This document shows positions 1 to 64,000 of a stretch of 64,000 nucleotides of DNA, in pieces. Source of the DNA: Burkholderia multivorans ATCC BAA-247 (GTDB lineage Bacteria; Pseudomonadota; Gammaproteobacteria; Burkholderiales; Burkholderiaceae); assembly GCF_000959525.1 (NCBI RefSeq), contig NZ_CP009832.1, positions 1,674,001-1,738,000 on the forward strand. Direction: 5' to 3'. The translations under genes were made by a program, and so were the position numbers. How positions within the stretch are numbered: the first letter of the stretch is position 1; the number at the start of each line of letters is the position of its first letter. The notes beneath the pieces were generated by a model. It saw only the letters and a program-made list of their open reading frames with translations, ran no database searches and was not told the origin of the DNA.

Positions 1-2
1 GC

Positions 3-632
3 GACGATCAGCTTGCCGTGCTCGCGCATTGCCGCCGACACGGGATCTGGATCGTGGCCGACGAGGTGTACGAGCGGCTCGCGTTCGATGCGGGCGGCGC
101 GCCATCGTTGCTCGATATTGCGTCACGCGACGAACGCGTCGTCGTCGTCAATTCGTTTTCCAAAGCATGGGCGATGACGGGCTGGCGGCTCGGCTGGCTC
201 GTCGCGCCCGTTGCCTTGGCCGGCGATCTGTCGAAGCTGGTCGAATACAACACCTCCTGCGCGCCGGCGTTCGTGCAGGCGGCCGGCGAAGTCGCGCTGC
301 GCGACGGCGAGCCGTTTGTCCGCACGTTCGTGGCGGCGCTGCGCGACGCACGCGATCATCTGATCGGCGCGTTGCGCCCGCTGCCGGGCGTCGACGTGGC
401 CGCGCCGCCGGGCGCGATGTACGTGTTCCTGAAGCTGCCGGGTGCCGACGACAGCCTCGCGTTCTGCAAGGCGCTGGTGCGCGAGGCGGCGCTCGGCCTT
501 GCGCCCGGTCGCGCGTTCGGGCCGGAAGGCGAGGGCTTCGTGCGCTGGTGCTACGCCTGCGATACGGCTCGACTGGATGCCGGTGTCGAGCGACTACGGC
601 GCTTTCTGGCGCGCGGCGCGCGTGCCGGCTGA
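3..632 (+). CDS. PLP-dependent class I/II aminotransferase, 3' part
   Basis: C-terminal 209 codons or so of a fold-type I aminotransferase; the gene starts before the window. Seen: the stretch IVADEVYERLAFD, the usual strand and turn that hold the PLP pyridine-contacting Asp and Tyr, and SFSKAWAMTGWRLGW, in which the Lys of SFSK is the Schiff-base lysine and the following Arg contacts the PLP phosphate. GAMYVFLKLPG and a late FVRWCYA segment (the substrate-carboxylate Arg region) complete the small domain. The substrate cannot be told from this part; aspartate/aromatic or alanine-type enzymes are all possible. The gene is followed by a 261-bp gap with a promoter for scpB, so it is not obviously in an operon with it. 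Confidence 0.85.
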   Translation, partial: DDQLAVLAHCRRHGIWIVADEVYERLAFDAGGAPSLLDIASRDERVVVVNSFSKAWAMTGWRLGWLVAPVALAGDLSKLVEYNTSCAPAFVQAAGEVALRDGEPFVRTFVAALRDARDHLIGALRPLPGVDVAAPPGAMYVFLKLPGADDSLAFCKALVREAALGLAPGRAFGPEGEGFVRWCYACDTARLDAGVERLRRFLARGARAG

Positions 633-670
633 AGCGGGGCCGGAGTGCCGGCCGCGCCGCGCGACTCATC

Positions 671-699
671 TTTACGCACCGGGCAATTTTGCGTAATAT
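671..699 (+). promoter_or_regulatory. Candidate sigma-70 promoter for scpB-rluB
   Basis: TTTACG at 671-676 and TAATAT at 694-699 are spaced by exactly 17 bp. They lie in the gap between the aminotransferase gene and scpB and would give a leader of nearly 190 nt. This is inference from motif and spacing only. Confidence 0.4.
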
Positions 700-893
700 G
701 GCGCTCAGTCACGCGGCTCCGTCGTTGAGTCGTGCTGTTCCGTCCGGTTCGGGCCTGGCTTGAAGTCGATGCTGCCGCCCCCGGTTCGTGCTCCCATCAA
801 TATGACCGATCAGAATCGGGCGAGCGCGTCTTCCGTTCCTTTCGTCTGTTTTGTTGATCCGGTTCGTTTGACCACAGGGTCTGGCCTAGCTGC

Positions 894-1949
894 ATGAATA
901 CCCAAGAGGCGAAGATCGTCCTCGAGACTGCTTTGATCTGTGCGCAGGAGCCGCTCAAGCTCGGCGATTTGCGCAAGCTCTTTGCCGACGGCGTGTCGGC
1001 TGACACGGTCCGCACGTTGCTCGAAGATCTGAAACAGGATTGGTCCGGCCGCGGTGTCGAATTGGTGGCGCTCGCGAGCGGATGGCGCTTTCAGAGCAAG
1101 CCGGCGATGCGTCATTTTCTCGATCGCCTGCATCCGGAAAAGCCGCCGAAATATTCGCGCGCGGTGCTCGAAACGCTGGCAATCATCGCGTACCGGCAGC
1201 CGGTCACGCGCGGCGACATCGAGGAAATCCGCGGTGTCACGGTCAACACGCAGGTGGTCAAGCAGCTCGAGGATCGCAACTGGATCGAAGTGATCGGGCA
1301 TCGCGACGTGCCGGGGCGTCCTGCGCTGTATGCGACGACGAAGCAGTTTCTCGACGACCTCGGACTGAAGGCGCTCGACGATCTGCCCGCGCTCGAAGAG
1401 CCGGCCGCGAACATCGAGGCCGCGCTGCTCGCGCAGCAGGCAATGGATTTCGACGGCGACGCGCCGGAAGCCGCCGACGATGCGACCGCGGCCGATGCGT
1501 CGTCGGCCGAAGCGGCTGAAGCGGGCGAAGCAATCGAAGCAGCCGAAGCGCAGCCGGACGCCGTGCCGAACATGGCGACGACGGACGAACACGCGTCGAC
1601 GCAGGAATTGCCAAACCGCGATACGCTCGGGGCTGATCGCGGGAAAACGGAACAGGCCGGTGCCGAAGCAGCGCCGGCCGGCGTGCAGCCGGTGCCGCTG
1701 CATGCGGAATCGAACGAGGAAGATCGCAAGCCGGCCGCCGAAGCGGCTGCCGGAGACGGTGTGGAAGCGACCGGCGACAGGCCGGACGGGGCCGAAGAGG
1801 CCGATGCGCACCGTACCCGTCCCGCGGACGGCGAGATGCCGGACGACACGTCCGACAGTCTTGCCGGCGCCGTGCGCAGCGCCAGCGCGTCGATCGACGC
1901 GGATGCGCTGCAGGACGACGAAGCAGAACCCGAACAGCGTCGCGCCTGA
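894..1949 (+). CDS. scpB: Segregation and condensation protein B (ScpB)
   Basis: 351 residues. ScpB is a winged-helix kleisin partner which with ScpA and SMC forms the bacterial condensin that compacts and segregates the chromosome. The family core is residues 1-185: [20 protein letters not shown] opens the first winged helix, and [20 protein letters not shown] followed by [19 protein letters not shown] is the second, most conserved one, ending at [19 protein letters not shown]. Residues from about 190 to 351 form an extra tail of Ala, Glu, Asp and Gln with no predicted fold, so the protein is much longer than typical ScpB (about 200 residues). The rluB gene follows 60 bp downstream and is probably cotranscribed, a common pairing. 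Confidence 0.93.
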
Positions 1950-2009
1950 TCGCGGCTGACTTCTTGCCGCGCCCGTTCCGGGCGCGAGACCTGACATTTT
2001 GAGGTTGTT

Positions 2010-3674
2010 TTGACAGATATCCACGATATTGAATCGTCCGCGCCCGCCGTGCAGGCTGCGCGCGCCGACGATGCGCCGGAGCAGGACGCTCCGGCCGCGG
2101 GTGGCGACGAACGTCCCCGCCGCGGCCTGCGGCGCGGTCCGCGCAGTCTGATCGCGCGCCGTCGCGCAGCGGCCAAGTCGAAGGGCGCCGACGCGGCGCC
2201 GCAAGACGGCGAAGCCGCCGATGCGCCGCCGGCCGATGCCGCGCAGGCGCAGCCGGCGCGTGCGCCGCGCAAGGAAGGCGCGGCCAAGGGCGGGCGCGGC
2301 AAGTCCGGCGGCAAGCGCGAAGGCGCGGGCGGCAAGGGCGCGCAGGGGCAGGCCCAAGGCCAGGCCAAGCGCGGCGGCGCGTCGAAGGGCGAAGGCGAAG
2401 CGGCGCAGGACGACCTGTTCGCCTACGTGACGTCGCCGGCGTTCGACGCGGACAACGCGGCACCGGGCAGCGGCGTGCGTGCGCCGATGCTGCGCCGCGG
2501 CCGCGGTCAGCCGGCGAACAAGCGCGTGCTGTCGCCGGACGACGACGCGCCGAAGCTGCACAAGGTGCTCGCGGAGGCGGGCATGGGCTCGCGCCGCGAA
2601 ATGGAAGAGCTGATCATCGCCGGCCGCGTGTCGGTGAACGGCGAGCCCGCGCATATCGGCCAGCGCATCATGCCGACCGACCAGGTGCGGATCAACGGCA
2701 AGCCGGTCAAGCGCAAGCTGCCGAACAAGCCGCCGCGCGTGCTGCTCTACCACAAGCCGACCGGCGAGATCGTCAGTCACGCGGATCCGGAAGGCCGTCC
2801 GTCGGTGTTCGATCGCCTGCCGCCGATGAAGACGGCGAAATGGCTCGCGGTCGGCCGCCTCGACTTCAATACCGAAGGTCTGCTGATGCTGACGACCTCC
2901 GGCGATCTCGCGAACCGCTTCATGCATCCGCGCTACAGCGTCGAGCGCGAGTACGCGGTGCGCGTGGTCGGCGAACTGTCGGAAAGCGCGCGCCAGAAGC
3001 TGCTGCACGGCATCGAGCTCGACGACGGTCCCGCGAACTTCCTGCGCATCCGCGACGGCGGCGGCGAGGGCACGAATCACTGGTATCACGTCGCGCTGGC
3101 CGAAGGCCGTAACCGCGAAGTGCGCCGGATGTTCGAGGCAGTCGGCCTGATGGTGAGCCGCCTGATCCGCACGCGTCACGGCCCGATTCCGCTGCCGCGC
3201 GGCCTGAAGCGCGGCCGCTGGGAGGAGCTCGACGAGGCGCAGGTGCGCAAGCTGATGGCGACGGTCGGCCTGAAGGCGCCGTCGGAAGAGAAGGGCAAGC
3301 GCGGCGCCGGCCAGGCCGAGCGCCGGCAGCCCGATCCGATGCAGACCTCGATGGGCTTCATCAGCCGCGAGCCGGTGCTGACGACCCACGGCCAGCTCGA
3401 CCAGCCGCGCCGCGGCGGTCGGCGCGGCGGCCCCGGCCTGCCGGGCCTGAGCGGCTACGGCAGCCTGCCGGTCGCGTCGGGGTACGGCAATCGCGCGGGC
3501 GGCCGTGACGTCGACGGCAATCGCGCGTCGCATGGCGGCGCCGGCGGCAAGCGCGGCGGCGGCAAGGGCGGCAATCGCAACCCGAACGGCAATCGCGCGG
3601 ATGGCGGCGCCGGCAACGGCGGCCCGCGCGGCGGCCAGCGTCCGCAGCGCGGCGGGCGTTCGCGCGGCCGCTGA
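2010..3674 (+). CDS. rluB: 23S rRNA pseudouridine synthase RluB
   Basis: 554 residues with TTG start. RluB makes pseudouridine 2605 (E. coli numbering) in 23S rRNA. The catalytic part is residues 185-425: an S4 RNA-binding domain ([20 protein letters not shown], then [19 protein letters not shown]), then the RsuA/RluB fold with the catalytic motif [15 protein letters not shown], whose Asp is the nucleophile, and [18 protein letters not shown]. The first 180 residues are Ala/Lys/Arg-rich low complexity and the last 110 are Gly/Arg/Asn-rich (repeated GNR and GGG patches), both absent from the 290-residue E. coli enzyme and likely disordered RNA-binding arms. The core is unambiguous. The TTG start gives MTDIHDIE; no better ATG lies upstream. 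Confidence 0.93.
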
Positions 3675-3707
3675 GGGGCGCGTTGCGCGAGGCGCGACAG
3701 CGCCGGC

Positions 3708-3728
3708 AAGACCGGGGCGATCCGGTTT
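3708..3728 (+). terminator. Weak terminator after rluB
   Basis: A five-pair stem ACCGG/CCGGT with a six-base loop is followed by four T. It is short, but it is the only hairpin near the end of rluB and sits before the next promoter. Confidence 0.35.
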
Positions 3729-3844
3729 TGTCGGCGCATTGCATTTTGCGTAATCGACGCTATATGAATAGTCGGCGGCGCGCAGACCGTTTCGCAGGAA
3801 TTCGCGTTTAACGGTATATCGCGCGCCGTTCCGACGGCCGACGC

Positions 3845-3873
3845 TTGGCGTTTGCGCCAAAAATCGCTATAAT
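3845..3873 (+). promoter_or_regulatory. Promoter of the rimP-nusA-infB operon
   Basis: TTGGCG at 3845-3850, a 17-bp spacer, and a perfect TATAAT at 3868-3873. It is the best sigma-70 match in the 386-bp gap before rimP and gives a leader of about 180 nt. The leader contains a terminator-like hairpin (3934-3958). Confidence 0.7.
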
Positions 3874-3933
3874 CGCGGAGTCGCTGGGCGTACGGATTCG
3901 ATGTGCGGCTCAGGTGCGACCACCGGTAAGAAG

Positions 3934-3958
3934 ATGGGCGTTCCGCCCATTTTTTTTT
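3934..3958 (+). terminator. Leader terminator (attenuator candidate) before rimP-nusA
   Basis: Seven-pair stem ATGGGCG/CGCCCAT with a three-base loop, directly followed by a run of nine T (3950-3958). It has all features of an intrinsic terminator but lies between the operon promoter and rimP, with no coding sequence before it. It could attenuate the nusA operon, or end an independent small RNA of about 75-80 nt. Rest of the gap (3959-4060) holds a GC-rich inverted repeat around 4008-4044 and the ribosome site GAGAGGA. Confidence 0.65.
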
Positions 3959-4060
3959 GCTGAAACGGTTAGGCATCTCGGGTAGCGCTTCCTGCGCCGG
4001 CTAAGGCGCGCGCCCGCGGGTGAATCGCGAGCGGCGGGCGCGAACACCTGAGAGGACACT

Positions 4061-4519
4061 GTGCAACTGACGGAACTGATAGAAACCACGGTCACCGGGC
4101 TCGGCTACGAGCTGGTGGATCTCGAGCGCACCGGGCGCGGCATGCTTTGCGTCTATATCGATCAGCCTGCCGGCATCTCGCTCGAAGATTGCGAAAAGGT
4201 CACGCGTCAGCTCCAGCACGTCTTGACGGTCGAAAACATCGATTACGAACGGCTCGAAGTCTCGTCTCCGGGGCTCGACCGCCCGTTGAAGAAGCTGGCC
4301 GACTTCGAGCGCTTCGCCGGCAGTGAAGTCTCCGTGACCTTGAAAAAGCCGCTGGACGGGCGCAAGACGTACCGGGGCATTCTGCACGCGCCGAACGGCG
4401 AAACGATCGGTTTGGAATTTGAGAGGAAGAAGGGCGAGGCGGCCATGCTGGATTTCACGCTGGCCGACATCGACAAAGCCCGCCTGATTCCGCAAGTTGA
4501 CTTTAGGAGCCGCAAATAA
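4061..4519 (+). CDS. rimP: Ribosome maturation factor RimP
   Basis: 152 residues, GTG start with GAGAGGA just upstream. RimP assists maturation of the 30S subunit, mainly around the S12 region. Seen: the N-terminal domain with [14 protein letters not shown] and [20 protein letters not shown], the family signature [17 protein letters not shown], and a C-terminal SH3-like barrel ([19 protein letters not shown]). Length is normal. Its TAA stop shares a base with the ATG of nusA (TAATG), indicating translational coupling. Confidence 0.96.
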
Positions 4520-5994
4520 TGAGTCGCGAAGTTTTGATGCTGGTGGATGCGCTGGCGCGCGAGAAAAACGTCGACAAGGATGTGGTGCTGGGCGCGCTCG
4601 AGGCTGCGCTCGCGTCCGCTTCCAAGAAGCTGTTCGACGAAGGCGCCGAAATCCGCGTCCATATCGATCGCGAAAGCGGCGAGCACGAAACCTTCCGTCG
4701 CTGGCTCGTCGTGCCCGACGAAGCGGGCCTGCAGGAGCCGGATCGCGAGATCCTGCTGTTCGAAGCGCGCGAGCAGAAGCCCGACGTCGAAGTCGGCGAA
4801 TACATCGAGGAACCCGTTCCGTCGATCGAATTCGGCCGGATCGGCGCGCAGGCCGCGAAGCAGGTGATCCTGCAGAAGGTGCGCGATGCCGAACGCGAGC
4901 AGATCCTGAACGACTACCTCGAGCGCGGCGAAAAGATCATGACCGGCACGGTGAAGCGCCTCGACAAGGGCAACTTCATCGTCGAATCGGGTCGCGTCGA
5001 GGCGCTGCTGCGCCGCGATCAGCTGATCCCGAAGGAAAACCTGCGCGTGGGCGACCGCGTGCGCGCGTACATCGCGAAGGTCGACCGCACCGCGCGCGGC
5101 CCGCAGATCGAACTGTCGCGCACCGCGCCCGAGTTCCTGATGAAGCTGTTCGAGATGGAAGTGCCGGAGATCGAGCAGGGCCTGCTCGAGATCAAGGCTG
5201 CCGCTCGCGATCCGGGCGTGCGCGCAAAGATCGGCGTCGTCGCGTACGACAAGCGGATCGATCCGATCGGCACCTGCGTCGGCATTCGCGGCTCGCGCGT
5301 GCAGGCCGTGCGCAACGAGCTCGGTGGCGAAAACATCGACATCGTGCTATGGTCGGAGGATCCCGCCCAGTTCGTGATCGGCGCGCTCGCGCCGGCCGCT
5401 GTCCAGTCGATCGTCGTCGATGAAGAAAAGCATTCGATGGATGTCGTCGTCGACGAGAACGAGCTGGCCGTCGCGATCGGCCGTAGCGGTCAGAACGTTC
5501 GCCTTGCCAGCGAACTGACCGGCTGGCAGATCAACATCATGACCCCGGACGAGTCCGCCCAGAAGCAGGGCGAGGAGCGCGACCGGCTGCGTGCACTGTT
5601 CATGACGCGTCTCGACGTCGACGAAGAAGTCGCCGACATCCTGATCGACGAAGGCTTCACGAGCCTCGAAGAGATTGCTTACGTGCCGCTCAACGAAATG
5701 CTCGAGATCGAAGCGTTCGACGAGGACACCGTGCACGAACTGCGCAACCGCGCGCGCGATGCGCTGCTGACGATGGCGATCGCGAACGAGGAAAAGGTCG
5801 AAAACGCGGCGCTGGATCTGAAGAGCCTCGACGGCGTGACGCCGGAGCTGCTCGCGAAGCTGGCCGAACACGGCGTGGCGACGCGCGACGATCTCGCCGA
5901 GCTGGCGGTGGACGAACTGGTCGACATGACCGGAATGGAAGAGGATGCCGCTAAGGCGTTGATCATGAAAGCACGTGAACACTGGTTCCAGTGA
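4519..5994 (+). CDS. nusA: Transcription termination/antitermination factor NusA
   Basis: 491 residues. NusA binds RNA polymerase and nascent RNA, strengthens pausing and hairpin termination, and takes part in antitermination. Domains in order: N-terminal polymerase-binding domain (1-125), S1 domain (about 135-200, [20 protein letters not shown]), two KH domains (about 205-345, with [20 protein letters not shown] and [18 protein letters not shown]), and two C-terminal acidic helix-hairpin repeats (about 360-490, ending in [20 protein letters not shown]), as in E. coli. Lies between rimP and infB as in most proteobacteria; the hairpin in the operon leader is a natural target for autoregulation. 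Confidence 0.97.
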
Positions 5995-6085
5995 GAAATG
6001 ACCATGGCGCACTGATTTGATGGCGGCCGTATGGCCTGACCCGATGCTAACCGCAAGGAATCGGTCCTTGCACTAAGAGGAATGA

Positions 6086-8995
6086 ATGGCGAGTAACAAC
6101 GTAGCCCAATTTGCCGCGGAACTGAAAATGCCTGCTGGTGTGCTGCTCGAACAGCTGCAGGCAGCGGGCGTCCAGAAAGCGAGTGAAGACGATGCGCTGT
6201 CCGAGGCGGACAAGGCGCGTCTGCTCGATCATTTGCGCAAGTCGCACGGCGCAACCGATGGCGACAAGCGCAAGATCACGCTGACCCGCAAGCATACGTC
6301 GGAGATCAAGCAGTCTGACGCGACGGGCAAGGCTCGCACCATTCAGGTCGAGGTGCGCAAGAAGCGCACGTTCGTCAAGCGCGACGACGTGAGCGATGTC
6401 GCGGAACAGGGTCAGGCGCAGGTCGCCGAAGCGGACGACGATGCGGAACTGAAGCGTCGCGAGGAAGAGGCGCGCCGCGAGGCCGCGCTGCTCGAGAAGC
6501 AGGCGCAGGAACTGCGCGAGCGTCAGGAACGCCTCGAGCGCGAGGAAGCGGAACGCCGTGCCCGCGAGGAAGCGGCCGAAGCCGAACGCCGTCGCGCGGA
6601 GGAAGAAGCCGCAGCGAAGCGTGCGGCAGCCGAAGCGGCCGCCGCGCAACAGGCGGCGCAGCAGGCGGCTGCGGCCCAGCAGGCGGCGGCACCGGCCGAT
6701 TCCGCGCAGGACGAAGCACGTGCGGCTGCCGAACGCGCAGCGCAGCGCGAAGCGGCGAAGAAGGCTGAGGACGCCGCGCGCGAGGCTGCCGAAAAGGCGC
6801 GCGCCGAGCAGGAAGAAATTCGCAAGCGCCGCGAGGCGGCGGAAGCCGAAGCGCGTGCGATCCGCGAGATGATGAACACGCCGCGCAAGGCCGTGGTCAA
6901 GGCGGTCGAACCGCCGAAGCCGGCCGAACCGGCGAAGCCCGCCGAGGCGAAGGGCACGCTGCACAAGCCGGCGAAGCCGGAAGGTGCGCAGGCGCGTCCG
7001 GCCGCGAAGAAGCCGGCCGCTGCGCCGGCTGCCACGCCGGCACCGGCAGGCGCGGGCGACCGCAACAAGAAGCCGGGCGGCGGCAAGGGCGGCTGGCAGG
7101 ACGACGCGGCGAAGCGGCGCGGCATCAAGACGCGCGGCGATTCGAGCGGCGGCGTCGACCGCGGCTGGCGCGGCGGCCCGAAGGGGCGCGGCCGTCACCA
7201 GGACAACGCCTCGTCGTTCCAGGCGCCGACCGAGCCGATCGTGCGTGAAGTGCACGTGCCGGAAACCATCTCGGTGGCCGATCTCGCGCACAAGATGGCG
7301 ATCAAGGCCTCCGAAGTCATCAAGGTGATGATGAAGATGGGCCAGATGGTCACGATCAACCAGGTGCTCGACCAGGAAACGGCGATGATCGTCGTCGAGG
7401 AACTGGGTCACCGTGCGCTCGCAGCGAAGCTGGACGATCCGGAAGCGCTGCTCGTCGAAGGCGAAACGGGCTCCGACGCAGAGCAACTGCCGCGTCCGCC
7501 GGTCGTCACGGTGATGGGTCACGTCGACCACGGCAAGACCTCGCTGCTCGACTACATCCGTCGCGCGAAGGTCGCGGCAGGCGAAGCGGGCGGCATTACG
7601 CAGCACATCGGCGCGTATCACGTCGAGACGCCGCGCGGCGTCGTCACGTTCCTCGATACGCCGGGTCACGAGGCGTTCACGGCGATGCGTGCACGCGGCG
7701 CGAAGGCGACCGACATCGTGATTCTGGTCGTCGCGGCCGACGACGGCGTGATGCCGCAGACGAAGGAAGCGATCTCGCACGCGAAGGCGGGCGGGGTGCC
7801 GATCGTCGTCGCGATCAACAAGATCGACAAGCCGGAAGCGAACCCGGACCGCGTGAAGCAGGAACTGGTCGCCGAAGGCGTCGTGCCGGAAGAATACGGT
7901 GGCGATTCGCCGTTCGTGCCGGTGTCGGCAAAGACGGGCGCGGGCATCGACGATCTGCTCGAGAACGTGCTGCTGCAGGCCGAAGTGCTGGAACTGAAGG
8001 CACCGGTCGAGGCGCCGGCGAAGGGCATCGTGATCGAGGCGAAGCTCGACAAGGGTAAGGGTCCGGTCGCGACGATGCTCGTGCAGTCCGGTACGCTGAG
8101 CCGCGGCGACATCGTGCTGGCCGGTAGCGCATACGGCCGCGTGCGTGCGATGCTCGACGAGAACGGCAAGCCGACGAAGGAAGCCGGCCCGTCGATCCCG
8201 GTCGAGATCCAGGGTCTGTCGGAAGTGCCGGCCGCCGGCGAGGAAGTCATCGTGCTGCCGGACGAGCGCAAGGCGCGCGAAATCGCGCTGTTCCGTCAGG
8301 GCAAGTTCCGCGACGTGAAGCTGGCGAAGCAGCAGGCGGCGAAGCTGGAAAGCATGCTCGAGCAGATGGGCGAAGGCGAAGTGCAGAACCTGCCGCTCAT
8401 CATCAAGGCCGACGTGCAAGGCTCGCAGGAAGCGCTGGTGCAGTCGCTGCTCAAGCTGTCGACCGACGAAGTGCGCGTGCAGATCGTGCACAGCGCGGTG
8501 GGCGGCATCAGCGAAAGCGACGTCAACCTCGCGACCGCGTCGAAGGCCGTCATCATCGGCTTCAACACGCGTGCGGACGCACAGGCGCGCAAGCTGGCCG
8601 AAGCGAACGGCATCGACATCCGCTACTACAACATCATCTACGACGCAGTGGATGAGGTGAAGGCGGCGATGTCCGGCATGCTGGCGCCGGAGAAGCGCGA
8701 AGTCGTGACGGGCATGGTCGAGGTGCGCCAGGTGTTCAAGGTGCCGAAGGTCGGCACGGTCGCCGGCTGTATGGTCACCGACGGTATCGTCAAGCGTTCG
8801 TCGTCGGTGCGCGTGCTGCGCAACAACGTCGTGATCTTCACGGGCGAACTCGAATCGCTGAAGCGCTTCAAGGACGACGTGAAGGAAGTCAAGCAAGGCT
8901 TCGAATGCGGTATGTCGGTGAAGAACTTCAACGACATCCTCGAAGGCGACCAGTTCGAAGTCTTCGAAGTGACCGAAGTCGCGCGTACGCTGTAA
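6086..8995 (+). CDS. infB: Translation initiation factor IF-2
   Basis: 969 residues, start with AGAGGAATGA site. IF-2 is the GTPase that brings fMet-tRNA to the 30S subunit and promotes subunit joining. An IF2-N module (1-50) is followed by a long charged Ala/Glu/Arg-rich linker (about 90-300) and Gly/Lys-rich patches, a second IF2-N (about 390-440), then the G domain at about 470-640: [18 protein letters not shown] (G1), DTPGHEAF (G3) and [11 protein letters not shown] (G4). Domain II, III and the fMet-tRNA-binding C2 domain follow ([20 protein letters not shown]). Length resembles other beta-proteobacterial IF-2. The operon likely ends at the hairpin 9015-9053. Confidence 0.97.
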
Positions 8996-9014
8996 CGCAA
9001 TCGCGCATCGGCTC

Positions 9015-9053
9015 ATGGGCGGGGCAGGCTTGGGCCTGTCCCGCCCATTTTTT
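9015..9053 (+). terminator. Strong terminator between infB and rbfA
   Basis: A 15-pair stem (one G.T pair) from 9015 to 9048 with a TTGG loop, followed by six T. It sits 20 bp after infB and 64 bp before rbfA, so it splits a cluster that is normally one operon; expression of rbfA-truB would need read-through or a promoter at about 9054-9110. Confidence 0.85.
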
Positions 9054-9116
9054 CATGGCCGCGCGCCGTTCGGCGCGCCGCCGTTTTATCCTGATAAACG
9101 GATCAGGGATTCGATC

Positions 9117-9515
9117 ATGTCCAGGAAACGTACTTCTCCCAATCGCAACGTGCAGATCGCCGATCAGATTCAGCGCGACCTGTCCGAACTCATCATGCGC
9201 GAGGTCAAGGATCCGCGCATCGGCATCGTGACCATCCAGAGCGTCGAACTGACGCCGGACTACGCGCACGCGAAGATCTATTTCACGACGCTGACCGGCG
9301 ATCCGGCCGCGACGCAGCAGGCGCTGAACCACGCGTCGGGCCATCTGCACAACCTGCTGTTCAAGCGGCTGCACATCCATACGGTGCCCACGCTGCACTT
9401 CCATTACGACCAGACGATCGAGAAGGCCGTCGCGATGTCGCGTCTGATCGACGAGGCGAACGCGACGCGCGCGAAGGACGACGACGAGGCCGACGCGCCG
9501 GCGAAGGACGACTGA
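9117..9515 (+). CDS. rbfA: 30S ribosome-binding factor A
   Basis: 132 residues. RbfA binds the 30S precursor and helps 16S 5'-end maturation and cold growth. The conserved KH-like fold is visible: [47 protein letters not shown], and [16 protein letters not shown]. The ATG at 9117 gives [11 protein letters not shown], the usual start; a longer in-frame extension into 9015 would read through the terminator stem and is rejected. A charged Asp/Ala tail ends the protein. truB follows after 13 bp. Confidence 0.95.
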
Positions 9516-9528
9516 GCGTATTCCGCCT

Positions 9529-10461
9529 ATGACGACTGCAGCATCCCAACGTCCGCGCGTACCGCGCCGCGCGCTGGACGGCGTCCTGCTGCTCGACAAG
9601 CCGGTCGGCCTGTCGAGCAACGATGCGCTGATTCGCGCGAAGCGCCTGTACCTCGCGAAGAAGGCCGGGCATACCGGCACGCTCGATCCGCTTGCATCGG
9701 GCCTGCTGCCGCTGTGCTTCGGCGAAGCGACGAAGTTCTCGCAGGATCTGCTCGAGGCGGACAAGACCTATGAAGCGACGATGCGGCTCGGCGTGCGTAC
9801 CGCGACCGGCGACGCCGAAGGCGAGGTGCTCGACACGCGGCCCGTCGCATGCGATCGCGCGGCCGTCGAAGCGGCGCTCGTGCGTTTCACGGGCGACATC
9901 GTGCAGGTGCCGCCGATGTATTCGGCGCTCAAGCGCGACGGCAAGCCGCTGTACGAATACGCGCGTGCCGGTCAGACGGTCGAGCGCGAAGGTCGCGGCG
10001 TGACGATCCACGCACTCGACCTGCTCGCATGCGAACTGCCCGACGTGACGTTTCGCGTCACGTGCAGCAAGGGCACGTATGTGCGCACGCTCGCGGAAGA
10101 CATCGGCGAAGCGCTCGGCTGCGGCGCGCATCTGACGATGCTGCGCCGCACGGGCGTCGGCGCGCTGACGCTCGAACATGCGGTGACGCTCGATGCGTTG
10201 TCCGATGCCGACGAAGCGGCGCGCGACGCCTGGCTTCAGCCCGTCGATGCGCTGCTGTCGACGTTCCCGCTGGTGCGTCTCGACGACACCTGCGCGAAGC
10301 GCTTCCTGCACGGGCAGCGTCTGCCGCTGTCGGCGCTGGCGGCGATCGACGCCGCCGAAGGCGAACGCGTGCGCGTGTACGACGCGACGCGGCTGCTCGG
10401 CGTCGCGCGCAAGATGAACGGCGTGCTTGCGCCGGAACGGCTCGTCGTCACCGCGCAATGA
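9529..10461 (+). CDS. truB: tRNA pseudouridine-55 synthase
   Basis: 310 residues. TruB makes pseudouridine 55 in the T-loop of nearly all tRNAs. Seen: GVLLLDKPVGLSSNDAL at the N-terminus, the catalytic motif GHTGTLDPLASGLLPLCFGE (Asp is the nucleophile), KTYEATMRLGVRTATGDAEG, the RNA-contact stretch CSKGTYVRTLAEDIGEALG, and a C-terminal PUA-like part. Start chosen at ATG 9529, 13 bp behind rbfA. Ends before the bidirectional hairpin 10494-10519. Confidence 0.96.
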   Translation: MTTAASQRPRVPRRALDGVLLLDKPVGLSSNDALIRAKRLYLAKKAGHTGTLDPLASGLLPLCFGEATKFSQDLLEADKTYEATMRLGVRTATGDAEGEVLDTRPVACDRAAVEAALVRFTGDIVQVPPMYSALKRDGKPLYEYARAGQTVEREGRGVTIHALDLLACELPDVTFRVTCSKGTYVRTLAEDIGEALGCGAHLTMLRRTGVGALTLEHAVTLDALSDADEAARDAWLQPVDALLSTFPLVRLDDTCAKRFLHGQRLPLSALAAIDAAEGERVRVYDATRLLGVARKMNGVLAPERLVVTAQ

Positions 10462-10493
10462 CGCGCGCGCGCACGTGCGCCGTCGGAACGAAA

Positions 10494-10519
10494 AAAAGCC
10501 CGGTCGAGACCGGGCTTTT
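10494..10519. terminator. Bidirectional terminator, truB / efflux operon
   Basis: Perfect inverted repeat AAAAGCCCGGTC/GACCGGGCTTTT with two-base loop, A-run on one side and T-run on the other. It lies between convergent truB (plus) and the emrB-like gene (minus) and can serve both. Confidence 0.9.
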
Positions 10520-10546
10520 CGTTTGCTGCGCGGATGCGCGCGACGT

Positions 10547-12106
10547 CTAGTGCGCGGCCGATGCCGCCGCGCCCGCATCGCCGCCGCCCGCGCGTTCGGG
10601 CTTCGTGATCCAGATCAGCGCAATCAGCAGCACGAAGATCGCCGCCGAGATGTAGAACAGATCGTTCACCCCGAGCTGCGCGGCCTGCTGCGTGGCCATG
10701 TTGTTGATGAGCCCGTGCGCCTGGTCGCGCGTCAGCCCGAGGTTGTTCATCTGCGTGACGGCCTGATTGAACGTCGGGTTGTACGGATTCGTCTGCTCGA
10801 CCAGCTGCGCGTGGTGGAAGTTGTTGCGGTGATCCCACGCGGTCTGGAAGATCGACGTGCCGATGCCGCCGCACATGATCCGCACGAAGTTCGACAGGCC
10901 CGATGCCGCCGGAATGCGGTGGCCGGGCAGGCCGGACAGCGTGATCGACACGAGCGGGATGAAGAAGCCCGCCATCGCGATCCCCTGCACGAACGTCGGC
11001 AGCATCAGCGACCATTCGTCGACGCCCGTCGTGTAGCGCGAGCGCATCCAGAAACAGAGCGCGAAGATCAGGAACGCGGCCGTCGCGATGTAGCGCGGAT
11101 CGGTGCGCGGCAGGAACTTGCCCGTCAGCGGCGACAGCAGGATCGCGAACAGGCCGACCGGCGCCATCACGAGGCCGGCGTCCGTCGCCGTATAGCCGAT
11201 CTGCGTCTGCAGCCAGAGCGGCAACAGGACGAGGTTGCCGAAGTAGAGCCCATAGCCGACCGACAGCGCGATCGTGCCGCCCGTGAAGTTGCGCATGCGG
11301 AACAGCGACAGGTCGACGACCGGATGCTCGGCGGTCAGCTCCCAGATCACGAAGAACGCGAACGAGATGATCGCGATCAGCGCGAGCGCGATGATCGTCG
11401 TCGATGCGAACCAGTCGAGATCCTTGCCCTTGTCGAGCATGATCTGCAGCGAGCCGACCCAGAGGACGAGCAGGGCGAGACCGACGCCGTCGATCGGTGC
11501 GCGCCGCACGGTCGATTCGCGCGTGCGATAGATCGACCACGTCGCGATCGCGGCTGCGATGCCGACCGGAATGTTCACGTAGAAGATCCACGGCCACGAG
11601 TAGTTGTCCGAGATCCATCCGCCGAGAATCGGGCCCGCGACCGGCGCGATCAGGGTCGTCATCGACCATAGCGCGAGCGCCATCGGCGCCTTCGCGCGCG
11701 GGTAGCTCGCGAGCAGCAGCGACTGCGACAGCGGAATCATCGGGCCGGCCACCGCGCCCTGCAGCACGCGCGACGCGAGCAGGAACGGCAGCGTCGGCGA
11801 CAGCCCGCACATCCACGACGAGATGACGAACAGGATGATCGACGCGAGGAACAGGCGTACCTGCCCGATGCGGTCGGTCAGCCAGCCGGTCAGCGGCACG
11901 GAGATCGCGTTGGCGACCGCGAACGAGGTGATGACCCACGTGCCCTGATCGGACGACACGCCGAGGTCGCCCGAGATCGTCGGGATCGCGACGTTCGCGA
12001 TCGAGGTGTCGAGCACGTTCATGAAGACCGCGAGCGACACCGCGATCGTCCCGATCACGAGTTGCCCGCCCTGCAAGGGCGGGTGAGAGACAGGAGCCTG
12101 TGCCAT
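10547..12106 (-). CDS. emrB: DHA2-family multidrug efflux permease (EmrB/QacA type)
   Basis: 519 residues, about 14 transmembrane helices. Proton-driven inner-membrane exporter of the major facilitator superfamily. Seen: MNVLDTSIANVAIPTISGDL (motif D1 in helix 1), GWLTDRIGQVRLFLASI (motif A), LLASRVLQGAVAGPMIPLSQ (motif B in helix 4), and GPILGGWISDNYSWPWIFYV (motif C, the antiporter signature). Ends with a short Ala/Gly tail. Lies 28 bp behind the EmrA-type adaptor and after an outer-membrane channel gene, forming a three-part pump like EmrAB-TolC. The substrate is unknown; aromatic or hydrophobic drugs are usual for this family. Confidence 0.9.
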   Translation of the reverse strand: MAQAPVSHPPLQGGQLVIGTIAVSLAVFMNVLDTSIANVAIPTISGDLGVSSDQGTWVITSFAVANAISVPLTGWLTDRIGQVRLFLASIILFVISSWMCGLSPTLPFLLASRVLQGAVAGPMIPLSQSLLLASYPRAKAPMALALWSMTTLIAPVAGPILGGWISDNYSWPWIFYVNIPVGIAAAIATWSIYRTRESTVRRAPIDGVGLALLVLWVGSLQIMLDKGKDLDWFASTTIIALALIAIISFAFFVIWELTAEHPVVDLSLFRMRNFTGGTIALSVGYGLYFGNLVLLPLWLQTQIGYTATDAGLVMAPVGLFAILLSPLTGKFLPRTDPRYIATAAFLIFALCFWMRSRYTTGVDEWSLMLPTFVQGIAMAGFFIPLVSITLSGLPGHRIPAASGLSNFVRIMCGGIGTSIFQTAWDHRNNFHHAQLVEQTNPYNPTFNQAVTQMNNLGLTRDQAHGLINNMATQQAAQLGVNDLFYISAAIFVLLIALIWITKPERAGGGDAGAAASAAH

Positions 12107-12134
12107 GTCGTTTGTCTTTCCGGAGTCGGAACGG

Positions 12135-13358
12135 TTACATCAGCTTCGGCGCGGCGGTGCGCTTCGCCGCAGCGGCAGCGGGCGCCGGCGCGTTGCCGCC
12201 CGCGTTTTCCGCGATGATGCGTGCGATTTCCGCGTCGGCTTCGTCGCCGTACTTCGCGAACACGTCGGTCTGGTAGACGGTATTCGGCACGTTGACGAGC
12301 TGGTCGCCGCGTTCGTCCTTGATGTTGACGTCGACCTGCATCGACAGACCGATGCGCAGCGGATGCTTGTCGAGATCCTTCGGATCGAGCTCGATACGCA
12401 CCGGCAGGCGCTGCACGACCTTGATCCAGTTGCCGGTCGCGTTCTGCGCCGGCAGCAGCGAGAACGCCGAGCCCGTGCCGGCCGAGAAGCCGACCACCTT
12501 GCCGTGATAGACGACCGACGAGCCGTAGATGTCGGCCGTCAGTTCGACCGGCTGGCCGATGCGCATGTGCTTGAGCTGTACTTCCTTGAAGTTCGCGTCG
12601 ACCCACACCGCGTTCAGCGGCACGACCGACATCAGCGGCGTGCCGGGCGACACGCGCTGGCCGACCTGCACCGAGCGCTTCGCGACGTAGCCGGTCACCG
12701 GCGCGGGCAGCGTGTTGCGCGCGTTCGCGAGGTATGCGTCGCGAACCTTTGCGGCTGCGGCGAGCACGTTCGGGTGCGAAGCGATCGTCGTGTTCGCGGT
12801 CAGCGCGCGGTTCGACGCGAGCTGCTGCTGTGCGGCGTCGAGCGACGCCTGCGCGGCGCGCACGGCATCGCGCGCGTGCGAGATTTCTTCCTGCGACACC
12901 GCGCCCGTCTGCGCGACGGCGAGACGGCGGCGCAAGTCGTCCTCGGCCTTCGACAGGTCGGACTGACGCAGCGCGACCTGCGCGCGGTACTGATCGTCGT
13001 TGACGAACAGGCCGCGCACCTGGCGCACGGTCTGCGCGAGGTTCGCTTCCGCCTGCTGCAGTGCGACCTGCGAGTCGGCCGGATCGAGCACGACGAGCGG
13101 ATCGCCGGCCTTCACCGTCTGCGTGTCGTCGGCCTTGACCGCGATCACGGTGCCCGTGACCTGAGGCGTGATCTGCACGACGTTGCCGTTCACGTATGCG
13201 TCGTCGGTTTCCTCATGGAAGCGCGCGACGAGGAAGTAGTAGAGGCCGTATGCGATGGCCGCGATCACGATGACCGCGACGAGCAGCGTCATCATCCGTT
13301 TGCGCTTGCCGTTGTTCTGCGGCTGGGCGCTGGCGGCGTTTTGTTGAGGGTCGCTCAT
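12135..13358 (-). CDS. emrA: HlyD/EmrA-family membrane fusion protein
   Basis: 407 residues. Periplasmic adaptor linking the inner-membrane pump with the outer-membrane channel. Seen: cytosolic Lys/Arg-rich start (NNGKRKRM), one membrane helix (residues 22-42), TDDAYVNGNVVQITPQVTG at the start of the lipoyl-like domain, a long alpha-hairpin coiled coil (about 95-205, many Ala/Gln/Arg), return of the lipoyl half (LPAPVTGYVAKRSVQVGQ), and a beta-barrel part (VWVDANFKEVQLKHMRIGQP). A Pro/Ala-rich tail of about 25 residues ends it. Order channel-adaptor-permease with small gaps supports one transcript from 14906. Confidence 0.92.
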   Translation of the reverse strand: MSDPQQNAASAQPQNNGKRKRMMTLLVAVIVIAAIAYGLYYFLVARFHEETDDAYVNGNVVQITPQVTGTVIAVKADDTQTVKAGDPLVVLDPADSQVALQQAEANLAQTVRQVRGLFVNDDQYRAQVALRQSDLSKAEDDLRRRLAVAQTGAVSQEEISHARDAVRAAQASLDAAQQQLASNRALTANTTIASHPNVLAAAAKVRDAYLANARNTLPAPVTGYVAKRSVQVGQRVSPGTPLMSVVPLNAVWVDANFKEVQLKHMRIGQPVELTADIYGSSVVYHGKVVGFSAGTGSAFSLLPAQNATGNWIKVVQRLPVRIELDPKDLDKHPLRIGLSMQVDVNIKDERGDQLVNVPNTVYQTDVFAKYGDEADAEIARIIAENAGGNAPAPAAAAAKRTAAPKLM

Positions 13359-13376
13359 GGCGATTTTCTCCGTCCG

Positions 13377-14906
13377 TTATTTCGAGTGTCTTGGTAGGGC
13401 GGCGCCGGATGAGTTGGCGGCCTGTCGGGTCTGTTTGGCGGTCTCGGGTGCCGCGAGCGCGGTGCCGGTCGCATCGAAGCCGCCGCCGAGCGCCTTGATC
13501 AGCGCGAGCTGCATGTCGCGACGGCGCATCTTCAGATTCGTCACGGTCTGCTCCGAGGCGAGCCGGTTGCTGTCCGCGGTCAGCACCTGCAGTTGCGGCG
13601 ACAGCCCGGCCTTGTAGCGGATCACCGCGAGGTCGTACGCGCGCGTCGACGCGTCGAGCGCGCGCTGCGCGTCGCCCATCTGGCGATCGATCGCACGGAT
13701 CGCGGCCACTTGCGTCGCCACGTCGTTCAGCGCGCTGATCAGCGTCTGGTTGTAGTTCGCGACCGACAGATCGAAGTCCGCGTAGCGGCCCTTGAGCTGC
13801 GCGCGCAGCGCGCCGGCGTCGAAGATCGGCAGGTGGATCGCCGGGCCGAACTGCGCCTGGCGGCTCGTGAAGTTCAGGAATTTGCCCCAGCCGAACGCAT
13901 CGAAGCCGAAACCGGCCGCGAGGTTCACGTCCGGGAAGAACTCGGCCTTCGCTTCCTTCACGTCGTGCATTGCCGCTTCGACCTGCCAGCGCGCGGCGAC
14001 GATGTCGGGGCGGCGCGACACGAGGTCGGCAGGCAGGTTGTCGGGCAGCGCGACGTCGCCGGCCGGGTTCAGCACCGGCGCGGCGATCTGCAGCCCGCGG
14101 TCCGGCCCTTTGCCGAGCAGTGCGGCGAGCTGATAGCGCACGGTCGTGATCTGACCGTCGAGATCGGACAGCGACGCCTGCGTCGTCGCGATGTTGCCGC
14201 GCGCGGTCTGGCGTTCGACGTTCGTGTCGAGGCCGGCTGACACGCGGCCGTCGGTGATCTTGCCGACCGACTCGCGGTTGGCGATCTCGCGCTGCGCGAT
14301 GTCGCGCAGCGCGTACAGTTGCGCGAGCGAGTTGTAGGTGCGCGCGACCGACGAGGCGAGCGTGATGCGCGCCTGCTGCATGTCGGCTTCCGCGGCCTTT
14401 TCCTGCGACACGGCCGTGCGCAGACGCTCGCGGTTCTTGCCCCACAGGTCGAGCTCCCACGATGCGCTGGCGAGCACGTTGTTCTCGCTGTACCACTGGC
14501 CGCCGTACGGCGGCGGGAAGAGGCCGTTCGCCGAATAGAGCTCGCGCGTCCACGAGTAGCTCGCTTCGGCCTTCGGCAGCAGGTTGGAGCGCGACGATTC
14601 GATGTACGACGACGCCTTCGCGATGCGCGCCTGCGCCTGCGCGATCGACGGATTGCCGGCGAGCGCCTCGTCGATCAGCTTCGGCAGCTGCGGATCGCCG
14701 AACTGGCTTGCCCAGTCGAGCGACGGCCAGCGGCCGCCCTGGGCCGGAAGGCTCTGCGCCGTTTCGAATTGCGACGCGGGGGCGATCTGCTTGTCGCTCT
14801 TGATGCCGATGTAGTTCGCGCAGCCCGCCAGTGCCAGTGCGGCGACCGCGACGGCAACGGCGGTGCGGCGCGACCCGGCACGCACGGACAACGGGGAGGA
14901 TTTCAT
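13377..14906 (-). CDS. Efflux outer-membrane lipoprotein (NodT/OprM family)
   Basis: 509 residues from the chosen ATG at 14906. TolC-like trimeric exit duct. Signal peptide with lipobox LALAGC (acylated Cys 29), then two OEP repeats rich in long helices: ARIAKASSYIESSRSNLLPK and SWELDLWGKNRERLRTAVSQ in the first, and RRPDIVAARWQVEAAMHDVK with VRYQLAALLGKGP in the second, all family hallmarks. The start at 14906 has AGGGA eight bases upstream; an in-frame ATG at 14942 would add 12 residues ahead of the signal peptide and lacks a good site. First gene of the efflux operon, 84 bp from the MarR gene end. Confidence 0.9.
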   Translation of the reverse strand: MKSSPLSVRAGSRRTAVAVAVAALALAGCANYIGIKSDKQIAPASQFETAQSLPAQGGRWPSLDWASQFGDPQLPKLIDEALAGNPSIAQAQARIAKASSYIESSRSNLLPKAEASYSWTRELYSANGLFPPPYGGQWYSENNVLASASWELDLWGKNRERLRTAVSQEKAAEADMQQARITLASSVARTYNSLAQLYALRDIAQREIANRESVGKITDGRVSAGLDTNVERQTARGNIATTQASLSDLDGQITTVRYQLAALLGKGPDRGLQIAAPVLNPAGDVALPDNLPADLVSRRPDIVAARWQVEAAMHDVKEAKAEFFPDVNLAAGFGFDAFGWGKFLNFTSRQAQFGPAIHLPIFDAGALRAQLKGRYADFDLSVANYNQTLISALNDVATQVAAIRAIDRQMGDAQRALDASTRAYDLAVIRYKAGLSPQLQVLTADSNRLASEQTVTNLKMRRRDMQLALIKALGGGFDATGTALAAPETAKQTRQAANSSGAALPRHSK

Positions 14907-14986
14907 CGCGCTGATCCCTGACTCGGAATGAATGATGGACACTGCAAGGATTTCCTTACATTAATCTGTCAAAAGTAATTGTTATG

Positions 14987-15031
14987 GCAACTATTGCGCG
15001 ACGCTGCCGCCGGCGGTCTCGCAATAGTTGC
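14987..15031. promoter_or_regulatory. 12-bp inverted repeat, likely MarR operator
   Basis: GCAACTATTGCG (14987-14998) and CGCAATAGTTGC (15020-15031) are perfect 12-bp arms separated by 21 bp. The left arm overlaps the end of the MarR gene and lies 81 bp before the efflux start. The ten-base core GCAATAGTTG is found again at 15500-15509, directly before the MarR start. Confidence 0.55.
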
Positions 15032-15485
15032 TGAGAATCCGGCGCAGCATGCTCTTCAGGAACCCGACTTCTTCCGGCGTGAAGCCGCCCAGCAGCTGAT
15101 CGAGCACGCTGCGGAAGATCGCCGGCAGCCGCTCGGCCAGCGCCCGGCCTTCGTCGGTCAGTTCGAGGCGCACGACGCGGCGATCTTCGACGGAGCGCAC
15201 GCGGCACAGCAGCCCGCGTTTCTCGACGCGATCGAGCAGGCGCGTGACCGCGCTCGCATCGATCGCGTATTCGCGCGCGAGCTCCGCGGCCGTCGAGCAC
15301 TTGCCGACCGCGATCATGAACAGCATGCTCGCCTGCGTGCCCGTGATGCCGAGCTCCTCCTGCGTACGCTGCGTGACGAGGTTCGTCATCAGCGACTTCA
15401 CGCGCGACATCAGATAGCCGACGCTGTCGTTCATCTGATACGACGACAGCGCCGAAGCGGGCGAATGAGAAGAGGAATCCGACAT
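14991..15485 (-). CDS. MarR-family transcriptional regulator
   Basis: 164 residues from ATG 15485. Dimeric winged-helix repressor, probably of the efflux operon it precedes. Seen: YLMSRVKSLMTNLVTQRTQE (dimer helix), AELAREYAIDASAVTRLLDR (recognition helix), and the wing VEKRGLLCRVRSVEDRRVVR with the conserved D-x-R-x-x-x-x and following LTDEGRALAERLP. The start MSDSSS is preferred over an ATG at 15548, which would put 21 extra residues before the usual N-terminus and read through the presumed promoter. Gene order regulator-pump and shared operator cores (14987, 15021, 15500) suggest it represses itself and the pump. Confidence 0.9.
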   Translation of the reverse strand: MSDSSSHSPASALSSYQMNDSVGYLMSRVKSLMTNLVTQRTQEELGITGTQASMLFMIAVGKCSTAAELAREYAIDASAVTRLLDRVEKRGLLCRVRSVEDRRVVRLELTDEGRALAERLPAIFRSVLDQLLGGFTPEEVGFLKSMLRRILSNYCETAGGSVAQ

Positions 15486-15499
15486 AAAACCCTGAAGCT

Positions 15500-15509
15500 G
15501 CAATAGTTG
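15500..15509. promoter_or_regulatory. MarR operator core upstream of marR
   Basis: GCAATAGTTG, identical to ten bases of the inverted repeat at 15020-15031, lies 14 bp before the chosen start of the MarR gene (minus strand), where a repressor would block its transcription or translation start. Confidence 0.45.
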
Positions 15510-15726
15510 ACTAGGCAGCAGTATAGGCACAATTGCTTGCCGCGGCAAATGTTAATCGAACGGATGCGCGCGCGCTGAACGCCGCCGCATTTCCTTACGC
15601 GCATCGGGGTTTTTACGGTGCGCGGCACGCCGCTTGCGCGCATCGACGATCGGCGGAGCAGGTCGTTGCCGGCGGCCCGCATGCTGCGTTGCAACGCAAC
15701 GGCCGGCTGACGACATTCGCGCGTGC

Positions 15727-15732
15727 TATAAT
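15727..15732 (+). promoter_or_regulatory. Perfect -10 box before typA
   Basis: TATAAT, 82 bp upstream of typA, with no good -35 hexamer 16-18 bp before it. No other signal is evident in the 329-bp gap between the marR and typA starts except the operator core at 15500. Confidence 0.4.
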
Positions 15733-15814
15733 TTGAGGCTTTCCAAGCTGCAACGCGCGCGCCCGTGTCGAACGAGCGTGCGCGTTTGCGCGTTCAATCG
15801 ATTTCCAGGTTTCT

Positions 15815-17641
<1,827 letters not shown>

Positions 17642-17669
17642 GTCCGCGGTGCTGATCGCCGGTCGCCAG

Positions 17670-17693
17670 AAAGCCGCCTTCGGGCGGCTTTTT
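17670..17693 (+). terminator. typA terminator
   Basis: Stem AAGCCGCC/GGCGGCTT with a TTCG tetraloop followed by five T, 29 bp after typA. The remaining gap up to sucA (17694-17959) holds no gene; a clear promoter for sucA was not recognised there, though the stretch around 17810-17835 is somewhat AT-richer. Confidence 0.9.
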
Positions 17694-17959
17694 GCATGGT
17701 CGCGCAGCGCGTGCGACGACGCGCTGCAAAACACTGTTTCAACCCTGCGCGGCAATGCGGCAAAACCCCGTCGCACGGCGCTTTCGTGCGTGTTCCGCCG
17801 TGAACTTCGGTATCGGTTCTGTGATATGCTGCGCGCACGCAAGTTTTAGGTCCTTCCCAGCAGACTTGATTCGCGCAATCCGCTAAACGGTCAGGCCGTG
17901 TCGCGGAAGGTTGAGTAACCCGCTATTTCTCGAGAAGCTCGAAGAAAGGTGAGCGTAAA

Positions 17960-20824
17960 ATGTCAGATGTAATGAAGCAGTTCCAGCTGAACTCCTATTT
18001 GTTCGGCGGCAATGCTTCGTACGTAGAAGAACTGTACGAAGCATATCTCGATAATCCGGCGTCAGTGCCCGAGAACTGGCGAGAGTATTTCGACGCGTTG
18101 CAGAACGTTCCTGCGACGGACGGTTCGAACGCCAGCGACGTGGCGCATTACCCGATCGTCGAGTCGTTCGCCCAGCGCGCGAAGGCCAATGCCTTCATTC
18201 CGCGCGAAAGCGGTACCAATCTGGCAACGGCGCGCAAGCAAGTCCACGTCCAGTCCCTCATCAGCGCCTATCGCTTCCTCGGCTCGCAATGGGCCAATCT
18301 CGATCCCCTGAAGCGTCGCGAACGTCCCGCCATTCCCGAACTCGAACCCGCGTTCTACGACTTCTCCGAAGCCGACCTCGACCAGACGTACAGCGCAAGC
18401 AACCTGTACTTCGGTTTCGATCAGGCATCGCTGCGCGATATCGTGAAGGGCCTGCGCGACACGTACTGCGGCACGATCGGCGCCGAGTTCATGTACATCA
18501 GCGATCCGGAACAGAAGCGCTGGTGGCAGGAGCGTCTCGAATCGATCCGCGCGACGCCGAACTTCTCGGCCGATAAGAAGAAGCACATCCTGAACCGCCT
18601 GACGGCTGCGGAAGGCCTCGAGCGCTATCTGCACACGAAGTACGTCGGCCAGAAGCGCTTCTCGCTCGAAGGCGGCGAGAGCTTCATCGCGGCGATGGAC
18701 GAAGTCGTCCAGCACGCGGGCAAGAAGGGCGTGCAGGAAATCGTGATCGGCATGGCCCACCGCGGCCGTCTGAACGTGCTCGTGAACACGCTCGGCAAGA
18801 TGCCGGCGGACCTGTTCGCCGAATTCGAAGGCAAGCACGTCGACGACCTGCCGGCCGGTGACGTGAAGTACCACAAGGGCTTCTCGTCGGACGTGTCGAC
18901 GGAAGGCGGCCCGGTTCACCTGTCGCTCGCGTTCAACCCGTCGCACCTCGAAATCGTGAACCCGGTGGTCGAAGGTTCCGCGAAGGCGCGGATGGACCGT
19001 CGCGGCGACGAAGACGGCGCGCAAGTGCTGCCGGTGCAGATCCACGGCGACGCGGCCTTCGCGGGCCAGGGCGTCGTGATGGAAACGCTGAACCTCGCGC
19101 AGACGCGCGGCTACGGCACGCACGGCACGCTGCACATCGTCATCAACAACCAGATCGGCTTCACGACGTCGGACCCGCGCGATGCACGCTCGACGCTGTA
19201 CTGTACCGACGTCGTCAAGATGATCGAGGCGCCGGTGCTGCACGTGAACGGCGACGATCCGGAAGCCGTGGTCCTCGCGACGCAGATCGCGATCGACTAC
19301 CGCATGCAGTTCCACAAGGATGTCGTGATCGACATCGTCTGCTTCCGCAAGCTGGGTCACAACGAGCAGGACACGCCGGCCGTCACGCAGCCGCTGATGT
19401 ACAAGAAGATCGCGCAGCACCCGGGCACCCGCGCGCTGTACGCCGAGAAGCTCGTGCAGCAGGGCGTGATCACCGCCGAAGACGCCGAAGCTTACGTGAA
19501 GGCGTACCGCAAGGCGATGGACGACGGTCACCACACGGTCGATCCGGTCCTGTCGAACTACAAGAGCAAGTACGCGGTCGACTGGGTGCCGTTCCTGAAC
19601 CGCAAGTGGACGGACGCTGCCGATACGGCCGTGCCGCTCGCCGAACTGAAGCGTCTCGGCGAACGCATCACGACGGTGCCGGAGAACTTCAAGGTTCACC
19701 CGCTCGTCGAGCGCGTGATCAACGATCGCCGCAACATGGCGCGCGGCGATCAGCCGCTCGACTGGGGCATGGCCGAGCACCTCGCGTTCGCGTCGCTCGT
19801 CGCATCGGGCTATGCAGTGCGCCTGACCGGCCAGGACTCGGGCCGCGGCACGTTCACGCACCGTCACGCGGTGCTGCACGACCAGAACCGCGAACGCTGG
19901 AACGACGGCACGTACGTGCCGCTGCAGAACATCGCGGAAGGCCAGGCGAAGTTCACGGTGATCGACTCGGTGCTGTCGGAAGAAGCGGTGCTGGGCTTCG
20001 AATACGGCTACTCGACCGCCGAGCCGAACACGCTCGTGCTGTGGGAAGCGCAGTTCGGCGACTTCGTCAACGGCGCGCAGGTCGTGATCGACCAGTTCAT
20101 CTCGTCGGGCGAAGTGAAGTGGGGCCGCGTGTCGGGCCTCACGATGCTGCTGCCGCACGGCTACGAAGGCCAGGGTCCGGAGCACTCGTCGACCCGCATC
20201 GAGCGTTTCCTGCAGCTGTGCGCGGATCACAACATGCAAGTCGTCCAGCCGACGACGCCGGCGCAGATCTTCCACCTGCTGCGTCGCCAGATGATCCGTC
20301 TGTTCCGCAAGCCGCTGATCGTCGCGACGCCGAAGTCGCTGCTGCGTCACAAGGAAGCGGTGTCGGATCTGTCGGAACTCGCGAAGGGTTCGTTCCAGCC
20401 CGTGCTGGGCGAAATCGACGGCGGCATCGACGCGAAGAAGGTCAAGCGCGTACTGGTGTGCTCGGGCCGCGTGTACTACGACCTCGTCGCGCACCGCCGC
20501 GAAACGAAGGCGAACGACGTCGCGATCATCCGTATCGAACAGCTGTATCCGTTCGCGCACAAGCAGTTCGAAGCTGAAATGAAGAAGTACGAGAACGCGA
20601 CGGAAGTGGTCTGGGTGCAGGACGAGCCGCAGAACCAGGGCCCCTGGTTCTACGTCGAGCACCACCTGAAGGAAGGCATGAAGGAAGGGCAGAAGCTCGC
20701 GTACAGCGGCCGCCCGGCTTCGGCCTCGCCGGCGGTCGGCTACTACGCGAAGCACTACGAGCAGCAGAAGGCCCTCGTCGAAGGTGCATTCGGCCGCCTG
20801 AAGAGCGCATCGATCGCGAAATAA
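17960..20824 (+). CDS. sucA: 2-oxoglutarate dehydrogenase E1 component
   Basis: 954 residues, ribosome site GAAAGG. Thiamine-diphosphate enzyme that decarboxylates 2-oxoglutarate and passes the succinyl group to the E2 lipoyl arm (TCA cycle). Seen: N-terminal E2-binding segment QFQLNSYLFGGNASYVEELY, active-site stretch GMAHRGRLNVLVNTLGKMP, the ThDP motif beginning IHGDAAFAGQGVVMETLNL through IVINNQIGFTTS, ICFRKLGHNEQDTP-type segment (HNEQDTPAVTQPLMYKK), and the pyrimidine domain (GQDSGRGTFTHRHAVLHDQ, HGYEGQGPEHSSTRIERFLQ). First gene of the sucA-sucB-lpdA operon. Confidence 0.98.
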   Translation: MSDVMKQFQLNSYLFGGNASYVEELYEAYLDNPASVPENWREYFDALQNVPATDGSNASDVAHYPIVESFAQRAKANAFIPRESGTNLATARKQVHVQSLISAYRFLGSQWANLDPLKRRERPAIPELEPAFYDFSEADLDQTYSASNLYFGFDQASLRDIVKGLRDTYCGTIGAEFMYISDPEQKRWWQERLESIRATPNFSADKKKHILNRLTAAEGLERYLHTKYVGQKRFSLEGGESFIAAMDEVVQHAGKKGVQEIVIGMAHRGRLNVLVNTLGKMPADLFAEFEGKHVDDLPAGDVKYHKGFSSDVSTEGGPVHLSLAFNPSHLEIVNPVVEGSAKARMDRRGDEDGAQVLPVQIHGDAAFAGQGVVMETLNLAQTRGYGTHGTLHIVINNQIGFTTSDPRDARSTLYCTDVVKMIEAPVLHVNGDDPEAVVLATQIAIDYRMQFHKDVVIDIVCFRKLGHNEQDTPAVTQPLMYKKIAQHPGTRALYAEKLVQQGVITAEDAEAYVKAYRKAMDDGHHTVDPVLSNYKSKYAVDWVPFLNRKWTDAADTAVPLAELKRLGERITTVPENFKVHPLVERVINDRRNMARGDQPLDWGMAEHLAFASLVASGYAVRLTGQDSGRGTFTHRHAVLHDQNRERWNDGTYVPLQNIAEGQAKFTVIDSVLSEEAVLGFEYGYSTAEPNTLVLWEAQFGDFVNGAQVVIDQFISSGEVKWGRVSGLTMLLPHGYEGQGPEHSSTRIERFLQLCADHNMQVVQPTTPAQIFHLLRRQMIRLFRKPLIVATPKSLLRHKEAVSDLSELAKGSFQPVLGEIDGGIDAKKVKRVLVCSGRVYYDLVAHRRETKANDVAIIRIEQLYPFAHKQFEAEMKKYENATEVVWVQDEPQNQGPWFYVEHHLKEGMKEGQKLAYSGRPASASPAVGYYAKHYEQQKALVEGAFGRLKSASIAK

Positions 20825-20959
20825 TCGACGGAAGCGATACGGGAAGGCGCGCTGCGCTTTCCCGTCTCTTTCGGCCTGCCGCGCGCGCCGCGCGCCGCAC
20901 GGGCCGAAAGAGCCGCAGGAATCTCGTCATTACCCAGATTAAGCATCCAGGAAAATCAC

Positions 20960-22252
20960 ATGGCTATCGTAGAAGTCAAAGTCCCCCAGCTTTCGGAGTC
21001 GGTGTCGGAAGCCACCATGCTGCAGTGGAAGAAGAAGCCGGGCGAAGCAGTCGCGCAGGACGAAATCCTGATCGAACTCGAGACCGACAAGGTCGTGCTC
21101 GAAGTGCCGGCGCCGGCCGCGGGCGTGCTCGCGCAAGTGCTGCAGAACGACGGTGACACGGTGGTCGCCGATCAGGTGATCGCGACGATCGACACCGAAG
21201 CGAAGGCGGGCGCCGCCGAAGCCGCGGCAGGCGCAGCCGAAGTCAAGCCGGCCGCCGCACCCGCAGCGGCACCGGCCGCTCAGCCGGCTGCCGCGACGGC
21301 CGCAGCATCGACGACGGCCGCTTCGTCGGGCACGGCCTCGCCGGCCGCAGCGAAGCTGCTGGCCGAGAAGGGCCTGTCGGCAGGCGACGTCGCCGGCTCG
21401 GGCCGCGACGGCCGCGTCACGAAGGGCGACGCGCTCGCCGCCGGCAGCGCGCCGAAGGCGGCTGCTCCGGCCGCCGCACTGGCAAAGGCCGCGGCCAAGC
21501 CGGCGCTGCCGGAAGTGAAGGTGCCGGCGTCGGCAACGACCTGGCTGAACGACCGTCCGGAACAGCGCGTGCCGATGTCGCGCCTGCGTGCGCGTATCGC
21601 CGAGCGTCTGCTCGAGTCGCAGCAGACCAACGCGATCCTGACGACGTTCAACGAAGTCAACATGCAGCCGGTCATGGACCTGCGCGCGAAGTACAAGGAC
21701 AAGTTCGAGAAGGAACACGGCGTGAAGCTCGGCTTCATGTCGTTCTTCGTGAAGGCGGCCGTCCACGCGCTGAAGAAGTTCCCGCTCGTGAACGCGTCGA
21801 TCGACGGTAACGACATCGTCTACCACGGCTATTTCGACATCGGTATCGCGGTCGGTTCGCCGCGCGGCCTCGTCGTGCCGATCCTGCGCAACGCGGATCA
21901 GCTGAGCCTTGCCGAGATCGAGAAGAAGATCGCCGAATTCGGCCAGAAGGCGAAGGACGGCAAGCTGTCGATCGAGGAAATGACGGGCGGTACGTTCTCG
22001 ATCTCGAACGGCGGCGTGTTCGGCTCGATGCTGTCGACCCCGATCATCAACCCGCCGCAGTCGGCAATCCTCGGCGTGCATGCGACGAAGGAGCGTCCGG
22101 TCGTCGAAAACGGCCAGATCGTGATCCGTCCGATCAACTACCTCGCGCTGTCGTACGACCACCGCATCATCGACGGCCGCGAAGCCGTGCTGTCGCTCGT
22201 CGCGATGAAGGATGCGCTGGAAGATCCGGCACGTCTGCTGCTCGACCTGTAA
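20960..22252 (+). CDS. sucB: Dihydrolipoamide succinyltransferase (E2 of OGDH)
   Basis: 430 residues. Core E2 that transfers succinyl from lipoate to CoA. Domains: one lipoyl domain (1-80; Lys in [16 protein letters not shown] is lipoylated), an Ala/Pro-rich linker, the peripheral-subunit-binding domain (about 125-160, [20 protein letters not shown]), a second linker, and the catalytic domain (about 200-430) with [17 protein letters not shown] at its start and the active-site [13 protein letters not shown] (His and Asp). 135 bp behind sucA and 81 bp before lpdA, all same strand. Confidence 0.97.
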
Positions 22253-22333
22253 GCCGAGTCTCACCGCATTGACCCGCTCCGCACGGGCGCGCCACCGCGC
22301 GTCCGTGCGGATGCACAAGTAGAAAGGATTGCC

Positions 22334-23764
22334 ATGTCCAAGGAATTTGACGTCGTCGTGATCGGCGCCGGCCCCGGCGGCTACATCGCCGCGATCCGTG
22401 CCGCGCAGCTCGGCAAGACCGTTGCCTGTATCGAGAAGTGGAAGAACCCGGCCGGCGCGCTGAAGCTCGGCGGCACGTGCCTGAACGTCGGCTGCATCCC
22501 GTCGAAGGCGCTGCTCGCCTCGTCGGAAGAGTTCGAAAACGCGCAGCATCATCTGGCCGATCACGGCATCAGCGTCGACGGCGTGAAGCTCGACATCGCG
22601 AAGATGCTCGGCCGCAAGGATGCGATCGTCGAGAAGATGACGAGCGGGATCGAGTTCCTGTTCAAGAAGAACAAGATCACCTGGCTGAAGGGCCACGGCA
22701 AGTTCACCGGCAAGACCGACGCCGGCGTGCAGATCGAAGTCAGCGGCGAGGGCGAAACCGAAGTCGTCACCGCGAAGAACGTGATCATCGCGACGGGCTC
22801 GAAGGCGCGTCATCTGCCGGGCATCCCGGTCGACAACAAGATCGTGTCGGACAACGAAGGCGCGCTGACGTTCGACTCGGTGCCGAAGAAGCTCGCCGTG
22901 ATCGGCGCAGGCGTGATCGGCCTCGAGCTCGGCTCGGTGTGGCGTCGTCTCGGCGCCGAAGTGACGGTACTCGAAGCGCTGCCGGCGTTCCTCGGCGCAG
23001 CCGACGAAGCGCTCGCGAAGGAAGCCGCGAAGCTGTTCAAGAAGCAGGGCCTCGACATCCATCTCGGCGTGAAGATCGGCGAAGTGAAGACGACCGCGAA
23101 CGGCGTGTCGATCGCCTACACCGACAAGGACGGCAACGCGCAGACGCTCGACGCCGACCGCCTGATCGTGTCGGTCGGCCGCGTGCCGAACACCGACAAT
23201 CTCGGCCTCGAGGCGATCGGCCTGAAGACGAACGAGCGCGGCTTCATCGACGTGGACGACCACTGCCGCACGGCGGTGCCGAACGTCTACGCGATCGGCG
23301 ACGTCGTGCGCGGCCCGATGCTCGCGCACAAGGCGGAAGACGAAGGCGTGCTGGTCGCGGAAGTGATCGACGGCCAGAAGCCGCACATCGACTACAACTG
23401 CATTCCGTGGGTGATCTACACGTACCCGGAAATCGCGTGGGTCGGCAAGACCGAGCAGCAGCTGAAGGCGGAAGGCCGCGAGATCAAGACGGGCAAGTTC
23501 CCGTTCTCGATCAACGGCCGCGCGCTCGGCATGAACGCGCCGGACGGTTTCGTGAAGATGATCGCGGACGCGAAGACCGACGAACTGCTCGGCGTGCACG
23601 TGATCGCGGCGAACGCGTCGGATCTGATCGCGGAAGCCGTGGTGGCGATGGAGTTCAAGGCGGCGTCGGAAGACATCGCCCGCATCTGCCATCCGCACCC
23701 GTCGATGTCGGAAGTGATGCGCGAAGCGGCGCTCGCCGTCGACAAACGCTCGCTGAACAGCTGA
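22334..23764 (+). CDS. lpdA: Dihydrolipoyl dehydrogenase (E3)
   Basis: 476 residues, AGAAAGGA site. FAD enzyme that reoxidises dihydrolipoamide of E2 with NAD+. Seen: [20 protein letters not shown] (FAD Rossmann), the redox disulfide in [16 protein letters not shown], the NAD site [20 protein letters not shown], the second FAD motif [20 protein letters not shown], and the active-site His-Glu pair near [15 protein letters not shown] at the C-terminus. Its place in this operon suggests service to 2-oxoglutarate dehydrogenase. Confidence 0.97.
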
Positions 23765-23811
23765 GCGTGGTCCGGCGCCGGCCGCACGTCGGCCGGCGCA
23801 GCCGTCTCATG

Positions 23812-23851
23812 ACGAAGGCGGGCGGGGTTTCCCGCTCGCCTTCGTTTTTTT
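23812..23851 (+). terminator. Terminator of the sucA-sucB-lpdA operon
   Basis: Stem ACGAAGGCG/CGCCTTCGT extended by GCGGG/CCCGC-like pairs and followed by seven T, 48 bp after lpdA. It ends only 10 bp before the zapE start, so zapE expression may depend on read-through. Confidence 0.85.
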
Positions 23852-23861
23852 GGTTTGCCCG

Positions 23862-24959
23862 ATGAACGTCACCGAATACTACACACGCGAGCTGACCACG
23901 CGCGGCTATCAGTCGGACGCCGCGCAGCGGGCGGCCGTCGATCGCCTGCAGCGCTGCTACGACGAGTGGGTCGCGTACAAGGCGCGCCGCTCGAACGCGT
24001 TCAAGAAGCTGATCAATCACCCCGATCTGCCGCGCGGCGTCTACATGTGGGGCGGCGTCGGCCGCGGCAAGAGCTTCCTGATGGACAGCTTCTACGCGGT
24101 CGTGCCCGTCCAGCGCAAGACGCGCCTGCATTTCCACGAGTTCATGCGCGAAGTGCATCGCGAGCTCGAGGAACTGAAGGGGCAGGCCGATCCGCTCGAC
24201 GAGCTCGCCCGCCGCATCGCGAAGCGCTACCGGCTGATCTGCTTCGACGAATTCCACGTGTCGGACATCGCCGACGCGATGATCCTGTACCGGCTGCTCG
24301 ATCGGCTGTTCACGAACGGCGTGCAGTTCGTGATGACGTCCAACTACGATCCGGACGACCTCTATCCGGACGGCCTGCATCGCGACCGCATGCTGCCGGC
24401 GATCGCGCTGATCAAGGAGAAGCTCGACGTGATCAACGTCGATGCGGGCATCGACTATCGGCAGCGCACGCTCGCGCAGGTGCAGATGTATCACACGCCG
24501 CTCGGCGCGCAGGCCGATCGCGAACTGCGTCATGCGTTCGCGAAGCTCGCGGCGGTGCCCGACGAAAGTCCGATTCTGCATATCGAGAAGCGCGAACTGA
24601 AGGCCTTGCGCAAGGCCGACGGCGTCGTCTGGTTCGATTTCGCGACGCTGTGCGGCGGGCCGCGCTCGCAGAACGACTACCTCGAACTGGCGAGCCGCTT
24701 TCATGCAATCGTGCTGTCCGAGGTGCCGCAGATGTCGCCGCGCATGGCGTCCGAAGCGCGGCGCTTTACCTGGCTGATCGACGTGCTGTACGACCACAAG
24801 GTGAAACTGCTGATGTCGGCGGCGGTGCCGGCCGAGCAGTTGTACGTCGAAGGCCCGATGGCCAACGAGTTCGCGCGTACGGTGTCGCGCATCGTCGAGA
24901 TGCAGTCGAAGGAATATCTCGAGACGCCGCGGCGCATCGTCGATACTTCGCTCACCTGA
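23862..24959 (+). CDS. zapE: Cell division protein ZapE (AFG1-family ATPase)
   Basis: 365 residues from ATG 23862 (MNVTEYYTRELTTRG, the usual start). AFG1/ZapE ATPases bind FtsZ polymers in proteobacteria. Seen: Walker A YMWGGVGRGKSFLMDSF at about residues 60-76, HFHEFMREVHRELEELKG, Walker B LICFDEFHVSDIADAMILY, sensor segment VQFVMTSNYDPDDLYPDGLH with the sensor Asn, and DVLYDHKVKLLMSAAVPAEQ near the end. An in-frame GTG 12 bp earlier lies inside the terminator T-run and is less likely. No strong ribosome site is visible. Frequently found near the OGDH operon in beta-proteobacteria. Confidence 0.92.
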   Translation: MNVTEYYTRELTTRGYQSDAAQRAAVDRLQRCYDEWVAYKARRSNAFKKLINHPDLPRGVYMWGGVGRGKSFLMDSFYAVVPVQRKTRLHFHEFMREVHRELEELKGQADPLDELARRIAKRYRLICFDEFHVSDIADAMILYRLLDRLFTNGVQFVMTSNYDPDDLYPDGLHRDRMLPAIALIKEKLDVINVDAGIDYRQRTLAQVQMYHTPLGAQADRELRHAFAKLAAVPDESPILHIEKRELKALRKADGVVWFDFATLCGGPRSQNDYLELASRFHAIVLSEVPQMSPRMASEARRFTWLIDVLYDHKVKLLMSAAVPAEQLYVEGPMANEFARTVSRIVEMQSKEYLETPRRIVDTSLT

Positions 24960-25101
24960 GCGCGGCTGTGTGCGCGTTGCGATCCAATCGTTAAATCCCG
25001 TCAAATGCATCGAATCGACGCGCAATTTCAGATTCGTCTTATATTCAGCGTCGAGGTCAGCCGATATCGTTGCGTCATGGTTCCTAAGGCTGGAGATCTC
25101 C

Positions 25102-25512
25102 ATGACGCCGTATCGCGAATTGACCGACTACGAATGGCGCAGCATCGCGCCGCTTCTGCCGGAGATGCAGCCGCGCGCCGAATTGCGCGGCCGTCCGCTC
25201 GCCAACACGCGCGCCGTGCTGAACGGCGTGCTATGGGTGATCTACAGCGGCGCGACGTGGTCGTCGATGCCGCGCCGCTACCCGTCCTATCAAACCTGCC
25301 ATCGCCGGTTCAAGGTCTGGCACGAGTCGGGCACGCTGATGCGCGTCATGCAGGCGCTGTACGGCGATGCCGGCGTGAATCTGTGCAACGAGCTGTCTGC
25401 GCGGATGCGCAAGCATGCGCAGTCGAAGGCGGCCGAGGCGCGCAGCGGCAGCGCATCGGCCTTTCGTGCAGCGAACGGCTGTCGGCCCAATGCGATGAAG
25501 CAGGCGGCGTGA
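25102..25512 (+). CDS. IS5-type transposase N-terminal domain protein (remnant or domesticated)
   Basis: 136 residues, start with GGAG upstream. The first 75 residues match the N-terminal DNA-binding part of IS5-group transposases (DUF4096-like): LTDYEWRSIAPLLPE, GRPLANTRAVLNGVLWVIYS, GATWSSMPRRYPSYQTCHRR. The DDE catalytic domain is missing, and instead the last 60 residues are basic and unrelated (RMRKHAQSKAAEARSG). No terminal inverted repeats or target duplication were found around it. So it is either the decayed start of an insertion sequence or a stand-alone DNA-binding protein derived from one. The 142-bp gap before it holds no other feature I can support. Confidence 0.6.
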   Translation: MTPYRELTDYEWRSIAPLLPEMQPRAELRGRPLANTRAVLNGVLWVIYSGATWSSMPRRYPSYQTCHRRFKVWHESGTLMRVMQALYGDAGVNLCNELSARMRKHAQSKAAEARSGSASAFRAANGCRPNAMKQAA

Positions 25513-25545
25513 GCCGCGGTTCCGTTCACCGTCGCGCCAAATGAA

Positions 25546-25578
25546 AATCGGCCTGTCGACTTCCGTCGCAGGCCGATT
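25546..25578. terminator. Bidirectional hairpin, IS remnant / DUF2147 gene
   Basis: AATCGGCCTG/CAGGCCGATT, ten pairs, extended inside by TCGAC/GTCG-like pairing. It lies between convergent genes; the T-run is poor (GCTTTATC), so efficiency is uncertain. Confidence 0.6.
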
Positions 25579-25613
25579 GCTTTATCGCGTTGCGCGCGCG
25601 AACGCGCAGTGCG

Positions 25614-26075
25614 TTACTGCTGGCGCACCCAGGTCTGCGACCGGCCGAGCAGCGACACGCCGATATAGCCGCGTACGACGAGCTTCTGGCCGCCGTCTTC
25701 GAGCGTCATCTTGCACTTGTAGACCTTGCCGTTCTCCGGATCCAGGATGTTGCCGCCGTCCCAGTGATCGCCGTCCTTCTTCATCGCCTTGATGATCGTC
25801 ATGCCCTTGATCAGCTGATCCTTGCGTTCGTCCGTGCACGCCGTGCAGCGGCGATCGGGCGTATCGTTCGCGCCGAGCCCCTTGATCACCTTGCCCGACA
25901 ACGTGCCGTCGCCGTCGTCGGCAATCTGCACGAGCGCCTTCGGCTGATGGGTGTTGTCGTCGATCGTCTGCCAGACGCCGACGGGGCTGTCCGCTTGCGC
26001 GAACGACGGGGCGGCACAGGCGAGCAGGGCGCCGGCGAGTGCAATGATGCGCAACGGGCGGGTCAGTTGAATCAT
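25614..26075 (-). CDS. Exported DUF2147-family protein
   Basis: 153 residues. A signal peptide (MIQLTRPLRIIALAGALLAC, cleavage after SFAQA) is followed by a single DUF2147 domain: SPVGVWQTIDDNTHQPKALV, IADDGDGTLSGKVIKG, a CTACTDERKDQLIKGM stretch with a Cys pair, and WDGGNILDPENGKVYKCKMT. The family is periplasmic and beta-rich; its molecular role is unknown. It is 165 bp downstream of the TpsB gene on the same strand with its own GGAGGAC ribosome site, so may be a separate unit. Confidence 0.85.
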   Translation of the reverse strand: MIQLTRPLRIIALAGALLACAAPSFAQADSPVGVWQTIDDNTHQPKALVQIADDGDGTLSGKVIKGLGANDTPDRRCTACTDERKDQLIKGMTIIKAMKKDGDHWDGGNILDPENGKVYKCKMTLEDGGQKLVVRGYIGVSLLGRSQTWVRQQ

Positions 26076-26240
26076 TGTCGTCCTCCTTGTTTCTCGTGTC
26101 GTGTTCGATTGCCCGCGCGAGCCGCCTGCATCGGACGGCCACTTGTTGCGAGCTCAGCCAGAATACGTGAAACCGTGCGCCGCGTTTGATAGAGGGCACT
26201 CTAATCGAAACGGCCCGCGCGAGGCGGGCCGTTCGGACGA

Positions 26241-27926
26241 TCAGTTCAACTGATACGAAAATGCGGCGTTCACGCGCGGGCTTCTCGATGCACTTTCGAC
26301 CGGCGCGTCGCCGACCGGCTTCGCGACGGACAGATCGAGGCTGTAGTAGCGGCTGTCGGTCAGCCGCACGCCGACGCCGACCGACGAGAGCCGGTTCGGC
26401 AACGGCGTGCCTGCGTGCAGATACACGCGCGCCATGTCGTACGCGACGTACGGCGTGATCGACTTCAGATAGGTCCAGCCCGGCGAGAACGCGCGGTTCA
26501 CTTCGAGCGACATGCCCCAGCCCGAATCGCCCGACGTCTCGCCCGGTTGATAGCCGAGCGCGTAACGCGTCGCGCCGAACGAGATCTGCTCGGACGTCGG
26601 CAGCGAGTCGGGGCTGTACTGGCCCGTCAGCGAGATCGACGTGCCGATCTGGAACGGCCATTCGTTGGTTTGCGTAAAGGTCGCACCGGTGCGGACGAAC
26701 GTCAGCGAGATCGGATCGGCATACGTCGTCGTGACGCCCGAGGCCGTGCCGACCTGCGACTTCGATGCGCCGAGAATGTCGAACGCCTTCGCGACGTTGA
26801 AGCTCAGCTTGCGAACCTGCTTGGGCTGCACGCTCGTGTAGTCGAACTGCAGTTGCAGCACGCGCACCTGCGAGCGGTTGTCGAGTGTCGCACCGGTGAT
26901 CCGATTCTGATAGTTGTCTTCGTTGTGCGATGCATAGGCCGACACGGTGCCGAGCAGGCTGCGCTGATTGTTCAGCAGCAGCGGATACGATGCCGACAGG
27001 CCGAGCTTCTCGTTCTTCACCGTGCGCTCGATGTACGACGGCAGGCCCGGATTGTCGGTCGGCTTGCCGCGGTACGTACTCGCGTCGAGCCGTGTGATCA
27101 GGCCGCTGCTGCCGACGGGTACCGCGCCGCTGAATGCGAAGTACGTCTGCTTGTCGCGCCCCGGCGGTGCGAGGGCGGAGATGCTCAGCTGTTCGCCGAA
27201 CGACGTGAGGCCGTTCTCGGTCGCGGTGATGAGCCCCTGCACGCCCGGATGGTTGAAGTCGATGCCGGTGCTGATGTTGAACGGCTTGCGATCGACGGCG
27301 AGCTCGAGCGTGGTCGCGCCGTCCGTCGTTTGCGGCGGCGGCACGTTCGCTTTCACGCTTACGCCCGGCAGCAGGCCGAACGTGTTCACGTAGCGTTCGA
27401 ACGTTGCGCGACGCAGCGGACGATCGGCCGTGATGTGCGCGGCGATCGCGCGAATCTTCGATTCCATCGCGCCCGGCTTGCCGGTGACCTTCACGTCCGC
27501 GACGTAGCCTTCGACGACCGTCACGCGCACGACGCCGTTCTCGAACGTCTGCGCGGGAATGAATGCGAACGACAGCGCGTAGCCGCGGTCCTGGTACAGC
27601 TTCGTCACGCCGTTCGCGGTCTCGATCAGTTCGCCGATCGTGATGTCCTTGCCGACGAGCGGCGTGAAGCGACGCGAGATCTCTTCGAACGGAACGGACT
27701 TCACGCCTTCGACCTGGAACGTCGTCGGCGTCAGGTGACGCGACAGCAGTTCCTGCAGCTGCGGCGCCTGCGGCGCGACCTGCACCGTCACGTTGGGGCC
27801 TTGTTTCGGTGCGTTGATCTGCGGGAGGGAGTCGAGCGGATTGCCCGCGACGCGTGTTTGCGCCTGTGCCGTGCCTGCTGCCGCGATCGCGAGCAGCATC
27901 ATCCATGTATCGAGTCTGGATTTCAT
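26241..27926 (-). CDS. Two-partner secretion transporter (TpsB, FhaC/ShlB/HecB family)
   Basis: 561 residues, GAGGAAAAG site. Outer-membrane Omp85-superfamily protein that exports a TpsA partner and sometimes activates it. Seen: signal peptide ending TAQAQ; two POTRA modules (about 65-225: TFQVEGVKSVPFEEISRRFT, then NGVTKLYQDRGYALSFAFIP and VRVTVVEGYVADVKVTGKPG), and a 16-strand barrel with the conserved plug/L6 region represented by RYALGYQPGETSGDSGWGMS and a barrel ending in NAAFSYQLN with C-terminal Asn rather than the usual Phe/Trp. No TpsA-type gene with a haemagglutination domain is near; two repeat lipoproteins lie directly upstream on the same strand. Confidence 0.88.
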   Translation of the reverse strand: MKSRLDTWMMLLAIAAAGTAQAQTRVAGNPLDSLPQINAPKQGPNVTVQVAPQAPQLQELLSRHLTPTTFQVEGVKSVPFEEISRRFTPLVGKDITIGELIETANGVTKLYQDRGYALSFAFIPAQTFENGVVRVTVVEGYVADVKVTGKPGAMESKIRAIAAHITADRPLRRATFERYVNTFGLLPGVSVKANVPPPQTTDGATTLELAVDRKPFNISTGIDFNHPGVQGLITATENGLTSFGEQLSISALAPPGRDKQTYFAFSGAVPVGSSGLITRLDASTYRGKPTDNPGLPSYIERTVKNEKLGLSASYPLLLNNQRSLLGTVSAYASHNEDNYQNRITGATLDNRSQVRVLQLQFDYTSVQPKQVRKLSFNVAKAFDILGASKSQVGTASGVTTTYADPISLTFVRTGATFTQTNEWPFQIGTSISLTGQYSPDSLPTSEQISFGATRYALGYQPGETSGDSGWGMSLEVNRAFSPGWTYLKSITPYVAYDMARVYLHAGTPLPNRLSSVGVGVRLTDSRYYSLDLSVAKPVGDAPVESASRSPRVNAAFSYQLN

Positions 27927-27965
27927 TTCTTTTCCTCGTAGGCCTTGCTTCTCGTCTTCTAATGC

Positions 27966-27996
27966 CGGCGCGCGATACCGTCGGTACCGCGCGCCG
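27966..27996 (-). other. Long hairpin between repeat lipoprotein and TpsB genes
   Basis: CGGCGCGCG (27966-27974) pairs with CGCGCGCCG (27988-27996), and the interior holds TACCG/CGGTA. No T-run follows, so it is more likely a transcript-stability or partial-termination element in the 141-bp gap than a full terminator. Confidence 0.4.
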
Positions 27997-28067
27997 TGTG
28001 CCGCCTTGCCGGATGTGTTGGTACGGCCGCGTCGCGCGCTCCGGCTGCGACGACGCGACCGTCCTCC

Positions 28068-29420
28068 TTACTTGCCGACGCTGCCCAGCGTACCCAGCAA
28101 CCCCGTGACCGGCGCGAGCAGGCCCGTCGAACTGCCCGTCGAGGCCGAACCCGTGACGCCGCCGACCAGCGACGTGACCGGTGCGAGCGGGCTCGACGTG
28201 CCGCCGGCGGACCCTGCCGCGCCGCCAACTGCGCCGGTGACAGTATTCAGCAAACCGGTGACGGGCGCGAGCGGATTCGCGCCGCCTGCGCCGCCCGTTG
28301 CGCCGCCGAGCGTGCCGGTGACGGTCGACACGAGACCGGTCACCGGTGCAAGCGGGCCGCTGCTCGTGCCGCCGGTCGCGCCGCCGAGCGCGCCCGTCAG
28401 CGAGCCGAGCGGCGTCGAACCGAGTCCGGACAGCAGGCCGCCCAGCGGATTGGTCGCACCGGAAGCCGATCCGGTGCCGCTCTGGACCGTCGCGGTCGAG
28501 CCGCCGACGAGGCTCGTCAGCAGTCCGGGGATCGGTGCTGCGCCGTTCGGGCCATTCGGATTCACGAGGCCGCCGGCGTTCGTCACCGTGTTGCCGACTG
28601 CGGTGACGAGCTGACCGACGTCGCCGACCAGCGGCTGGCTCGACGTGCCGGCGACCTGCTTGCCGGCCGAGCTGATCGCGCCGCCGACCTGGCCGAGCAG
28701 GCCCGACACGGGCTGGCCGAGGCCGGTCGTCGTGCCGACCTGCTGCGTAATCTGGCCGGCCGTGATCACGAGCGGCGTGACCGCGGAGCTGATCGGCTGC
28801 GTGACCTGCTGCACGGCCCCCGACGACAGCGTCGAGCCGACCGTCGTGCCGGCCGCCGCGAGGCCGTTCGCGACCGTGTCGAGCACCGTGCCGACCGGCG
28901 TCGTGACCGGTGCGAGCGGCGACAGCGGGCCCGTGCCGAGCGCCTTCACCGTCGAGCTCACACCCGACACCGTGTTGCTCGTCGCGCCGACGACGTTGCC
29001 GAGGCCCGCGACCGTCGTGCCGACCGGATCCTTCGTCGAGCCGATCTGGCCGAGGCCGTTGCTGACTGCATCGGCAGCCGCGTCGATGATCGTGCCGGTG
29101 CTCGCGATCGTGGCGCCGACACCCTTCGTCACGCCGTCGCCGAGACCGGGCACGCTCACGTTGCCGACCGTGTTGCCGAGGTCGGTCGCCGTCTGGCCGA
29201 CCGTCGTGACGACGCCCTTGGTGCCGCTCGACGTGCCGCTGGTGCCGCTCGTACTCGGCGTGCCGCTCGTGCTCGGGTTGTTGCCGCCGGTGCTGCTGGT
29301 CGGCGGGTTGCTCACGCTGTTGCCGCCGCATGCGGCGAGCAGGCACGCGGCCGCGAAAGCGGTGAGGGGGACGCGCCACTGTTGCAGGGCGGCCGACGTC
29401 ACGGAACGTTGTTGGGACAT
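28068..29420 (-). CDS. Repeat-rich lipoprotein, first of two paralogues
   Basis: 450 residues, no recognised enzyme domain. A signal peptide with lipobox LLAAC (Cys 31) leads to GGNSVSNPPTSS and a Ser/Thr/Gly linker, then a region of weakly periodic segments of Val, Gly, Thr, Leu (VGQTATDLGNTVGNVSVPGL and similar), and C-terminal copies of a 24-27-residue unit built around PLAPVTGLVSTVTGTLGGAT. There are practically no charged or aromatic residues after the linker. The GX repeats are not Gly-X-Y collagen. Same strand and order as the TpsB gene, 141 bp upstream of it; paralogue 29461-31143 is 40 bp upstream. Likely surface or periplasmic structural protein; function unknown. Confidence 0.75.
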   Translation of the reverse strand: MSQQRSVTSAALQQWRVPLTAFAAACLLAACGGNSVSNPPTSSTGGNNPSTSGTPSTSGTSGTSSGTKGVVTTVGQTATDLGNTVGNVSVPGLGDGVTKGVGATIASTGTIIDAAADAVSNGLGQIGSTKDPVGTTVAGLGNVVGATSNTVSGVSSTVKALGTGPLSPLAPVTTPVGTVLDTVANGLAAAGTTVGSTLSSGAVQQVTQPISSAVTPLVITAGQITQQVGTTTGLGQPVSGLLGQVGGAISSAGKQVAGTSSQPLVGDVGQLVTAVGNTVTNAGGLVNPNGPNGAAPIPGLLTSLVGGSTATVQSGTGSASGATNPLGGLLSGLGSTPLGSLTGALGGATGGTSSGPLAPVTGLVSTVTGTLGGATGGAGGANPLAPVTGLLNTVTGAVGGAAGSAGGTSSPLAPVTSLVGGVTGSASTGSSTGLLAPVTGLLGTLGSVGK

Positions 29421-29460
29421 GGTGGACTCCTCGCTGTCTTGTCGATGAATGGATGTCGGA

Positions 29461-31143
29461 TTACTTCCCGCGCGTGCCGCCGAGCAGGCCGCCGATCAGC
29501 GAGGTCACCGGCGACAGCAGGTTCGACGACGAGCCCGAGTTCGTGACGGCGCCCGTGCTGCCGCTCAGCGCCGGCGTGCTGGCCGTTGCGCTGCCAACCG
29601 TGCTGGTGACCGTCGAGACCGCGCCCGTCACGGGTGCAAGCGGGCTGCTGCCGCCTGCGGCACCGCCGAGCGCGCCGGTGACGGTCGAGACGAGGCCGGT
29701 GACCGGGGCGAGCGGGCTGCTGCCGCCTGCGGCACCGCCGAGTGCGCCGGTGACGGTCGAGACGAGGCCGGTCACAGGGGCGAGCGGGCCGCTGCTGCCG
29801 CCTGCGGCACCGCCGAGCGCGCCGGTGACGGTCGAGACCAGGCCGGTGACGGGCGCGAGCGGACCGCTGCCGCCGCCTGCGGCACCGCCGAGCGTGCCCG
29901 TGACGGTCGAGACGAGGCCGGTGACGGGCGCGAGCGGGCCGCCGCTCGTACCGCCTGCGGCACCGCCGAGCGTGCCAGTGACGGTCGAGACGAGGCCGGT
30001 GATGGGTGCGAGCGGACCGCTGCCGCCGCCTGTGGCACCGCCGAGCGTGCCCGTGACCGTCGAGACGAGACCCGTGAGCGGCGCGAGCGGGTTCGTCACG
30101 CCGCCGGTGCCGCCGGTAAGCAGGCCGCCGACGGCCTTCACGGTGTTGCCGGTCGACGAAACGGTATTGCCGAGGCCGGTCGTGACGGGGTTGCCGCCCG
30201 TCGACGCGAGCAGCGCACCGGCCTGGTTCAGGCCGTTCCCGACGGTGCCGAGCAGCGTGTTGACCGGTGCGCCGAGACCGGTGGTCGTGCCGATCGTCTG
30301 CGTCGTCTGACCGACCATCGTCGTGATCGGCGTGATGGCCGAGCTGACCGTCTGCGTCACTTGCTGGATCGGGCCCGTCGACAGCACATTGCCGAGCGTC
30401 GTGCCGCCGTTCGATACCGCGTTGCCGACCGTCGACACGAGACCGCCGACCGCGCCCGTGACCGGTGCGAGCGGCGACAGCGGACCGCTGCCGAGGCTCG
30501 TGACGAGATTGCCGGTCTGCGTGACTGCGCCCCCGAGCTGATTGACGACGCCGCCGGTGCTGGCGACCGTAGTGCCGACCGGATTGGCGGTCGCACCGAG
30601 CTGGCCGAGACCGTTGCCGAGGCCGGTGCCGAGCGCGCTGACTGCGCCGCCGACGTTCTGCACGATGCCACCCGCTGCCTGCGTGGTGGCCGGATTGACG
30701 CCGGGCAGCGATTGCCCTGCGAGCATCGAGCCGGCGCCGGACAAGGTATCGCCCAGGTTCGTGACGATGTTGCTGCCTTGTGCGAGGACCTGTCCCACCG
30801 GGTTCGCGGACACGCCGGACGTTCCACTCGTTCCGCTGGACGTTCCACTCGTCGTGCCGCTCGTCGAGCCGCTGGTGCTGCCGCTCGTCGAGCCGCTCGT
30901 GCTACCGCTGCTCGAGCCGCTGGTGCCGCTCGTGCCCGAGGTGCCGGACGAACCCGACGAACCGGACGAGCCCGACGTGCCGCCGGACGTCACGATATCG
31001 CCGCCGCCGGAACTCGAGCCGCCGCCGAGTCCCTTGCTGATGGAACCGGAACCGCCGCATGCGGAGAGGGAGAGCATGGCTGCTACGGTGGCCGCGATCA
31101 GAGTCGCCCGGAACGTGCCATGAGGGATAACCTGAATGTCCAT
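29461..31143 (-). CDS. Repeat-rich lipoprotein, second paralogue
   Basis: 560 residues. Signal peptide with lipobox LSLSAC (Cys 29), then a Gly/Ser/Thr stretch at about 32-105 (runs of GTS and GST), then the same kind of Val/Gly/Thr segments as its neighbour (LSPLAPVTGAVGGLVSTVGN, QQVTQTVSSAITPITTMVGQ), and at about 340-515 seven near-identical units of 24-26 residues around PLAPVTGLVSTVTG. The first gene of a presumed three-gene transcript with the other lipoprotein and TpsB. The Val/Thr-Gly pattern would suit beta-structure on or through the outer membrane; that is inference. An alternative label as a collagen-like protein does not fit the sequence. Confidence 0.75.
   Translation of the reverse strand: MDIQVIPHGTFRATLIAATVAAMLSLSACGGSGSISKGLGGGSSSGGGDIVTSGGTSGSSGSSGSSGTSGTSGTSGSSSGSTSGSTSGSTSGSTSGTTSGTSSGTSGTSGVSANPVGQVLAQGSNIVTNLGDTLSGAGSMLAGQSLPGVNPATTQAAGGIVQNVGGAVSALGTGLGNGLGQLGATANPVGTTVASTGGVVNQLGGAVTQTGNLVTSLGSGPLSPLAPVTGAVGGLVSTVGNAVSNGGTTLGNVLSTGPIQQVTQTVSSAITPITTMVGQTTQTIGTTTGLGAPVNTLLGTVGNGLNQAGALLASTGGNPVTTGLGNTVSSTGNTVKAVGGLLTGGTGGVTNPLAPLTGLVSTVTGTLGGATGGGSGPLAPITGLVSTVTGTLGGAAGGTSGGPLAPVTGLVSTVTGTLGGAAGGGSGPLAPVTGLVSTVTGALGGAAGGSSGPLAPVTGLVSTVTGALGGAAGGSSPLAPVTGLVSTVTGALGGAAGGSSPLAPVTGAVSTVTSTVGSATASTPALSGSTGAVTNSGSSSNLLSPVTSLIGGLLGGTRGK
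29606..30127 (-). repeat. Seven tandem 72-78 bp coding repeats
   Basis: The phrase GTGACGGTCGAGAC recurs with small changes at 29606, 29678, 29750, 29825, 29900, 29978 and 30053, so units are 72, 72, 75, 75, 78 and 75 bp, always multiples of three. Length differences are extra Gly/Ser codons between PLAP blocks. Such nearly identical units change copy number easily by slippage. Confidence 0.85.
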
Positions 31144-31336
31144 TTCGTCCTCGCATTAAAAGCTGTGTTGTGTTGAGTGATGCGGGGACTACTCTGCAAC
31201 TGTCGTGCCAATTTGGCGGCCGAACGCGCCGAAATCGTTTTAAACCACGCAATTCCTTGTGGGAAAAGGAATTTAGGGGAGTAGAAAGATTGTTAAATCT
31301 TTTTAAGGGCACCCCGAACCCCGTGATTTCTGCCGC

Positions 31337-31385
31337 CGCGTAACGTAACGTCACAGCATTGGCGTTACGCGTGCGGCGTAACGCG
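31337..31385. promoter_or_regulatory. Cluster of CGTAACG boxes before flp
   Basis: CGCGTAACG (31337-31345) and CGTTACGCG (31363-31371) form a perfect 9-bp inverted repeat; a third box CGTAACGCG is at 31377-31385, and TAACG is repeated once more inside (31346-31350). They lie between the divergent lipoprotein gene and the Tad locus in a 687-bp gap (31144-31830) that is clearly AT-richer than its surroundings and has no gene of its own. Confidence 0.4.
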
Positions 31386-31449
31386 GAACAGGAAGCGGCA
31401 CGGGGTGGAGCGGGGGCCGGCAGGCCGGTCGGACTGTTTTACTGATGGA

Positions 31450-31467
31450 TTAGGTGTGCACATCTAA
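31450..31467. promoter_or_regulatory. 18-bp palindrome before flp
   Basis: TTAGGTGTGCACATCTAA is self-complementary apart from one pair (G against T). Typical of a dimeric regulator site. It lies in the middle of the divergent gap, about 360 bp before flp and 310 bp before the lipoprotein gene. Confidence 0.4.
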
Positions 31468-31830
31468 CCTATCGTAAGTACTATGTGTGGGACGCGCGGA
31501 AACGCCGTACAAATACACGTGCGCCCACTGGCAATTTCCGGTCCCGATGGCCAAAAAGGGGTTGGAAATTAAAGAGAATCAGAGATAAGATTCTGGGCAG
31601 GTGTAAGGAAATGTACAGATCAGTACACGACGTTCGAGGAGGGGCTCTATCGCGAATGTTAACTTGCATCAAATGTTGAGCTATGCCCTTCGGGGCGACC
31701 TATAAAGAGAAAGCACCCGGTCATCGTCGCGGCAAGCGCGGCGGGCGACGTGGGGCAAACGGGCCAGATATGCGAGGCAGTAGAACGTATAAAAGGCCAC
31801 AGTACATAGATAAAGGCACGAGGAAAGAAA

Positions 31831-32049
31831 ATGAAAGCAATCATCAAGCGCTTCCTTAAGGAAGAAACCGGGGTGACCGCGATCGAATATGGGCTGATCG
31901 CGGGGTTGATCGCCGTGGCAATCGTCGCGGGCGTTTCGTCGATTGGCGGGAGCCTGGGGAACATGTTCAACAATCTCGGCAAGTGCATCACCGACCCGTC
32001 GAATAGTGCGGCGTGCACGTCTCCCTGGACTAAGGGCACGAGCGAGTAA
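31831..32049 (+). CDS. flp: Flp-type IVb pilin
   Basis: 72 residues, AGGAAAG site. Structural subunit of the Tad/Flp pilus. The prepilin signal MKAIIKRFLKEETG is cut before VTAIEYGLIAGLIAVAIVAG; Glu and Tyr at positions +5/+6 are the Flp hallmark. The C-terminal tail has two Cys (KCITDPSNSAAC) that could form a disulfide loop. Only one flp gene is present here. A long hairpin directly downstream may raise its relative expression. Confidence 0.95.
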   Translation: MKAIIKRFLKEETGVTAIEYGLIAGLIAVAIVAGVSSIGGSLGNMFNNLGKCITDPSNSAACTSPWTKGTSE

Positions 32050-32089
32050 GCCAATTTCATCACCGCTATAAGATCGCCCTGATGTGCTG

Positions 32090-32121
32090 ACAGACGGATT
32101 GCCCTTGGGCAATTCGTCTGT
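32090..32121 (+). terminator. Hairpin between flp and cpaA
   Basis: 15-pair stem ACAGACGGATTGCCC/GGGCAATTCGTCTGT (one G.T pair) with a two-base loop and no T-run. Probably a 3'-end stabiliser or partial terminator that makes the pilin mRNA more abundant than the rest of the operon. Confidence 0.65.
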
Positions 32122-32148
32122 CGCGTTGCGCCCGGCGATCGTGATGCG

Positions 32149-32649
32149 ATGGCACAGTTAATCTTCATCGGTGCATTTCTGGCTTGGGCGGCGTTTGTCG
32201 CTGCAAGCGATGTTCGCGTTCGGCGCGTTCCGAATTCGCTCGTTCTGGGCGGACTGGCTTTGGCGTTTCTCAGTGCATTTCTGAACGCGAATCCCTTCGG
32301 CATTTCCCCGCTTTCGGCAACGATCGGCATGCTGATCGGCCTGATTGCTTTCGTCCCGTTTTTTCTGCTTCGCGTGATGGGCGCAGCAGACCTCAAGGTC
32401 TTCGCGGTACTCGGTGCCTGGTGCGGCGCGCATGCGCTGCTCTGGCTGTGGATCGTCGCGAGTCTCGCCGCCGGTATCCATGCGCTGGTGCTGATGCTGG
32501 TGTCGCGCACGCCGATTCGCGCCTTGTGGCCGCAGGGCCAGCCGGTGCTCATGCTCGGCGGCCATCGCGCCACACCGTACGCGGCCTGTCTCGTGGCGCC
32601 GGCGGCCGTGTGGCTCGTCTACCTTGCCGTGGCGGGAGGCGGTCGATGA
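32149..32649 (+). CDS. cpaA: Flp prepilin peptidase (CpaA/TadV)
   Basis: 166 residues, five or six membrane helices. Aspartic peptidase that cleaves and matures Flp and the pseudopilins. The two catalytic Asp are seen in VAASDVRVRRVPN (residue about 20) and GAADLKVFAVLGA (GxGD-type, about residue 82). As in other TadV proteins the N-terminal methyltransferase domain of PilD is missing. Its TGA overlaps the tadE ATG (ATGA). Confidence 0.92.
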   Translation: MAQLIFIGAFLAWAAFVAASDVRVRRVPNSLVLGGLALAFLSAFLNANPFGISPLSATIGMLIGLIAFVPFFLLRVMGAADLKVFAVLGAWCGAHALLWLWIVASLAAGIHALVLMLVSRTPIRALWPQGQPVLMLGGHRATPYAACLVAPAAVWLVYLAVAGGGR

Positions 32650-33137
32650 AGCGGCCAGGAACGCTTTGCGGGCGGCGGCATCAGCGCGGTGCGACGGCCG
32701 TCGAGTTCGCGATCGTGTTCCCGCTGTTTTTCGTGATCTTCTATGCGATCGTCACCTTCGGGATGGTCTTCGTCATTCAGCAGAGCCTCACTTTCGCGGT
32801 CAGCGAGGGCGCCCGGGCCGGCTTGAACTACGCGCCCGGCCTCGGTGGCGACGTCACTTCATGTGCGACCGCATCGAATTCCGTGACGCGTACGCAGAAC
32901 GCGTGCAATACGACACTGGGCGCGTTGGGTTGGCTGGGCAGCGACGCGCAGCACCTGTCGGTTGCCGTCAAGACGGCCGCGTGCAGCAACGGCTCGTCGG
33001 GTTCGACGAACTGCCTGACGGTCACCGCGAGCTATTCGCCGCTTGCCTGGCTCGCGACGATGCCGTTTGTCGGGAAAGTGCTGAACGGGCCGCTGACGAG
33101 TTCCGCGGTCGTACAGATTCCGCAGTCGATGCTGTAA
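32646..33137 (+). CDS. tadE: Tad pseudopilin TadE
   Basis: 163 residues. Minor pilin-like protein of the Tad pilus. Prepilin-like motif RGATAVEFAIVFPLFFVIFY near residue 14, with Glu at +5 relative to the presumed cleavage, followed by VIQQSLTFAVSEGARAGL and a periplasmic part with four Cys (CATASN, NACNTT, AACSNG, NCLTV). Start overlaps the cpaA stop. A second pseudopilin, TadF, is not evident next to it. Confidence 0.88.
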   Translation: MKRPGTLCGRRHQRGATAVEFAIVFPLFFVIFYAIVTFGMVFVIQQSLTFAVSEGARAGLNYAPGLGGDVTSCATASNSVTRTQNACNTTLGALGWLGSDAQHLSVAVKTAACSNGSSGSTNCLTVTASYSPLAWLATMPFVGKVLNGPLTSSAVVQIPQSML

Positions 33138-33202
33138 CGGGCGCATATGAGCCGCGCGACGCAAGAACATTCGAGCATTCATTCCGGCATTCCTAGATCA
33201 AC

Positions 33203-34132
33203 ATGACGAACAACTTGACGAAGATCATCGCGGGGCTCCTCATCGCGATCGCGGTTCTGCTCGGCATCTATGCCTGGATGCTCGGGCGCAGCACGCCGCG
33301 TCCCGCGCCGGTACAGCAAACGATTGCTGCGAGCCCGGTGCCGATCGTCATCGCGACGCGCACGCTGCCGGCCGGGCAGCCGATCGCCGCCGACGCATTG
33401 AAAATCCAGCCGACGTCGCCCGTGCCCGCCGGCGCATTTGCCGACGCCTCCACACTCGTCGGCCGCGTGCCGGCGCGCGACATCCCGGCGTCGTCGCCGG
33501 TCGTCTCCGACGCGCTCGTATCGGGGCTCGCCGAGGACGTGCAGCCCGGCGAGCGCGCGGTGGCAGTGCGCGTCGACGAAACGAACGCGGTCGGCAACCG
33601 GCTGCGTCCCGGCAATTTCGTCGACGTGTTCCTGAACCTGAAGCGCGAAGGCAACGCGATGCTCGACGGCGAGGTGTCGCAGACGCAGGCGCGACTGTTG
33701 ATGTCGAAAGTCCGTGTGCTCGCATTCGGCGACGCCACGCCCGAGCGCGACAGCGGCAGCAACACGAACGGCAGCAACGCACAGCCGAGCAACGTGCGGA
33801 TTGCCGTGCTCGCCGTGCCGACCGCGCAGGTCGACGCGCTGACGCTCGGCGAGGCGAGCGGCCGGCTGACGCTCGCGCTGCGCAATCCGCGCGACGACGA
33901 AATGGCGATGCAGACGGTCGCGGTGCGCACGGACAACAAGCTGTCGCCGTCGGCGCTCGCCGCGGCGGGCGTATCGCTGCAGCAACTGTCCGGCACCACG
34001 AGAACCGCCGTCGCGAACGTGAACGTTCCGCCGCTGCCGACGCGGCTGCCGCCGGCGGTCCGCGCGAGCGCGGCCGGCGGCAGCAGCATTGAAGTGATTC
34101 GAGGCGGCCGGTCGGAAACGGTTGCGTATTGA
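33203..34132 (+). CDS. cpaB: Flp pilus assembly protein CpaB/RcpC
   Basis: 309 residues. Periplasmic protein stabilising the Tad secretin. One N-terminal membrane helix (residues 6-28, IAGLLIAIAVLLGIYAWML), then a SAF domain (VIATRTLPAGQPIAADALKI through GRVPARDIPASSPVVSDAL), then the RcpC domain with VGNRLRPGNFVDVFLNLKRE and VAVPTAQVDALTLGEASGRL-like segments. Normal size. Sixty-five bp after tadE and 67 bp before the secretin. Confidence 0.93.
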   Translation: MTNNLTKIIAGLLIAIAVLLGIYAWMLGRSTPRPAPVQQTIAASPVPIVIATRTLPAGQPIAADALKIQPTSPVPAGAFADASTLVGRVPARDIPASSPVVSDALVSGLAEDVQPGERAVAVRVDETNAVGNRLRPGNFVDVFLNLKREGNAMLDGEVSQTQARLLMSKVRVLAFGDATPERDSGSNTNGSNAQPSNVRIAVLAVPTAQVDALTLGEASGRLTLALRNPRDDEMAMQTVAVRTDNKLSPSALAAAGVSLQQLSGTTRTAVANVNVPPLPTRLPPAVRASAAGGSSIEVIRGGRSETVAY

Positions 34133-34199
34133 ACGGTATCGATGGCCATCGATGTCAGCGACGACAAGTAAGCATGGCCGCACGGCGGCCTACCACACA

Positions 34200-35531
34200 A
34201 TGAAAAACACCCTGATTGCTTTCGCGATTGCCGTCTGGACCCTGACCTTCGCGTCGCTCGCGAGTGCGGGCGGCACGATCGAACTCGCGGTCGGCGCGCA
34301 GCGCCAGATCTCGGCGGGCCGTGCGCTGCAACGCGTGGCGGTCGGCGATCCGGCGATCGCCGACGTGCTGATCATGAAAGGCAGCCGTTCCGGGGCCGTG
34401 CTCGTGATCGCGAAAGCGCCGGGCGCGACGAACGTGATGCTCTGGGAGCGCGGCCGCGACGAGCCGACGGTCTGGAACGTGGAAGTCGTCGACGCGGCCG
34501 CGCACGCGGTGCTCGACGATTCGACGCCGCGCGTGAACACGTACGGCGGCACGTCGGTGCTGCGCGGCACGGCGGCGTCGCTCGATGCGCACGAACGGGC
34601 GGTCGCGGTGGGCAAGAACGTGAGCGGAAAGGGGACGGTGATCGATCGCTCGACGCTGGCCGGCAAGAACGTCGTGCAGGTCGACGTGCGCGTAGTCGAA
34701 TTCAGCCGCTCGGTGCTCAAGCAGGTCGGCTTCAATTTCTTCAAGCAGAGCAACGGCTTTTCGTTCGGCTCGTTCTCGCCGGGCGGCGTTCAGTCGTACA
34801 ACGGCGGCGCGGGGCCCGGCTCGGCCGGCTACCTCCCGACGCTGGGCGCGCCGGTGGCGTCCGCGTTCAACCTCGTCGTCAATGCGGCGGGCCGCGGCAT
34901 CTTCGCGGATCTGTCGCTGCTCGAGGCGAACAACCTCGCGCGCGTGCTCGCCGAGCCGACGCTCGTCGCGCTGTCGGGACAAAGCGCGAGCTTCCTCGCC
35001 GGCGGCGAAATTCCGGTGCCGTCGCCGCAAGGGCTCGGCTCGACGGCGATCCAGTGGAAGCAATACGGTGTCGGTCTGTCGCTGACGCCGACCGTGCTGA
35101 GCCCGCAGCGCATCGCGCTGAAGGTGGCGCCCGAATCGAGCCAGCTCGACTTCGTGAACAGCGTGACGATCAGCGGCGTCGCCGTGCCGGGCATCACGAC
35201 GCGCCGCGCCGATACGACGGTCGAGCTCGGCGACGGCGAAAGCTTCGTGATCGGCGGCCTGATCGATCGCCAGACGATGTCGAACGTCAGCAAGGTGCCG
35301 CTGCTCGGCGACCTGCCGATCATCGGAACGTTCTTCAAGAATTTGAACTACCAGCAGAACGACAAGGAACTGCTGATCATCGTCACGCCGCATCTCGTTG
35401 CACCGATCGCGAAGGGCGCGGCGCTGCCCGCGACGCCGGGCCAGTTGTCGGAGCAGCGCGACGGCCCGGTGTGGCGCTCGTATCTGGGCGGCGCCGCCTC
35501 GCCGGATGCCGCACCGGGATTTTCGAAATGA
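34200..35531 (+). CDS. cpaC: Tad secretin CpaC/RcpA
   Basis: 443 residues. Outer-membrane secretin through which the Flp pilus passes. Signal peptide (NTLIAFAIAVWTLTFASLAS), a BON-like N-terminal domain (ALQRVAVGDPAIADVLIMKG), then the secretin domain with NNLARVLAEPTLVALSGQSA, FLAGGEIPVP and IALKVAPESSQLDFVNSVTI, finishing with DLPIIGTFFKNLNYQQNDKE and LLIIVTPHLV, which are secretin signatures. ATG 34200 opens a proper signal peptide; an in-frame ATG-like start 78 bp earlier would put 26 polar residues before it. Confidence 0.94.
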   Translation: MKNTLIAFAIAVWTLTFASLASAGGTIELAVGAQRQISAGRALQRVAVGDPAIADVLIMKGSRSGAVLVIAKAPGATNVMLWERGRDEPTVWNVEVVDAAAHAVLDDSTPRVNTYGGTSVLRGTAASLDAHERAVAVGKNVSGKGTVIDRSTLAGKNVVQVDVRVVEFSRSVLKQVGFNFFKQSNGFSFGSFSPGGVQSYNGGAGPGSAGYLPTLGAPVASAFNLVVNAAGRGIFADLSLLEANNLARVLAEPTLVALSGQSASFLAGGEIPVPSPQGLGSTAIQWKQYGVGLSLTPTVLSPQRIALKVAPESSQLDFVNSVTISGVAVPGITTRRADTTVELGDGESFVIGGLIDRQTMSNVSKVPLLGDLPIIGTFFKNLNYQQNDKELLIIVTPHLVAPIAKGAALPATPGQLSEQRDGPVWRSYLGGAASPDAAPGFSK

Positions 35532-35591
35532 ACGCGAAACATTGCAGGTTGCGGCGCGTCGCGACGATCTGCGTATTCGGGGCTGTTCGAG

Positions 35592-36866
35592 ATGAATGCA
35601 CGAACCCAATCATTGTCTGAACCCGCCGTGACCGACTATTTCGTCTGCGCCTCGTCGAAAGAATCGCACGTCCGCTGGCTCGCCGATACGCTCGTGTCGG
35701 CCGGCGCGGTCGAAGGCGCATCGCTCGAGCCGGGCGTCCTCGCGCAGCGCATCACGGGACTCAATCCGGCGCTCGTCTTCATCGATTTCTCCGACGGCAG
35801 CGCGGCCGCGAGCGTCGCGGCGGCCGCCGTGCGCGCGGCGCATCCGGGGTTGCCGATCGTCGCGCTCGGCTCGCTGGCTCAGCCGGAAAGCACGCTCGCC
35901 GCGCTGCGCGCCGGCGTGCGCGATTTCATCGACGTGTCGGCGTCGGCCGAGGACGCGCTGCGCACGACGCGCGGGCTGCTCGCGAACGTCGGCGAGCCGG
36001 CGAGCCGCCACGGCAAGGTCGTCGCGCTGCTCGGCGCGCGCGCCGGCATGGGCGTCAGCACGCTCGCGGCGAATCTCGCGGTGTGGCTGCAGAAGCACGC
36101 GCTGGGGCCCGGCGCGGTCGCCAAGCCCGACGCCGGCGTGCCGGCCGGCCGTCAAACCGCGCTGCTCGATCTCGGCCTGCCGGCCGGCGACGGCGCGCTG
36201 TTCCTGAACACGCGCTGCGAGTTCCATTTCGTCGATGCCGTGCAGAACCTGCGCCGCATCGACCGCACCTTTGTCAACACCGCGCTCACGCGCCATCGCA
36301 GCGGCGTCGCGCTGACCACGCTGCCGCCCGACCTCGGCGGCTTGCGCGACGTGTCGTATGCGTCGTGCATCGGCCTGCTGAACCGTTTTCGCGCGTTCTT
36401 CGACCAGCAGGTCGTCGATCTCGGCGGATTCTCGAACCGCGAGTTCGTGACGCAAATTGCATCGTCCGCCGACGAGGCGTGGCTCGTCTGCGACCAGGGC
36501 GTCGCATCGATCGTGTCCGCGGCCGATCTGCTGACCGGGCTGCGCGATGCGGGCGTCGACACCGACCGCCTGCGGCTCGTCGTCAATCAGTACGATCCGG
36601 CGCTCGACCTGCTGCCCGGCCAGATCGCCGACCGGCTCGGCATTGCGCTCGTCGGGACGCTGCCGTCGCGCCGCGTCGCGCTCGGGCGTGCCGCGAACCA
36701 GGGGCGGCTGATCGTCGACGAAGCCGAGCGCGATCCGTACGTGCGCGCGCTCGAACAGCTCGCCGCGCGGCTGCCCGGCGTGTCCGGCAGCGCGAGTCCG
36801 TCGCGCGCGGCGCCGCGGCTGTCCGCGCTCAAACGTCTCATTCAACCTTCGTCCAAGCGGTCGTAA
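35592..36866 (+). CDS. cpaE: Pilus localisation ATPase-like protein CpaE/TadZ
   Basis: 424 residues. TadZ/CpaE places the Tad machine at its cellular site. An N-terminal receiver-like domain (1-135, FVCASSKESHVRWLADTLVS, ALRAGVRDFIDVSASAEDAL) precedes a MinD/ParA domain. The P-loop reads LLGARAGMGVSTLAANLA: the signature Lys of the Walker A motif is absent and the last GK is GV, as in other TadZ proteins, so ATP hydrolysis is doubtful. Later LLDLGLPAGDGALFLN and VVNQYDPALDL correspond to switch and base-binding parts. Four bp before cpaF. Confidence 0.92.
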   Translation: MNARTQSLSEPAVTDYFVCASSKESHVRWLADTLVSAGAVEGASLEPGVLAQRITGLNPALVFIDFSDGSAAASVAAAAVRAAHPGLPIVALGSLAQPESTLAALRAGVRDFIDVSASAEDALRTTRGLLANVGEPASRHGKVVALLGARAGMGVSTLAANLAVWLQKHALGPGAVAKPDAGVPAGRQTALLDLGLPAGDGALFLNTRCEFHFVDAVQNLRRIDRTFVNTALTRHRSGVALTTLPPDLGGLRDVSYASCIGLLNRFRAFFDQQVVDLGGFSNREFVTQIASSADEAWLVCDQGVASIVSAADLLTGLRDAGVDTDRLRLVVNQYDPALDLLPGQIADRLGIALVGTLPSRRVALGRAANQGRLIVDEAERDPYVRALEQLAARLPGVSGSASPSRAAPRLSALKRLIQPSSKRS

Positions 36867-36869
36867 GCG

Positions 36870-38240
36870 ATGGCACACGACATTCAATTCGCCGACGGCG
36901 CAGCGCCGTTCTCCCAGACGCAGCAATTTCACGACATCAAGAATGCCGCGCACGAGCATCTGCTGACGCGTATCGAGGAACTGGGCGCCGAGTTCGGCCG
37001 TTGGTCGCGACAGGCGATCAACCAGTTCGTCGACCTCGAGATCGACAGCTTCGTGCGCCTGCGCCGCATCCCGCTCAACGAGAACGAGGTGCGCACGATC
37101 GCCGAGGCGCTGACGAAGGAGCTCGCCGGCTTCGGCCCGATCGAGGATCTGCTCGCCGACCCGGCCGTCGAGGACATCCTGATCAACGGCTACAAGGACG
37201 TGTATGTCTCGCGTCACGGGATCCTGACGAAGCTGCCGGTCCGCTTCACCGACAACGCGCATCTGCTGCGGATCGTGCGCCGCATCCTCGCGCCGATCGG
37301 CCGCCGTCTCGACGAATCGAATCCGATGGTCGACGCGCGCCTGCCGGACGGCGGCCGCGTCAACGTCGTGATCGAGCCGCTGTCGATCGACGGGCCGATC
37401 GTCTCGATCCGGAAATTCCGCAAGGATCCGCTGAAGCCTGCGGACCTGCTCGGCAACGGCACCTACAACGAGGAAATCGGTGCGCTGCTCGAAGCCGCGG
37501 TGGAGGCGCGCTGCAACGTGCTGGTGTCGGGCGGTACGAGTTCGGGCAAGACGTCGCTGCTCAATGCGCTCGCGTTCCACATTCCCGAAATCGAGCGCGT
37601 CGTGACGATCGAGGACACGGCCGAGCTGTCGCTGAACCATCCGCACGTCGTGCGGCTCGAGAGCCGGCCCGGCGGTTTCGACGGCACGGGCGTCGTGACG
37701 ATCCGCGACCTGCTGCGCAATACGCTGCGGATGCGTCCGGACCGGATCATCGTCGGCGAAGTGCGCGGCGGCGAAGTGCTCGAAATGCTGCAGGCGATGA
37801 ACACCGGCCACGACGGCTCGATGGACACCGTGCACGCGAGTTCGCCGCGCGAGTGCCTGTACCGCCTCGAGATGCTCGCGGGCTTCGCCGGCTTCCAGGG
37901 CACCGAGTCGAGCCTGCGCAGGCAGATCGCGAACGCGATCGATTTCATCGTGCAGATCGGGCGCCTCTCGAACGGGCGACGCCGGATTCTTTCGATTACC
38001 GAAGTGACCGGGCTGTCCGACAACATCATCTCGACGCAGGAGCTCTATCGCTATGAGGCGCGCGTGACGCCGGAAGGCGAGGAGATCGATCACTGGGAAT
38101 CGCTCGGCATTCATCCGCACTCGCCGAAGCTTGCGCGCTTCCGCCAGACGCTCGCGAACAGCGGCTTCGGCGACACCGGCGGGTTCGGCGGCGGCTTTGG
38201 AGGCGGCGGCTTCGGTCGCGGCGGGGGCTTCAATGTATAG
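36870..38240 (+). CDS. cpaF: Tad pilus motor ATPase CpaF/TadA
   Basis: 456 residues. Hexameric VirB11/PilT-family ATPase that drives both extension and retraction of Tad pili. Seen: N-terminal part with FGPIEDLLADPAVEDILING, Walker A SGGTSSGKTSLLNALAF at about residue 220, TIEDTAELSLNHPHVVRLES (Asp box), Walker B region RPDRIIVGEVRGGEVLEMLQ, and MNTGHDGSMDTVHASSPREC (His box). The last 25 residues are Gly/Phe-rich (GGFGGGFGGGGFGRGGG). Its stop overlaps tadB by eight bases. Confidence 0.96.
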   Translation: MAHDIQFADGAAPFSQTQQFHDIKNAAHEHLLTRIEELGAEFGRWSRQAINQFVDLEIDSFVRLRRIPLNENEVRTIAEALTKELAGFGPIEDLLADPAVEDILINGYKDVYVSRHGILTKLPVRFTDNAHLLRIVRRILAPIGRRLDESNPMVDARLPDGGRVNVVIEPLSIDGPIVSIRKFRKDPLKPADLLGNGTYNEEIGALLEAAVEARCNVLVSGGTSSGKTSLLNALAFHIPEIERVVTIEDTAELSLNHPHVVRLESRPGGFDGTGVVTIRDLLRNTLRMRPDRIIVGEVRGGEVLEMLQAMNTGHDGSMDTVHASSPRECLYRLEMLAGFAGFQGTESSLRRQIANAIDFIVQIGRLSNGRRRILSITEVTGLSDNIISTQELYRYEARVTPEGEEIDHWESLGIHPHSPKLARFRQTLANSGFGDTGGFGGGFGGGGFGRGGGFNV

Positions 38241-39246
38241 CGCGATGCTCTGGGTGCTCGCGTTCGCGATGCTGTGCGTCGCGTCCGGGCTGATGCTGTG
38301 GCGATATGCGGAAACGCATCGCGTGCGCACCGACGCGAAGCGCTTCATGGACAGCCGGCTCGAGCCGGGCGCACGCGCGGCGGCGCCGGCCGCGAGGCCT
38401 GCAGCGTCCGGCCCGGCAGGAGCATCCGGCGCGCCGCGCGGCACGCCGCAACCGGCCGGCGCACGCGGCGGTCCGGCGCCGGGCACGTTCTGGTCGCATG
38501 GATACGCGGTCGCGGTCGATTATCTGACCCATCTCGCGAGCCGCGCCGGCATCGCCGATGCGCGCGGCAAGGCGCTCGTCGCGCTGGCGGCGCTCGGCGC
38601 GCTGGCCGCCATCGCCGCCAGCCGTGGCGGTCCGCTCGCGTGTCTCGCCGCGCTCGCCTGCGGCATCTCGGTGTTCGGCGTGTGGCTCGCGTCGCGAATT
38701 CAGCGGCGCCGGCTGAAGATCGTCCGGCAGATTCCGTCGTTTCTCGACGGGATCGTGCGGCTCGTGACGCTCGGCAACAGCGTGCCGGCCGCATTCCAGG
38801 CCGCGTTGCTGACGACCGAGGAGCCGCTGCGCGGATGCCTCGACCACGTGTCGCGGATGTTGCGCGGCGGTGTCGAAATCGATCGCGCGATGCTGCATAT
38901 CGCGAAGATCTACCGGACCGAGGAGTTCGAGCTCGTCGGTTCGGTGCTGCGGTTGTCCGTCAAATACGGCGGCCGCGCGGACGTGATGCTCGAACGCATG
39001 GCCGTGTTCATGCGCGATCTCGAACAGGCCGAGCGCGAACTGACCGCGATGTCGGCCGAGACACGGCTGTCGGCATTCGTGCTCGTGATGCTGCCGATCG
39101 CGATCGCGAGCTTCGTGATCATGACGAACCCGCAGTATCTGCACGGGATGTGGAACGACCCGAGCGGGCAAATGCTGCTCGTGATCGCGTTCCTGCTTCA
39201 ATTGTTCGGCAGTATCTGGCTGTATCGAATGGCTCGACTGAGGTGA
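38233..39246 (+). CDS. tadB: Tad inner-membrane platform protein TadB
   Basis: 337 residues from ATG 38233 inside the end of cpaF. T2SSF-domain membrane protein; with TadC forms the platform above the motor. One N-terminal helix (SAMLWVLAFAMLCVASGLML), a 60-residue Ala/Pro/Gly linker, two helices near 115-150, the conserved RQIPSFLDGIVRLVTLGNSV and RMAVFMRDLEQAERELTAMS, and two final helices. Longer linker than usual for TadB. Confidence 0.92.
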   Translation: MYSAMLWVLAFAMLCVASGLMLWRYAETHRVRTDAKRFMDSRLEPGARAAAPAARPAASGPAGASGAPRGTPQPAGARGGPAPGTFWSHGYAVAVDYLTHLASRAGIADARGKALVALAALGALAAIAASRGGPLACLAALACGISVFGVWLASRIQRRRLKIVRQIPSFLDGIVRLVTLGNSVPAAFQAALLTTEEPLRGCLDHVSRMLRGGVEIDRAMLHIAKIYRTEEFELVGSVLRLSVKYGGRADVMLERMAVFMRDLEQAERELTAMSAETRLSAFVLVMLPIAIASFVIMTNPQYLHGMWNDPSGQMLLVIAFLLQLFGSIWLYRMARLR

Positions 39247-39250
39247 TGCA

Positions 39251-40243
39251 ATGACGGCTACCCAGATCGGCGCGTTGGCGCTCGCACTCGGCGCATTCGG
39301 CCTATTGCTGCTCGGGATCGCTGCGTTGCGGCGCGCGAGCGCGACCTCGCGTGCGGAGCGCGCGCTGAACGATGCGCTCGACCGGCGGATGGCTGCGCTC
39401 GAAGCGGCGCGCACACGCCCCGCAGGCGAAGAGGATGCCGCTGCGAAACCCGATGCGCGTCGCAGTCAGCGTGTCGAACGCTTGCTCGAGCGGCTGTCGG
39501 CGGCCGGCATGCGCTGGCTCGACACAGGGCTCGGCAAGCACGTCGTCGCCGAAGAGGACCGCCGGCTCCTCGAGCAGTGCGGCTACGTCGATGCGCGCAC
39601 GCGCGGCTTGTTTCTGAGCGCGCGGCTCGCGATGGGCGTCGGGCTGCCGCTGCTGTTCGCGATCGTGGCGAGCGGCCGTGTGAGCGGCGGCTACTGGATG
39701 ATCGGCATGTGCGCGGCGTTCGGGGTCGGCTTCATGCTGCCGAAGCTTTACATCCGGCGTCGCGCGGCGGCGCGGCGACAAAGCGTCGGCAACGAATTGC
39801 CGTTGCTCGTCGACATGCTGCGTCTGCTGCAGGGCGTCGGGCTGTCGCTCGATCAAAGCCTGCAGGTCGTGACGAACGATTTTCGCGGAATGCTGCCCGT
39901 GCTGTCGTCGGAAGTCGGCATCGCGCAGCGGCAGTTCGCGGCGGGACGCACGCGCGAGCAGTCGTTGCAGCGGCTGTCGAGCGGCTTCGACAACGAGGAT
40001 TTGCGTGCCGTCGTGCGCTTGATGATTCAGGTCGACAAGCATGGCGGCGCGGTGCAGGAGCCGCTGAAGCAATTCGGCGACCGGCTGCGCGAGACGCGCC
40101 GCGCGCTGCTGCGCGAGCGGATCGGTCGATTGACGGTGAAGATGACCGGCGTGATGGTGCTGACGCTGTTGCCCGCGCTGCTGATCGTGACGGCCGGGCC
40201 CAGGATGCTCGCGGTGATGCGCGCGCTGTCGCCGCACCATTGA
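39251..40243 (+). CDS. tadC: Tad inner-membrane platform protein TadC
   Basis: 330 residues. Second T2SSF protein of the platform. Seen: N-terminal helix (IGALALALGAFGLLLLGIAA), charged segment, two helices at about 120-165, NELPLLVDMLRLLQGVGLSL, RTREQSLQRLSSGFDNEDL, and FGDRLRETRRALLRERIGRL before the last helix (VMVLTLLPALLIVTAGPRML). Four bp behind tadB. Confidence 0.92.
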   Translation: MTATQIGALALALGAFGLLLLGIAALRRASATSRAERALNDALDRRMAALEAARTRPAGEEDAAAKPDARRSQRVERLLERLSAAGMRWLDTGLGKHVVAEEDRRLLEQCGYVDARTRGLFLSARLAMGVGLPLLFAIVASGRVSGGYWMIGMCAAFGVGFMLPKLYIRRRAAARRQSVGNELPLLVDMLRLLQGVGLSLDQSLQVVTNDFRGMLPVLSSEVGIAQRQFAAGRTREQSLQRLSSGFDNEDLRAVVRLMIQVDKHGGAVQEPLKQFGDRLRETRRALLRERIGRLTVKMTGVMVLTLLPALLIVTAGPRMLAVMRALSPHH

Positions 40244-40262
40244 TGGACGGAAGGAAAGAACG

Positions 40263-41105
40263 ATGAAGCGGATCAGCCAGACGATGCGATGCGCGGGCGC
40301 GGCGGCGGCAGCGCTGCTGCTCGGCGCGTGCGCGACGAAGGACAGCGGCTACGGCGTCAACGCACAGACCGAGCGCGCGGCGCTGCTGCAGGCGGCCGAC
40401 CAGAAGCAGGCGGTGCCCGATACGCCGGCGATGTATGTGGGATTGATTCAACGGATGCAGGCGCAGGGACTGTACTACGCATCGCTTGCGCATATCGATG
40501 CGTACGAGAAGGCGTACGGCGGCTCGCCGGACACGATCCTGCTGCGTGCGGATGCGCTTCGAATGACCGATCAGCCGGCCGCGAGCGCGGCCGCGTATAC
40601 GCAGCTGCTGCAGACGCCGCTCGCCGCGCGCGGCTATCGCGGGCTCGGGCTGCTCGCCGGCGCGGCAGGCGATTTCGAGCGCGCGGTGCAGGCGCTGACG
40701 CGCGCGTCCGATCTTGCGCCGACCGATGCGTCGCTGCTGTCGGATCTCGCGTACGCGAAGCTGCGCAACGGCGATGTGGTCGGCGCGCGCGTGCCGCTGA
40801 TGAAGGCGGTCGAACTGGATCAGCGCAATCCGAAGATCGTCAGCAACCTCGCGCTTTATCTCCTCGCGGCCGGGCGCTCGCAGGATGCGCAGCGGCTGAT
40901 GAATCAACAGCGCTTGCCGGCCGACATCCGCAAGGACATCGCGAACGACGCCGCGAAGATAGCGGCGGCCGTGCGCGCGCAGCAGCGGGCGGTCGCGACG
41001 CCGCCGGTCGTGTCGCGTCGCGGTGCAACCGAGCCGATCACGCCGATGGCGAGCAATCTCGGTTACGACCAGACCGTGCCGCTGCTGCAACGGTTTGCAC
41101 AATGA
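40263..41105 (+). CDS. tadD: Tad pilus TPR lipoprotein TadD
   Basis: 280 residues, GGAAAGAACG site. Lipoprotein with tetratricopeptide repeats that assists secretin assembly. Lipobox LLLGAC (Cys 23), then TPR-like helices between about 60 and 235 (YYASLAHIDAYEKAYGGSPD, DFERAVQALTRASDLAPTDA, DLAYAKLRNGDVVGARVPLM). Stop overlaps the following DUF3613 gene (ATGA). Confidence 0.9.
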   Translation: MKRISQTMRCAGAAAAALLLGACATKDSGYGVNAQTERAALLQAADQKQAVPDTPAMYVGLIQRMQAQGLYYASLAHIDAYEKAYGGSPDTILLRADALRMTDQPAASAAAYTQLLQTPLAARGYRGLGLLAGAAGDFERAVQALTRASDLAPTDASLLSDLAYAKLRNGDVVGARVPLMKAVELDQRNPKIVSNLALYLLAAGRSQDAQRLMNQQRLPADIRKDIANDAAKIAAAVRAQQRAVATPPVVSRRGATEPITPMASNLGYDQTVPLLQRFAQ

Positions 41106-41446
41106 ATGGACAGGCGGGGAACGACATGAACGGCAACAAGCGGCAGCGGAACGGGTGGGCGGCGCGGATCGCGCTGGCGGGCGCGATCGCGTGGACGGCA
41201 GCGGGCGCGGGCGTCGCGCGTGCGCAGGCGACCGCTTCGGACGTCGGGCGCTCGACGACGGAATGGCTGTCGATGCAGCGCGACAACCGCGCGGCGGCGC
41301 CGACGCAGCCGTTGCTCGGCGACGTCGCGTCGCTGGTTTATCAGCGGTATCTGGAATCGTTCAAGCACAAGATTCCGGAGTCGATGGGTTCGACGTTGAG
41401 TTCAAGCGGCATGTCGTCGTCACTCGGCGCGGGCGCAGCTCAATAG
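41102..41446 (+). CDS. Small exported DUF3613-family protein in the Tad operon
   Basis: 114 residues from ATG 41102 (ATGA overlap with tadD); an alternative ATG at 41126 would shorten it by eight residues. A signal peptide (ARIALAGAIAWTAAGAGVAR, cut after AQA) is followed by a short conserved domain: STTEWLSMQRDNRAAAPTQP and VASLVYQRYLESFKHKIPES, ending in a Ser/Gly tail. The family is small and uncharacterised; translational coupling to tadD and place before tadG make it a probable accessory part of the pilus machine. Confidence 0.85.
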   Translation: MNGQAGNDMNGNKRQRNGWAARIALAGAIAWTAAGAGVARAQATASDVGRSTTEWLSMQRDNRAAAPTQPLLGDVASLVYQRYLESFKHKIPESMGSTLSSSGMSSSLGAGAAQ

Positions 41447-41456
41447 CGAGGTGAAG

Positions 41457-44770
<3,314 letters not shown>

Positions 44771-44822
44771 TTAATGAGATAAAATCGCGCTGAATTACAA
44801 CAACTCGCGCGAGGAATAACAC

Positions 44823-45533
44823 TTGAAGAGCCATGTTACGGGGTTGGGGCGGGCGTTCGTATTGCTCGCCGCGGTAGGAGGCATGCAGGGCGCGTACGCG
44901 CAAGGGCTCGCCGGCAATACGGCCTCGCCGGTGCAGCAGGCGTCGGCGCCGGTGGCTGCGATTCCTTCGGTCGATGCGCAGGGGCAGACGGCGGTGCAGG
45001 CCCAGGCCGGCGAGACGACCGGGCAAAGCACCGTCGACGAACTGCAGCGTCAGATTCAGGCGCATGCGCTGACAGAGATGCGCACGAGCTACAACGGCAG
45101 CTACGGTTCGAGCCTGCTGTTCAACGTGAAAGACGGCGCATATTTCGTCGCGCTGTTCCAGCAGAAGGCGTTCTGGCGCGTGATCAAGACCTACGACGAA
45201 GCGCGTGCGGAAATGATCTATCGCGACTTCTCGCGCCAGGCCGAGCGGCTGGCCGTCAACGAGCTGCGTGCGGCCAAGCTCGAATCGCAGAAAGTGCAGA
45301 TGGATCGGCAGATCGAAGTCGCGCAGGAACGTGCGCGGCGACTGCAGGCCGATATTTCCATCGCACGCGAGCAGCAGGCCGCGGTGGCCGATCGCCAGAA
45401 GAGCGTACGCGACGAAACGGCGGCGTTGCAGGCGCAGCAGGCGGAGCTTCAGGCGCAACTGCGCGCGTTGCAGCAGCAGGTGCGTTCGCTGCAGCGCGAG
45501 GCCAACGCCGGTTTGCCGAGCGCGGCACACTGA
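44823..45533 (+). CDS. Exported coiled-coil DUF2968-family protein
   Basis: 236 residues, TTG start with GAGGAATAA just upstream. A signal peptide (AFVLLAAVGGMQGAYAQ) leads to an Ala/Gln/Val-rich linker, then STVDELQRQIQAHALTEMRT and SYNGSYGSSLLFNVKDGAYF, FVALFQQKAFWRVIKTYDEA, and a long coiled coil to the end (about 135-232, Arg/Gln/Ala heptads: QMDRQIEVAQERARRLQADI). The family is restricted to Burkholderia-like bacteria and uncharacterised. It lies 52 bp behind the Tad regulator, with its own ribosome site. Confidence 0.85.
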   Translation: MKSHVTGLGRAFVLLAAVGGMQGAYAQGLAGNTASPVQQASAPVAAIPSVDAQGQTAVQAQAGETTGQSTVDELQRQIQAHALTEMRTSYNGSYGSSLLFNVKDGAYFVALFQQKAFWRVIKTYDEARAEMIYRDFSRQAERLAVNELRAAKLESQKVQMDRQIEVAQERARRLQADISIAREQQAAVADRQKSVRDETAALQAQQAELQAQLRALQQQVRSLQREANAGLPSAAH

Positions 45534-45577
45534 CCGACCCAGCGGCGGCGCGTGGCGCCGCAGCGTCCTGAAGAGAG

Positions 45578-45605
45578 AAGGGCAAGCCGACCGGCTTGCC
45601 CTTTT
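45578..45605. terminator. Bidirectional terminator, DUF2968 gene / hfq2
   Basis: Perfect stem GGGCAAGCCG/CGGCTTGCCC with a two-base loop, followed by five T on the plus strand; it ends just before the minus-strand hfq2 stop and can serve that strand less well (AA only). Confidence 0.85.
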
Positions 45606-45610
45606 TGTTT

Positions 45611-46189
45611 TTACTGGCCGTCCGGCACGATCCGGCGGCGGCGCGTCACGATGACGGGCCCGTTGCTGCCGCGCGTATCGGAAGGCGATCCGCCGCCCGA
45701 CGCGTCGCCGGCGTCGCGCGGCGCACCGTAGTTTTCACGCGGCGTACCGTAACCTTCGCGCGGCTCACGGGAACCGTAACCTTCGCGCGGTTCGCGCGAC
45801 CCGTAGCCTTCACGCGGTTCACGCGACCCGTACCCTTCGCGCGGTTCGCGCGAGCCGTAGCCCTCGCGCGGCTCACGGGAGCCGCCGTGCGAGCCGTACG
45901 GGCTGTGACCGCCGCCTTCGCGGCCGCCCGGCCGCCCGCCGGTGCGCGGACCGCGCGGACCGCCGCCGGGGCGCGATCCGCCCGTGTCGAGCTGGATCGT
46001 CGAAATCGCACGCTTGTAGATGCCTTGCAGACCCACGGGGGTGCGCAGCATCACCAGATACTGGTCGAACGACTCGATACACCCGGTCAGACGAATGCCG
46101 TTGACGAGGTAGATTTCGACGCGCTTACGTTCCTTTCGCGCGGAATTGATGAAGTCGTTTTGCGGATGGGATTCTGCGGGATTGGCCAT
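45611..46189 (-). CDS. hfq2: RNA chaperone Hfq2 with extended Gly/Arg/Tyr tail
   Basis: 192 residues. Second Hfq of Burkholderia (Hfq2, BCAL1538 in B. cenocepacia J2315), needed for stress survival and virulence there. The Sm-fold core is residues 12-75: [20 protein letters not shown] and [20 protein letters not shown] (Sm1), then [10 protein letters not shown] (Sm2), where the usual YKHA has Arg for His. Residues 80-192 are Gly/Pro/Arg-rich and contain five perfect GSREPREGY units. The start [10 protein letters not shown] is the family start; no Shine-Dalgarno sequence is visible before it, and longer in-frame extensions are unlike Hfq. Confidence 0.92.
45749..45883 (-). repeat. Five 27-bp tandem repeats in hfq2
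   Basis: Five consecutive 27-bp units (45749, 45776, 45803, 45830, 45857) each encode GSREPREGY. Third positions differ between units while the protein is unchanged, so the repeat has been kept by selection or is not very recent. Confidence 0.92.
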
Positions 46190-46469
46190 TGAGGTGCGGC
46201 AGGAGCCTGCGTCAGAGAATATGTTGTGCGTGTGTGGCGTGGTCGTCACAAATCTGTTTGGCGGGATTCTACCCTGTTCGATCGGGAAGCGCCCAGTCGC
46301 GATTGTGTCGAACCGTAACCCACTATAGACGCTAACGCGCATTTGCGCGATGCGGCCAAATGGCCAACGTCAGCTGCCGCGCATATCCGCGGACGAATAT
46401 GCGCGTCCGCGTGCGTTTCGGCAGAATTTTCCGGTCTTTCCCGCGCAAAACGGACGATTCCCGCCGTCT

Positions 46470-46489
46470 CGTTACGTCGCGTTACGTCT
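46470..46489 (+). promoter_or_regulatory. Direct repeat CGTTACGTC, ten-bp period
   Basis: CGTTACGTCG (46470-46479) and CGTTACGTCT (46480-46489) are in tandem with a one-turn period, the arrangement used by OmpR-family response regulators. Located 88 bp before the PXPV gene, in the 387-bp divergent gap from hfq2 (46190-46576), which otherwise holds only a possible -10 box for hfq2 at 46266-46271 (TAGAAT on the minus strand). Confidence 0.35.
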
Positions 46490-46576
46490 CTCGCAATGCC
46501 GTAGCACCCGGCGGCGCGCGCTTCGCCTACATTCGGGGCGCGTGCCGGGCGGGCCGGCAAAATGGGGATTCGACAC

Positions 46577-46858
46577 ATGAATGGCAGGCAAATGGCAGCG
46601 TGGATCGGCACGGCGACACTGCTGGCTTCGGGCAGCGCAATGGCGGGGCACGTCGATCTGTCGGTCGGCATCGGCGTACCGGTTGCGCCGGTCTATGCCG
46701 AGCCGGCTCCGGTCTATGTGGCACCGCAGCCGGCGGTCGTCGCGTATCCGGGCTACGGATACGGCTACTACGGCGATGACGACGACGACCGTTACCGCAA
46801 GTGGCGCAAGCACTATTACAAGCACTGGCGCAAGCATCACGACGACGATGACGATTGA
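46577..46858 (+). CDS. Exported PXPV-repeat protein with His/Asp/Lys tail
   Basis: 93 residues from ATG 46577 (GGGGA upstream; an ATG 15 bp earlier is less likely). Signal peptide MAAWIGTATLLASGSAMAG; mature start HVDLSVGIGVPVAPVY; Pro-Val repeats (PAPVYVAPQPAVVAYPG); a Tyr/Gly patch YGYGYYGDDDDD; and a basic His/Tyr/Lys tail KHYYKHWRKHHDDDDD. The DDDDD and His clusters suggest metal or cation binding; that is inference. PXPV-repeat proteins are small, abundant in Burkholderia, and not understood. Confidence 0.8.
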   Translation: MNGRQMAAWIGTATLLASGSAMAGHVDLSVGIGVPVAPVYAEPAPVYVAPQPAVVAYPGYGYGYYGDDDDDRYRKWRKHYYKHWRKHHDDDDD

Positions 46859-46900
46859 CCGCCGAGCCCGCCGCAGCGCGCGGCGGGCACGCGCACCGCA

Positions 46901-48661
46901 TCAGCGCGGCTTGCCGGCGGCGGCGCCGATTTTCGCGAGTTCCTCGTCGCGCAGCGCGCGGCGCAGGATCTTGCCGACGTTCGTCTGCGGCAGCGCGTCG
47001 CGAAACTCGACGAACTTCGGCATCTTGTAGCCGGTGAGGTTCTTGCGGCAGTGCGCGAGCACGTCGTCGACCGTGAGCGTCGGATCGCGACGCACGACGA
47101 ACACCTTGATGCGTTCTCCCTGCACCTCGTCCGGGACGCCGATCGCCGCGGCCTCGCTGATCCCCGGATGCATCACCAACACTTCCTCGATCTCGTTCGG
47201 ATAGACGTTGAAGCCCGACACGAGGATCATGTCCTTCTTGCGGTCGATCAGCCGCACGAATCCGCGTTCGTCCATCACGCCGATGTCGCCGGTGGCGAGC
47301 CAGCCGTCCGCGTCGATCACTTTTGCGGTTTCGTCGGGGCGCTGCCAGTAGCCGCGCATCACCTGCGGCCCGCGCACGCAGAGTTCGCCGGGCTCGCCGA
47401 TGCCGGCCCACGTGCCGTCCTCGCGGCGAAAGCGCACGATCGTCGACGGCGCGGGCAGCCCGATCGACCCGCTGAACGCGCTCATGTCGTTCAGGTCGAC
47501 CGGATTCATCGTGACGATCGGCGAACACTCGGTCAGCCCGTAGCCTTCGACGATCGGCCGCCCGGTCACCTGCTGGAAGCGCTCGGCGACCGCGCGCTGC
47601 ATCGCCATGCCACCCGCCATCGCGAGCTTCAGTTTCGAGAAGTCGCGCCGACGGAATTCGTCGTTGTCGAGAAACGCGTTGTACAACGTGTTGATTCCCG
47701 TGATGCCCGTGAACGTCTCGTGACGAAGAATCTTCATCATCATCTTCGTGTCGCGCGGATTCGCGATCAGGATGTTGCGGCCGCCGAGCCCCATGAAAAT
47801 GAACGCGTTCACCGTCAGCGAATAGATGTGATAGAGCGGCAGCGGCGTGAGCACCGTTTCGATCTCGCCGGTCAGCTGATCGGCGATCCACGCCTTCGCC
47901 TGCAGCAGATTCGCGATCAGGTTGCCGTGCGTGAGCATCGCGCCTTTCGCGACGCCGGTCGTGCCGCCCGTGTACTGCAGGAACGCGAGATCGTCGCGCG
48001 TGATCGCCGCGGGCTTCGCGCGTTCGCGCGCACCGAGCGCGAGCGCCGCGCGCAGCCGGATCGCCTGCGGCAGGTCGTAGGCCGGCACGAGCTTCTTCAC
48101 GTGCTTCAGCACGAAATTGATCAGGCGTCCCTTCGCGTTGAAGCCGTCGGCGAGCAGATCGCCGAGCGCGGTGACGACGATGTTCTTGACGCGCGTGTCG
48201 GGCAGTGCGTCCTGCAGCGTGCGCGCGAAGTTCTCGAACACGACGATCGTCTCGGCGCCGCTGTCCTTCAACTGATGCGCGAGTTCGCGCGCGGTGTAGA
48301 GCGGATTGACGTTGACGACGATCGCGCCCGTCTTCAGCGTGCCGAACAGCGCGACCGGATACTGGAACGTATTCGGCAGCATGATCGCGACGCGGTCGCC
48401 GGGCTTGACGCCGATCGCTTGCAGGTACGACGCGAACGCATCCACTTTCTGGGCGAGCGCGCGGTAGGTCATCGATGCGCCGGCGCTCACGTAGGCGACG
48501 CGATCGGCGAAGCGCGTCGTGCATTCGTCGAAGAACTGCACGAGCGACGTATATTGCGAGATGTCGATCTCGTGCGGTACGCCGCGCGGGTACGACGCGT
48601 ACCAGATGCCGTCGGTGTTCGGCGGGACCTGTGCGGTGGCGGTTGCTGCGGGGTCGGGCAT
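46901..48661 (-). CDS. fadD: Long-chain acyl-CoA synthetase (FadD family)
   Basis: 586 residues. Activates fatty acids with ATP and CoA for beta-oxidation. ANL-superfamily motifs: LAFLQYTGGTTGVAKGAM (ATP/P-loop, A3), LPLYHIYSLTVNAF (A4), VEGYGLTECSPIVTMN (A5), DGWLATGDIGVMDERGFVRL (A7), RKKDMILVSGFNVYPNEIEE (A8) and TNVGKILRRALRDEE with the catalytic Lys (A10). Length and motifs match FadD. Preceded on the same strand by a TetR regulator (177-bp gap), which is likely its repressor. Terminates near 46901 in a convergent 42-bp gap with the PXPV gene. Confidence 0.93.
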   Translation of the reverse strand: MPDPAATATAQVPPNTDGIWYASYPRGVPHEIDISQYTSLVQFFDECTTRFADRVAYVSAGASMTYRALAQKVDAFASYLQAIGVKPGDRVAIMLPNTFQYPVALFGTLKTGAIVVNVNPLYTARELAHQLKDSGAETIVVFENFARTLQDALPDTRVKNIVVTALGDLLADGFNAKGRLINFVLKHVKKLVPAYDLPQAIRLRAALALGARERAKPAAITRDDLAFLQYTGGTTGVAKGAMLTHGNLIANLLQAKAWIADQLTGEIETVLTPLPLYHIYSLTVNAFIFMGLGGRNILIANPRDTKMMMKILRHETFTGITGINTLYNAFLDNDEFRRRDFSKLKLAMAGGMAMQRAVAERFQQVTGRPIVEGYGLTECSPIVTMNPVDLNDMSAFSGSIGLPAPSTIVRFRREDGTWAGIGEPGELCVRGPQVMRGYWQRPDETAKVIDADGWLATGDIGVMDERGFVRLIDRKKDMILVSGFNVYPNEIEEVLVMHPGISEAAAIGVPDEVQGERIKVFVVRRDPTLTVDDVLAHCRKNLTGYKMPKFVEFRDALPQTNVGKILRRALRDEELAKIGAAAGKPR

Positions 48662-48838
48662 GGTCGTCTCCAGGGTCTTCTCGGTCGGCGCGAGGCGCGC
48701 GTCGGCGCACGCTCGGGCCCGCTGTTTCGCGACCGACGGACCCCACGCGTCGCGCCGGCCCGAGCCCGCACACTGCGAGGCCCGGCCGACGCGAGAGGTC
48801 GCGTTGCGGCCGCTTGTCGATCCGGCGATACGGTCAGC

Positions 48839-49657
48839 TCAATTCGTGGAATGCAGCGTGGCGGCATCGGGCGTCGTCGCAGGCGGCGGCAGCCCGAACG
48901 CCTCGCTCGCGCCTGCGTCGTCGAGCACGGCCGCGAAGATCTCGAGCTGCGCGCTGTCCGGCATCGGCGCCTTCAGCGCGGCGACGATCAGCGACGACAG
49001 CCGCGCGATCATCTGCACGTCGTTCATCGTGCGCCCTTGCGAAAATTCGTCGATGAGGCTTTCGGTTTCCGCGCCGGCGAGCGCACCCGACAGCGCGCCG
49101 ATCGCGAAATGCAGCCGCCAGCCGAGCTCGGTGCGCGGCAGATGCGGCAGCGCGCGCTGGAAGGCATCGAAGAAGCGTCCCGCGACGCTCGCATAGTGTG
49201 CGGTCAGGAAGTTGCGCACGAACGGCGACGGATCGGTATATGCGCGGCCGATCAGGCGCAGAAACGCAGGGCCGCCGCGCTCCGGATCGCGCGACGCCTT
49301 CAGGGCCGGAATGAACATCGCGCCGAGCACGTGCTCGCAGGTGATGTGCGCGCCGAGTTGCGCATCGAAGCGGTCGAGGATCGCGAGCCGCTCCTGATTC
49401 AGCTGATCGAGACGGCGCGACAGCATCGCGTGGATCAGCGCTTCCTTGCTGCCGAAGTGATAGTTGACCGCGGCGAGATTGACCGCCGCGCGCGACGTGA
49501 TCTGCCGCATCGACATTGCTTCGAAGCCGTGTTCGATGAAGAGGTCCTCCGCTGCATCGAGGATGCGCGCCTTGGTCCCGCCGGTCTGCCGGTTGCCCGA
49601 CGATCGCCCCGTGGACGACCGCGCCGCAGACGGTCGTCCCTCCTGACTCACTGCCAT
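48839..49657 (-). CDS. TetR-family regulator, PsrA/CecR-like
   Basis: 272 residues from ATG 49657 with GGGAGG seven bases upstream (an in-frame start 63 bp earlier has none). HTH at about residues 28-75: KARILDAAEDLFIEHGFEAM, MRQITSRAAVNLAAVNYHFG, SKEALIHAMLSRRLDQLNQE. The rest is a C-terminal effector domain of the size and pattern of PsrA/CecR-type TetR proteins, some of which respond to long-chain acyl compounds. Its position upstream of fadD makes control of fatty-acid use probable. The gaps 48662-48838 and 49658-49872 contain no gene; no terminator or operator stood out. Confidence 0.85.
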   Translation of the reverse strand: MAVSQEGRPSAARSSTGRSSGNRQTGGTKARILDAAEDLFIEHGFEAMSMRQITSRAAVNLAAVNYHFGSKEALIHAMLSRRLDQLNQERLAILDRFDAQLGAHITCEHVLGAMFIPALKASRDPERGGPAFLRLIGRAYTDPSPFVRNFLTAHYASVAGRFFDAFQRALPHLPRTELGWRLHFAIGALSGALAGAETESLIDEFSQGRTMNDVQMIARLSSLIVAALKAPMPDSAQLEIFAAVLDDAGASEAFGLPPPATTPDAATLHSTN

Positions 49658-49872
49658 GTTCCGCCTCCCATGCCGGTCGCCCGGCCGCGAACAGGTGATT
49701 GGTTTATCCGATTCAAACAAGCGTTTTTATTAAGATAAAAAAACGCGGGCGGGGCGGGCAAGCGGCGATTCTGGTCGGATTCCTCTAGTTCGATGTGCGA
49801 GTGCGGAAAGCGCGGCGCGCGGCCCAGGCGCTGCGGGCCGCGCGCGGTGATGCAACGCGCAAAACCGTCGGC

Positions 49873-51093
49873 TCAGGTCGCGGCGGTACGCGTATTGACG
49901 GATTGCGTCATGTCGATGCCGCGCCGTTCGCGGCTGAACAGGATCAGCACCGCGATCACGACCGCGACGGTGCCGGCCACGAGTGCGAGCGCGAACGCAT
50001 AGTTGTTGTCGTGCGAGACGGCGAGCGAGGCCTGCATCGTCGCGTTGCCGGACGCCAGCAGGTTGCCGAGCTGATAAACGACGCCCGGGAACGTCGCGCG
50101 AATCTCGTCCGGCGAAATCTCGTTGAGGTGGACCGGAATCACACCCCACGCCCCTTGCACCGAAATCTGCATCAGGAAGGCGCCGGCCGCGAGCGCGAGC
50201 GGGCCGCTCGAGAACGCCCAAAGGGGCAGCACCGGCAGCGCGATCAGCGCGGCGATGAAGATCGCGCGGCGTCGGCCGATCCGCTCGGAGATCGCGCCGA
50301 ACGCGAGGCCGCCGACGATCGCGCCGATGTTCAGCACGATCGTGATCCACGACACCGTATGCGGATCGAAGTGGTGCTGCTCGCGCAGGAAGGTCGGATA
50401 CAGATCCTGCGTGCCGTGCGAGAAGAAGTTGAACGCGGTCATCAGCACGATCGCATAGATCGTCAGCTTCCAGTTTCGCTGCAGCGTGGTCGCGAGGCTC
50501 GGACGCTCGCGCTTTTCCATCTGCTTCCACGCGGGCGACTCCGGCACGTGCGCGCGCACGTACAGCACGAGCAGCGCGGGCAGCACGCCGATCATGAACA
50601 TGCCGCGCCAGCCGATGTACTGATAGAGGAGGCCGAACACGATCGACGCGAGCAGATAGCCGCTCGGATAGCCGGCCTGCAGCAGGCCGGACACGATGCC
50701 GCGCGCGTGCGTGGGCACGGTCTCCATCGTCAGCGCGGAGCCCACGCCCCATTCGCCGCCCATCGCGATGCCGAACAGCGCACGCAGCACGAGCAGCGCG
50801 GTGAGGCTCGGCGCGAAGCCCGATGCGAGCTCGAGCACCGAATAGCAGGCGATGTTGACCATCAGTGTCGGACGGCGGCCGAAGCGATCGGCGAGGCGGC
50901 CGAAGATCAGTGCGCCGAGCGGGCGCATCGCGAGCGTCAGCGTCAGCGCGAACGCGACCGCCGGGATCGTCGACGCGAATTCCGCCGCGATGTCCTTCAG
51001 CACGAAAACCATCAGGAAAAAATCGAACGCATCGAGCGTCCAGCCGAGATAGGCGGCAATCGTCACGTTGCGTTGTTCGCGGGTCCAGCTCAT
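49873..51093 (-). CDS. MFS carboxylate/metabolite transporter (SHS/NanT type)
   Basis: 406 residues, 12 membrane helices. Secondary carrier of the sialate/lactate-type (SHS) subgroup. Seen: LGWTLDAFDFFLMVFVLKDI in helix 1, the signature GRLADRFGRRPTLMVNIACY (motif A), RALFGIAMGGEWGVGSALTM (helix 4), PESPAWKQMEKRERPS in the central loop, and the second motif A FGAISERIGRRRAIFIAALI. Likely substrate is a monocarboxylate or a related acid; not deducible further. Stands alone, with GGAGACC before the start. The C-terminal Arg/Thr tail is short. Confidence 0.85.
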   Translation of the reverse strand: MSWTREQRNVTIAAYLGWTLDAFDFFLMVFVLKDIAAEFASTIPAVAFALTLTLAMRPLGALIFGRLADRFGRRPTLMVNIACYSVLELASGFAPSLTALLVLRALFGIAMGGEWGVGSALTMETVPTHARGIVSGLLQAGYPSGYLLASIVFGLLYQYIGWRGMFMIGVLPALLVLYVRAHVPESPAWKQMEKRERPSLATTLQRNWKLTIYAIVLMTAFNFFSHGTQDLYPTFLREQHHFDPHTVSWITIVLNIGAIVGGLAFGAISERIGRRRAIFIAALIALPVLPLWAFSSGPLALAAGAFLMQISVQGAWGVIPVHLNEISPDEIRATFPGVVYQLGNLLASGNATMQASLAVSHDNNYAFALALVAGTVAVVIAVLILFSRERRGIDMTQSVNTRTAAT

Positions 51094-51367
51094 GTGCGAG
51101 GTCTCCTCGTTGGCGTGCGCGCGCGGGACGCAAGGACGTGCGGCCCGATTCGCGCGCGGTTCGGGGCACTGATCGAGTGTAGGCCGACGTGCGCCGCAAT
51201 GTAGGGCGCGATAGCCGCGAATCGGGAATAATCCCTACGAAATGACATGTTTCGGAAAACGACGTGCGCCGTTGAAGCCGCTGCGACAGCTATCTGTATG
51301 ATTCGAGTCGGCTCGCTGTATCACGTTTGTAATTCTGACCTGCGCGTTCGCCGAATCAGGAGACCCG

Positions 51368-51910
51368 ATGACCGATTCGCCTTCACCTACGTTGCCGACC
51401 TTCGAAACGGCGCGGCTCTGGCTGCGTCCGCGCGTGCTGGCCGATCTCGATGCGTGCATCGAGATGGATCGCGATCCCGAGGTCACACGGCACATCGCGG
51501 GGCCGTGGCACGATCCCGCGGAGCATCGCCGCTTCGTCACACACCGCATCACGCGCGACTATCCGCCGGGCCTCGGCTACTGGTCGATCTTCGAGAAGCG
51601 CGCGCCCGATACGTTCGTCGGCTGGGTGCTGCTGATTCCCGACTATGCGGACGGTGGACAGGACGTCGAGATCGGCTGGCGCCTCGTGCGTCGCGCGTGG
51701 GGGCGCGGGATCGCCAGCGAAGCGGCTGCCGCAGTCGTGCGCCATGCATTCGAATGCGTGCGCTTGCCGCGCGTGATCGCCGACATCGCGCAAGCGAACA
51801 CGGGCTCGCTGAACGTCGCGCGCAAGCTCGGCATGCGCCGCGTCGGCGTCGTTCAGGACGGCATTCCGTATGTGCGTCATCGGCTCGAGCGCGACGATCT
51901 GCGTGCGTAG
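51368..51910 (+). CDS. GNAT acetyltransferase, RimJ/RimL type
   Basis: 180 residues with AGGAGACCCG site. Acetyl-CoA-dependent N-acetyltransferase. Core signs: FETARLWLRPRVLADLDACI, YWSIFEKRAPDTFVGWVLL (beta-4), the acetyl-CoA site VEIGWRLVRRAWGRGIASEA (RRAWGRG fits Q/RxxGxG/A), and NTGSLNVARKLGMRRVGVV. Substrate could be a ribosomal protein, antibiotic or small amine; no close match recognised. Divergent from the MFS gene across a 274-bp gap with no further signal. Confidence 0.85.
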   Translation: MTDSPSPTLPTFETARLWLRPRVLADLDACIEMDRDPEVTRHIAGPWHDPAEHRRFVTHRITRDYPPGLGYWSIFEKRAPDTFVGWVLLIPDYADGGQDVEIGWRLVRRAWGRGIASEAAAAVVRHAFECVRLPRVIADIAQANTGSLNVARKLGMRRVGVVQDGIPYVRHRLERDDLRA

Positions 51911-52023
51911 CGCGATGACGGCGGGGCGCCGGTTGTCAGAGATGGTCAGACGCACGCGAACGATCGGCGCGACGTATTAACGGCACGCGCGATCCGGCGT
52001 ATCGTTGCGAAAAAATCCGACGA

Positions 52024-52033
52024 GGGGGGGGGG
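52024..52033 (+). repeat. Ten-G homopolymer at the start of a ParB-like gene
   Basis: Ten consecutive G directly before C-ATG at 52035, in the place of the Shine-Dalgarno sequence. Slippage would change the distance between any ribosome site and the start and, if the upstream TTG (52005) is used, the frame. Confidence 0.92.
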
Positions 52034-52034
52034 C

Positions 52035-52661
52035 ATGGCACTGGGCAACGACGTGCATCTGATTCCGGTGAGGCTCGACGCGCTGCGGCCGACGCAGATG
52101 ACGGTCGGCTATCGCGAAGTGAAAGCGAAGCGCAAGCACTGGAAGACGCTCGGCAAACGCGAGCGCAAAGCCGCGATCGATTCGCACTGGTTTCCGGCGG
52201 TGCTCGGCCCGGGCGGCGCGCACTACATCACCGACCATCATCATCTCGGTCTCGCGCTGATCGAGGAGGGCGAGATGCGCGTGAACGCGATGCTGCTGAA
52301 GGATCTGTCGTGGCTCGACGAGACGATCTTCTGGCGCATGATGGAGCACAACCAGTGGGTGCATCCGTTCGGTGCGGATGGCGCGCGCCGCGACTATTCG
52401 AAGCTGCCGAACGCCCTCACGGGCCTCGAGGACGATCCGTATCGCAGTCTCGCGGGCGAGCTGAGGACGGCCGGCGGCTATGCGAAGGACGCGACGCCGT
52501 TCAGCGAATTCCTGTGGGCCGACTATCTGCGTCAGCACGTGTCGCTCGACCAGATCCGCAAGAATTTTTCGAAGGCGCTCGAGATCGCGCTGCGGCATGC
52601 GCACGATCAGGACGCGCGCTATCTGCCCGGCTGGTCGGGCGTGATCGCCATCAAACCCTGA
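52035..52661 (+). CDS. ParB-like nuclease-family protein (ParBc_2)
   Basis: 208 residues from ATG 52035. The sequence fits the ParBc_2 family: LIPVRLDALRPTQMTVGYRE at the start, KTLGKRERKAAIDSHWFPAV, GPGGAHYITDHHHLGLALIE with a His cluster in the conserved central part, and HAHDQDARYLPGWSGVIAIK at the end. These proteins share the ParB/Srx fold, but their activity is not established. An in-frame TTG at 52005 would add ten residues through the G tract. It overlaps nothing and precedes the SulP gene by 22 bp. Confidence 0.82.
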   Translation: MALGNDVHLIPVRLDALRPTQMTVGYREVKAKRKHWKTLGKRERKAAIDSHWFPAVLGPGGAHYITDHHHLGLALIEEGEMRVNAMLLKDLSWLDETIFWRMMEHNQWVHPFGADGARRDYSKLPNALTGLEDDPYRSLAGELRTAGGYAKDATPFSEFLWADYLRQHVSLDQIRKNFSKALEIALRHAHDQDARYLPGWSGVIAIKP

Positions 52662-52683
52662 GCGGCGCACGCGCCGACCGACC

Positions 52684-54408
52684 ATGACCACTGCGCCGAT
52701 TCGTCCCGACGCCGGCCCGCAGCGCGCCGAGCATTTCGCCACGGCGCAGGCATCGCCGTCGCGCGCGCGCCGCATCGCGCTCGATGCGCTGGCCGGCATA
52801 TCGATCGCCGGCCTGCTGATTCCGGAGGCCGTCGCATACGCGGGACTCGCGAATCTGCCGCCGCAGGCGGGCCTGATCGCGCTGCTGTCGGGGCTCGTCG
52901 TCTATGCGCTCACGGGCAGCAGCCGCTTCGCGATCGTCTCGTCGACATCGTCGTCGGCCGCGGTGCTCGCGGCCACCGTCTTCGCCGAATCGGGCGTCGC
53001 GCCGGCCGCGCAAATCGCGCTGGCCGCCGCACTCGTCGCGATGACGGGCGTGCTATTCATACTCGCCGGCGCCGCGCGGCTCGGCGGTATGTCGGACTTC
53101 GTCGCGCGGCCCGTGCTGCGCGGCTTCACGTTCGGGCTCGCGCTGACGATCGTGCTCAAGCAGTTGCCGAAAATGCTCGCGATTCCGGTGTCGCACAGCG
53201 ATGCGCCGCGCGTCGCGCTCGATCTCGTCGCCGGCGTGCCGCACGCGAACGTTGCAAGCGCCGCGCTCGGCGCGGCCGCGCTTGCGCTGCTGTTCGTGCT
53301 GGGTCGCCGCTCGCGCGTGCCCGCGACGCTCGTCGTGATCGTGTTGTCGATCGTGGCGGGCTATGCAGTCGACTGGCACCGCTACGGGATCGCGGTCGTC
53401 GGCCATATCGATCTGAGCCGCGTGGCATTCGGATTGCCGCATCTCGACCGCAACGCATGGACGCAGACGATCGAACTCGGGTTCGCGCTGATGCTGATCC
53501 TGTATGCGGAATCGTACGGCTCGATCCGTGCCTTCGCGCTGAAGCACGGCGACAGCATTGCGCCGAACCGCGACCTCGTCGCGCTCGGCTGCGCGAATCT
53601 GGTGTCGGGCCTGCTGCACGGCATGCCGGTCGGCGCCGGTTATTCCGCGAGCTCGGCCAACGAGGCGGCCGGCGCGCAGACGCGCTTCGCCGGCCTGTGG
53701 GCGGCCGCCGTCGTCGCGCTGATCGTATGGCTACTGCTGCCGCAGCTCGCGCGCACGCCGGAGCCGGTGCTCGCGGCGATCGTGATCTTCGCGGTCAGCC
53801 ATTCGCTGCATCCGTCCGTGTTTCGGCCGTATTGGGCCTGGCATCGCGACCGGCTCGTCGTGATCGCCGCGCTGCTCGCGGTGCTCGTGCTCGGCGTGCT
53901 GCAGGGGCTGCTCGCCGCGATCGGCGTGAGCCTGCTGCTGACGCTGCGCAAGCTGTCGGAGCCGAACGTCAGCGTGCTGGGCCGGCTGCGCGACAGCCAC
54001 GATTTCGTCGACATCGCGAGTCATGCGGATGCGCGGCCCGTGCCGGGCGTGCTGATCGTGCGGCCGGAAGCGCAGCTGTTCTTCGCGAACGCAGACCGGA
54101 TGCTCAATCGCGTGCGGGCGCTGCTGAAAACGGCGCCGGATGTGCAAACGGTGATGCTGAGCCTCGAGGAAACACCCGACGTCGACGGGACGACGATCGA
54201 GTCGCTGCGCACGTTCGCGGCCGAGTGCGCGGCGCACGGGCTGCGGTTCGTGATCGTGCGGCTGAAGCTGCACGCACTGCACGCGTTGCGCCGCGCGGCC
54301 GACGATACGCTGCGCGACGATGCGTTGTCCGAGTTGAGCGTCGACGAGAGCCTGCAGCTCTGGCAGACGCACGGTACGGACGGTAGGGAGCGCACGGACC
54401 CACGATGA
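52684..54408 (+). CDS. SulP-family anion transporter with STAS domain
   Basis: 574 residues. SLC26/SulP proteins transport sulfate, bicarbonate or dicarboxylates. Seen: IALDALAGISIAGLLIPEAV and YAGLANLPPQAGLIALLSGL (the conserved SulP N-terminal signature), SSTSSSAAVLAATVFAES, ten or more further helices with LPHLDRNAWTQTIELGFALM and GLLHGMPVGAGYSASSANEA, and a C-terminal STAS domain from about residue 445 (VPGVLIVRPEAQLFFANADR, VMLSLEETPDVDGTTIESLR). The substrate is unknown. Ends 24 bp from the convergent kinase gene without a clear terminator. Confidence 0.9.
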   Translation: MTTAPIRPDAGPQRAEHFATAQASPSRARRIALDALAGISIAGLLIPEAVAYAGLANLPPQAGLIALLSGLVVYALTGSSRFAIVSSTSSSAAVLAATVFAESGVAPAAQIALAAALVAMTGVLFILAGAARLGGMSDFVARPVLRGFTFGLALTIVLKQLPKMLAIPVSHSDAPRVALDLVAGVPHANVASAALGAAALALLFVLGRRSRVPATLVVIVLSIVAGYAVDWHRYGIAVVGHIDLSRVAFGLPHLDRNAWTQTIELGFALMLILYAESYGSIRAFALKHGDSIAPNRDLVALGCANLVSGLLHGMPVGAGYSASSANEAAGAQTRFAGLWAAAVVALIVWLLLPQLARTPEPVLAAIVIFAVSHSLHPSVFRPYWAWHRDRLVVIAALLAVLVLGVLQGLLAAIGVSLLLTLRKLSEPNVSVLGRLRDSHDFVDIASHADARPVPGVLIVRPEAQLFFANADRMLNRVRALLKTAPDVQTVMLSLEETPDVDGTTIESLRTFAAECAAHGLRFVIVRLKLHALHALRRAADDTLRDDALSELSVDESLQLWQTHGTDGRERTDPR

Positions 54409-54432
54409 CGCGCGGCGACGCGGCCGCCGCGC

Positions 54433-55392
54433 TCAACCGGACAGCGCTGCGTCGGCTGCCGCGGTCGTATCCGTGTGGGCCGCCGTGCCTACGAGTGCGT
54501 CGACCTCGGCCGCCGTCGGTGCATACGCGCCCGCGTGCGCGCAGACGACCGCCGCGCATGCCGCGGCGTAGCGCAGATGCTCGGCCGCGGTCGCCTCGGG
54601 GCGCGTGAGCTGGCTCGCGAGCCAGCCGCCGATGCTCGCGTCGCCGCAGCCCACCGTATCGGCCACCTGCGTCGCGAACGCCGGCTGGAACAGCACCGTC
54701 TCGCGATGAAAGAGCTGCATGCCCGACGCGCCGCGTGTCACGAGCACCGCGGCATCGGGCGCCCATGCGCGCAGCTGTGCGAGCGCGGCCGTTTCGTCGA
54801 GTTCGGGGAAGAGGCCGTGCAGATCTTCGTCGGACACCTTGATCCAGTCCGCGAGCGCGGCCAGCCGGCGCAGCGTGTCGCGATACGCGGGCGCGGCCAT
54901 CGGCGCGCGATAGTTCGGGTCGAACGAGATGCGCTTGCCGGCCGCGCGAGCGGCCTGCACGACCTCGAGCAGACGCGACGCGAGCGGTTCGCGCACGACG
55001 CCGAGCGAGCCGACGTGCACGATCTGAGCGGCATCGAGCGCGCCGGCCGGCAGGTCGGCCGGATCGAACGCGAGATCGGCGCTGTTCTCGCCGATGAAGA
55101 AATAGTCCGGCGGCTGCTTGGATACGACCATCGCGAGCAGCGGCGCGCGATCGACCTGCCTGATGAAGCGCAGATCGAGGCCCGCTTCGGCGCTCTTGCG
55201 CATCAGCTCGTCGCCGAACAGGTCGCGGCTGACCGTGCCGGCAAAGGCGGTCGGCACGCCGAGCCGCGCGCCCACGCGCGCGACGTTCCAGCACGAACCG
55301 CCGGCCACGCTGTGCCAGCGGTGCGCATCGTCGCGGATGAAATCGGTCAGCGCTTCGCCGAATACGATCAGGCGGGGAAACGTCGTCGTCAT
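54433..55392 (-). CDS. PfkB-family sugar kinase (fructokinase-like)
   Basis: 319 residues from ATG 55392 (AAGG upstream; a longer in-frame start has an Arg-rich leader and is rejected). Phosphorylates a sugar with ATP. Seen: PRLIVFGEALTDFIRDD, GGSCWNVARVGARLGVPTAF (PfkB signature 1), FDPNYRAPMA, and the active-site motif DTVGCGDASIGGWLASQ, where Asp is the base; the usual GAGD is GCGD. Last gene of the sugar operon. Fructose is the best guess because of the FrcABC-like neighbours, but ribose or related sugars are possible. Confidence 0.88.
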   Translation of the reverse strand: MTTTFPRLIVFGEALTDFIRDDAHRWHSVAGGSCWNVARVGARLGVPTAFAGTVSRDLFGDELMRKSAEAGLDLRFIRQVDRAPLLAMVVSKQPPDYFFIGENSADLAFDPADLPAGALDAAQIVHVGSLGVVREPLASRLLEVVQAARAAGKRISFDPNYRAPMAAPAYRDTLRRLAALADWIKVSDEDLHGLFPELDETAALAQLRAWAPDAAVLVTRGASGMQLFHRETVLFQPAFATQVADTVGCGDASIGGWLASQLTRPEATAAEHLRYAAACAAVVCAHAGAYAPTAAEVDALVGTAAHTDTTAAADAALSG

Positions 55393-55519
55393 GTCGGAAC
55401 CTTGTGTGCTGCGGCACCGGGCCGTGCGGTGCCGCGGAGAAAACGAACGGGTGGCGCGCACCGACGATGCAAGGCGGCGTCGCGCGTGCATCGTCGGCGC
55501 GGCGCGCGGAGCAGGGCGC

Positions 55520-56464
55520 TCAGCGCGGCGTGCTCCAGCCCTTGTAGCTCTTCACGTTGTCGCGCGTGACGAGCGTCGGCTCGATCAGGATCATCGGATT
55601 CGCCGGCTTCTGGCCGTTCATGATCCCGTAGCCGACGTTGACGGCCTGCTGCGCCATTGCCCACGGATCCTGGCTCGCGGACGCCTGCACGAGCGTGTTC
55701 GACTTCAGCGCGACCTCGATGTCGGGCGCGCCGTCGACCGACGTGATCACGATCCCCGAACGATTCAGCTGCTTCGCGGCGAGATCGCTGCCGATCGCCT
55801 GCGGATCGTTGATCGTGAACACCGCGTCGAGTTTGGGAAAGCGCGTCAAGTAACCTTGCATCGCGTTCATTCCGCCCTCGCGCGAGCCTTTGCCGTCCTG
55901 GTCGCTCGACAGCAGCTTGATACCGGGGCTCTTCGCGAGCACGGTCTTGCAGCCGTTCACGCGATCGATCACGGCCGACACCTGCGGGCCGTTCTCGATG
56001 ATCACGTTGCCCTTGCCGTTGAGCTTCTTCGCGATGTAGTCGCACGCGAGTTCGCCTGCCTTCACGTTGTTCGTCTGCACGGTCGCGTTCGCGCCGGCCG
56101 CGGCGACGTCGACCGCGACGACCGTGATGCCGGCCGCCTGCGCCTTCTTGACCGCCGGCTCGATCGCCTTCGGATCGGTCGCGTTCAGCAGGATCATGTC
56201 GACGTGCGCGGAGATGAAGTTGTCGATCTGCGTGAACTGCTTGTTCAGGTCGTAGTCCGCCGAAACAGCGGTGACCTTCGCGTTCGGATTGATCTGTTTC
56301 GCGCGCGCTTCGGCGCTCTTCACGATCGTGACGAAATACGGGTTGCCGAGCGAGCCGACCGTGACGCCGATCAGCTTCAGCGGCTTGTCGGCCGCATGCG
56401 CGGCCGATGCGCCGAAGGCGAACGCGCACGCGAGGGCGGTCAGGGCGGCTTTGTGCTTGAACAT
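55520..56464 (-). CDS. Sugar ABC transporter periplasmic binding protein
   Basis: 314 residues. Signal peptide MFKHKAALTALACAFAFGAS (cut after AHA), then a type-I periplasmic binding fold of the RbsB/FrcB group: KLIGVTVGSLGNPYFVTIVK, DNFISAHVDMILLNATDPKA, AAGITVVAVDVAAAGANATV, LSRNDPQAIGSDLAAK-like segment (FTINDPQAIGSDLAAKQLN). Delivers a pentose or ketohexose to the permease. Lies 84 bp downstream of the permease gene and 127 bp upstream of the kinase. Confidence 0.93.
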   Translation of the reverse strand: MFKHKAALTALACAFAFGASAAHAADKPLKLIGVTVGSLGNPYFVTIVKSAEARAKQINPNAKVTAVSADYDLNKQFTQIDNFISAHVDMILLNATDPKAIEPAVKKAQAAGITVVAVDVAAAGANATVQTNNVKAGELACDYIAKKLNGKGNVIIENGPQVSAVIDRVNGCKTVLAKSPGIKLLSSDQDGKGSREGGMNAMQGYLTRFPKLDAVFTINDPQAIGSDLAAKQLNRSGIVITSVDGAPDIEVALKSNTLVQASASQDPWAMAQQAVNVGYGIMNGQKPANPMILIEPTLVTRDNVKSYKGWSTPR

Positions 56465-56548
56465 GTCGTTGTGTCTCCGTGAGGTCTGTTGGCGAATGCG
56501 CGCAGGTTGACCTGCCTGCGGGCGCAGAGGAAAGCGGCGAGCCGCGCG

Positions 56549-57586
56549 TCAGGTGCGCGCCGAGTCGCGCTGGCGATAGCGATCGAGTGCGACCGCACCG
56601 ATGATCACGAGGCCCTTGATGATGTACTGCCAGATGTCGGACACGCCGAGCAGCACGAGCCCGTTGGTCAGCACCGCGATGATCAGCGCGCCGATCAGCG
56701 TGCCGACGATCGAGCCGACGCCGCCGACGAAGCTCGTGCCGCCGAGGATCACCGCGGCGATGGCGTCGAGTTCGTACGACTGGCCGAGCTGCAGCCCGTT
56801 GGCCGCATAGAGCCGCGCCGCGGACATCACCGCACCGAGCCCGGCGAGCAGGCCGGAGGCCGCATAGACGAACAGCTGGATCGCGCGCACGTTGATGCCC
56901 GACAGCCGAGCGGCTTCCGGATTGCCGCCGACCGAATAGATGCGCATGCCGAGCACCGTGCGGCGCAGGATGAACCACGAGATTGCGATCACCGCGCAAG
57001 CGATCACGACGAGCCACGGCACGCCGAAGATCGTGCCGTTGCCGATGAACGCGAACGGCAGCTGCGGATTGAATACCGTCGTGTCGTTGCCGAGCAGTCG
57101 CGCGACGCCGCGCACGGCCGTCATCGCTCCGAGCGTCACGATGAACGGCGGCAGGCGCAGCAGCGAGATCAGGCCGCCGTTGATCGCGCCGAACACGAGG
57201 CCGACCACGAGCGCGGCGGGAACGCCGAGCCAGCCCCAGCCCGGAATCGTCGACGCGAGCAGCGACGCGACGGCCGCCGCGGCGAGCACGGAGCCCACCG
57301 ACAGGTCGATGCCGCCCGTCAGGATCACGAACGTCATCCCGGCCGCGAGCACGATGTTGATCGAGGCCTGCTGCGTGACGATCGACAGGTTCTGCAGCGT
57401 GAAGAAGCCGTCGGTCAGAAAACCGAAGCCGATGCAGAGGACCAGAAGGACCGGCAGCATGCCGGCGGTGCGCATCAGCGACTGCATGCGCGCGCGATGA
57501 TCGGCGACGCGCGCCTGCGGCGCACGATCGGCCGCCGGATGGGCGGTGGCGGAAGCGAGGTTCCGCTGCTTGGTCGGATTGATCAT
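56549..57586 (-). CDS. Sugar ABC transporter permease (RbsC/FrcC type)
   Basis: 345 residues, about ten membrane helices. ATG 57586 gives MINPTKQRNLASA; the start is confirmed by the AGG ten bases before it. Seen: VTQQASINIVLAAGMTFVIL and TGGIDLSVGSVLAAAAVASL (the branched/ribose permease signature), LPPFIVTLGAMTAVRGVARL, YSVGGNPEAARLSGINVRAI (EAA-like loop), and VLGGTSFVGGVGSIVGTLIG-like C-terminal segment. Typical length. Confidence 0.93.
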   Translation of the reverse strand: MINPTKQRNLASATAHPAADRAPQARVADHRARMQSLMRTAGMLPVLLVLCIGFGFLTDGFFTLQNLSIVTQQASINIVLAAGMTFVILTGGIDLSVGSVLAAAAVASLLASTIPGWGWLGVPAALVVGLVFGAINGGLISLLRLPPFIVTLGAMTAVRGVARLLGNDTTVFNPQLPFAFIGNGTIFGVPWLVVIACAVIAISWFILRRTVLGMRIYSVGGNPEAARLSGINVRAIQLFVYAASGLLAGLGAVMSAARLYAANGLQLGQSYELDAIAAVILGGTSFVGGVGSIVGTLIGALIIAVLTNGLVLLGVSDIWQYIIKGLVIIGAVALDRYRQRDSART

Positions 57587-57627
57587 TTCGGTAACCTGAA
57601 TGTAAGAATGAAATGAAGTGGCCGGGG

Positions 57628-59181
57628 TCAGTGCGCGTCCGCGAGTTCGGCCTGCGAGCCGGTCGCGAGCGCGATGATCGCTTCCTGCGTGATCGGCGTG
57701 CCCGTATAGCCGCCGAGCTCGCCCGCGATTTCGCCTTCGCGCATCACGAGCACGCGATCGGCGACGCCGATGATTTCGGGCAGCTCGCTCGAGATCACGA
57801 TCACGCCGACGCCGGCACGCGCCAGCTCGTTGATGATCCGGTAGATCTCCGACTTGGCGCCGATGTCGACGCCGCGCGTCGGCTCGTCGAGGATCAGCAC
57901 GCGCGGCTTCGTTTCGAGCAGGCGCGACAGCAGCACCTTCTGCTGGTTGCCGCCCGACAGCGCGCCGACGTTCACGTTCGCGTGCGGCACGCGGATCGAC
58001 AGCGACGCGATCGCGTCGCGCGCACGTTCGGCGCCGCGTGCGAGGTCGAGTGCGCCGAGCCGTGCATCGCGGCTGCACACCGAGATGTTGATGTTGTCGC
58101 GCACGCTCATGTCGAGAAAGAGGCCCTGGCGCTTGCGATCCTCGGTCAGGTAGACGAGGCCCGCGTCGATCGCATCGCGCGGCGAGTGCGCGCCGAACGT
58201 GCGGTCGCCGAGCTTCACGTCGCCGCGCGTGCGCGGCTCCGCGCCGAAGATCAGGCGCGCGAGTTCGGTACGGCCCGCGCCGACGAGGCCCGCGATGCCG
58301 AGCACCTCGCCCGCATGCAGATCGAAGCTGCAGCCGCGCACGCGACCGCCGTCCGACACGTCGCGGACCGACAGCAGCAGATGGCCGGGATCGTACGGCG
58401 CGTGCTCCTTCTTGTAGAAGCCCGAGATGTCGCGGCCGACCATCATCGCGACGAGGCGCTCGGCCGACAACTCATCGCGTTCGAGCGTGCCGACGTACGT
58501 GCCGTCGCGCAGCACCGACACGCGGTCGGACAGTTCGTAGATTTCCGCCATCCGATGGCTGATGTAGATGATCGCGAGGCCTTCTTCGCGCAGCTGCCGG
58601 ATCAGGCGGAACAGATGCTCGGTTTCGCGCGACGACAGCGGCGTGGTCGGCTCGTCCATCACGAGAATGCGTGCGCGCGTGTGCACGGCGCGTGCGATCT
58701 CGACGAGCTGCTGCTCGGCGATCGACAGCGTGCCGACGAGCGTGTCCGGGCCGAACGATGCGCCGAGACGCAACAGCACGTCGCGACAGCCGCGCGCCAT
58801 CGCCGCGCGGTCGATCGTGCCCCAGCGCCGGTTGCCGTGCCGCAGTTCGCGGCCGACGTAGATGTTTTCGGCGACCGTCAGGTTCGGCGCGAGGCACAGC
58901 TCCTGGTAGATCACCGCGACGCCCGCATCGCGCGCGGCGAGCGGCCCGTCGATCTCGATGCGCCGACCGTCGATGAGGATTTCGCCGCCGGCGTCGGCGC
59001 GGTATGCGCCGGACAGGATTTTCATCAGCGTCGACTTGCCCGCACCGTTCTCGCCCATCAGCGAATGGATTTCGCCCGGATAGACGGTGAGGCTGACGTT
59101 GTCGAGCGCGCGCACGGCCGGGAACGTCTTGCTGATCCGGCGCATTTCGAGCAGCGGCCGGGGCGACTCAGATCGCGACAT
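57628..59181 (-). CDS. Sugar ABC transporter ATP-binding protein, two NBDs
   Basis: 517 residues. RbsA/FrcA-type ATPase with two nucleotide-binding domains in one chain. First [23 protein letters not shown] (Walker A), [15 protein letters not shown] (signature), [12 protein letters not shown] (Walker B). Second [22 protein letters not shown] (degenerate Walker A with Arg for Lys, normal in this family), [15 protein letters not shown] and [14 protein letters not shown]. Its 5' end overlaps the ROK regulator gene by 14 bp, implying coupling. Confidence 0.94.
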
Positions 59182-60418
59182 GGTTGACCTCCTGCGATTC
59201 CGTGCGGGCGCCTTTCAGGATGCCGGCCCGCGGGGAGAAGTTGAAGTACATCGGCAGCGTCGCGGCGCCGATCGCGCCGGCGTCCGCGCCGAACGTGCCG
59301 CGCACGAGCGTCGGCGTGCCGCGCGCTTCGGGCGCGGTCGCGACGAGCGCCGCGCGCAGCCGCGTCGTCAGCGCATCGAGCAGGCCGGCGTCGGTATCGG
59401 CGTCGAGCACGACGACCGGCGCATCGACAACGCAGAGCACCGCGCGCAACGCCGGTGCGAGCGCATCGACGCAGTCGTCGATCCATTCGGCGACGGCGGG
59501 CAGCCCGCGCGCGATGCACGCTTCGAGATCGGCGCGGTTGTCGACGCGTTCGCCGTGATGGCGCAGGTGACGCACGAGTGCATGCAGCGACGCACGCGCG
59601 AGCAGGATGTCCCACGGGCCGCGCGGCGGCGGCGCGGACGCGAGCCGGCTCGGCGGCACCGGGATGACCGCGATGTCGCCCGCATTGCCCGTCACGCCGC
59701 GCAGACAGTCGCCGTCGATCGCGATGCCGCCGCCGATCGCGGGGCCGATGAACAGATAGACGAAATCGTCGCACTGGCGGCCGTAGCCGTAGAACAGCTC
59801 GGCGATTGCGGCCGCGTTGCCGTCGTTTTCGCCGAACACGGGCAGCGACGACATGCGCCCGAGGTCGCTCGCGAAATCGACGTCTTCCCAGGCGCGGAAC
59901 GTATCGGGCGCGAGGCCGAGTTCGCGCATCCAGGCGCCGAGGTTGTACGGCTGCGCGACGCCGATGCCGGCGAGCCGCGTACGTTCGTGATCGGGGAGCA
60001 GCGCCTGCATCGCCGCGATGTCGTGACGGACGATCTCGAGCACGTCGGCGGGCGGCGGCAGCAGCATGTCGTGCGAGCGGCGGCCGAGCACGTCGCCGGT
60101 GAAATTGACGAGCGCGGTTTCGATCCGCATGCGGTCGAGATGGACGCCGATGCCGAACGCGCCGCGCGGATCGAGACGGATCAGCGACGCCGGCTGCCCG
60201 CGTTGACCTTCGGTGCGGCGGCCCGCGAACTCGATCAGCTTGGCGTCCGCGAGCGACGCGATGATGCTGCCGACCGCCGTGCCCGTCATGTTTGCGAGGC
60301 GGGCGAGGTCGGCCTTCGACGCGCTGCCGGCGCGGCGCAGCGTTTTCAGCAGCAGGCGCTCGTTGTAACGGCGCACGTTGGCCGAATTGCTGCCTTGGCC
60401 GATGTGCGGACTTCTCAT
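59168..60418 (-). CDS. ROK-family transcriptional regulator of the sugar operon
   Basis: 416 residues from ATG 60418 with GGAAGGAGA right before it (an ATG 15 bp upstream is weaker). N-terminal winged helix ([40 protein letters not shown]), then a ROK sugar-kinase-like domain ([57 protein letters not shown]). The zinc motif CxCGxxGC of active ROK kinases is not seen, and [11 protein letters not shown] replaces the G-x-x-G-H motif, so it is a sensor rather than an enzyme. First gene of the operon; a palindrome 36 bp upstream is the likely operator. Confidence 0.9.
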
Positions 60419-60454
60419 GGCGTCTCCTTCCATGTTTCGCCGCTGCGGGGCGAA

Positions 60455-60481
60455 TTAAATAAATCACGTTGATTTATTTAA
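60455..60481. promoter_or_regulatory. 27-bp operator of the ROK regulator
   Basis: TTAAATAAATCA (60455-60466) and TGATTTATTTAA (60470-60481) are perfect 12-bp arms around CGT. The AT-rich palindrome, in high-GC surroundings and 36 bp before the ROK start, resembles Mlc/NagC-type ROK sites in composition and position. Confidence 0.75.
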
Positions 60482-60627
60482 GCGCGAGCGAGCGCGTGTG
60501 TCAGCCTAGGGAAATCCCGGTTGCTGGGAGGGAGGCGGGAGGTCGGGCAGTGTTTTGGGCGTTTAAGGCCGTTGTCCGGAAGAGGGGACGCATCGCATCT
60601 CTTGTCGCTTTCTGCGCCGCAAATGAA

Positions 60628-60654
60628 AAAAGGCCGGCATAAAGCCGACCTTTT
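60628..60654 (-). terminator. Final terminator of the tRNA-Leu 1 array
   Basis: Stem AAAAGG..CCTTTT with GCCGGC/GTCGGC-type inner pairs on the minus strand, followed by U-rich sequence. Same hairpin family as the spacers of the array, and the last one before the ROK region. The rest of 60482-60627 holds no feature I can support. Confidence 0.6.
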
Positions 60655-60664
60655 CGAAAACAGA

Positions 60665-60772
60665 TGGTGCCCAGGAGAGAGCTCGGTCACACGAGCGCGA
60701 CCCCGGCTGCGCTTGCGAGCCGCAGCCTTTCGAGTCCTCGCGCAAAGCGCGCAGGCACTTTGCTTCCTTGGC
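60665..60772 (-). ncRNA. tRNA-like RNA, unit C (distal, degenerate)
   Basis: 108 nt, same plan as units A and B. The acceptor stem has one mismatch (GCCAAGG 5' strand), the long stem has one mismatch and one G.U pair, and the interior hairpin 2 keeps seven pairs. In hairpin 1 a change in one arm gives a U.G pair on the minus-strand RNA, i.e. pairing is kept on that strand only. Ends in ACCA. Confidence 0.55.
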
Positions 60773-60780
60773 TCAAAATG

Positions 60781-60809
60781 AAAAAGGCCGGCATGAAGCC
60801 GACCTTTTT
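60781..60809 (-). terminator. Spacer hairpin 1 of the array
   Basis: AAAAAGG/CCTTTTT stem with inner GTCGGC/GCCGGC pairing that includes a G.U pair on the minus strand but a C-A mismatch on the plus strand. Partial terminator or processing site between tRNA-like units. Confidence 0.55.
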
Positions 60810-60817
60810 AATACAGA

Positions 60818-60924
60818 TGGTGCCCAGGAGAGGACTCGGTCACGCAAGCGCGACCCCGGCTGCGCTTGCAAGCGCAGCCTTTCGAGTCCTCACGCAAAGC
60901 GCGCAGGCGCTTTGCTTCCTGGGC
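60818..60924 (-). ncRNA. tRNA-like RNA, unit B
   Basis: 107 nt. On the minus strand it begins GCCCAGGA (pairs with TCCTGGGC before the 3' ACCA), then hairpin GCAAAGCGC/GCGCTTTGC, the stem GAGGACTCG/CGAGTCCTC enclosing the hairpins GGCTGCGCTT/AAGCGCAGCC and GGTCGCGC/GCGTGACC. Identical in plan to unit A. The last 21 nt equal the 3' end of tRNA-Leu(CAG). Confidence 0.65.
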
Positions 60925-60932
60925 TGAAAATG

Positions 60933-60961
60933 AAAAAGGCCGGCATGAAGCCGACCTTTTT
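60933..60961 (-). terminator. Spacer hairpin 2 of the array
   Basis: Same AAAAAGG/CCTTTTT hairpin as at 60781, with a G.U pair on the minus strand only. Lies between unit A and unit B. Confidence 0.55.
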
Positions 60962-60968
60962 AAAACAG

Positions 60969-61075
60969 TGGTGCCCAGGAGAGGACTCGGTCACGCAAGC
61001 GCGACCCCGGCTGCGCTTGCAAGCGCAGCCTTTCGAGTCCTCACGCAAAGCGCGCAGGCGCTTTGCTTCCTGGGC
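60969..61075 (-). ncRNA. tRNA-like RNA, unit A (nearest to tRNA-Leu)
   Basis: 107 nt on the minus strand, downstream of tRNA-Leu. Nucleotides 1-8 (GCCCAGGA) pair with 96-103 (TCCTGGGC); 10-18/23-31 form a nine-pair hairpin with a CUGC loop; 34-42/87-95 form a nine-pair stem; 46-55/58-67 a ten-pair hairpin; 70-77/80-87 an imperfect hairpin. 104-107 are ACCA. Only the acceptor 5' strand (7 nt) and the last 21 nt come from tRNA-Leu; D-arm, anticodon arm and T-loop are absent. Function unknown. Confidence 0.7.
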
Positions 61076-61083
61076 TGAAAATG

Positions 61084-61112
61084 AAAAAGGCCGGCATGAA
61101 GCCGACCTTTTT
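61084..61112 (-). terminator. Hairpin directly behind tRNA-Leu 1
   Basis: AAAAAGG/CCTTTTT stem with inner GTCGGC/GCCGGC pairing (G.U on the minus strand). First member of the spacer hairpins, seven nt after the tRNA CCA end; the stem's own U-run and the CAUUUUC after it give a weak intrinsic terminator. Confidence 0.6.
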
Positions 61113-61119
61113 AAAACAG

Positions 61120-61206
61120 TGGTGCCCAGGAGAGGACTCGAACCTCCACGGTGTTGCCACCGCTAGGACCTGAACCTAGTGCGTCTACCAATTCCGCCAC
61201 CTGGGC
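61120..61206 (-). tRNA. tRNA-Leu (anticodon CAG), copy 1
   Basis: 87 nt including encoded CCA. Acceptor GCCCAGG/CCTGGGC with discriminator A, D-arm with GGTAGACGC, anticodon stem CTAGG/CCTAG around loop TTCAGGT (CAG, decodes CUG), long variable arm (GGTGGCAACACC), and T-loop TTCGAGT. Leu type II tRNA. A consensus promoter lies just upstream. Followed on the minus strand by the array of tRNA-like units. Confidence 0.98.
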
Positions 61207-61238
61207 ACGTTTCGCTTGCTGCGATGCGAAAGACCGCT

Positions 61239-61266
61239 ATTGTAGCGTGTCCTTGAGGGCTGTCAA
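61239..61266 (-). promoter_or_regulatory. Promoter of tRNA-Leu copy 1
   Basis: On the minus strand TTGACA (61266-61261), 16 bp, TACAAT (61244-61239), about 30 bp before the tRNA 5' end. Near consensus. The adjoining GC-rich block toward the tRNA resembles a discriminator. Confidence 0.85.
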
Positions 61267-61548
61267 CAGCTTTTTACTGGATCGATCTAAAAAGACGCGC
61301 CGCCAGCAGGTCTCGTTGCGGCGCTCGCGCGGCGTGCAGCGATTGCCGCACACCGCGAACGGGTGAATTTTCCCGATGCGTATTTATGCGCGTTTGCCCG
61401 CGCACTATCGTTTCGACACGGCACACGTCATTGCGGACACGTGCCGAGCTCCGCCGATACGGCGAACACGGTGCACGCGTTTCATCATCGACGCGACGAC
61501 GTGCGACGCGGGCCCGGTTCGGCGACTCGATTCGTTTGCGAGCGAATG

Positions 61549-61567
61549 TGTTACTTAATTGGTAACA
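61549..61567. promoter_or_regulatory. Palindrome TGTTAC-N7-GTAACA before wrbA
   Basis: TGTTACTTAATTGGTAACA has six-base arms around TTAATTG, 42 bp before the wrbA start, where it would overlap the -10/-35 region. The shape fits HxlR- or MarR-type regulators. Otherwise, 61267-61548 (between tRNA-Leu 1 and this site) holds no feature I can support. Confidence 0.5.
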
Positions 61568-61609
61568 TTTCGTCGCTCGTTCCCTTTGAACTTGAACAAG
61601 GAGTCATTC

Positions 61610-62179
61610 ATGTCGGAAATTGCTGTGGTTTTTCATAGTGGCTACGGTCATGCGGCCGTCATTGCGGAAGCCGTCGCGCGCGGTGTCGAGAAGGTCGACG
61701 GCGCGTCGGTGAAGCTGATCCCTGTCGAGGCGATCGACGATCACTGGGCGTATCTGGAGCACGACGCGAACGCGATCATCTTCGGTTCGCCGACCTACAT
61801 GGGCAGCGCGTCCGCGCAGTTCAAGGGATTCATGGACGCGTCGTCGAAGTACTGGGGCAAGTGGCGCGACAAGCTCGCGGCCGGCTTCACGGTCTCCGCT
61901 TCGCAAAGCGGCGACAAGCTGGCGACGCTGCAGCAGCTCGCCGTCTTCGCGGCGCAGCATCAGATGCTGTGGGTGAGTCTCGGCCTGATGCCCGGCAACA
62001 ACAACAGCCAGGGATCGGTCAACGATCTGAATCGGCTGGGTTCGTTCCTTGGCGCGATGGCGCAGGCGAATGCCGATCAGGGCGGCGACGCGATCATCGA
62101 GAGCGACCGGAAAACGGCTGAAGTGCTCGGCGAGCGCGTCGCGATTGCGGCGAAGCGCTGGAACGGGCAGGGCGCGTGA
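61610..62179 (+). CDS. WrbA-like flavodoxin-family NAD(P)H:quinone oxidoreductase
   Basis: 189 residues from ATG 61610 with AAGGAG ten bases upstream (an in-frame upstream start without a site is rejected). FMN-binding flavodoxin fold: EIAVVFHSGYGHAAVIAEAV (phosphate loop), AIIFGSPTYMGSASAQFKGF (FMN contact), TVSASQSGDKLATLQQLAVF, and LGLMPGNNNSQGSVNDLNRL. Two-electron reduction of quinones would fit. Lies alone between the two tRNA-Leu genes, downstream of a palindrome that may control it by quinone or oxidant stress. Confidence 0.88.
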   Translation: MSEIAVVFHSGYGHAAVIAEAVARGVEKVDGASVKLIPVEAIDDHWAYLEHDANAIIFGSPTYMGSASAQFKGFMDASSKYWGKWRDKLAAGFTVSASQSGDKLATLQQLAVFAAQHQMLWVSLGLMPGNNNSQGSVNDLNRLGSFLGAMAQANADQGGDAIIESDRKTAEVLGERVAIAAKRWNGQGA

Positions 62180-62201
62180 TTTTTTCGTGCCGGAAATGAA
62201 G

Positions 62202-62227
62202 AAAGGTCGGCTGAAAGCCGACCTTTT
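62202..62227. terminator. Bidirectional terminator, wrbA / array 2
   Basis: Perfect stem AAAGGTCGGCT/AGCCGACCTTT with two-base loop, T-run on both sides. It serves wrbA on the plus strand and the second tRNA-Leu transcript on the minus strand. Here the inner pairing is perfect on both strands, unlike the spacer hairpins. Confidence 0.85.
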
Positions 62228-62237
62228 CGAAAACAGA

Positions 62238-62344
62238 TGGTGCCCGGGAGAGGACTCGGTCACGCGAGCGCGACCCCGGCTGCGCTTGCAAGCGCAGCCT
62301 TTCGAGTCCTCACGCAAAGCGCGCAGGCGCTTTGCTTCCTGGGC
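62238..62344 (-). ncRNA. tRNA-like RNA, unit D (behind tRNA-Leu 2)
   Basis: 107 nt, differing from units A and B at only a few positions (for example one acceptor change giving an A-C mismatch and one loop change). Same four-stem plan and ACCA 3' end. It is the only unit in the second array, 45 nt from tRNA-Leu copy 2. Confidence 0.65.
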
Positions 62345-62352
62345 TCAAAATG

Positions 62353-62382
62353 AAAAAGGCCGGCATGAAGCCGACCTTTTTT
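62353..62382 (-). terminator. Hairpin directly behind tRNA-Leu 2
   Basis: AAAAAGG/CCTTTTT hairpin, same family as at 61084, between tRNA-Leu copy 2 and unit D; six T on the plus side. Inner G.U pair on the minus strand only. Confidence 0.55.
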
Positions 62383-62389
62383 AAAACAG

Positions 62390-62476
62390 TGGTGCCCAGG
62401 AGAGGACTCGAACCTCCACGGTGTTGCCACCGCTAGGACCTGAACCTAGTGCGTCTACCAATTCCGCCACCTGGGC
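62390..62476 (-). tRNA. tRNA-Leu (anticodon CAG), copy 2
   Basis: 87 nt, identical in sequence to the copy at 61120-61206, with encoded CCA. Same strand, own promoter. Confidence 0.98.
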
Positions 62477-62511
62477 ACGTTTCGCTTGGTGCTGCATCGC
62501 GAAAGACCGCT

Positions 62512-62539
62512 ATTCTAGCGTGTCTGAAACGTCTGTCAA
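62512..62539 (-). promoter_or_regulatory. Promoter of tRNA-Leu copy 2
   Basis: On the minus strand TTGACA (62539-62534), 16 bp, TAGAAT (62517-62512). Same spacing as copy 1. The sequence between promoter and tRNA is similar but not identical to copy 1 (GAAAGACCGCTATT is shared), which shows that both upstream regions are duplicated and have diverged. Confidence 0.85.
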
Positions 62540-62589
62540 CATAATTTCATCAAAGCGCACGAAATTGTCGCGCCCCTCCGCGCCCGCGC

Positions 62590-63579
62590 TCACGCACCGA
62601 TCGGCTCCGCCCGTTTCGCGGCGAAATTCCAGCGCAGTGCCTGCCCGGTATCGACGCGCGCCGGTAGCAGTCCGGCAGCGAGAAAGGTGTCGGCGATCTT
62701 CTGCTGCTCGCCGAAGTTCGGCCGCAGCACTTCGCGCACGAGGTAGCTGCGTCGTGCGTTGGCGCGCTCGATCGTCGCGGCGTCGAGCCCCCAGATCGGC
62801 GCCAGCGTATTCGCGGCTTCCGGCTGATGCGCACGCAACCATGTGCCGGCCTGCGACAGCCGGTCGAACAGGATCTGCACGACGTCGGGGCGGGCCGCGG
62901 CGAAACTGCTCGACGCGAGGTAGTAGCGCTGATAAGACGCGAGCCCGTCGCCGTCGGCGAGAATCCGCACGTCGGGATTCCGGTCCACCGACGCGACATA
63001 GGGATCCCACGTGATCCACGCATCGACGCTGCCGCGCTCGAATGCGGCCCGGCCGTCCGCAGGCGTGAGGTAGTGGATCGCAGCATCGGCGGGCGCGAGC
63101 TTCGCGCGCGCGAGCGCGGCGAGCAGCAGATAGTGGCTGCCGGCCGCCTTCGTCACGGCGATGCGCTGGCCCTTGAGGTCGGCGAGCGTGCGCAGCGCGC
63201 CGTCCCGCTTGACGACGATCGCCTGTGCCTTCGGCGACGGCGCTTCCTGCGCGACATACACGAAGCGCGCGTGCGCGGCCTGTGCGAAGACCGGCACCGT
63301 GTCGGCCACGTCCGCGCTGAAATCGACGGCGCCGACGTTGAGCGCCTCGGTCAGCGGCAGCCCGCTCGCGAATTCATGCCACGACACGCGCATGCCGAGC
63401 GGCGCGAGCGCCTGTTCGAGCGTGCCGCGCGTCTTGAGCAGCGTGATCAGCGTCGACGATTTCTGGTATCCGATGCGCAGCGCGGTGGGCGCATCGTCGG
63501 CGCGGGCGCGGACACCCGCGGCAGTCAGGCCGGCGGCCAGCATCGCGCGCGCGAATGCGCGGCGGTTCATCGACGTCAT
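62590..63579 (-). CDS. ABC transporter substrate-binding protein, sulfonate/taurine type
   Basis: 329 residues from ATG 63579 (GGAG upstream). SsuA/TauA-like periplasmic binding protein. Signal sequence with a twin-Arg-like start (NRRAFARAMLAAGLTAAGVR). Seen: TALRIGYQKSSTLITLLKTR, HEFASGLPLTEALNVGAVDF (family signature), KGQRIAVTKAAGSHYLLLAA, and AAFERGSVDAWITWDPYVAS. The ATPase and permease are not next to it, so it is either an orphan or works with components elsewhere; sulfonate, taurine or nitrate-like ligands are possible. Confidence 0.85.
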   Translation of the reverse strand: MTSMNRRAFARAMLAAGLTAAGVRARADDAPTALRIGYQKSSTLITLLKTRGTLEQALAPLGMRVSWHEFASGLPLTEALNVGAVDFSADVADTVPVFAQAAHARFVYVAQEAPSPKAQAIVVKRDGALRTLADLKGQRIAVTKAAGSHYLLLAALARAKLAPADAAIHYLTPADGRAAFERGSVDAWITWDPYVASVDRNPDVRILADGDGLASYQRYYLASSSFAAARPDVVQILFDRLSQAGTWLRAHQPEAANTLAPIWGLDAATIERANARRSYLVREVLRPNFGEQQKIADTFLAAGLLPARVDTGQALRWNFAAKRAEPIGA

Positions 63580-63749
63580 GAAGCGTGCTCCTTGTCGGGT
63601 TCGTTGCATTGAAGCGAGCCGGCTAACGTACCAACGCCGAGCACGGACGAGAACCGATAAATTCTGCTATCGATTCGACCGATGGGCATAAGCGGCGGGC
63701 ACGTCGGTTGCTCGCAGGAACGGCCACACCTTTGTCAAGGAGAGTGACC

Positions 63750-64000
63750 ATGCCCGAACAGAGAGCGATCCAGCGAGCACGCGCCGACAAACGCGCCGGC
63801 AAGTCGCCGAGCACGCAAGCCGGCGAGTTCGTCAAGGAGGAGATCGACCGCGTACGCAGCGGCAAGCACGGGGTGCGTTCGGCGAAGCAGGCCGTGGCCA
63901 TCGGCTTGTCGGAAGCACGGCGCGCGGGCGTCGATCTGAAGCCGCCCGCGAAGGGCAAGACGAGTGAAGCGACGCGCAAGAAGGCGGCACGGGACACCGC
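63750..64000 (+). CDS. DUF6496-like small basic protein, 5' part
   Basis: Start ATG 63750 with AAGGAGA upstream; runs off the window after 83 codons with no stop. Lys/Arg/Ala-rich: PEQRAIQRARADKRAGKSPS, TQAGEFVKEEIDRVRSGKHG, KQAVAIGLSEARRAGVDLKP, KGKTSEATRKKAARD. The arrangement matches a small Burkholderia family; basic composition suggests nucleic-acid binding. Function unknown. Divergent from the binding-protein gene across a 170-bp gap without further signals. Confidence 0.7.
   Translation, partial: MPEQRAIQRARADKRAGKSPSTQAGEFVKEEIDRVRSGKHGVRSAKQAVAIGLSEARRAGVDLKPPAKGKTSEATRKKAARDT

Follow-up and report, generated by a model that had tools for sequence, protein, structure and literature searches.

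What are the repeated units that stand behind a tRNA-Leu(CAG) gene in Burkholderia multivorans ATCC BAA-247: tRNA-like RNAs, some other kind of structured RNA, or a DNA element that has settled at the end of a tRNA? To approach this question, we analysed the surrounding stretch of 64,000 nucleotides (the window). The array is present at 60665..61112 on the strand of the tRNA, as the initial annotation had it, and consists of three tandem units, A, B and C, on the minus strand, with start-to-start distances of 152 and 151 nt. A fourth copy, unit D, lies 1269 nt further on behind a second tRNA-Leu(CAG) gene (Table 1). In units A and B the final 21 nt of the tRNA, down to the ACCA, are repeated without change; the same had been claimed for C, but there only 16 of the last 18 nt agree, compared with 18 in A and 17 in D. 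An intrinsic terminator of the same kind, not recorded in the annotation, follows every unit from A to D. The terminator between the first tRNA-Leu and unit A was missed by a strict terminator scan because its T run sits within the stem. In a consensus scan, promoter-like sites in the tRNA/array region were confined to the two tRNA-Leu genes, with none inside the array.

Table 1. Features of the tRNA-Leu(CAG) region of the window, with the evidence on which each row rests.
Feature	Position	Strand	Evidence
tRNA-Leu(CAG), first copy; units A-C repeat its last 21 nt	61120..61206	-	ARAGORN; Rfam RF00005 53.7 bits
Sigma-70-like promoter, first tRNA-Leu (TTGACA-16-TACAAT)	61239..61266	-	Consensus match only
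Intrinsic terminator, tRNA-Leu/unit A interval (AAAAAGGTCGGC..GCCGGCCTTTTT)	61084..61112	-	Read off sequence + repeat comparison
Unit A	60969..61075	-	Fold z -7.75; covariation
Unit A, acceptor-like 5' strand	61068-61075	-	Fold
Unit A, hairpin H1	61045-61066	-	Fold
Unit A, closing 5' strand	61034-61042	-	Fold
Unit A, hairpin H2	61009-61030	-	Fold
Unit A, hairpin H3	60989-61006	-	Fold
Unit A, closing/acceptor 3' strand + ACCA	60969-60988	-	Fold
Unit A, 21-nt copy of tRNA-Leu 3' end, 0 mismatches	60969..60989	-	Read off sequence
Terminator 3' of unit A	60933..60961	-	Sequence + repeats
Unit B, letters identical to A	60818..60924	-	Repeats + fold
Terminator 3' of unit B	60781..60809	-	Sequence + repeats
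Unit C, decayed; mismatches in acceptor, closing stem and H2	60665..60772	-	z -1.35; covariance model 102.1 bits
Terminator 3' of unit C	60627..60654	-	Sequence + repeats
tRNA-Leu(CAG), second copy	62390..62476	-	ARAGORN; Rfam RF00005
Sigma-70-like promoter, second tRNA-Leu	62512..62539	-	Consensus match only
Terminator 3' of second tRNA-Leu	62354..62382	-	Sequence + repeats
Unit D, single copy behind second tRNA-Leu; one acceptor mismatch	62238..62344	-	Repeats + fold
Terminator 3' of unit D	62199..62227	-	Sequence, repeats, terminator scan

Neither ARAGORN nor RF00005 scored any of the units as a tRNA, the two tRNA-Leu genes being the only ones detected in the window, and a scan of the window against Rfam at gathering scores gave no match in the units. 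Its other matches above gathering score were an h2cR sRNA (46211-46345, +), a Bp1_162 sRNA (3861-3957, -) and a sucA RNA motif (17873-17955, +). A coding reading of the array was set aside: open reading frames extend across it on both strands but were taken as a by-product of the repeat.

Unit A folds into five helices: an acceptor of 8 pairs, H1 of 9, a closing stem of 8 (9 if the G-C pair 61034/60989 is counted in), H2 of 9 and H3 of 7, one of them a G-U. At -73.5 kcal/mol this fold is far below the mean of its shuffles (-45.7, n=200; z -7.75), none of the 200 being as stable, and it has no T loop, D arm or anticodon arm. The initial annotation had described four long stems in place of the rest of the tRNA. 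Units A, B and D are indeed folded, but into five helices, the unlisted one being H3; and while the counts given for the acceptor and H1 of unit A were correct, the closing stem reaches the 9 pairs claimed only with the additional G-C, and the other hairpin has 9 pairs, not 10. Freedom from mismatches holds for A and equally for B, whose letters are the same across the 107 nt folded, but not for D, with one mismatch in its acceptor (z -5.83), nor for the decayed unit C, which gave z -1.35 with 20 of 200 shuffles as stable. The five-helix fold is common to A, B and D.

Covariation across relatives, put forward beforehand as a check on the annotation, was clearly positive in three alignments, none of the 500 shuffles scoring as high in any of them. 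The plain MAFFT alignment A3 (26 distinct rows) scored 0.319 against 0.115 when shuffled, with changes on both sides at 19 of 41 pairs; A5 (100 distinct rows chosen by pattern) scored 0.465 against 0.142, and A6 (80 distinct diverse rows, model-fitted) 0.562 against 0.167. A4-A6 were fitted to models; A3 was not, yet gave the same result. The H2 pairs that never vary in A5 are a selection effect, as the pattern that chose the loci fixes part of H2. On A6, H1 is 98.2% paired with both-side changes at 9/9 pairs, and H2 97.2% paired with such changes at all nine; pairing is 89.0% in the closing stem, 76.4% in the acceptor and 72.9% in H3, the last value being partly due to an offset of one between Leu- and Asp-type H3. 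The helices covary strongly, and the claim of a real, structured and conserved element is borne out. The loops are conserved on A6 too, with CTGC in H1 in 54/80 rows and TGCA in H2 in 62/80. GGA, the motif read by CsrA-type proteins, occurs in no hairpin loop of the window units; we discarded the view that the family lacks CsrA-type GGA loops when 32 of the 80 distinct A6 units (a raw count; e.g. L026, L041, L043) turned out to carry GGA in the apical portion of H3.

Does this pairing act in RNA or in DNA? Two Watson-Crick pairs of the closing stem are replaced by tandem G.A/G.A in 8/80 A6 rows, which points to RNA. Counted on the tRNA strand, there are more G-U than A-C cells in H3 (63 to 13), H1 (7 to 2) and the closing stem (30 to 19), as an RNA from this strand should have, whereas H2 (2 to 7) and the acceptor (42 to 51) show no such excess. 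A single column pair supplies about three quarters of the H3 G-U cells (47/63). The share of G-U among pairs is 1.0% in H1 and 0.3% in H2, versus 4.7% in 83 tRNA terminators of the same loci. Since G-U is scarce in H1 and H2 and its excess patchy, correction of DNA palindromes could yield part of the covariation, though it would not account for the conserved loops or the tandem G.A. Finally, in two loci (L043, L095) a unit is flanked on either side by a tRNA-Asp gene and separated from the next tRNA by 16 and 18 nt; as no TTTT occurs in these intervals, the unit there is most likely within the tRNA transcript.

Used as a DNA query, the unit matched 32 of 61 genomes, the window's own included, many of the matches being the tRNA end alone; it also disclosed a fifth Leu-type copy in the window's own genome. 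The interior occurs behind tRNA-Asp as well, there with the tRNA-Asp end replacing that of tRNA-Leu. One full and one truncated Asp-type unit stand behind tRNA-Asp genes in the window's genome (G000:C3:2134983-2135091 and 2276260-2276412; L041, L047). Scoring was limited to 10-12 candidates per genome (9 in the order-wide scan with R1), which makes the following absence counts soft: covariance model R1 found units in 22 of 399 Burkholderiales genomes and 15 of 158 genera, a patchy occurrence, and the broader model R3 in 1/369 genomes of a class sample (the window's own) and 4/299 of a phylum sample, all of them Burkholderiales, with none outside that order in either sample. A tRNA stood in front at 28 of 29 loci examined (L060-L088), seven tRNA species being represented. 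A pattern scan of named genomes gave at least 119 stretches in at least 80 loci. Among the matches listed, these were Burkholderiales by title, one being titled only Betaproteobacteria, and the genera included Burkholderia, Paraburkholderia, Trinickia, Pandoraea, Cupriavidus, Ralstonia, Herbaspirillum, Massilia, Pseudoduganella, Herminiimonas and Undibacterium. A unit also follows tRNA-Leu in Cupriavidus metallidurans CH34 (L056). Phages gave no match to the units, and among plasmids three Cupriavidus records matched. Tandem arrays at L074 and L068 have partial end units. An unusual array lies downstream of tRNA-Ser(GGA) at L080, where an H2-bearing stretch is tandemly repeated with a longer insert.

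To quantify the tie to tRNA genes we used 158 non-redundant units, obtained by collapsing the best 66 of 86 rows of A4 and all 104 rows of A5; the 20 weakest A4 rows, some on the opposite strand, were left out. A whole tRNA lies upstream on the same strand in 142/158, at a distance of 5-608 nt, mostly 28-51. In three more (L107, L156, L093) the tRNA is cut by the edge of the locus, and these were excluded from the counts of copied ends. Nine tRNA species precede the 142 units: Leu(CAG) 55, Asp(GTC) 44, Glu(TTC) 14, Ser(CGA) 9, Ser(GGA) 8, Ser(GCT) 7, Ser(TGA) 2, Arg(CCG) 2 and Thr(TGT) 1. The 13 units without a tRNA comprise six with at most 121 nt of upstream DNA, five preceded by a tRNA 3'-end fragment (by eye) and two with neither (L071, L119:7120). 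Beyond the fragment, the five (L098, L105, L141, L119:962, L097) have unrelated DNA further upstream, and the fragments are probably island attachment ends, left where the tRNA gene was entered. At L119, 6249-7223, a solitary unit adjoins a phage-type integrase gene (PF00589, PF22022) in a locus where no tRNA was found; this unit may have travelled with an element. Island insertion was also considered for the third Leu unit of the window's genome (L004/L228) and rejected, since inspection by eye of the ORFs that reach 130 aa and overlap the upper 9 kb of its 18 kb revealed no recombinase.

The last 21 nt are identical to those of the unit's own tRNA in 64/142 units and differ by at most three mismatches in 88/142; exact copies occur behind Leu, Asp, Glu, three Ser species and Arg. 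The remaining 54/142, with more than three mismatches, have kept the interior and lost the tRNA end or let it decay. The acceptor-like 5' strand is more restricted. Only behind tRNA-Leu is it the rule (52/55) that the 5' part of the unit forms at least 8 pairs with the end of its own tRNA; such a duplex is found in 12/44 Asp, 2/14 Glu, 11/26 Ser, 0/2 Arg and 0/1 Thr units. Leu units pair over a mean of 8.16 with their own tRNA versus 5.41 with other isotypes, and all 142 units over 7.11 versus 6.03. The own tRNA gave the longest duplex of all isotypes in 34/142 units, 30 of them Leu. We therefore dropped the idea that the 5' strand tracks the own tRNA in every unit, the own mean lying below that of the others for Glu, Ser(CGA), Arg and Thr. 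In one Ser unit (L070) the 5' strand pairs with the CCA as well. The fold of the initial annotation, more tRNA-like than that of the rtT repeats, is thus not general, nor is a tRNA-like acceptor with a free CCA supported as a general reading, and the family is better defined by what it copies than by a tRNA fold. On a tree of the interiors (71 columns), poorly resolved as it is, units group by tRNA species (24 changes versus 49 when shuffled), which suggests mostly vertical descent, with old associations and occasional changes of partner. The same tree was too poorly resolved to date jumps between tRNAs, and a reading of the spread from phylogeny was abandoned.

How well, then, do the possible explanations fit? 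The Leu units, with an 8-pair acceptor, a closing stem adjacent to it on the same 3' strand and a 3' ACCA, would fit a minimal tRNA, as the initial annotation proposed, which RNase P might cut and on which leucyl-tRNA synthetase or the CCA enzyme might act. We regard this as very improbable for the family, in which most Asp and Glu units have no acceptor 5' strand, the CCA can be paired (L070), the fold of unit A lacks a T loop as well as D and anticodon arms, and ARAGORN and RF00005 do not recognise the window units. The units could also be decoys, their additional copies of the tRNA 3' end drawing island or phage integrases away from the tRNA gene; the copied part is the usual attachment site of tRNA integrases, and these loci seem to be entered by islands. 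That the units exist for this purpose is highly improbable: it leaves the covarying interior unexplained, 54 of 142 units are without a good copy, in the five fragment loci it is the tRNA itself and not the unit that seems to have been entered, and no recombinase was seen by eye among the ORFs of at least 130 aa overlapping 9-18 kb of the third Leu locus (L228). A slim chance remains with another proposal, in which unit and tRNA form a strand-exchange pair: behind tRNA-Leu, for example, a unit carries the copied tRNA 3' end together with its complement, and the nascent transcript could there fold as tRNA plus unit or swap partners, so that read-through would report on or correct the folding or dosage of the tRNA. 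If that were true, the required match to the local tRNA would account for the layout shared by this family and RtT, whose models do not recognise each other.

The most substantial competitor, though still an unlikely one, is a small DNA element, mobile or self-amplifying, that would insert at the 3' ends of tRNAs and duplicate the tRNA end. Its hairpins would be the ends of the element, its spread the work of a structure-reading recombinase or of slippage, and the covariation a product of template-switch correction of imperfect palindromes. Several observations would suit such an element, including the tandem arrays with partial end units, the very low G-U content of H1 and H2, the patchy occurrence, the unit next to an integrase gene at L119, and the five loci where only a tRNA 3' fragment precedes the unit, as at island attachment sites. 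Furthermore, RtT-like sequences are reported within BIME repeats of enterobacteria in an excerpt of PMC2965389, and a survey of REP sequences counts rttR as REP-bearing in the part of PMC12306157 seen. It is harder for this explanation to accommodate loops and stem lengths that are conserved across families, tandem G.A and G-U in the closing and H3 helices, and the grouping by tRNA species; and ordinary islands entering tRNA genes explain the integrase and the attachment fragments equally well.

Altogether, the units are most likely structured RNAs made by read-through of tRNA operons, as far as the sequences can tell. We consider it likely that they form a family of tRNA-linked repeats within Burkholderiales, in which every member is a structured RNA gene joined to the end of a tRNA operon, and that they work in the following way. 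RNA polymerase would initiate at the tRNA promoter, and some transcripts would pass the first terminator into the unit and end at the next one; in some genera no terminator stands between tRNA and unit, and elsewhere the unit is mostly behind one, like the rrB repeat of E. coli. Such read-through would place the unit in an RNA that is predicted to fold into a closed structure, its closing helix formed by the copied 3' strand of the T stem and a complementary 5' strand, with H2 and H3 at the tip and H1 at the foot; behind tRNA-Leu and in some other units the acceptor would be paired as well. Where the copied end is intact, the enzymes of tRNA 3' maturation may release an RNA with a tRNA-like 3' end, a step that cannot be general because 54/142 units differ from the tRNA at more than 3 of 21 nt. 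The released RNA would then act in trans, its conserved H1 and H2 loops probably serving as the binding site of a protein, and its amount would thereby follow tRNA synthesis and growth rate. Of this account, the analysis shows the position of the units, the copied end, the structure and its covariation, the tie to tRNA genes, and the inclusion between two tRNA genes without a T run in two loci, whereas transcription by read-through, release by tRNA enzymes and action in trans are inferred. Counting against the account are the scarce G-U of H1 and H2, the patchiness (22/399) and unit C, which folds no better than its shuffles.

No description of these units in Burkholderiales was recognised among the top-ranking literature matches, and the available extracts of three RNA studies on Burkholderia cenocepacia make no mention of tRNA tails. 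A second family that has a different interior and obeys the same rule, copying the end of the preceding tRNA, makes it less likely that the layout is the accident of one lineage. This rests on more than ten named Burkholderiales genera (among the matches listed) and nine tRNA species, and the covariance models offer a handle on which parts are under selection.

The nearest known systems are the tRNA-linked repeats (TLRs) of E. coli K-12 (Egan and Landy 1978; Rudd 1999, as cited in PMC8144298). According to PMC8144298, TLRs lie right behind a tRNA or rRNA gene, have 18-19 bp at their 3' end identical to the 3' end of that gene, occur one to five per locus, in some cases between dual terminators, and have no known function, an early claim of a role in amino-acid starvation having been withdrawn. 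The units have the same layout: they stand behind a tRNA gene, have a copied end, and number three at the first tRNA-Leu and one at the second, within the range of one to five. The initial annotation was right to compare them with the repeats behind tyrT and rtT RNA. Their hosts are Leu, Asp, Glu, Ser, Arg and Thr tRNAs, the search having covered tRNA genes only, whereas TLRs also follow rRNA. Those that do, rrA, rrB and rrF, lie behind rRNA operons between dual terminators, are read through and processed, and bind Hfq and CsrA (PMC8144298, in part). The RrA, RrB and RrF sRNAs follow 5S rRNA, bind CsrA in vitro and have a TLR layout like that of the units; the two terminators, the read-through and the processing are features described there for these sRNAs (same excerpt). 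The 3'ETS-leuZ of E. coli, like the units, derives from the 3' trailer of a tRNA operon; it is a small-RNA sponge made by RNase E, and the excerpt of PMC8144298 that describes it does not mention a copied tRNA end.

RtT (RF00391; rttR behind tyrV in E. coli) is, like these units, a tRNA tail repeat that is often tandem, and in several of its loci, read by eye, the copied tRNA 3' end has a complementary 5' strand. When tRNAs were swapped, the own tRNA ranked above every other isotype in 2/12 RtT cases, both tRNA-Gln. In ten of 12 RtT loci read, the end of a preceding tRNA-Tyr, -Gln or -Ser is copied, and the same is true of both tRNA-Tyr genes of E. coli. RF00391 matched 43 of 229 class genomes at E 0.001, 15 of them above the gathering score; Apart from E. 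coli, many of the sampled class genomes carry RtT, often as tandem copies (L216-L227). Northern signals have been reported for RtT RNAs in Actinobacillus pleuropneumoniae in PMC4986893, which places them upstream of tRNA genes and repeats the link to the stringent response, retracted according to PMC8144298. In the accessible part of an E. coli sRNA screen (PMC4606813), the row for RttR reads 97 +/- 9% with dashes in the other columns, which we take as no effect. RF00391 had no match in the window's genome and no RtT match up to E 3 in five test loci, and model R3 did not rise above background on RtT loci (best E 0.14). The two models thus do not recognise each other. The units differ from rttR, the TLR compared, in the interior and, unlike it, have an extra hairpin, H1, that splits the acceptor from the closing stem. 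The units are therefore a new family of a known kind: TLRs by layout, and new by sequence and structure.
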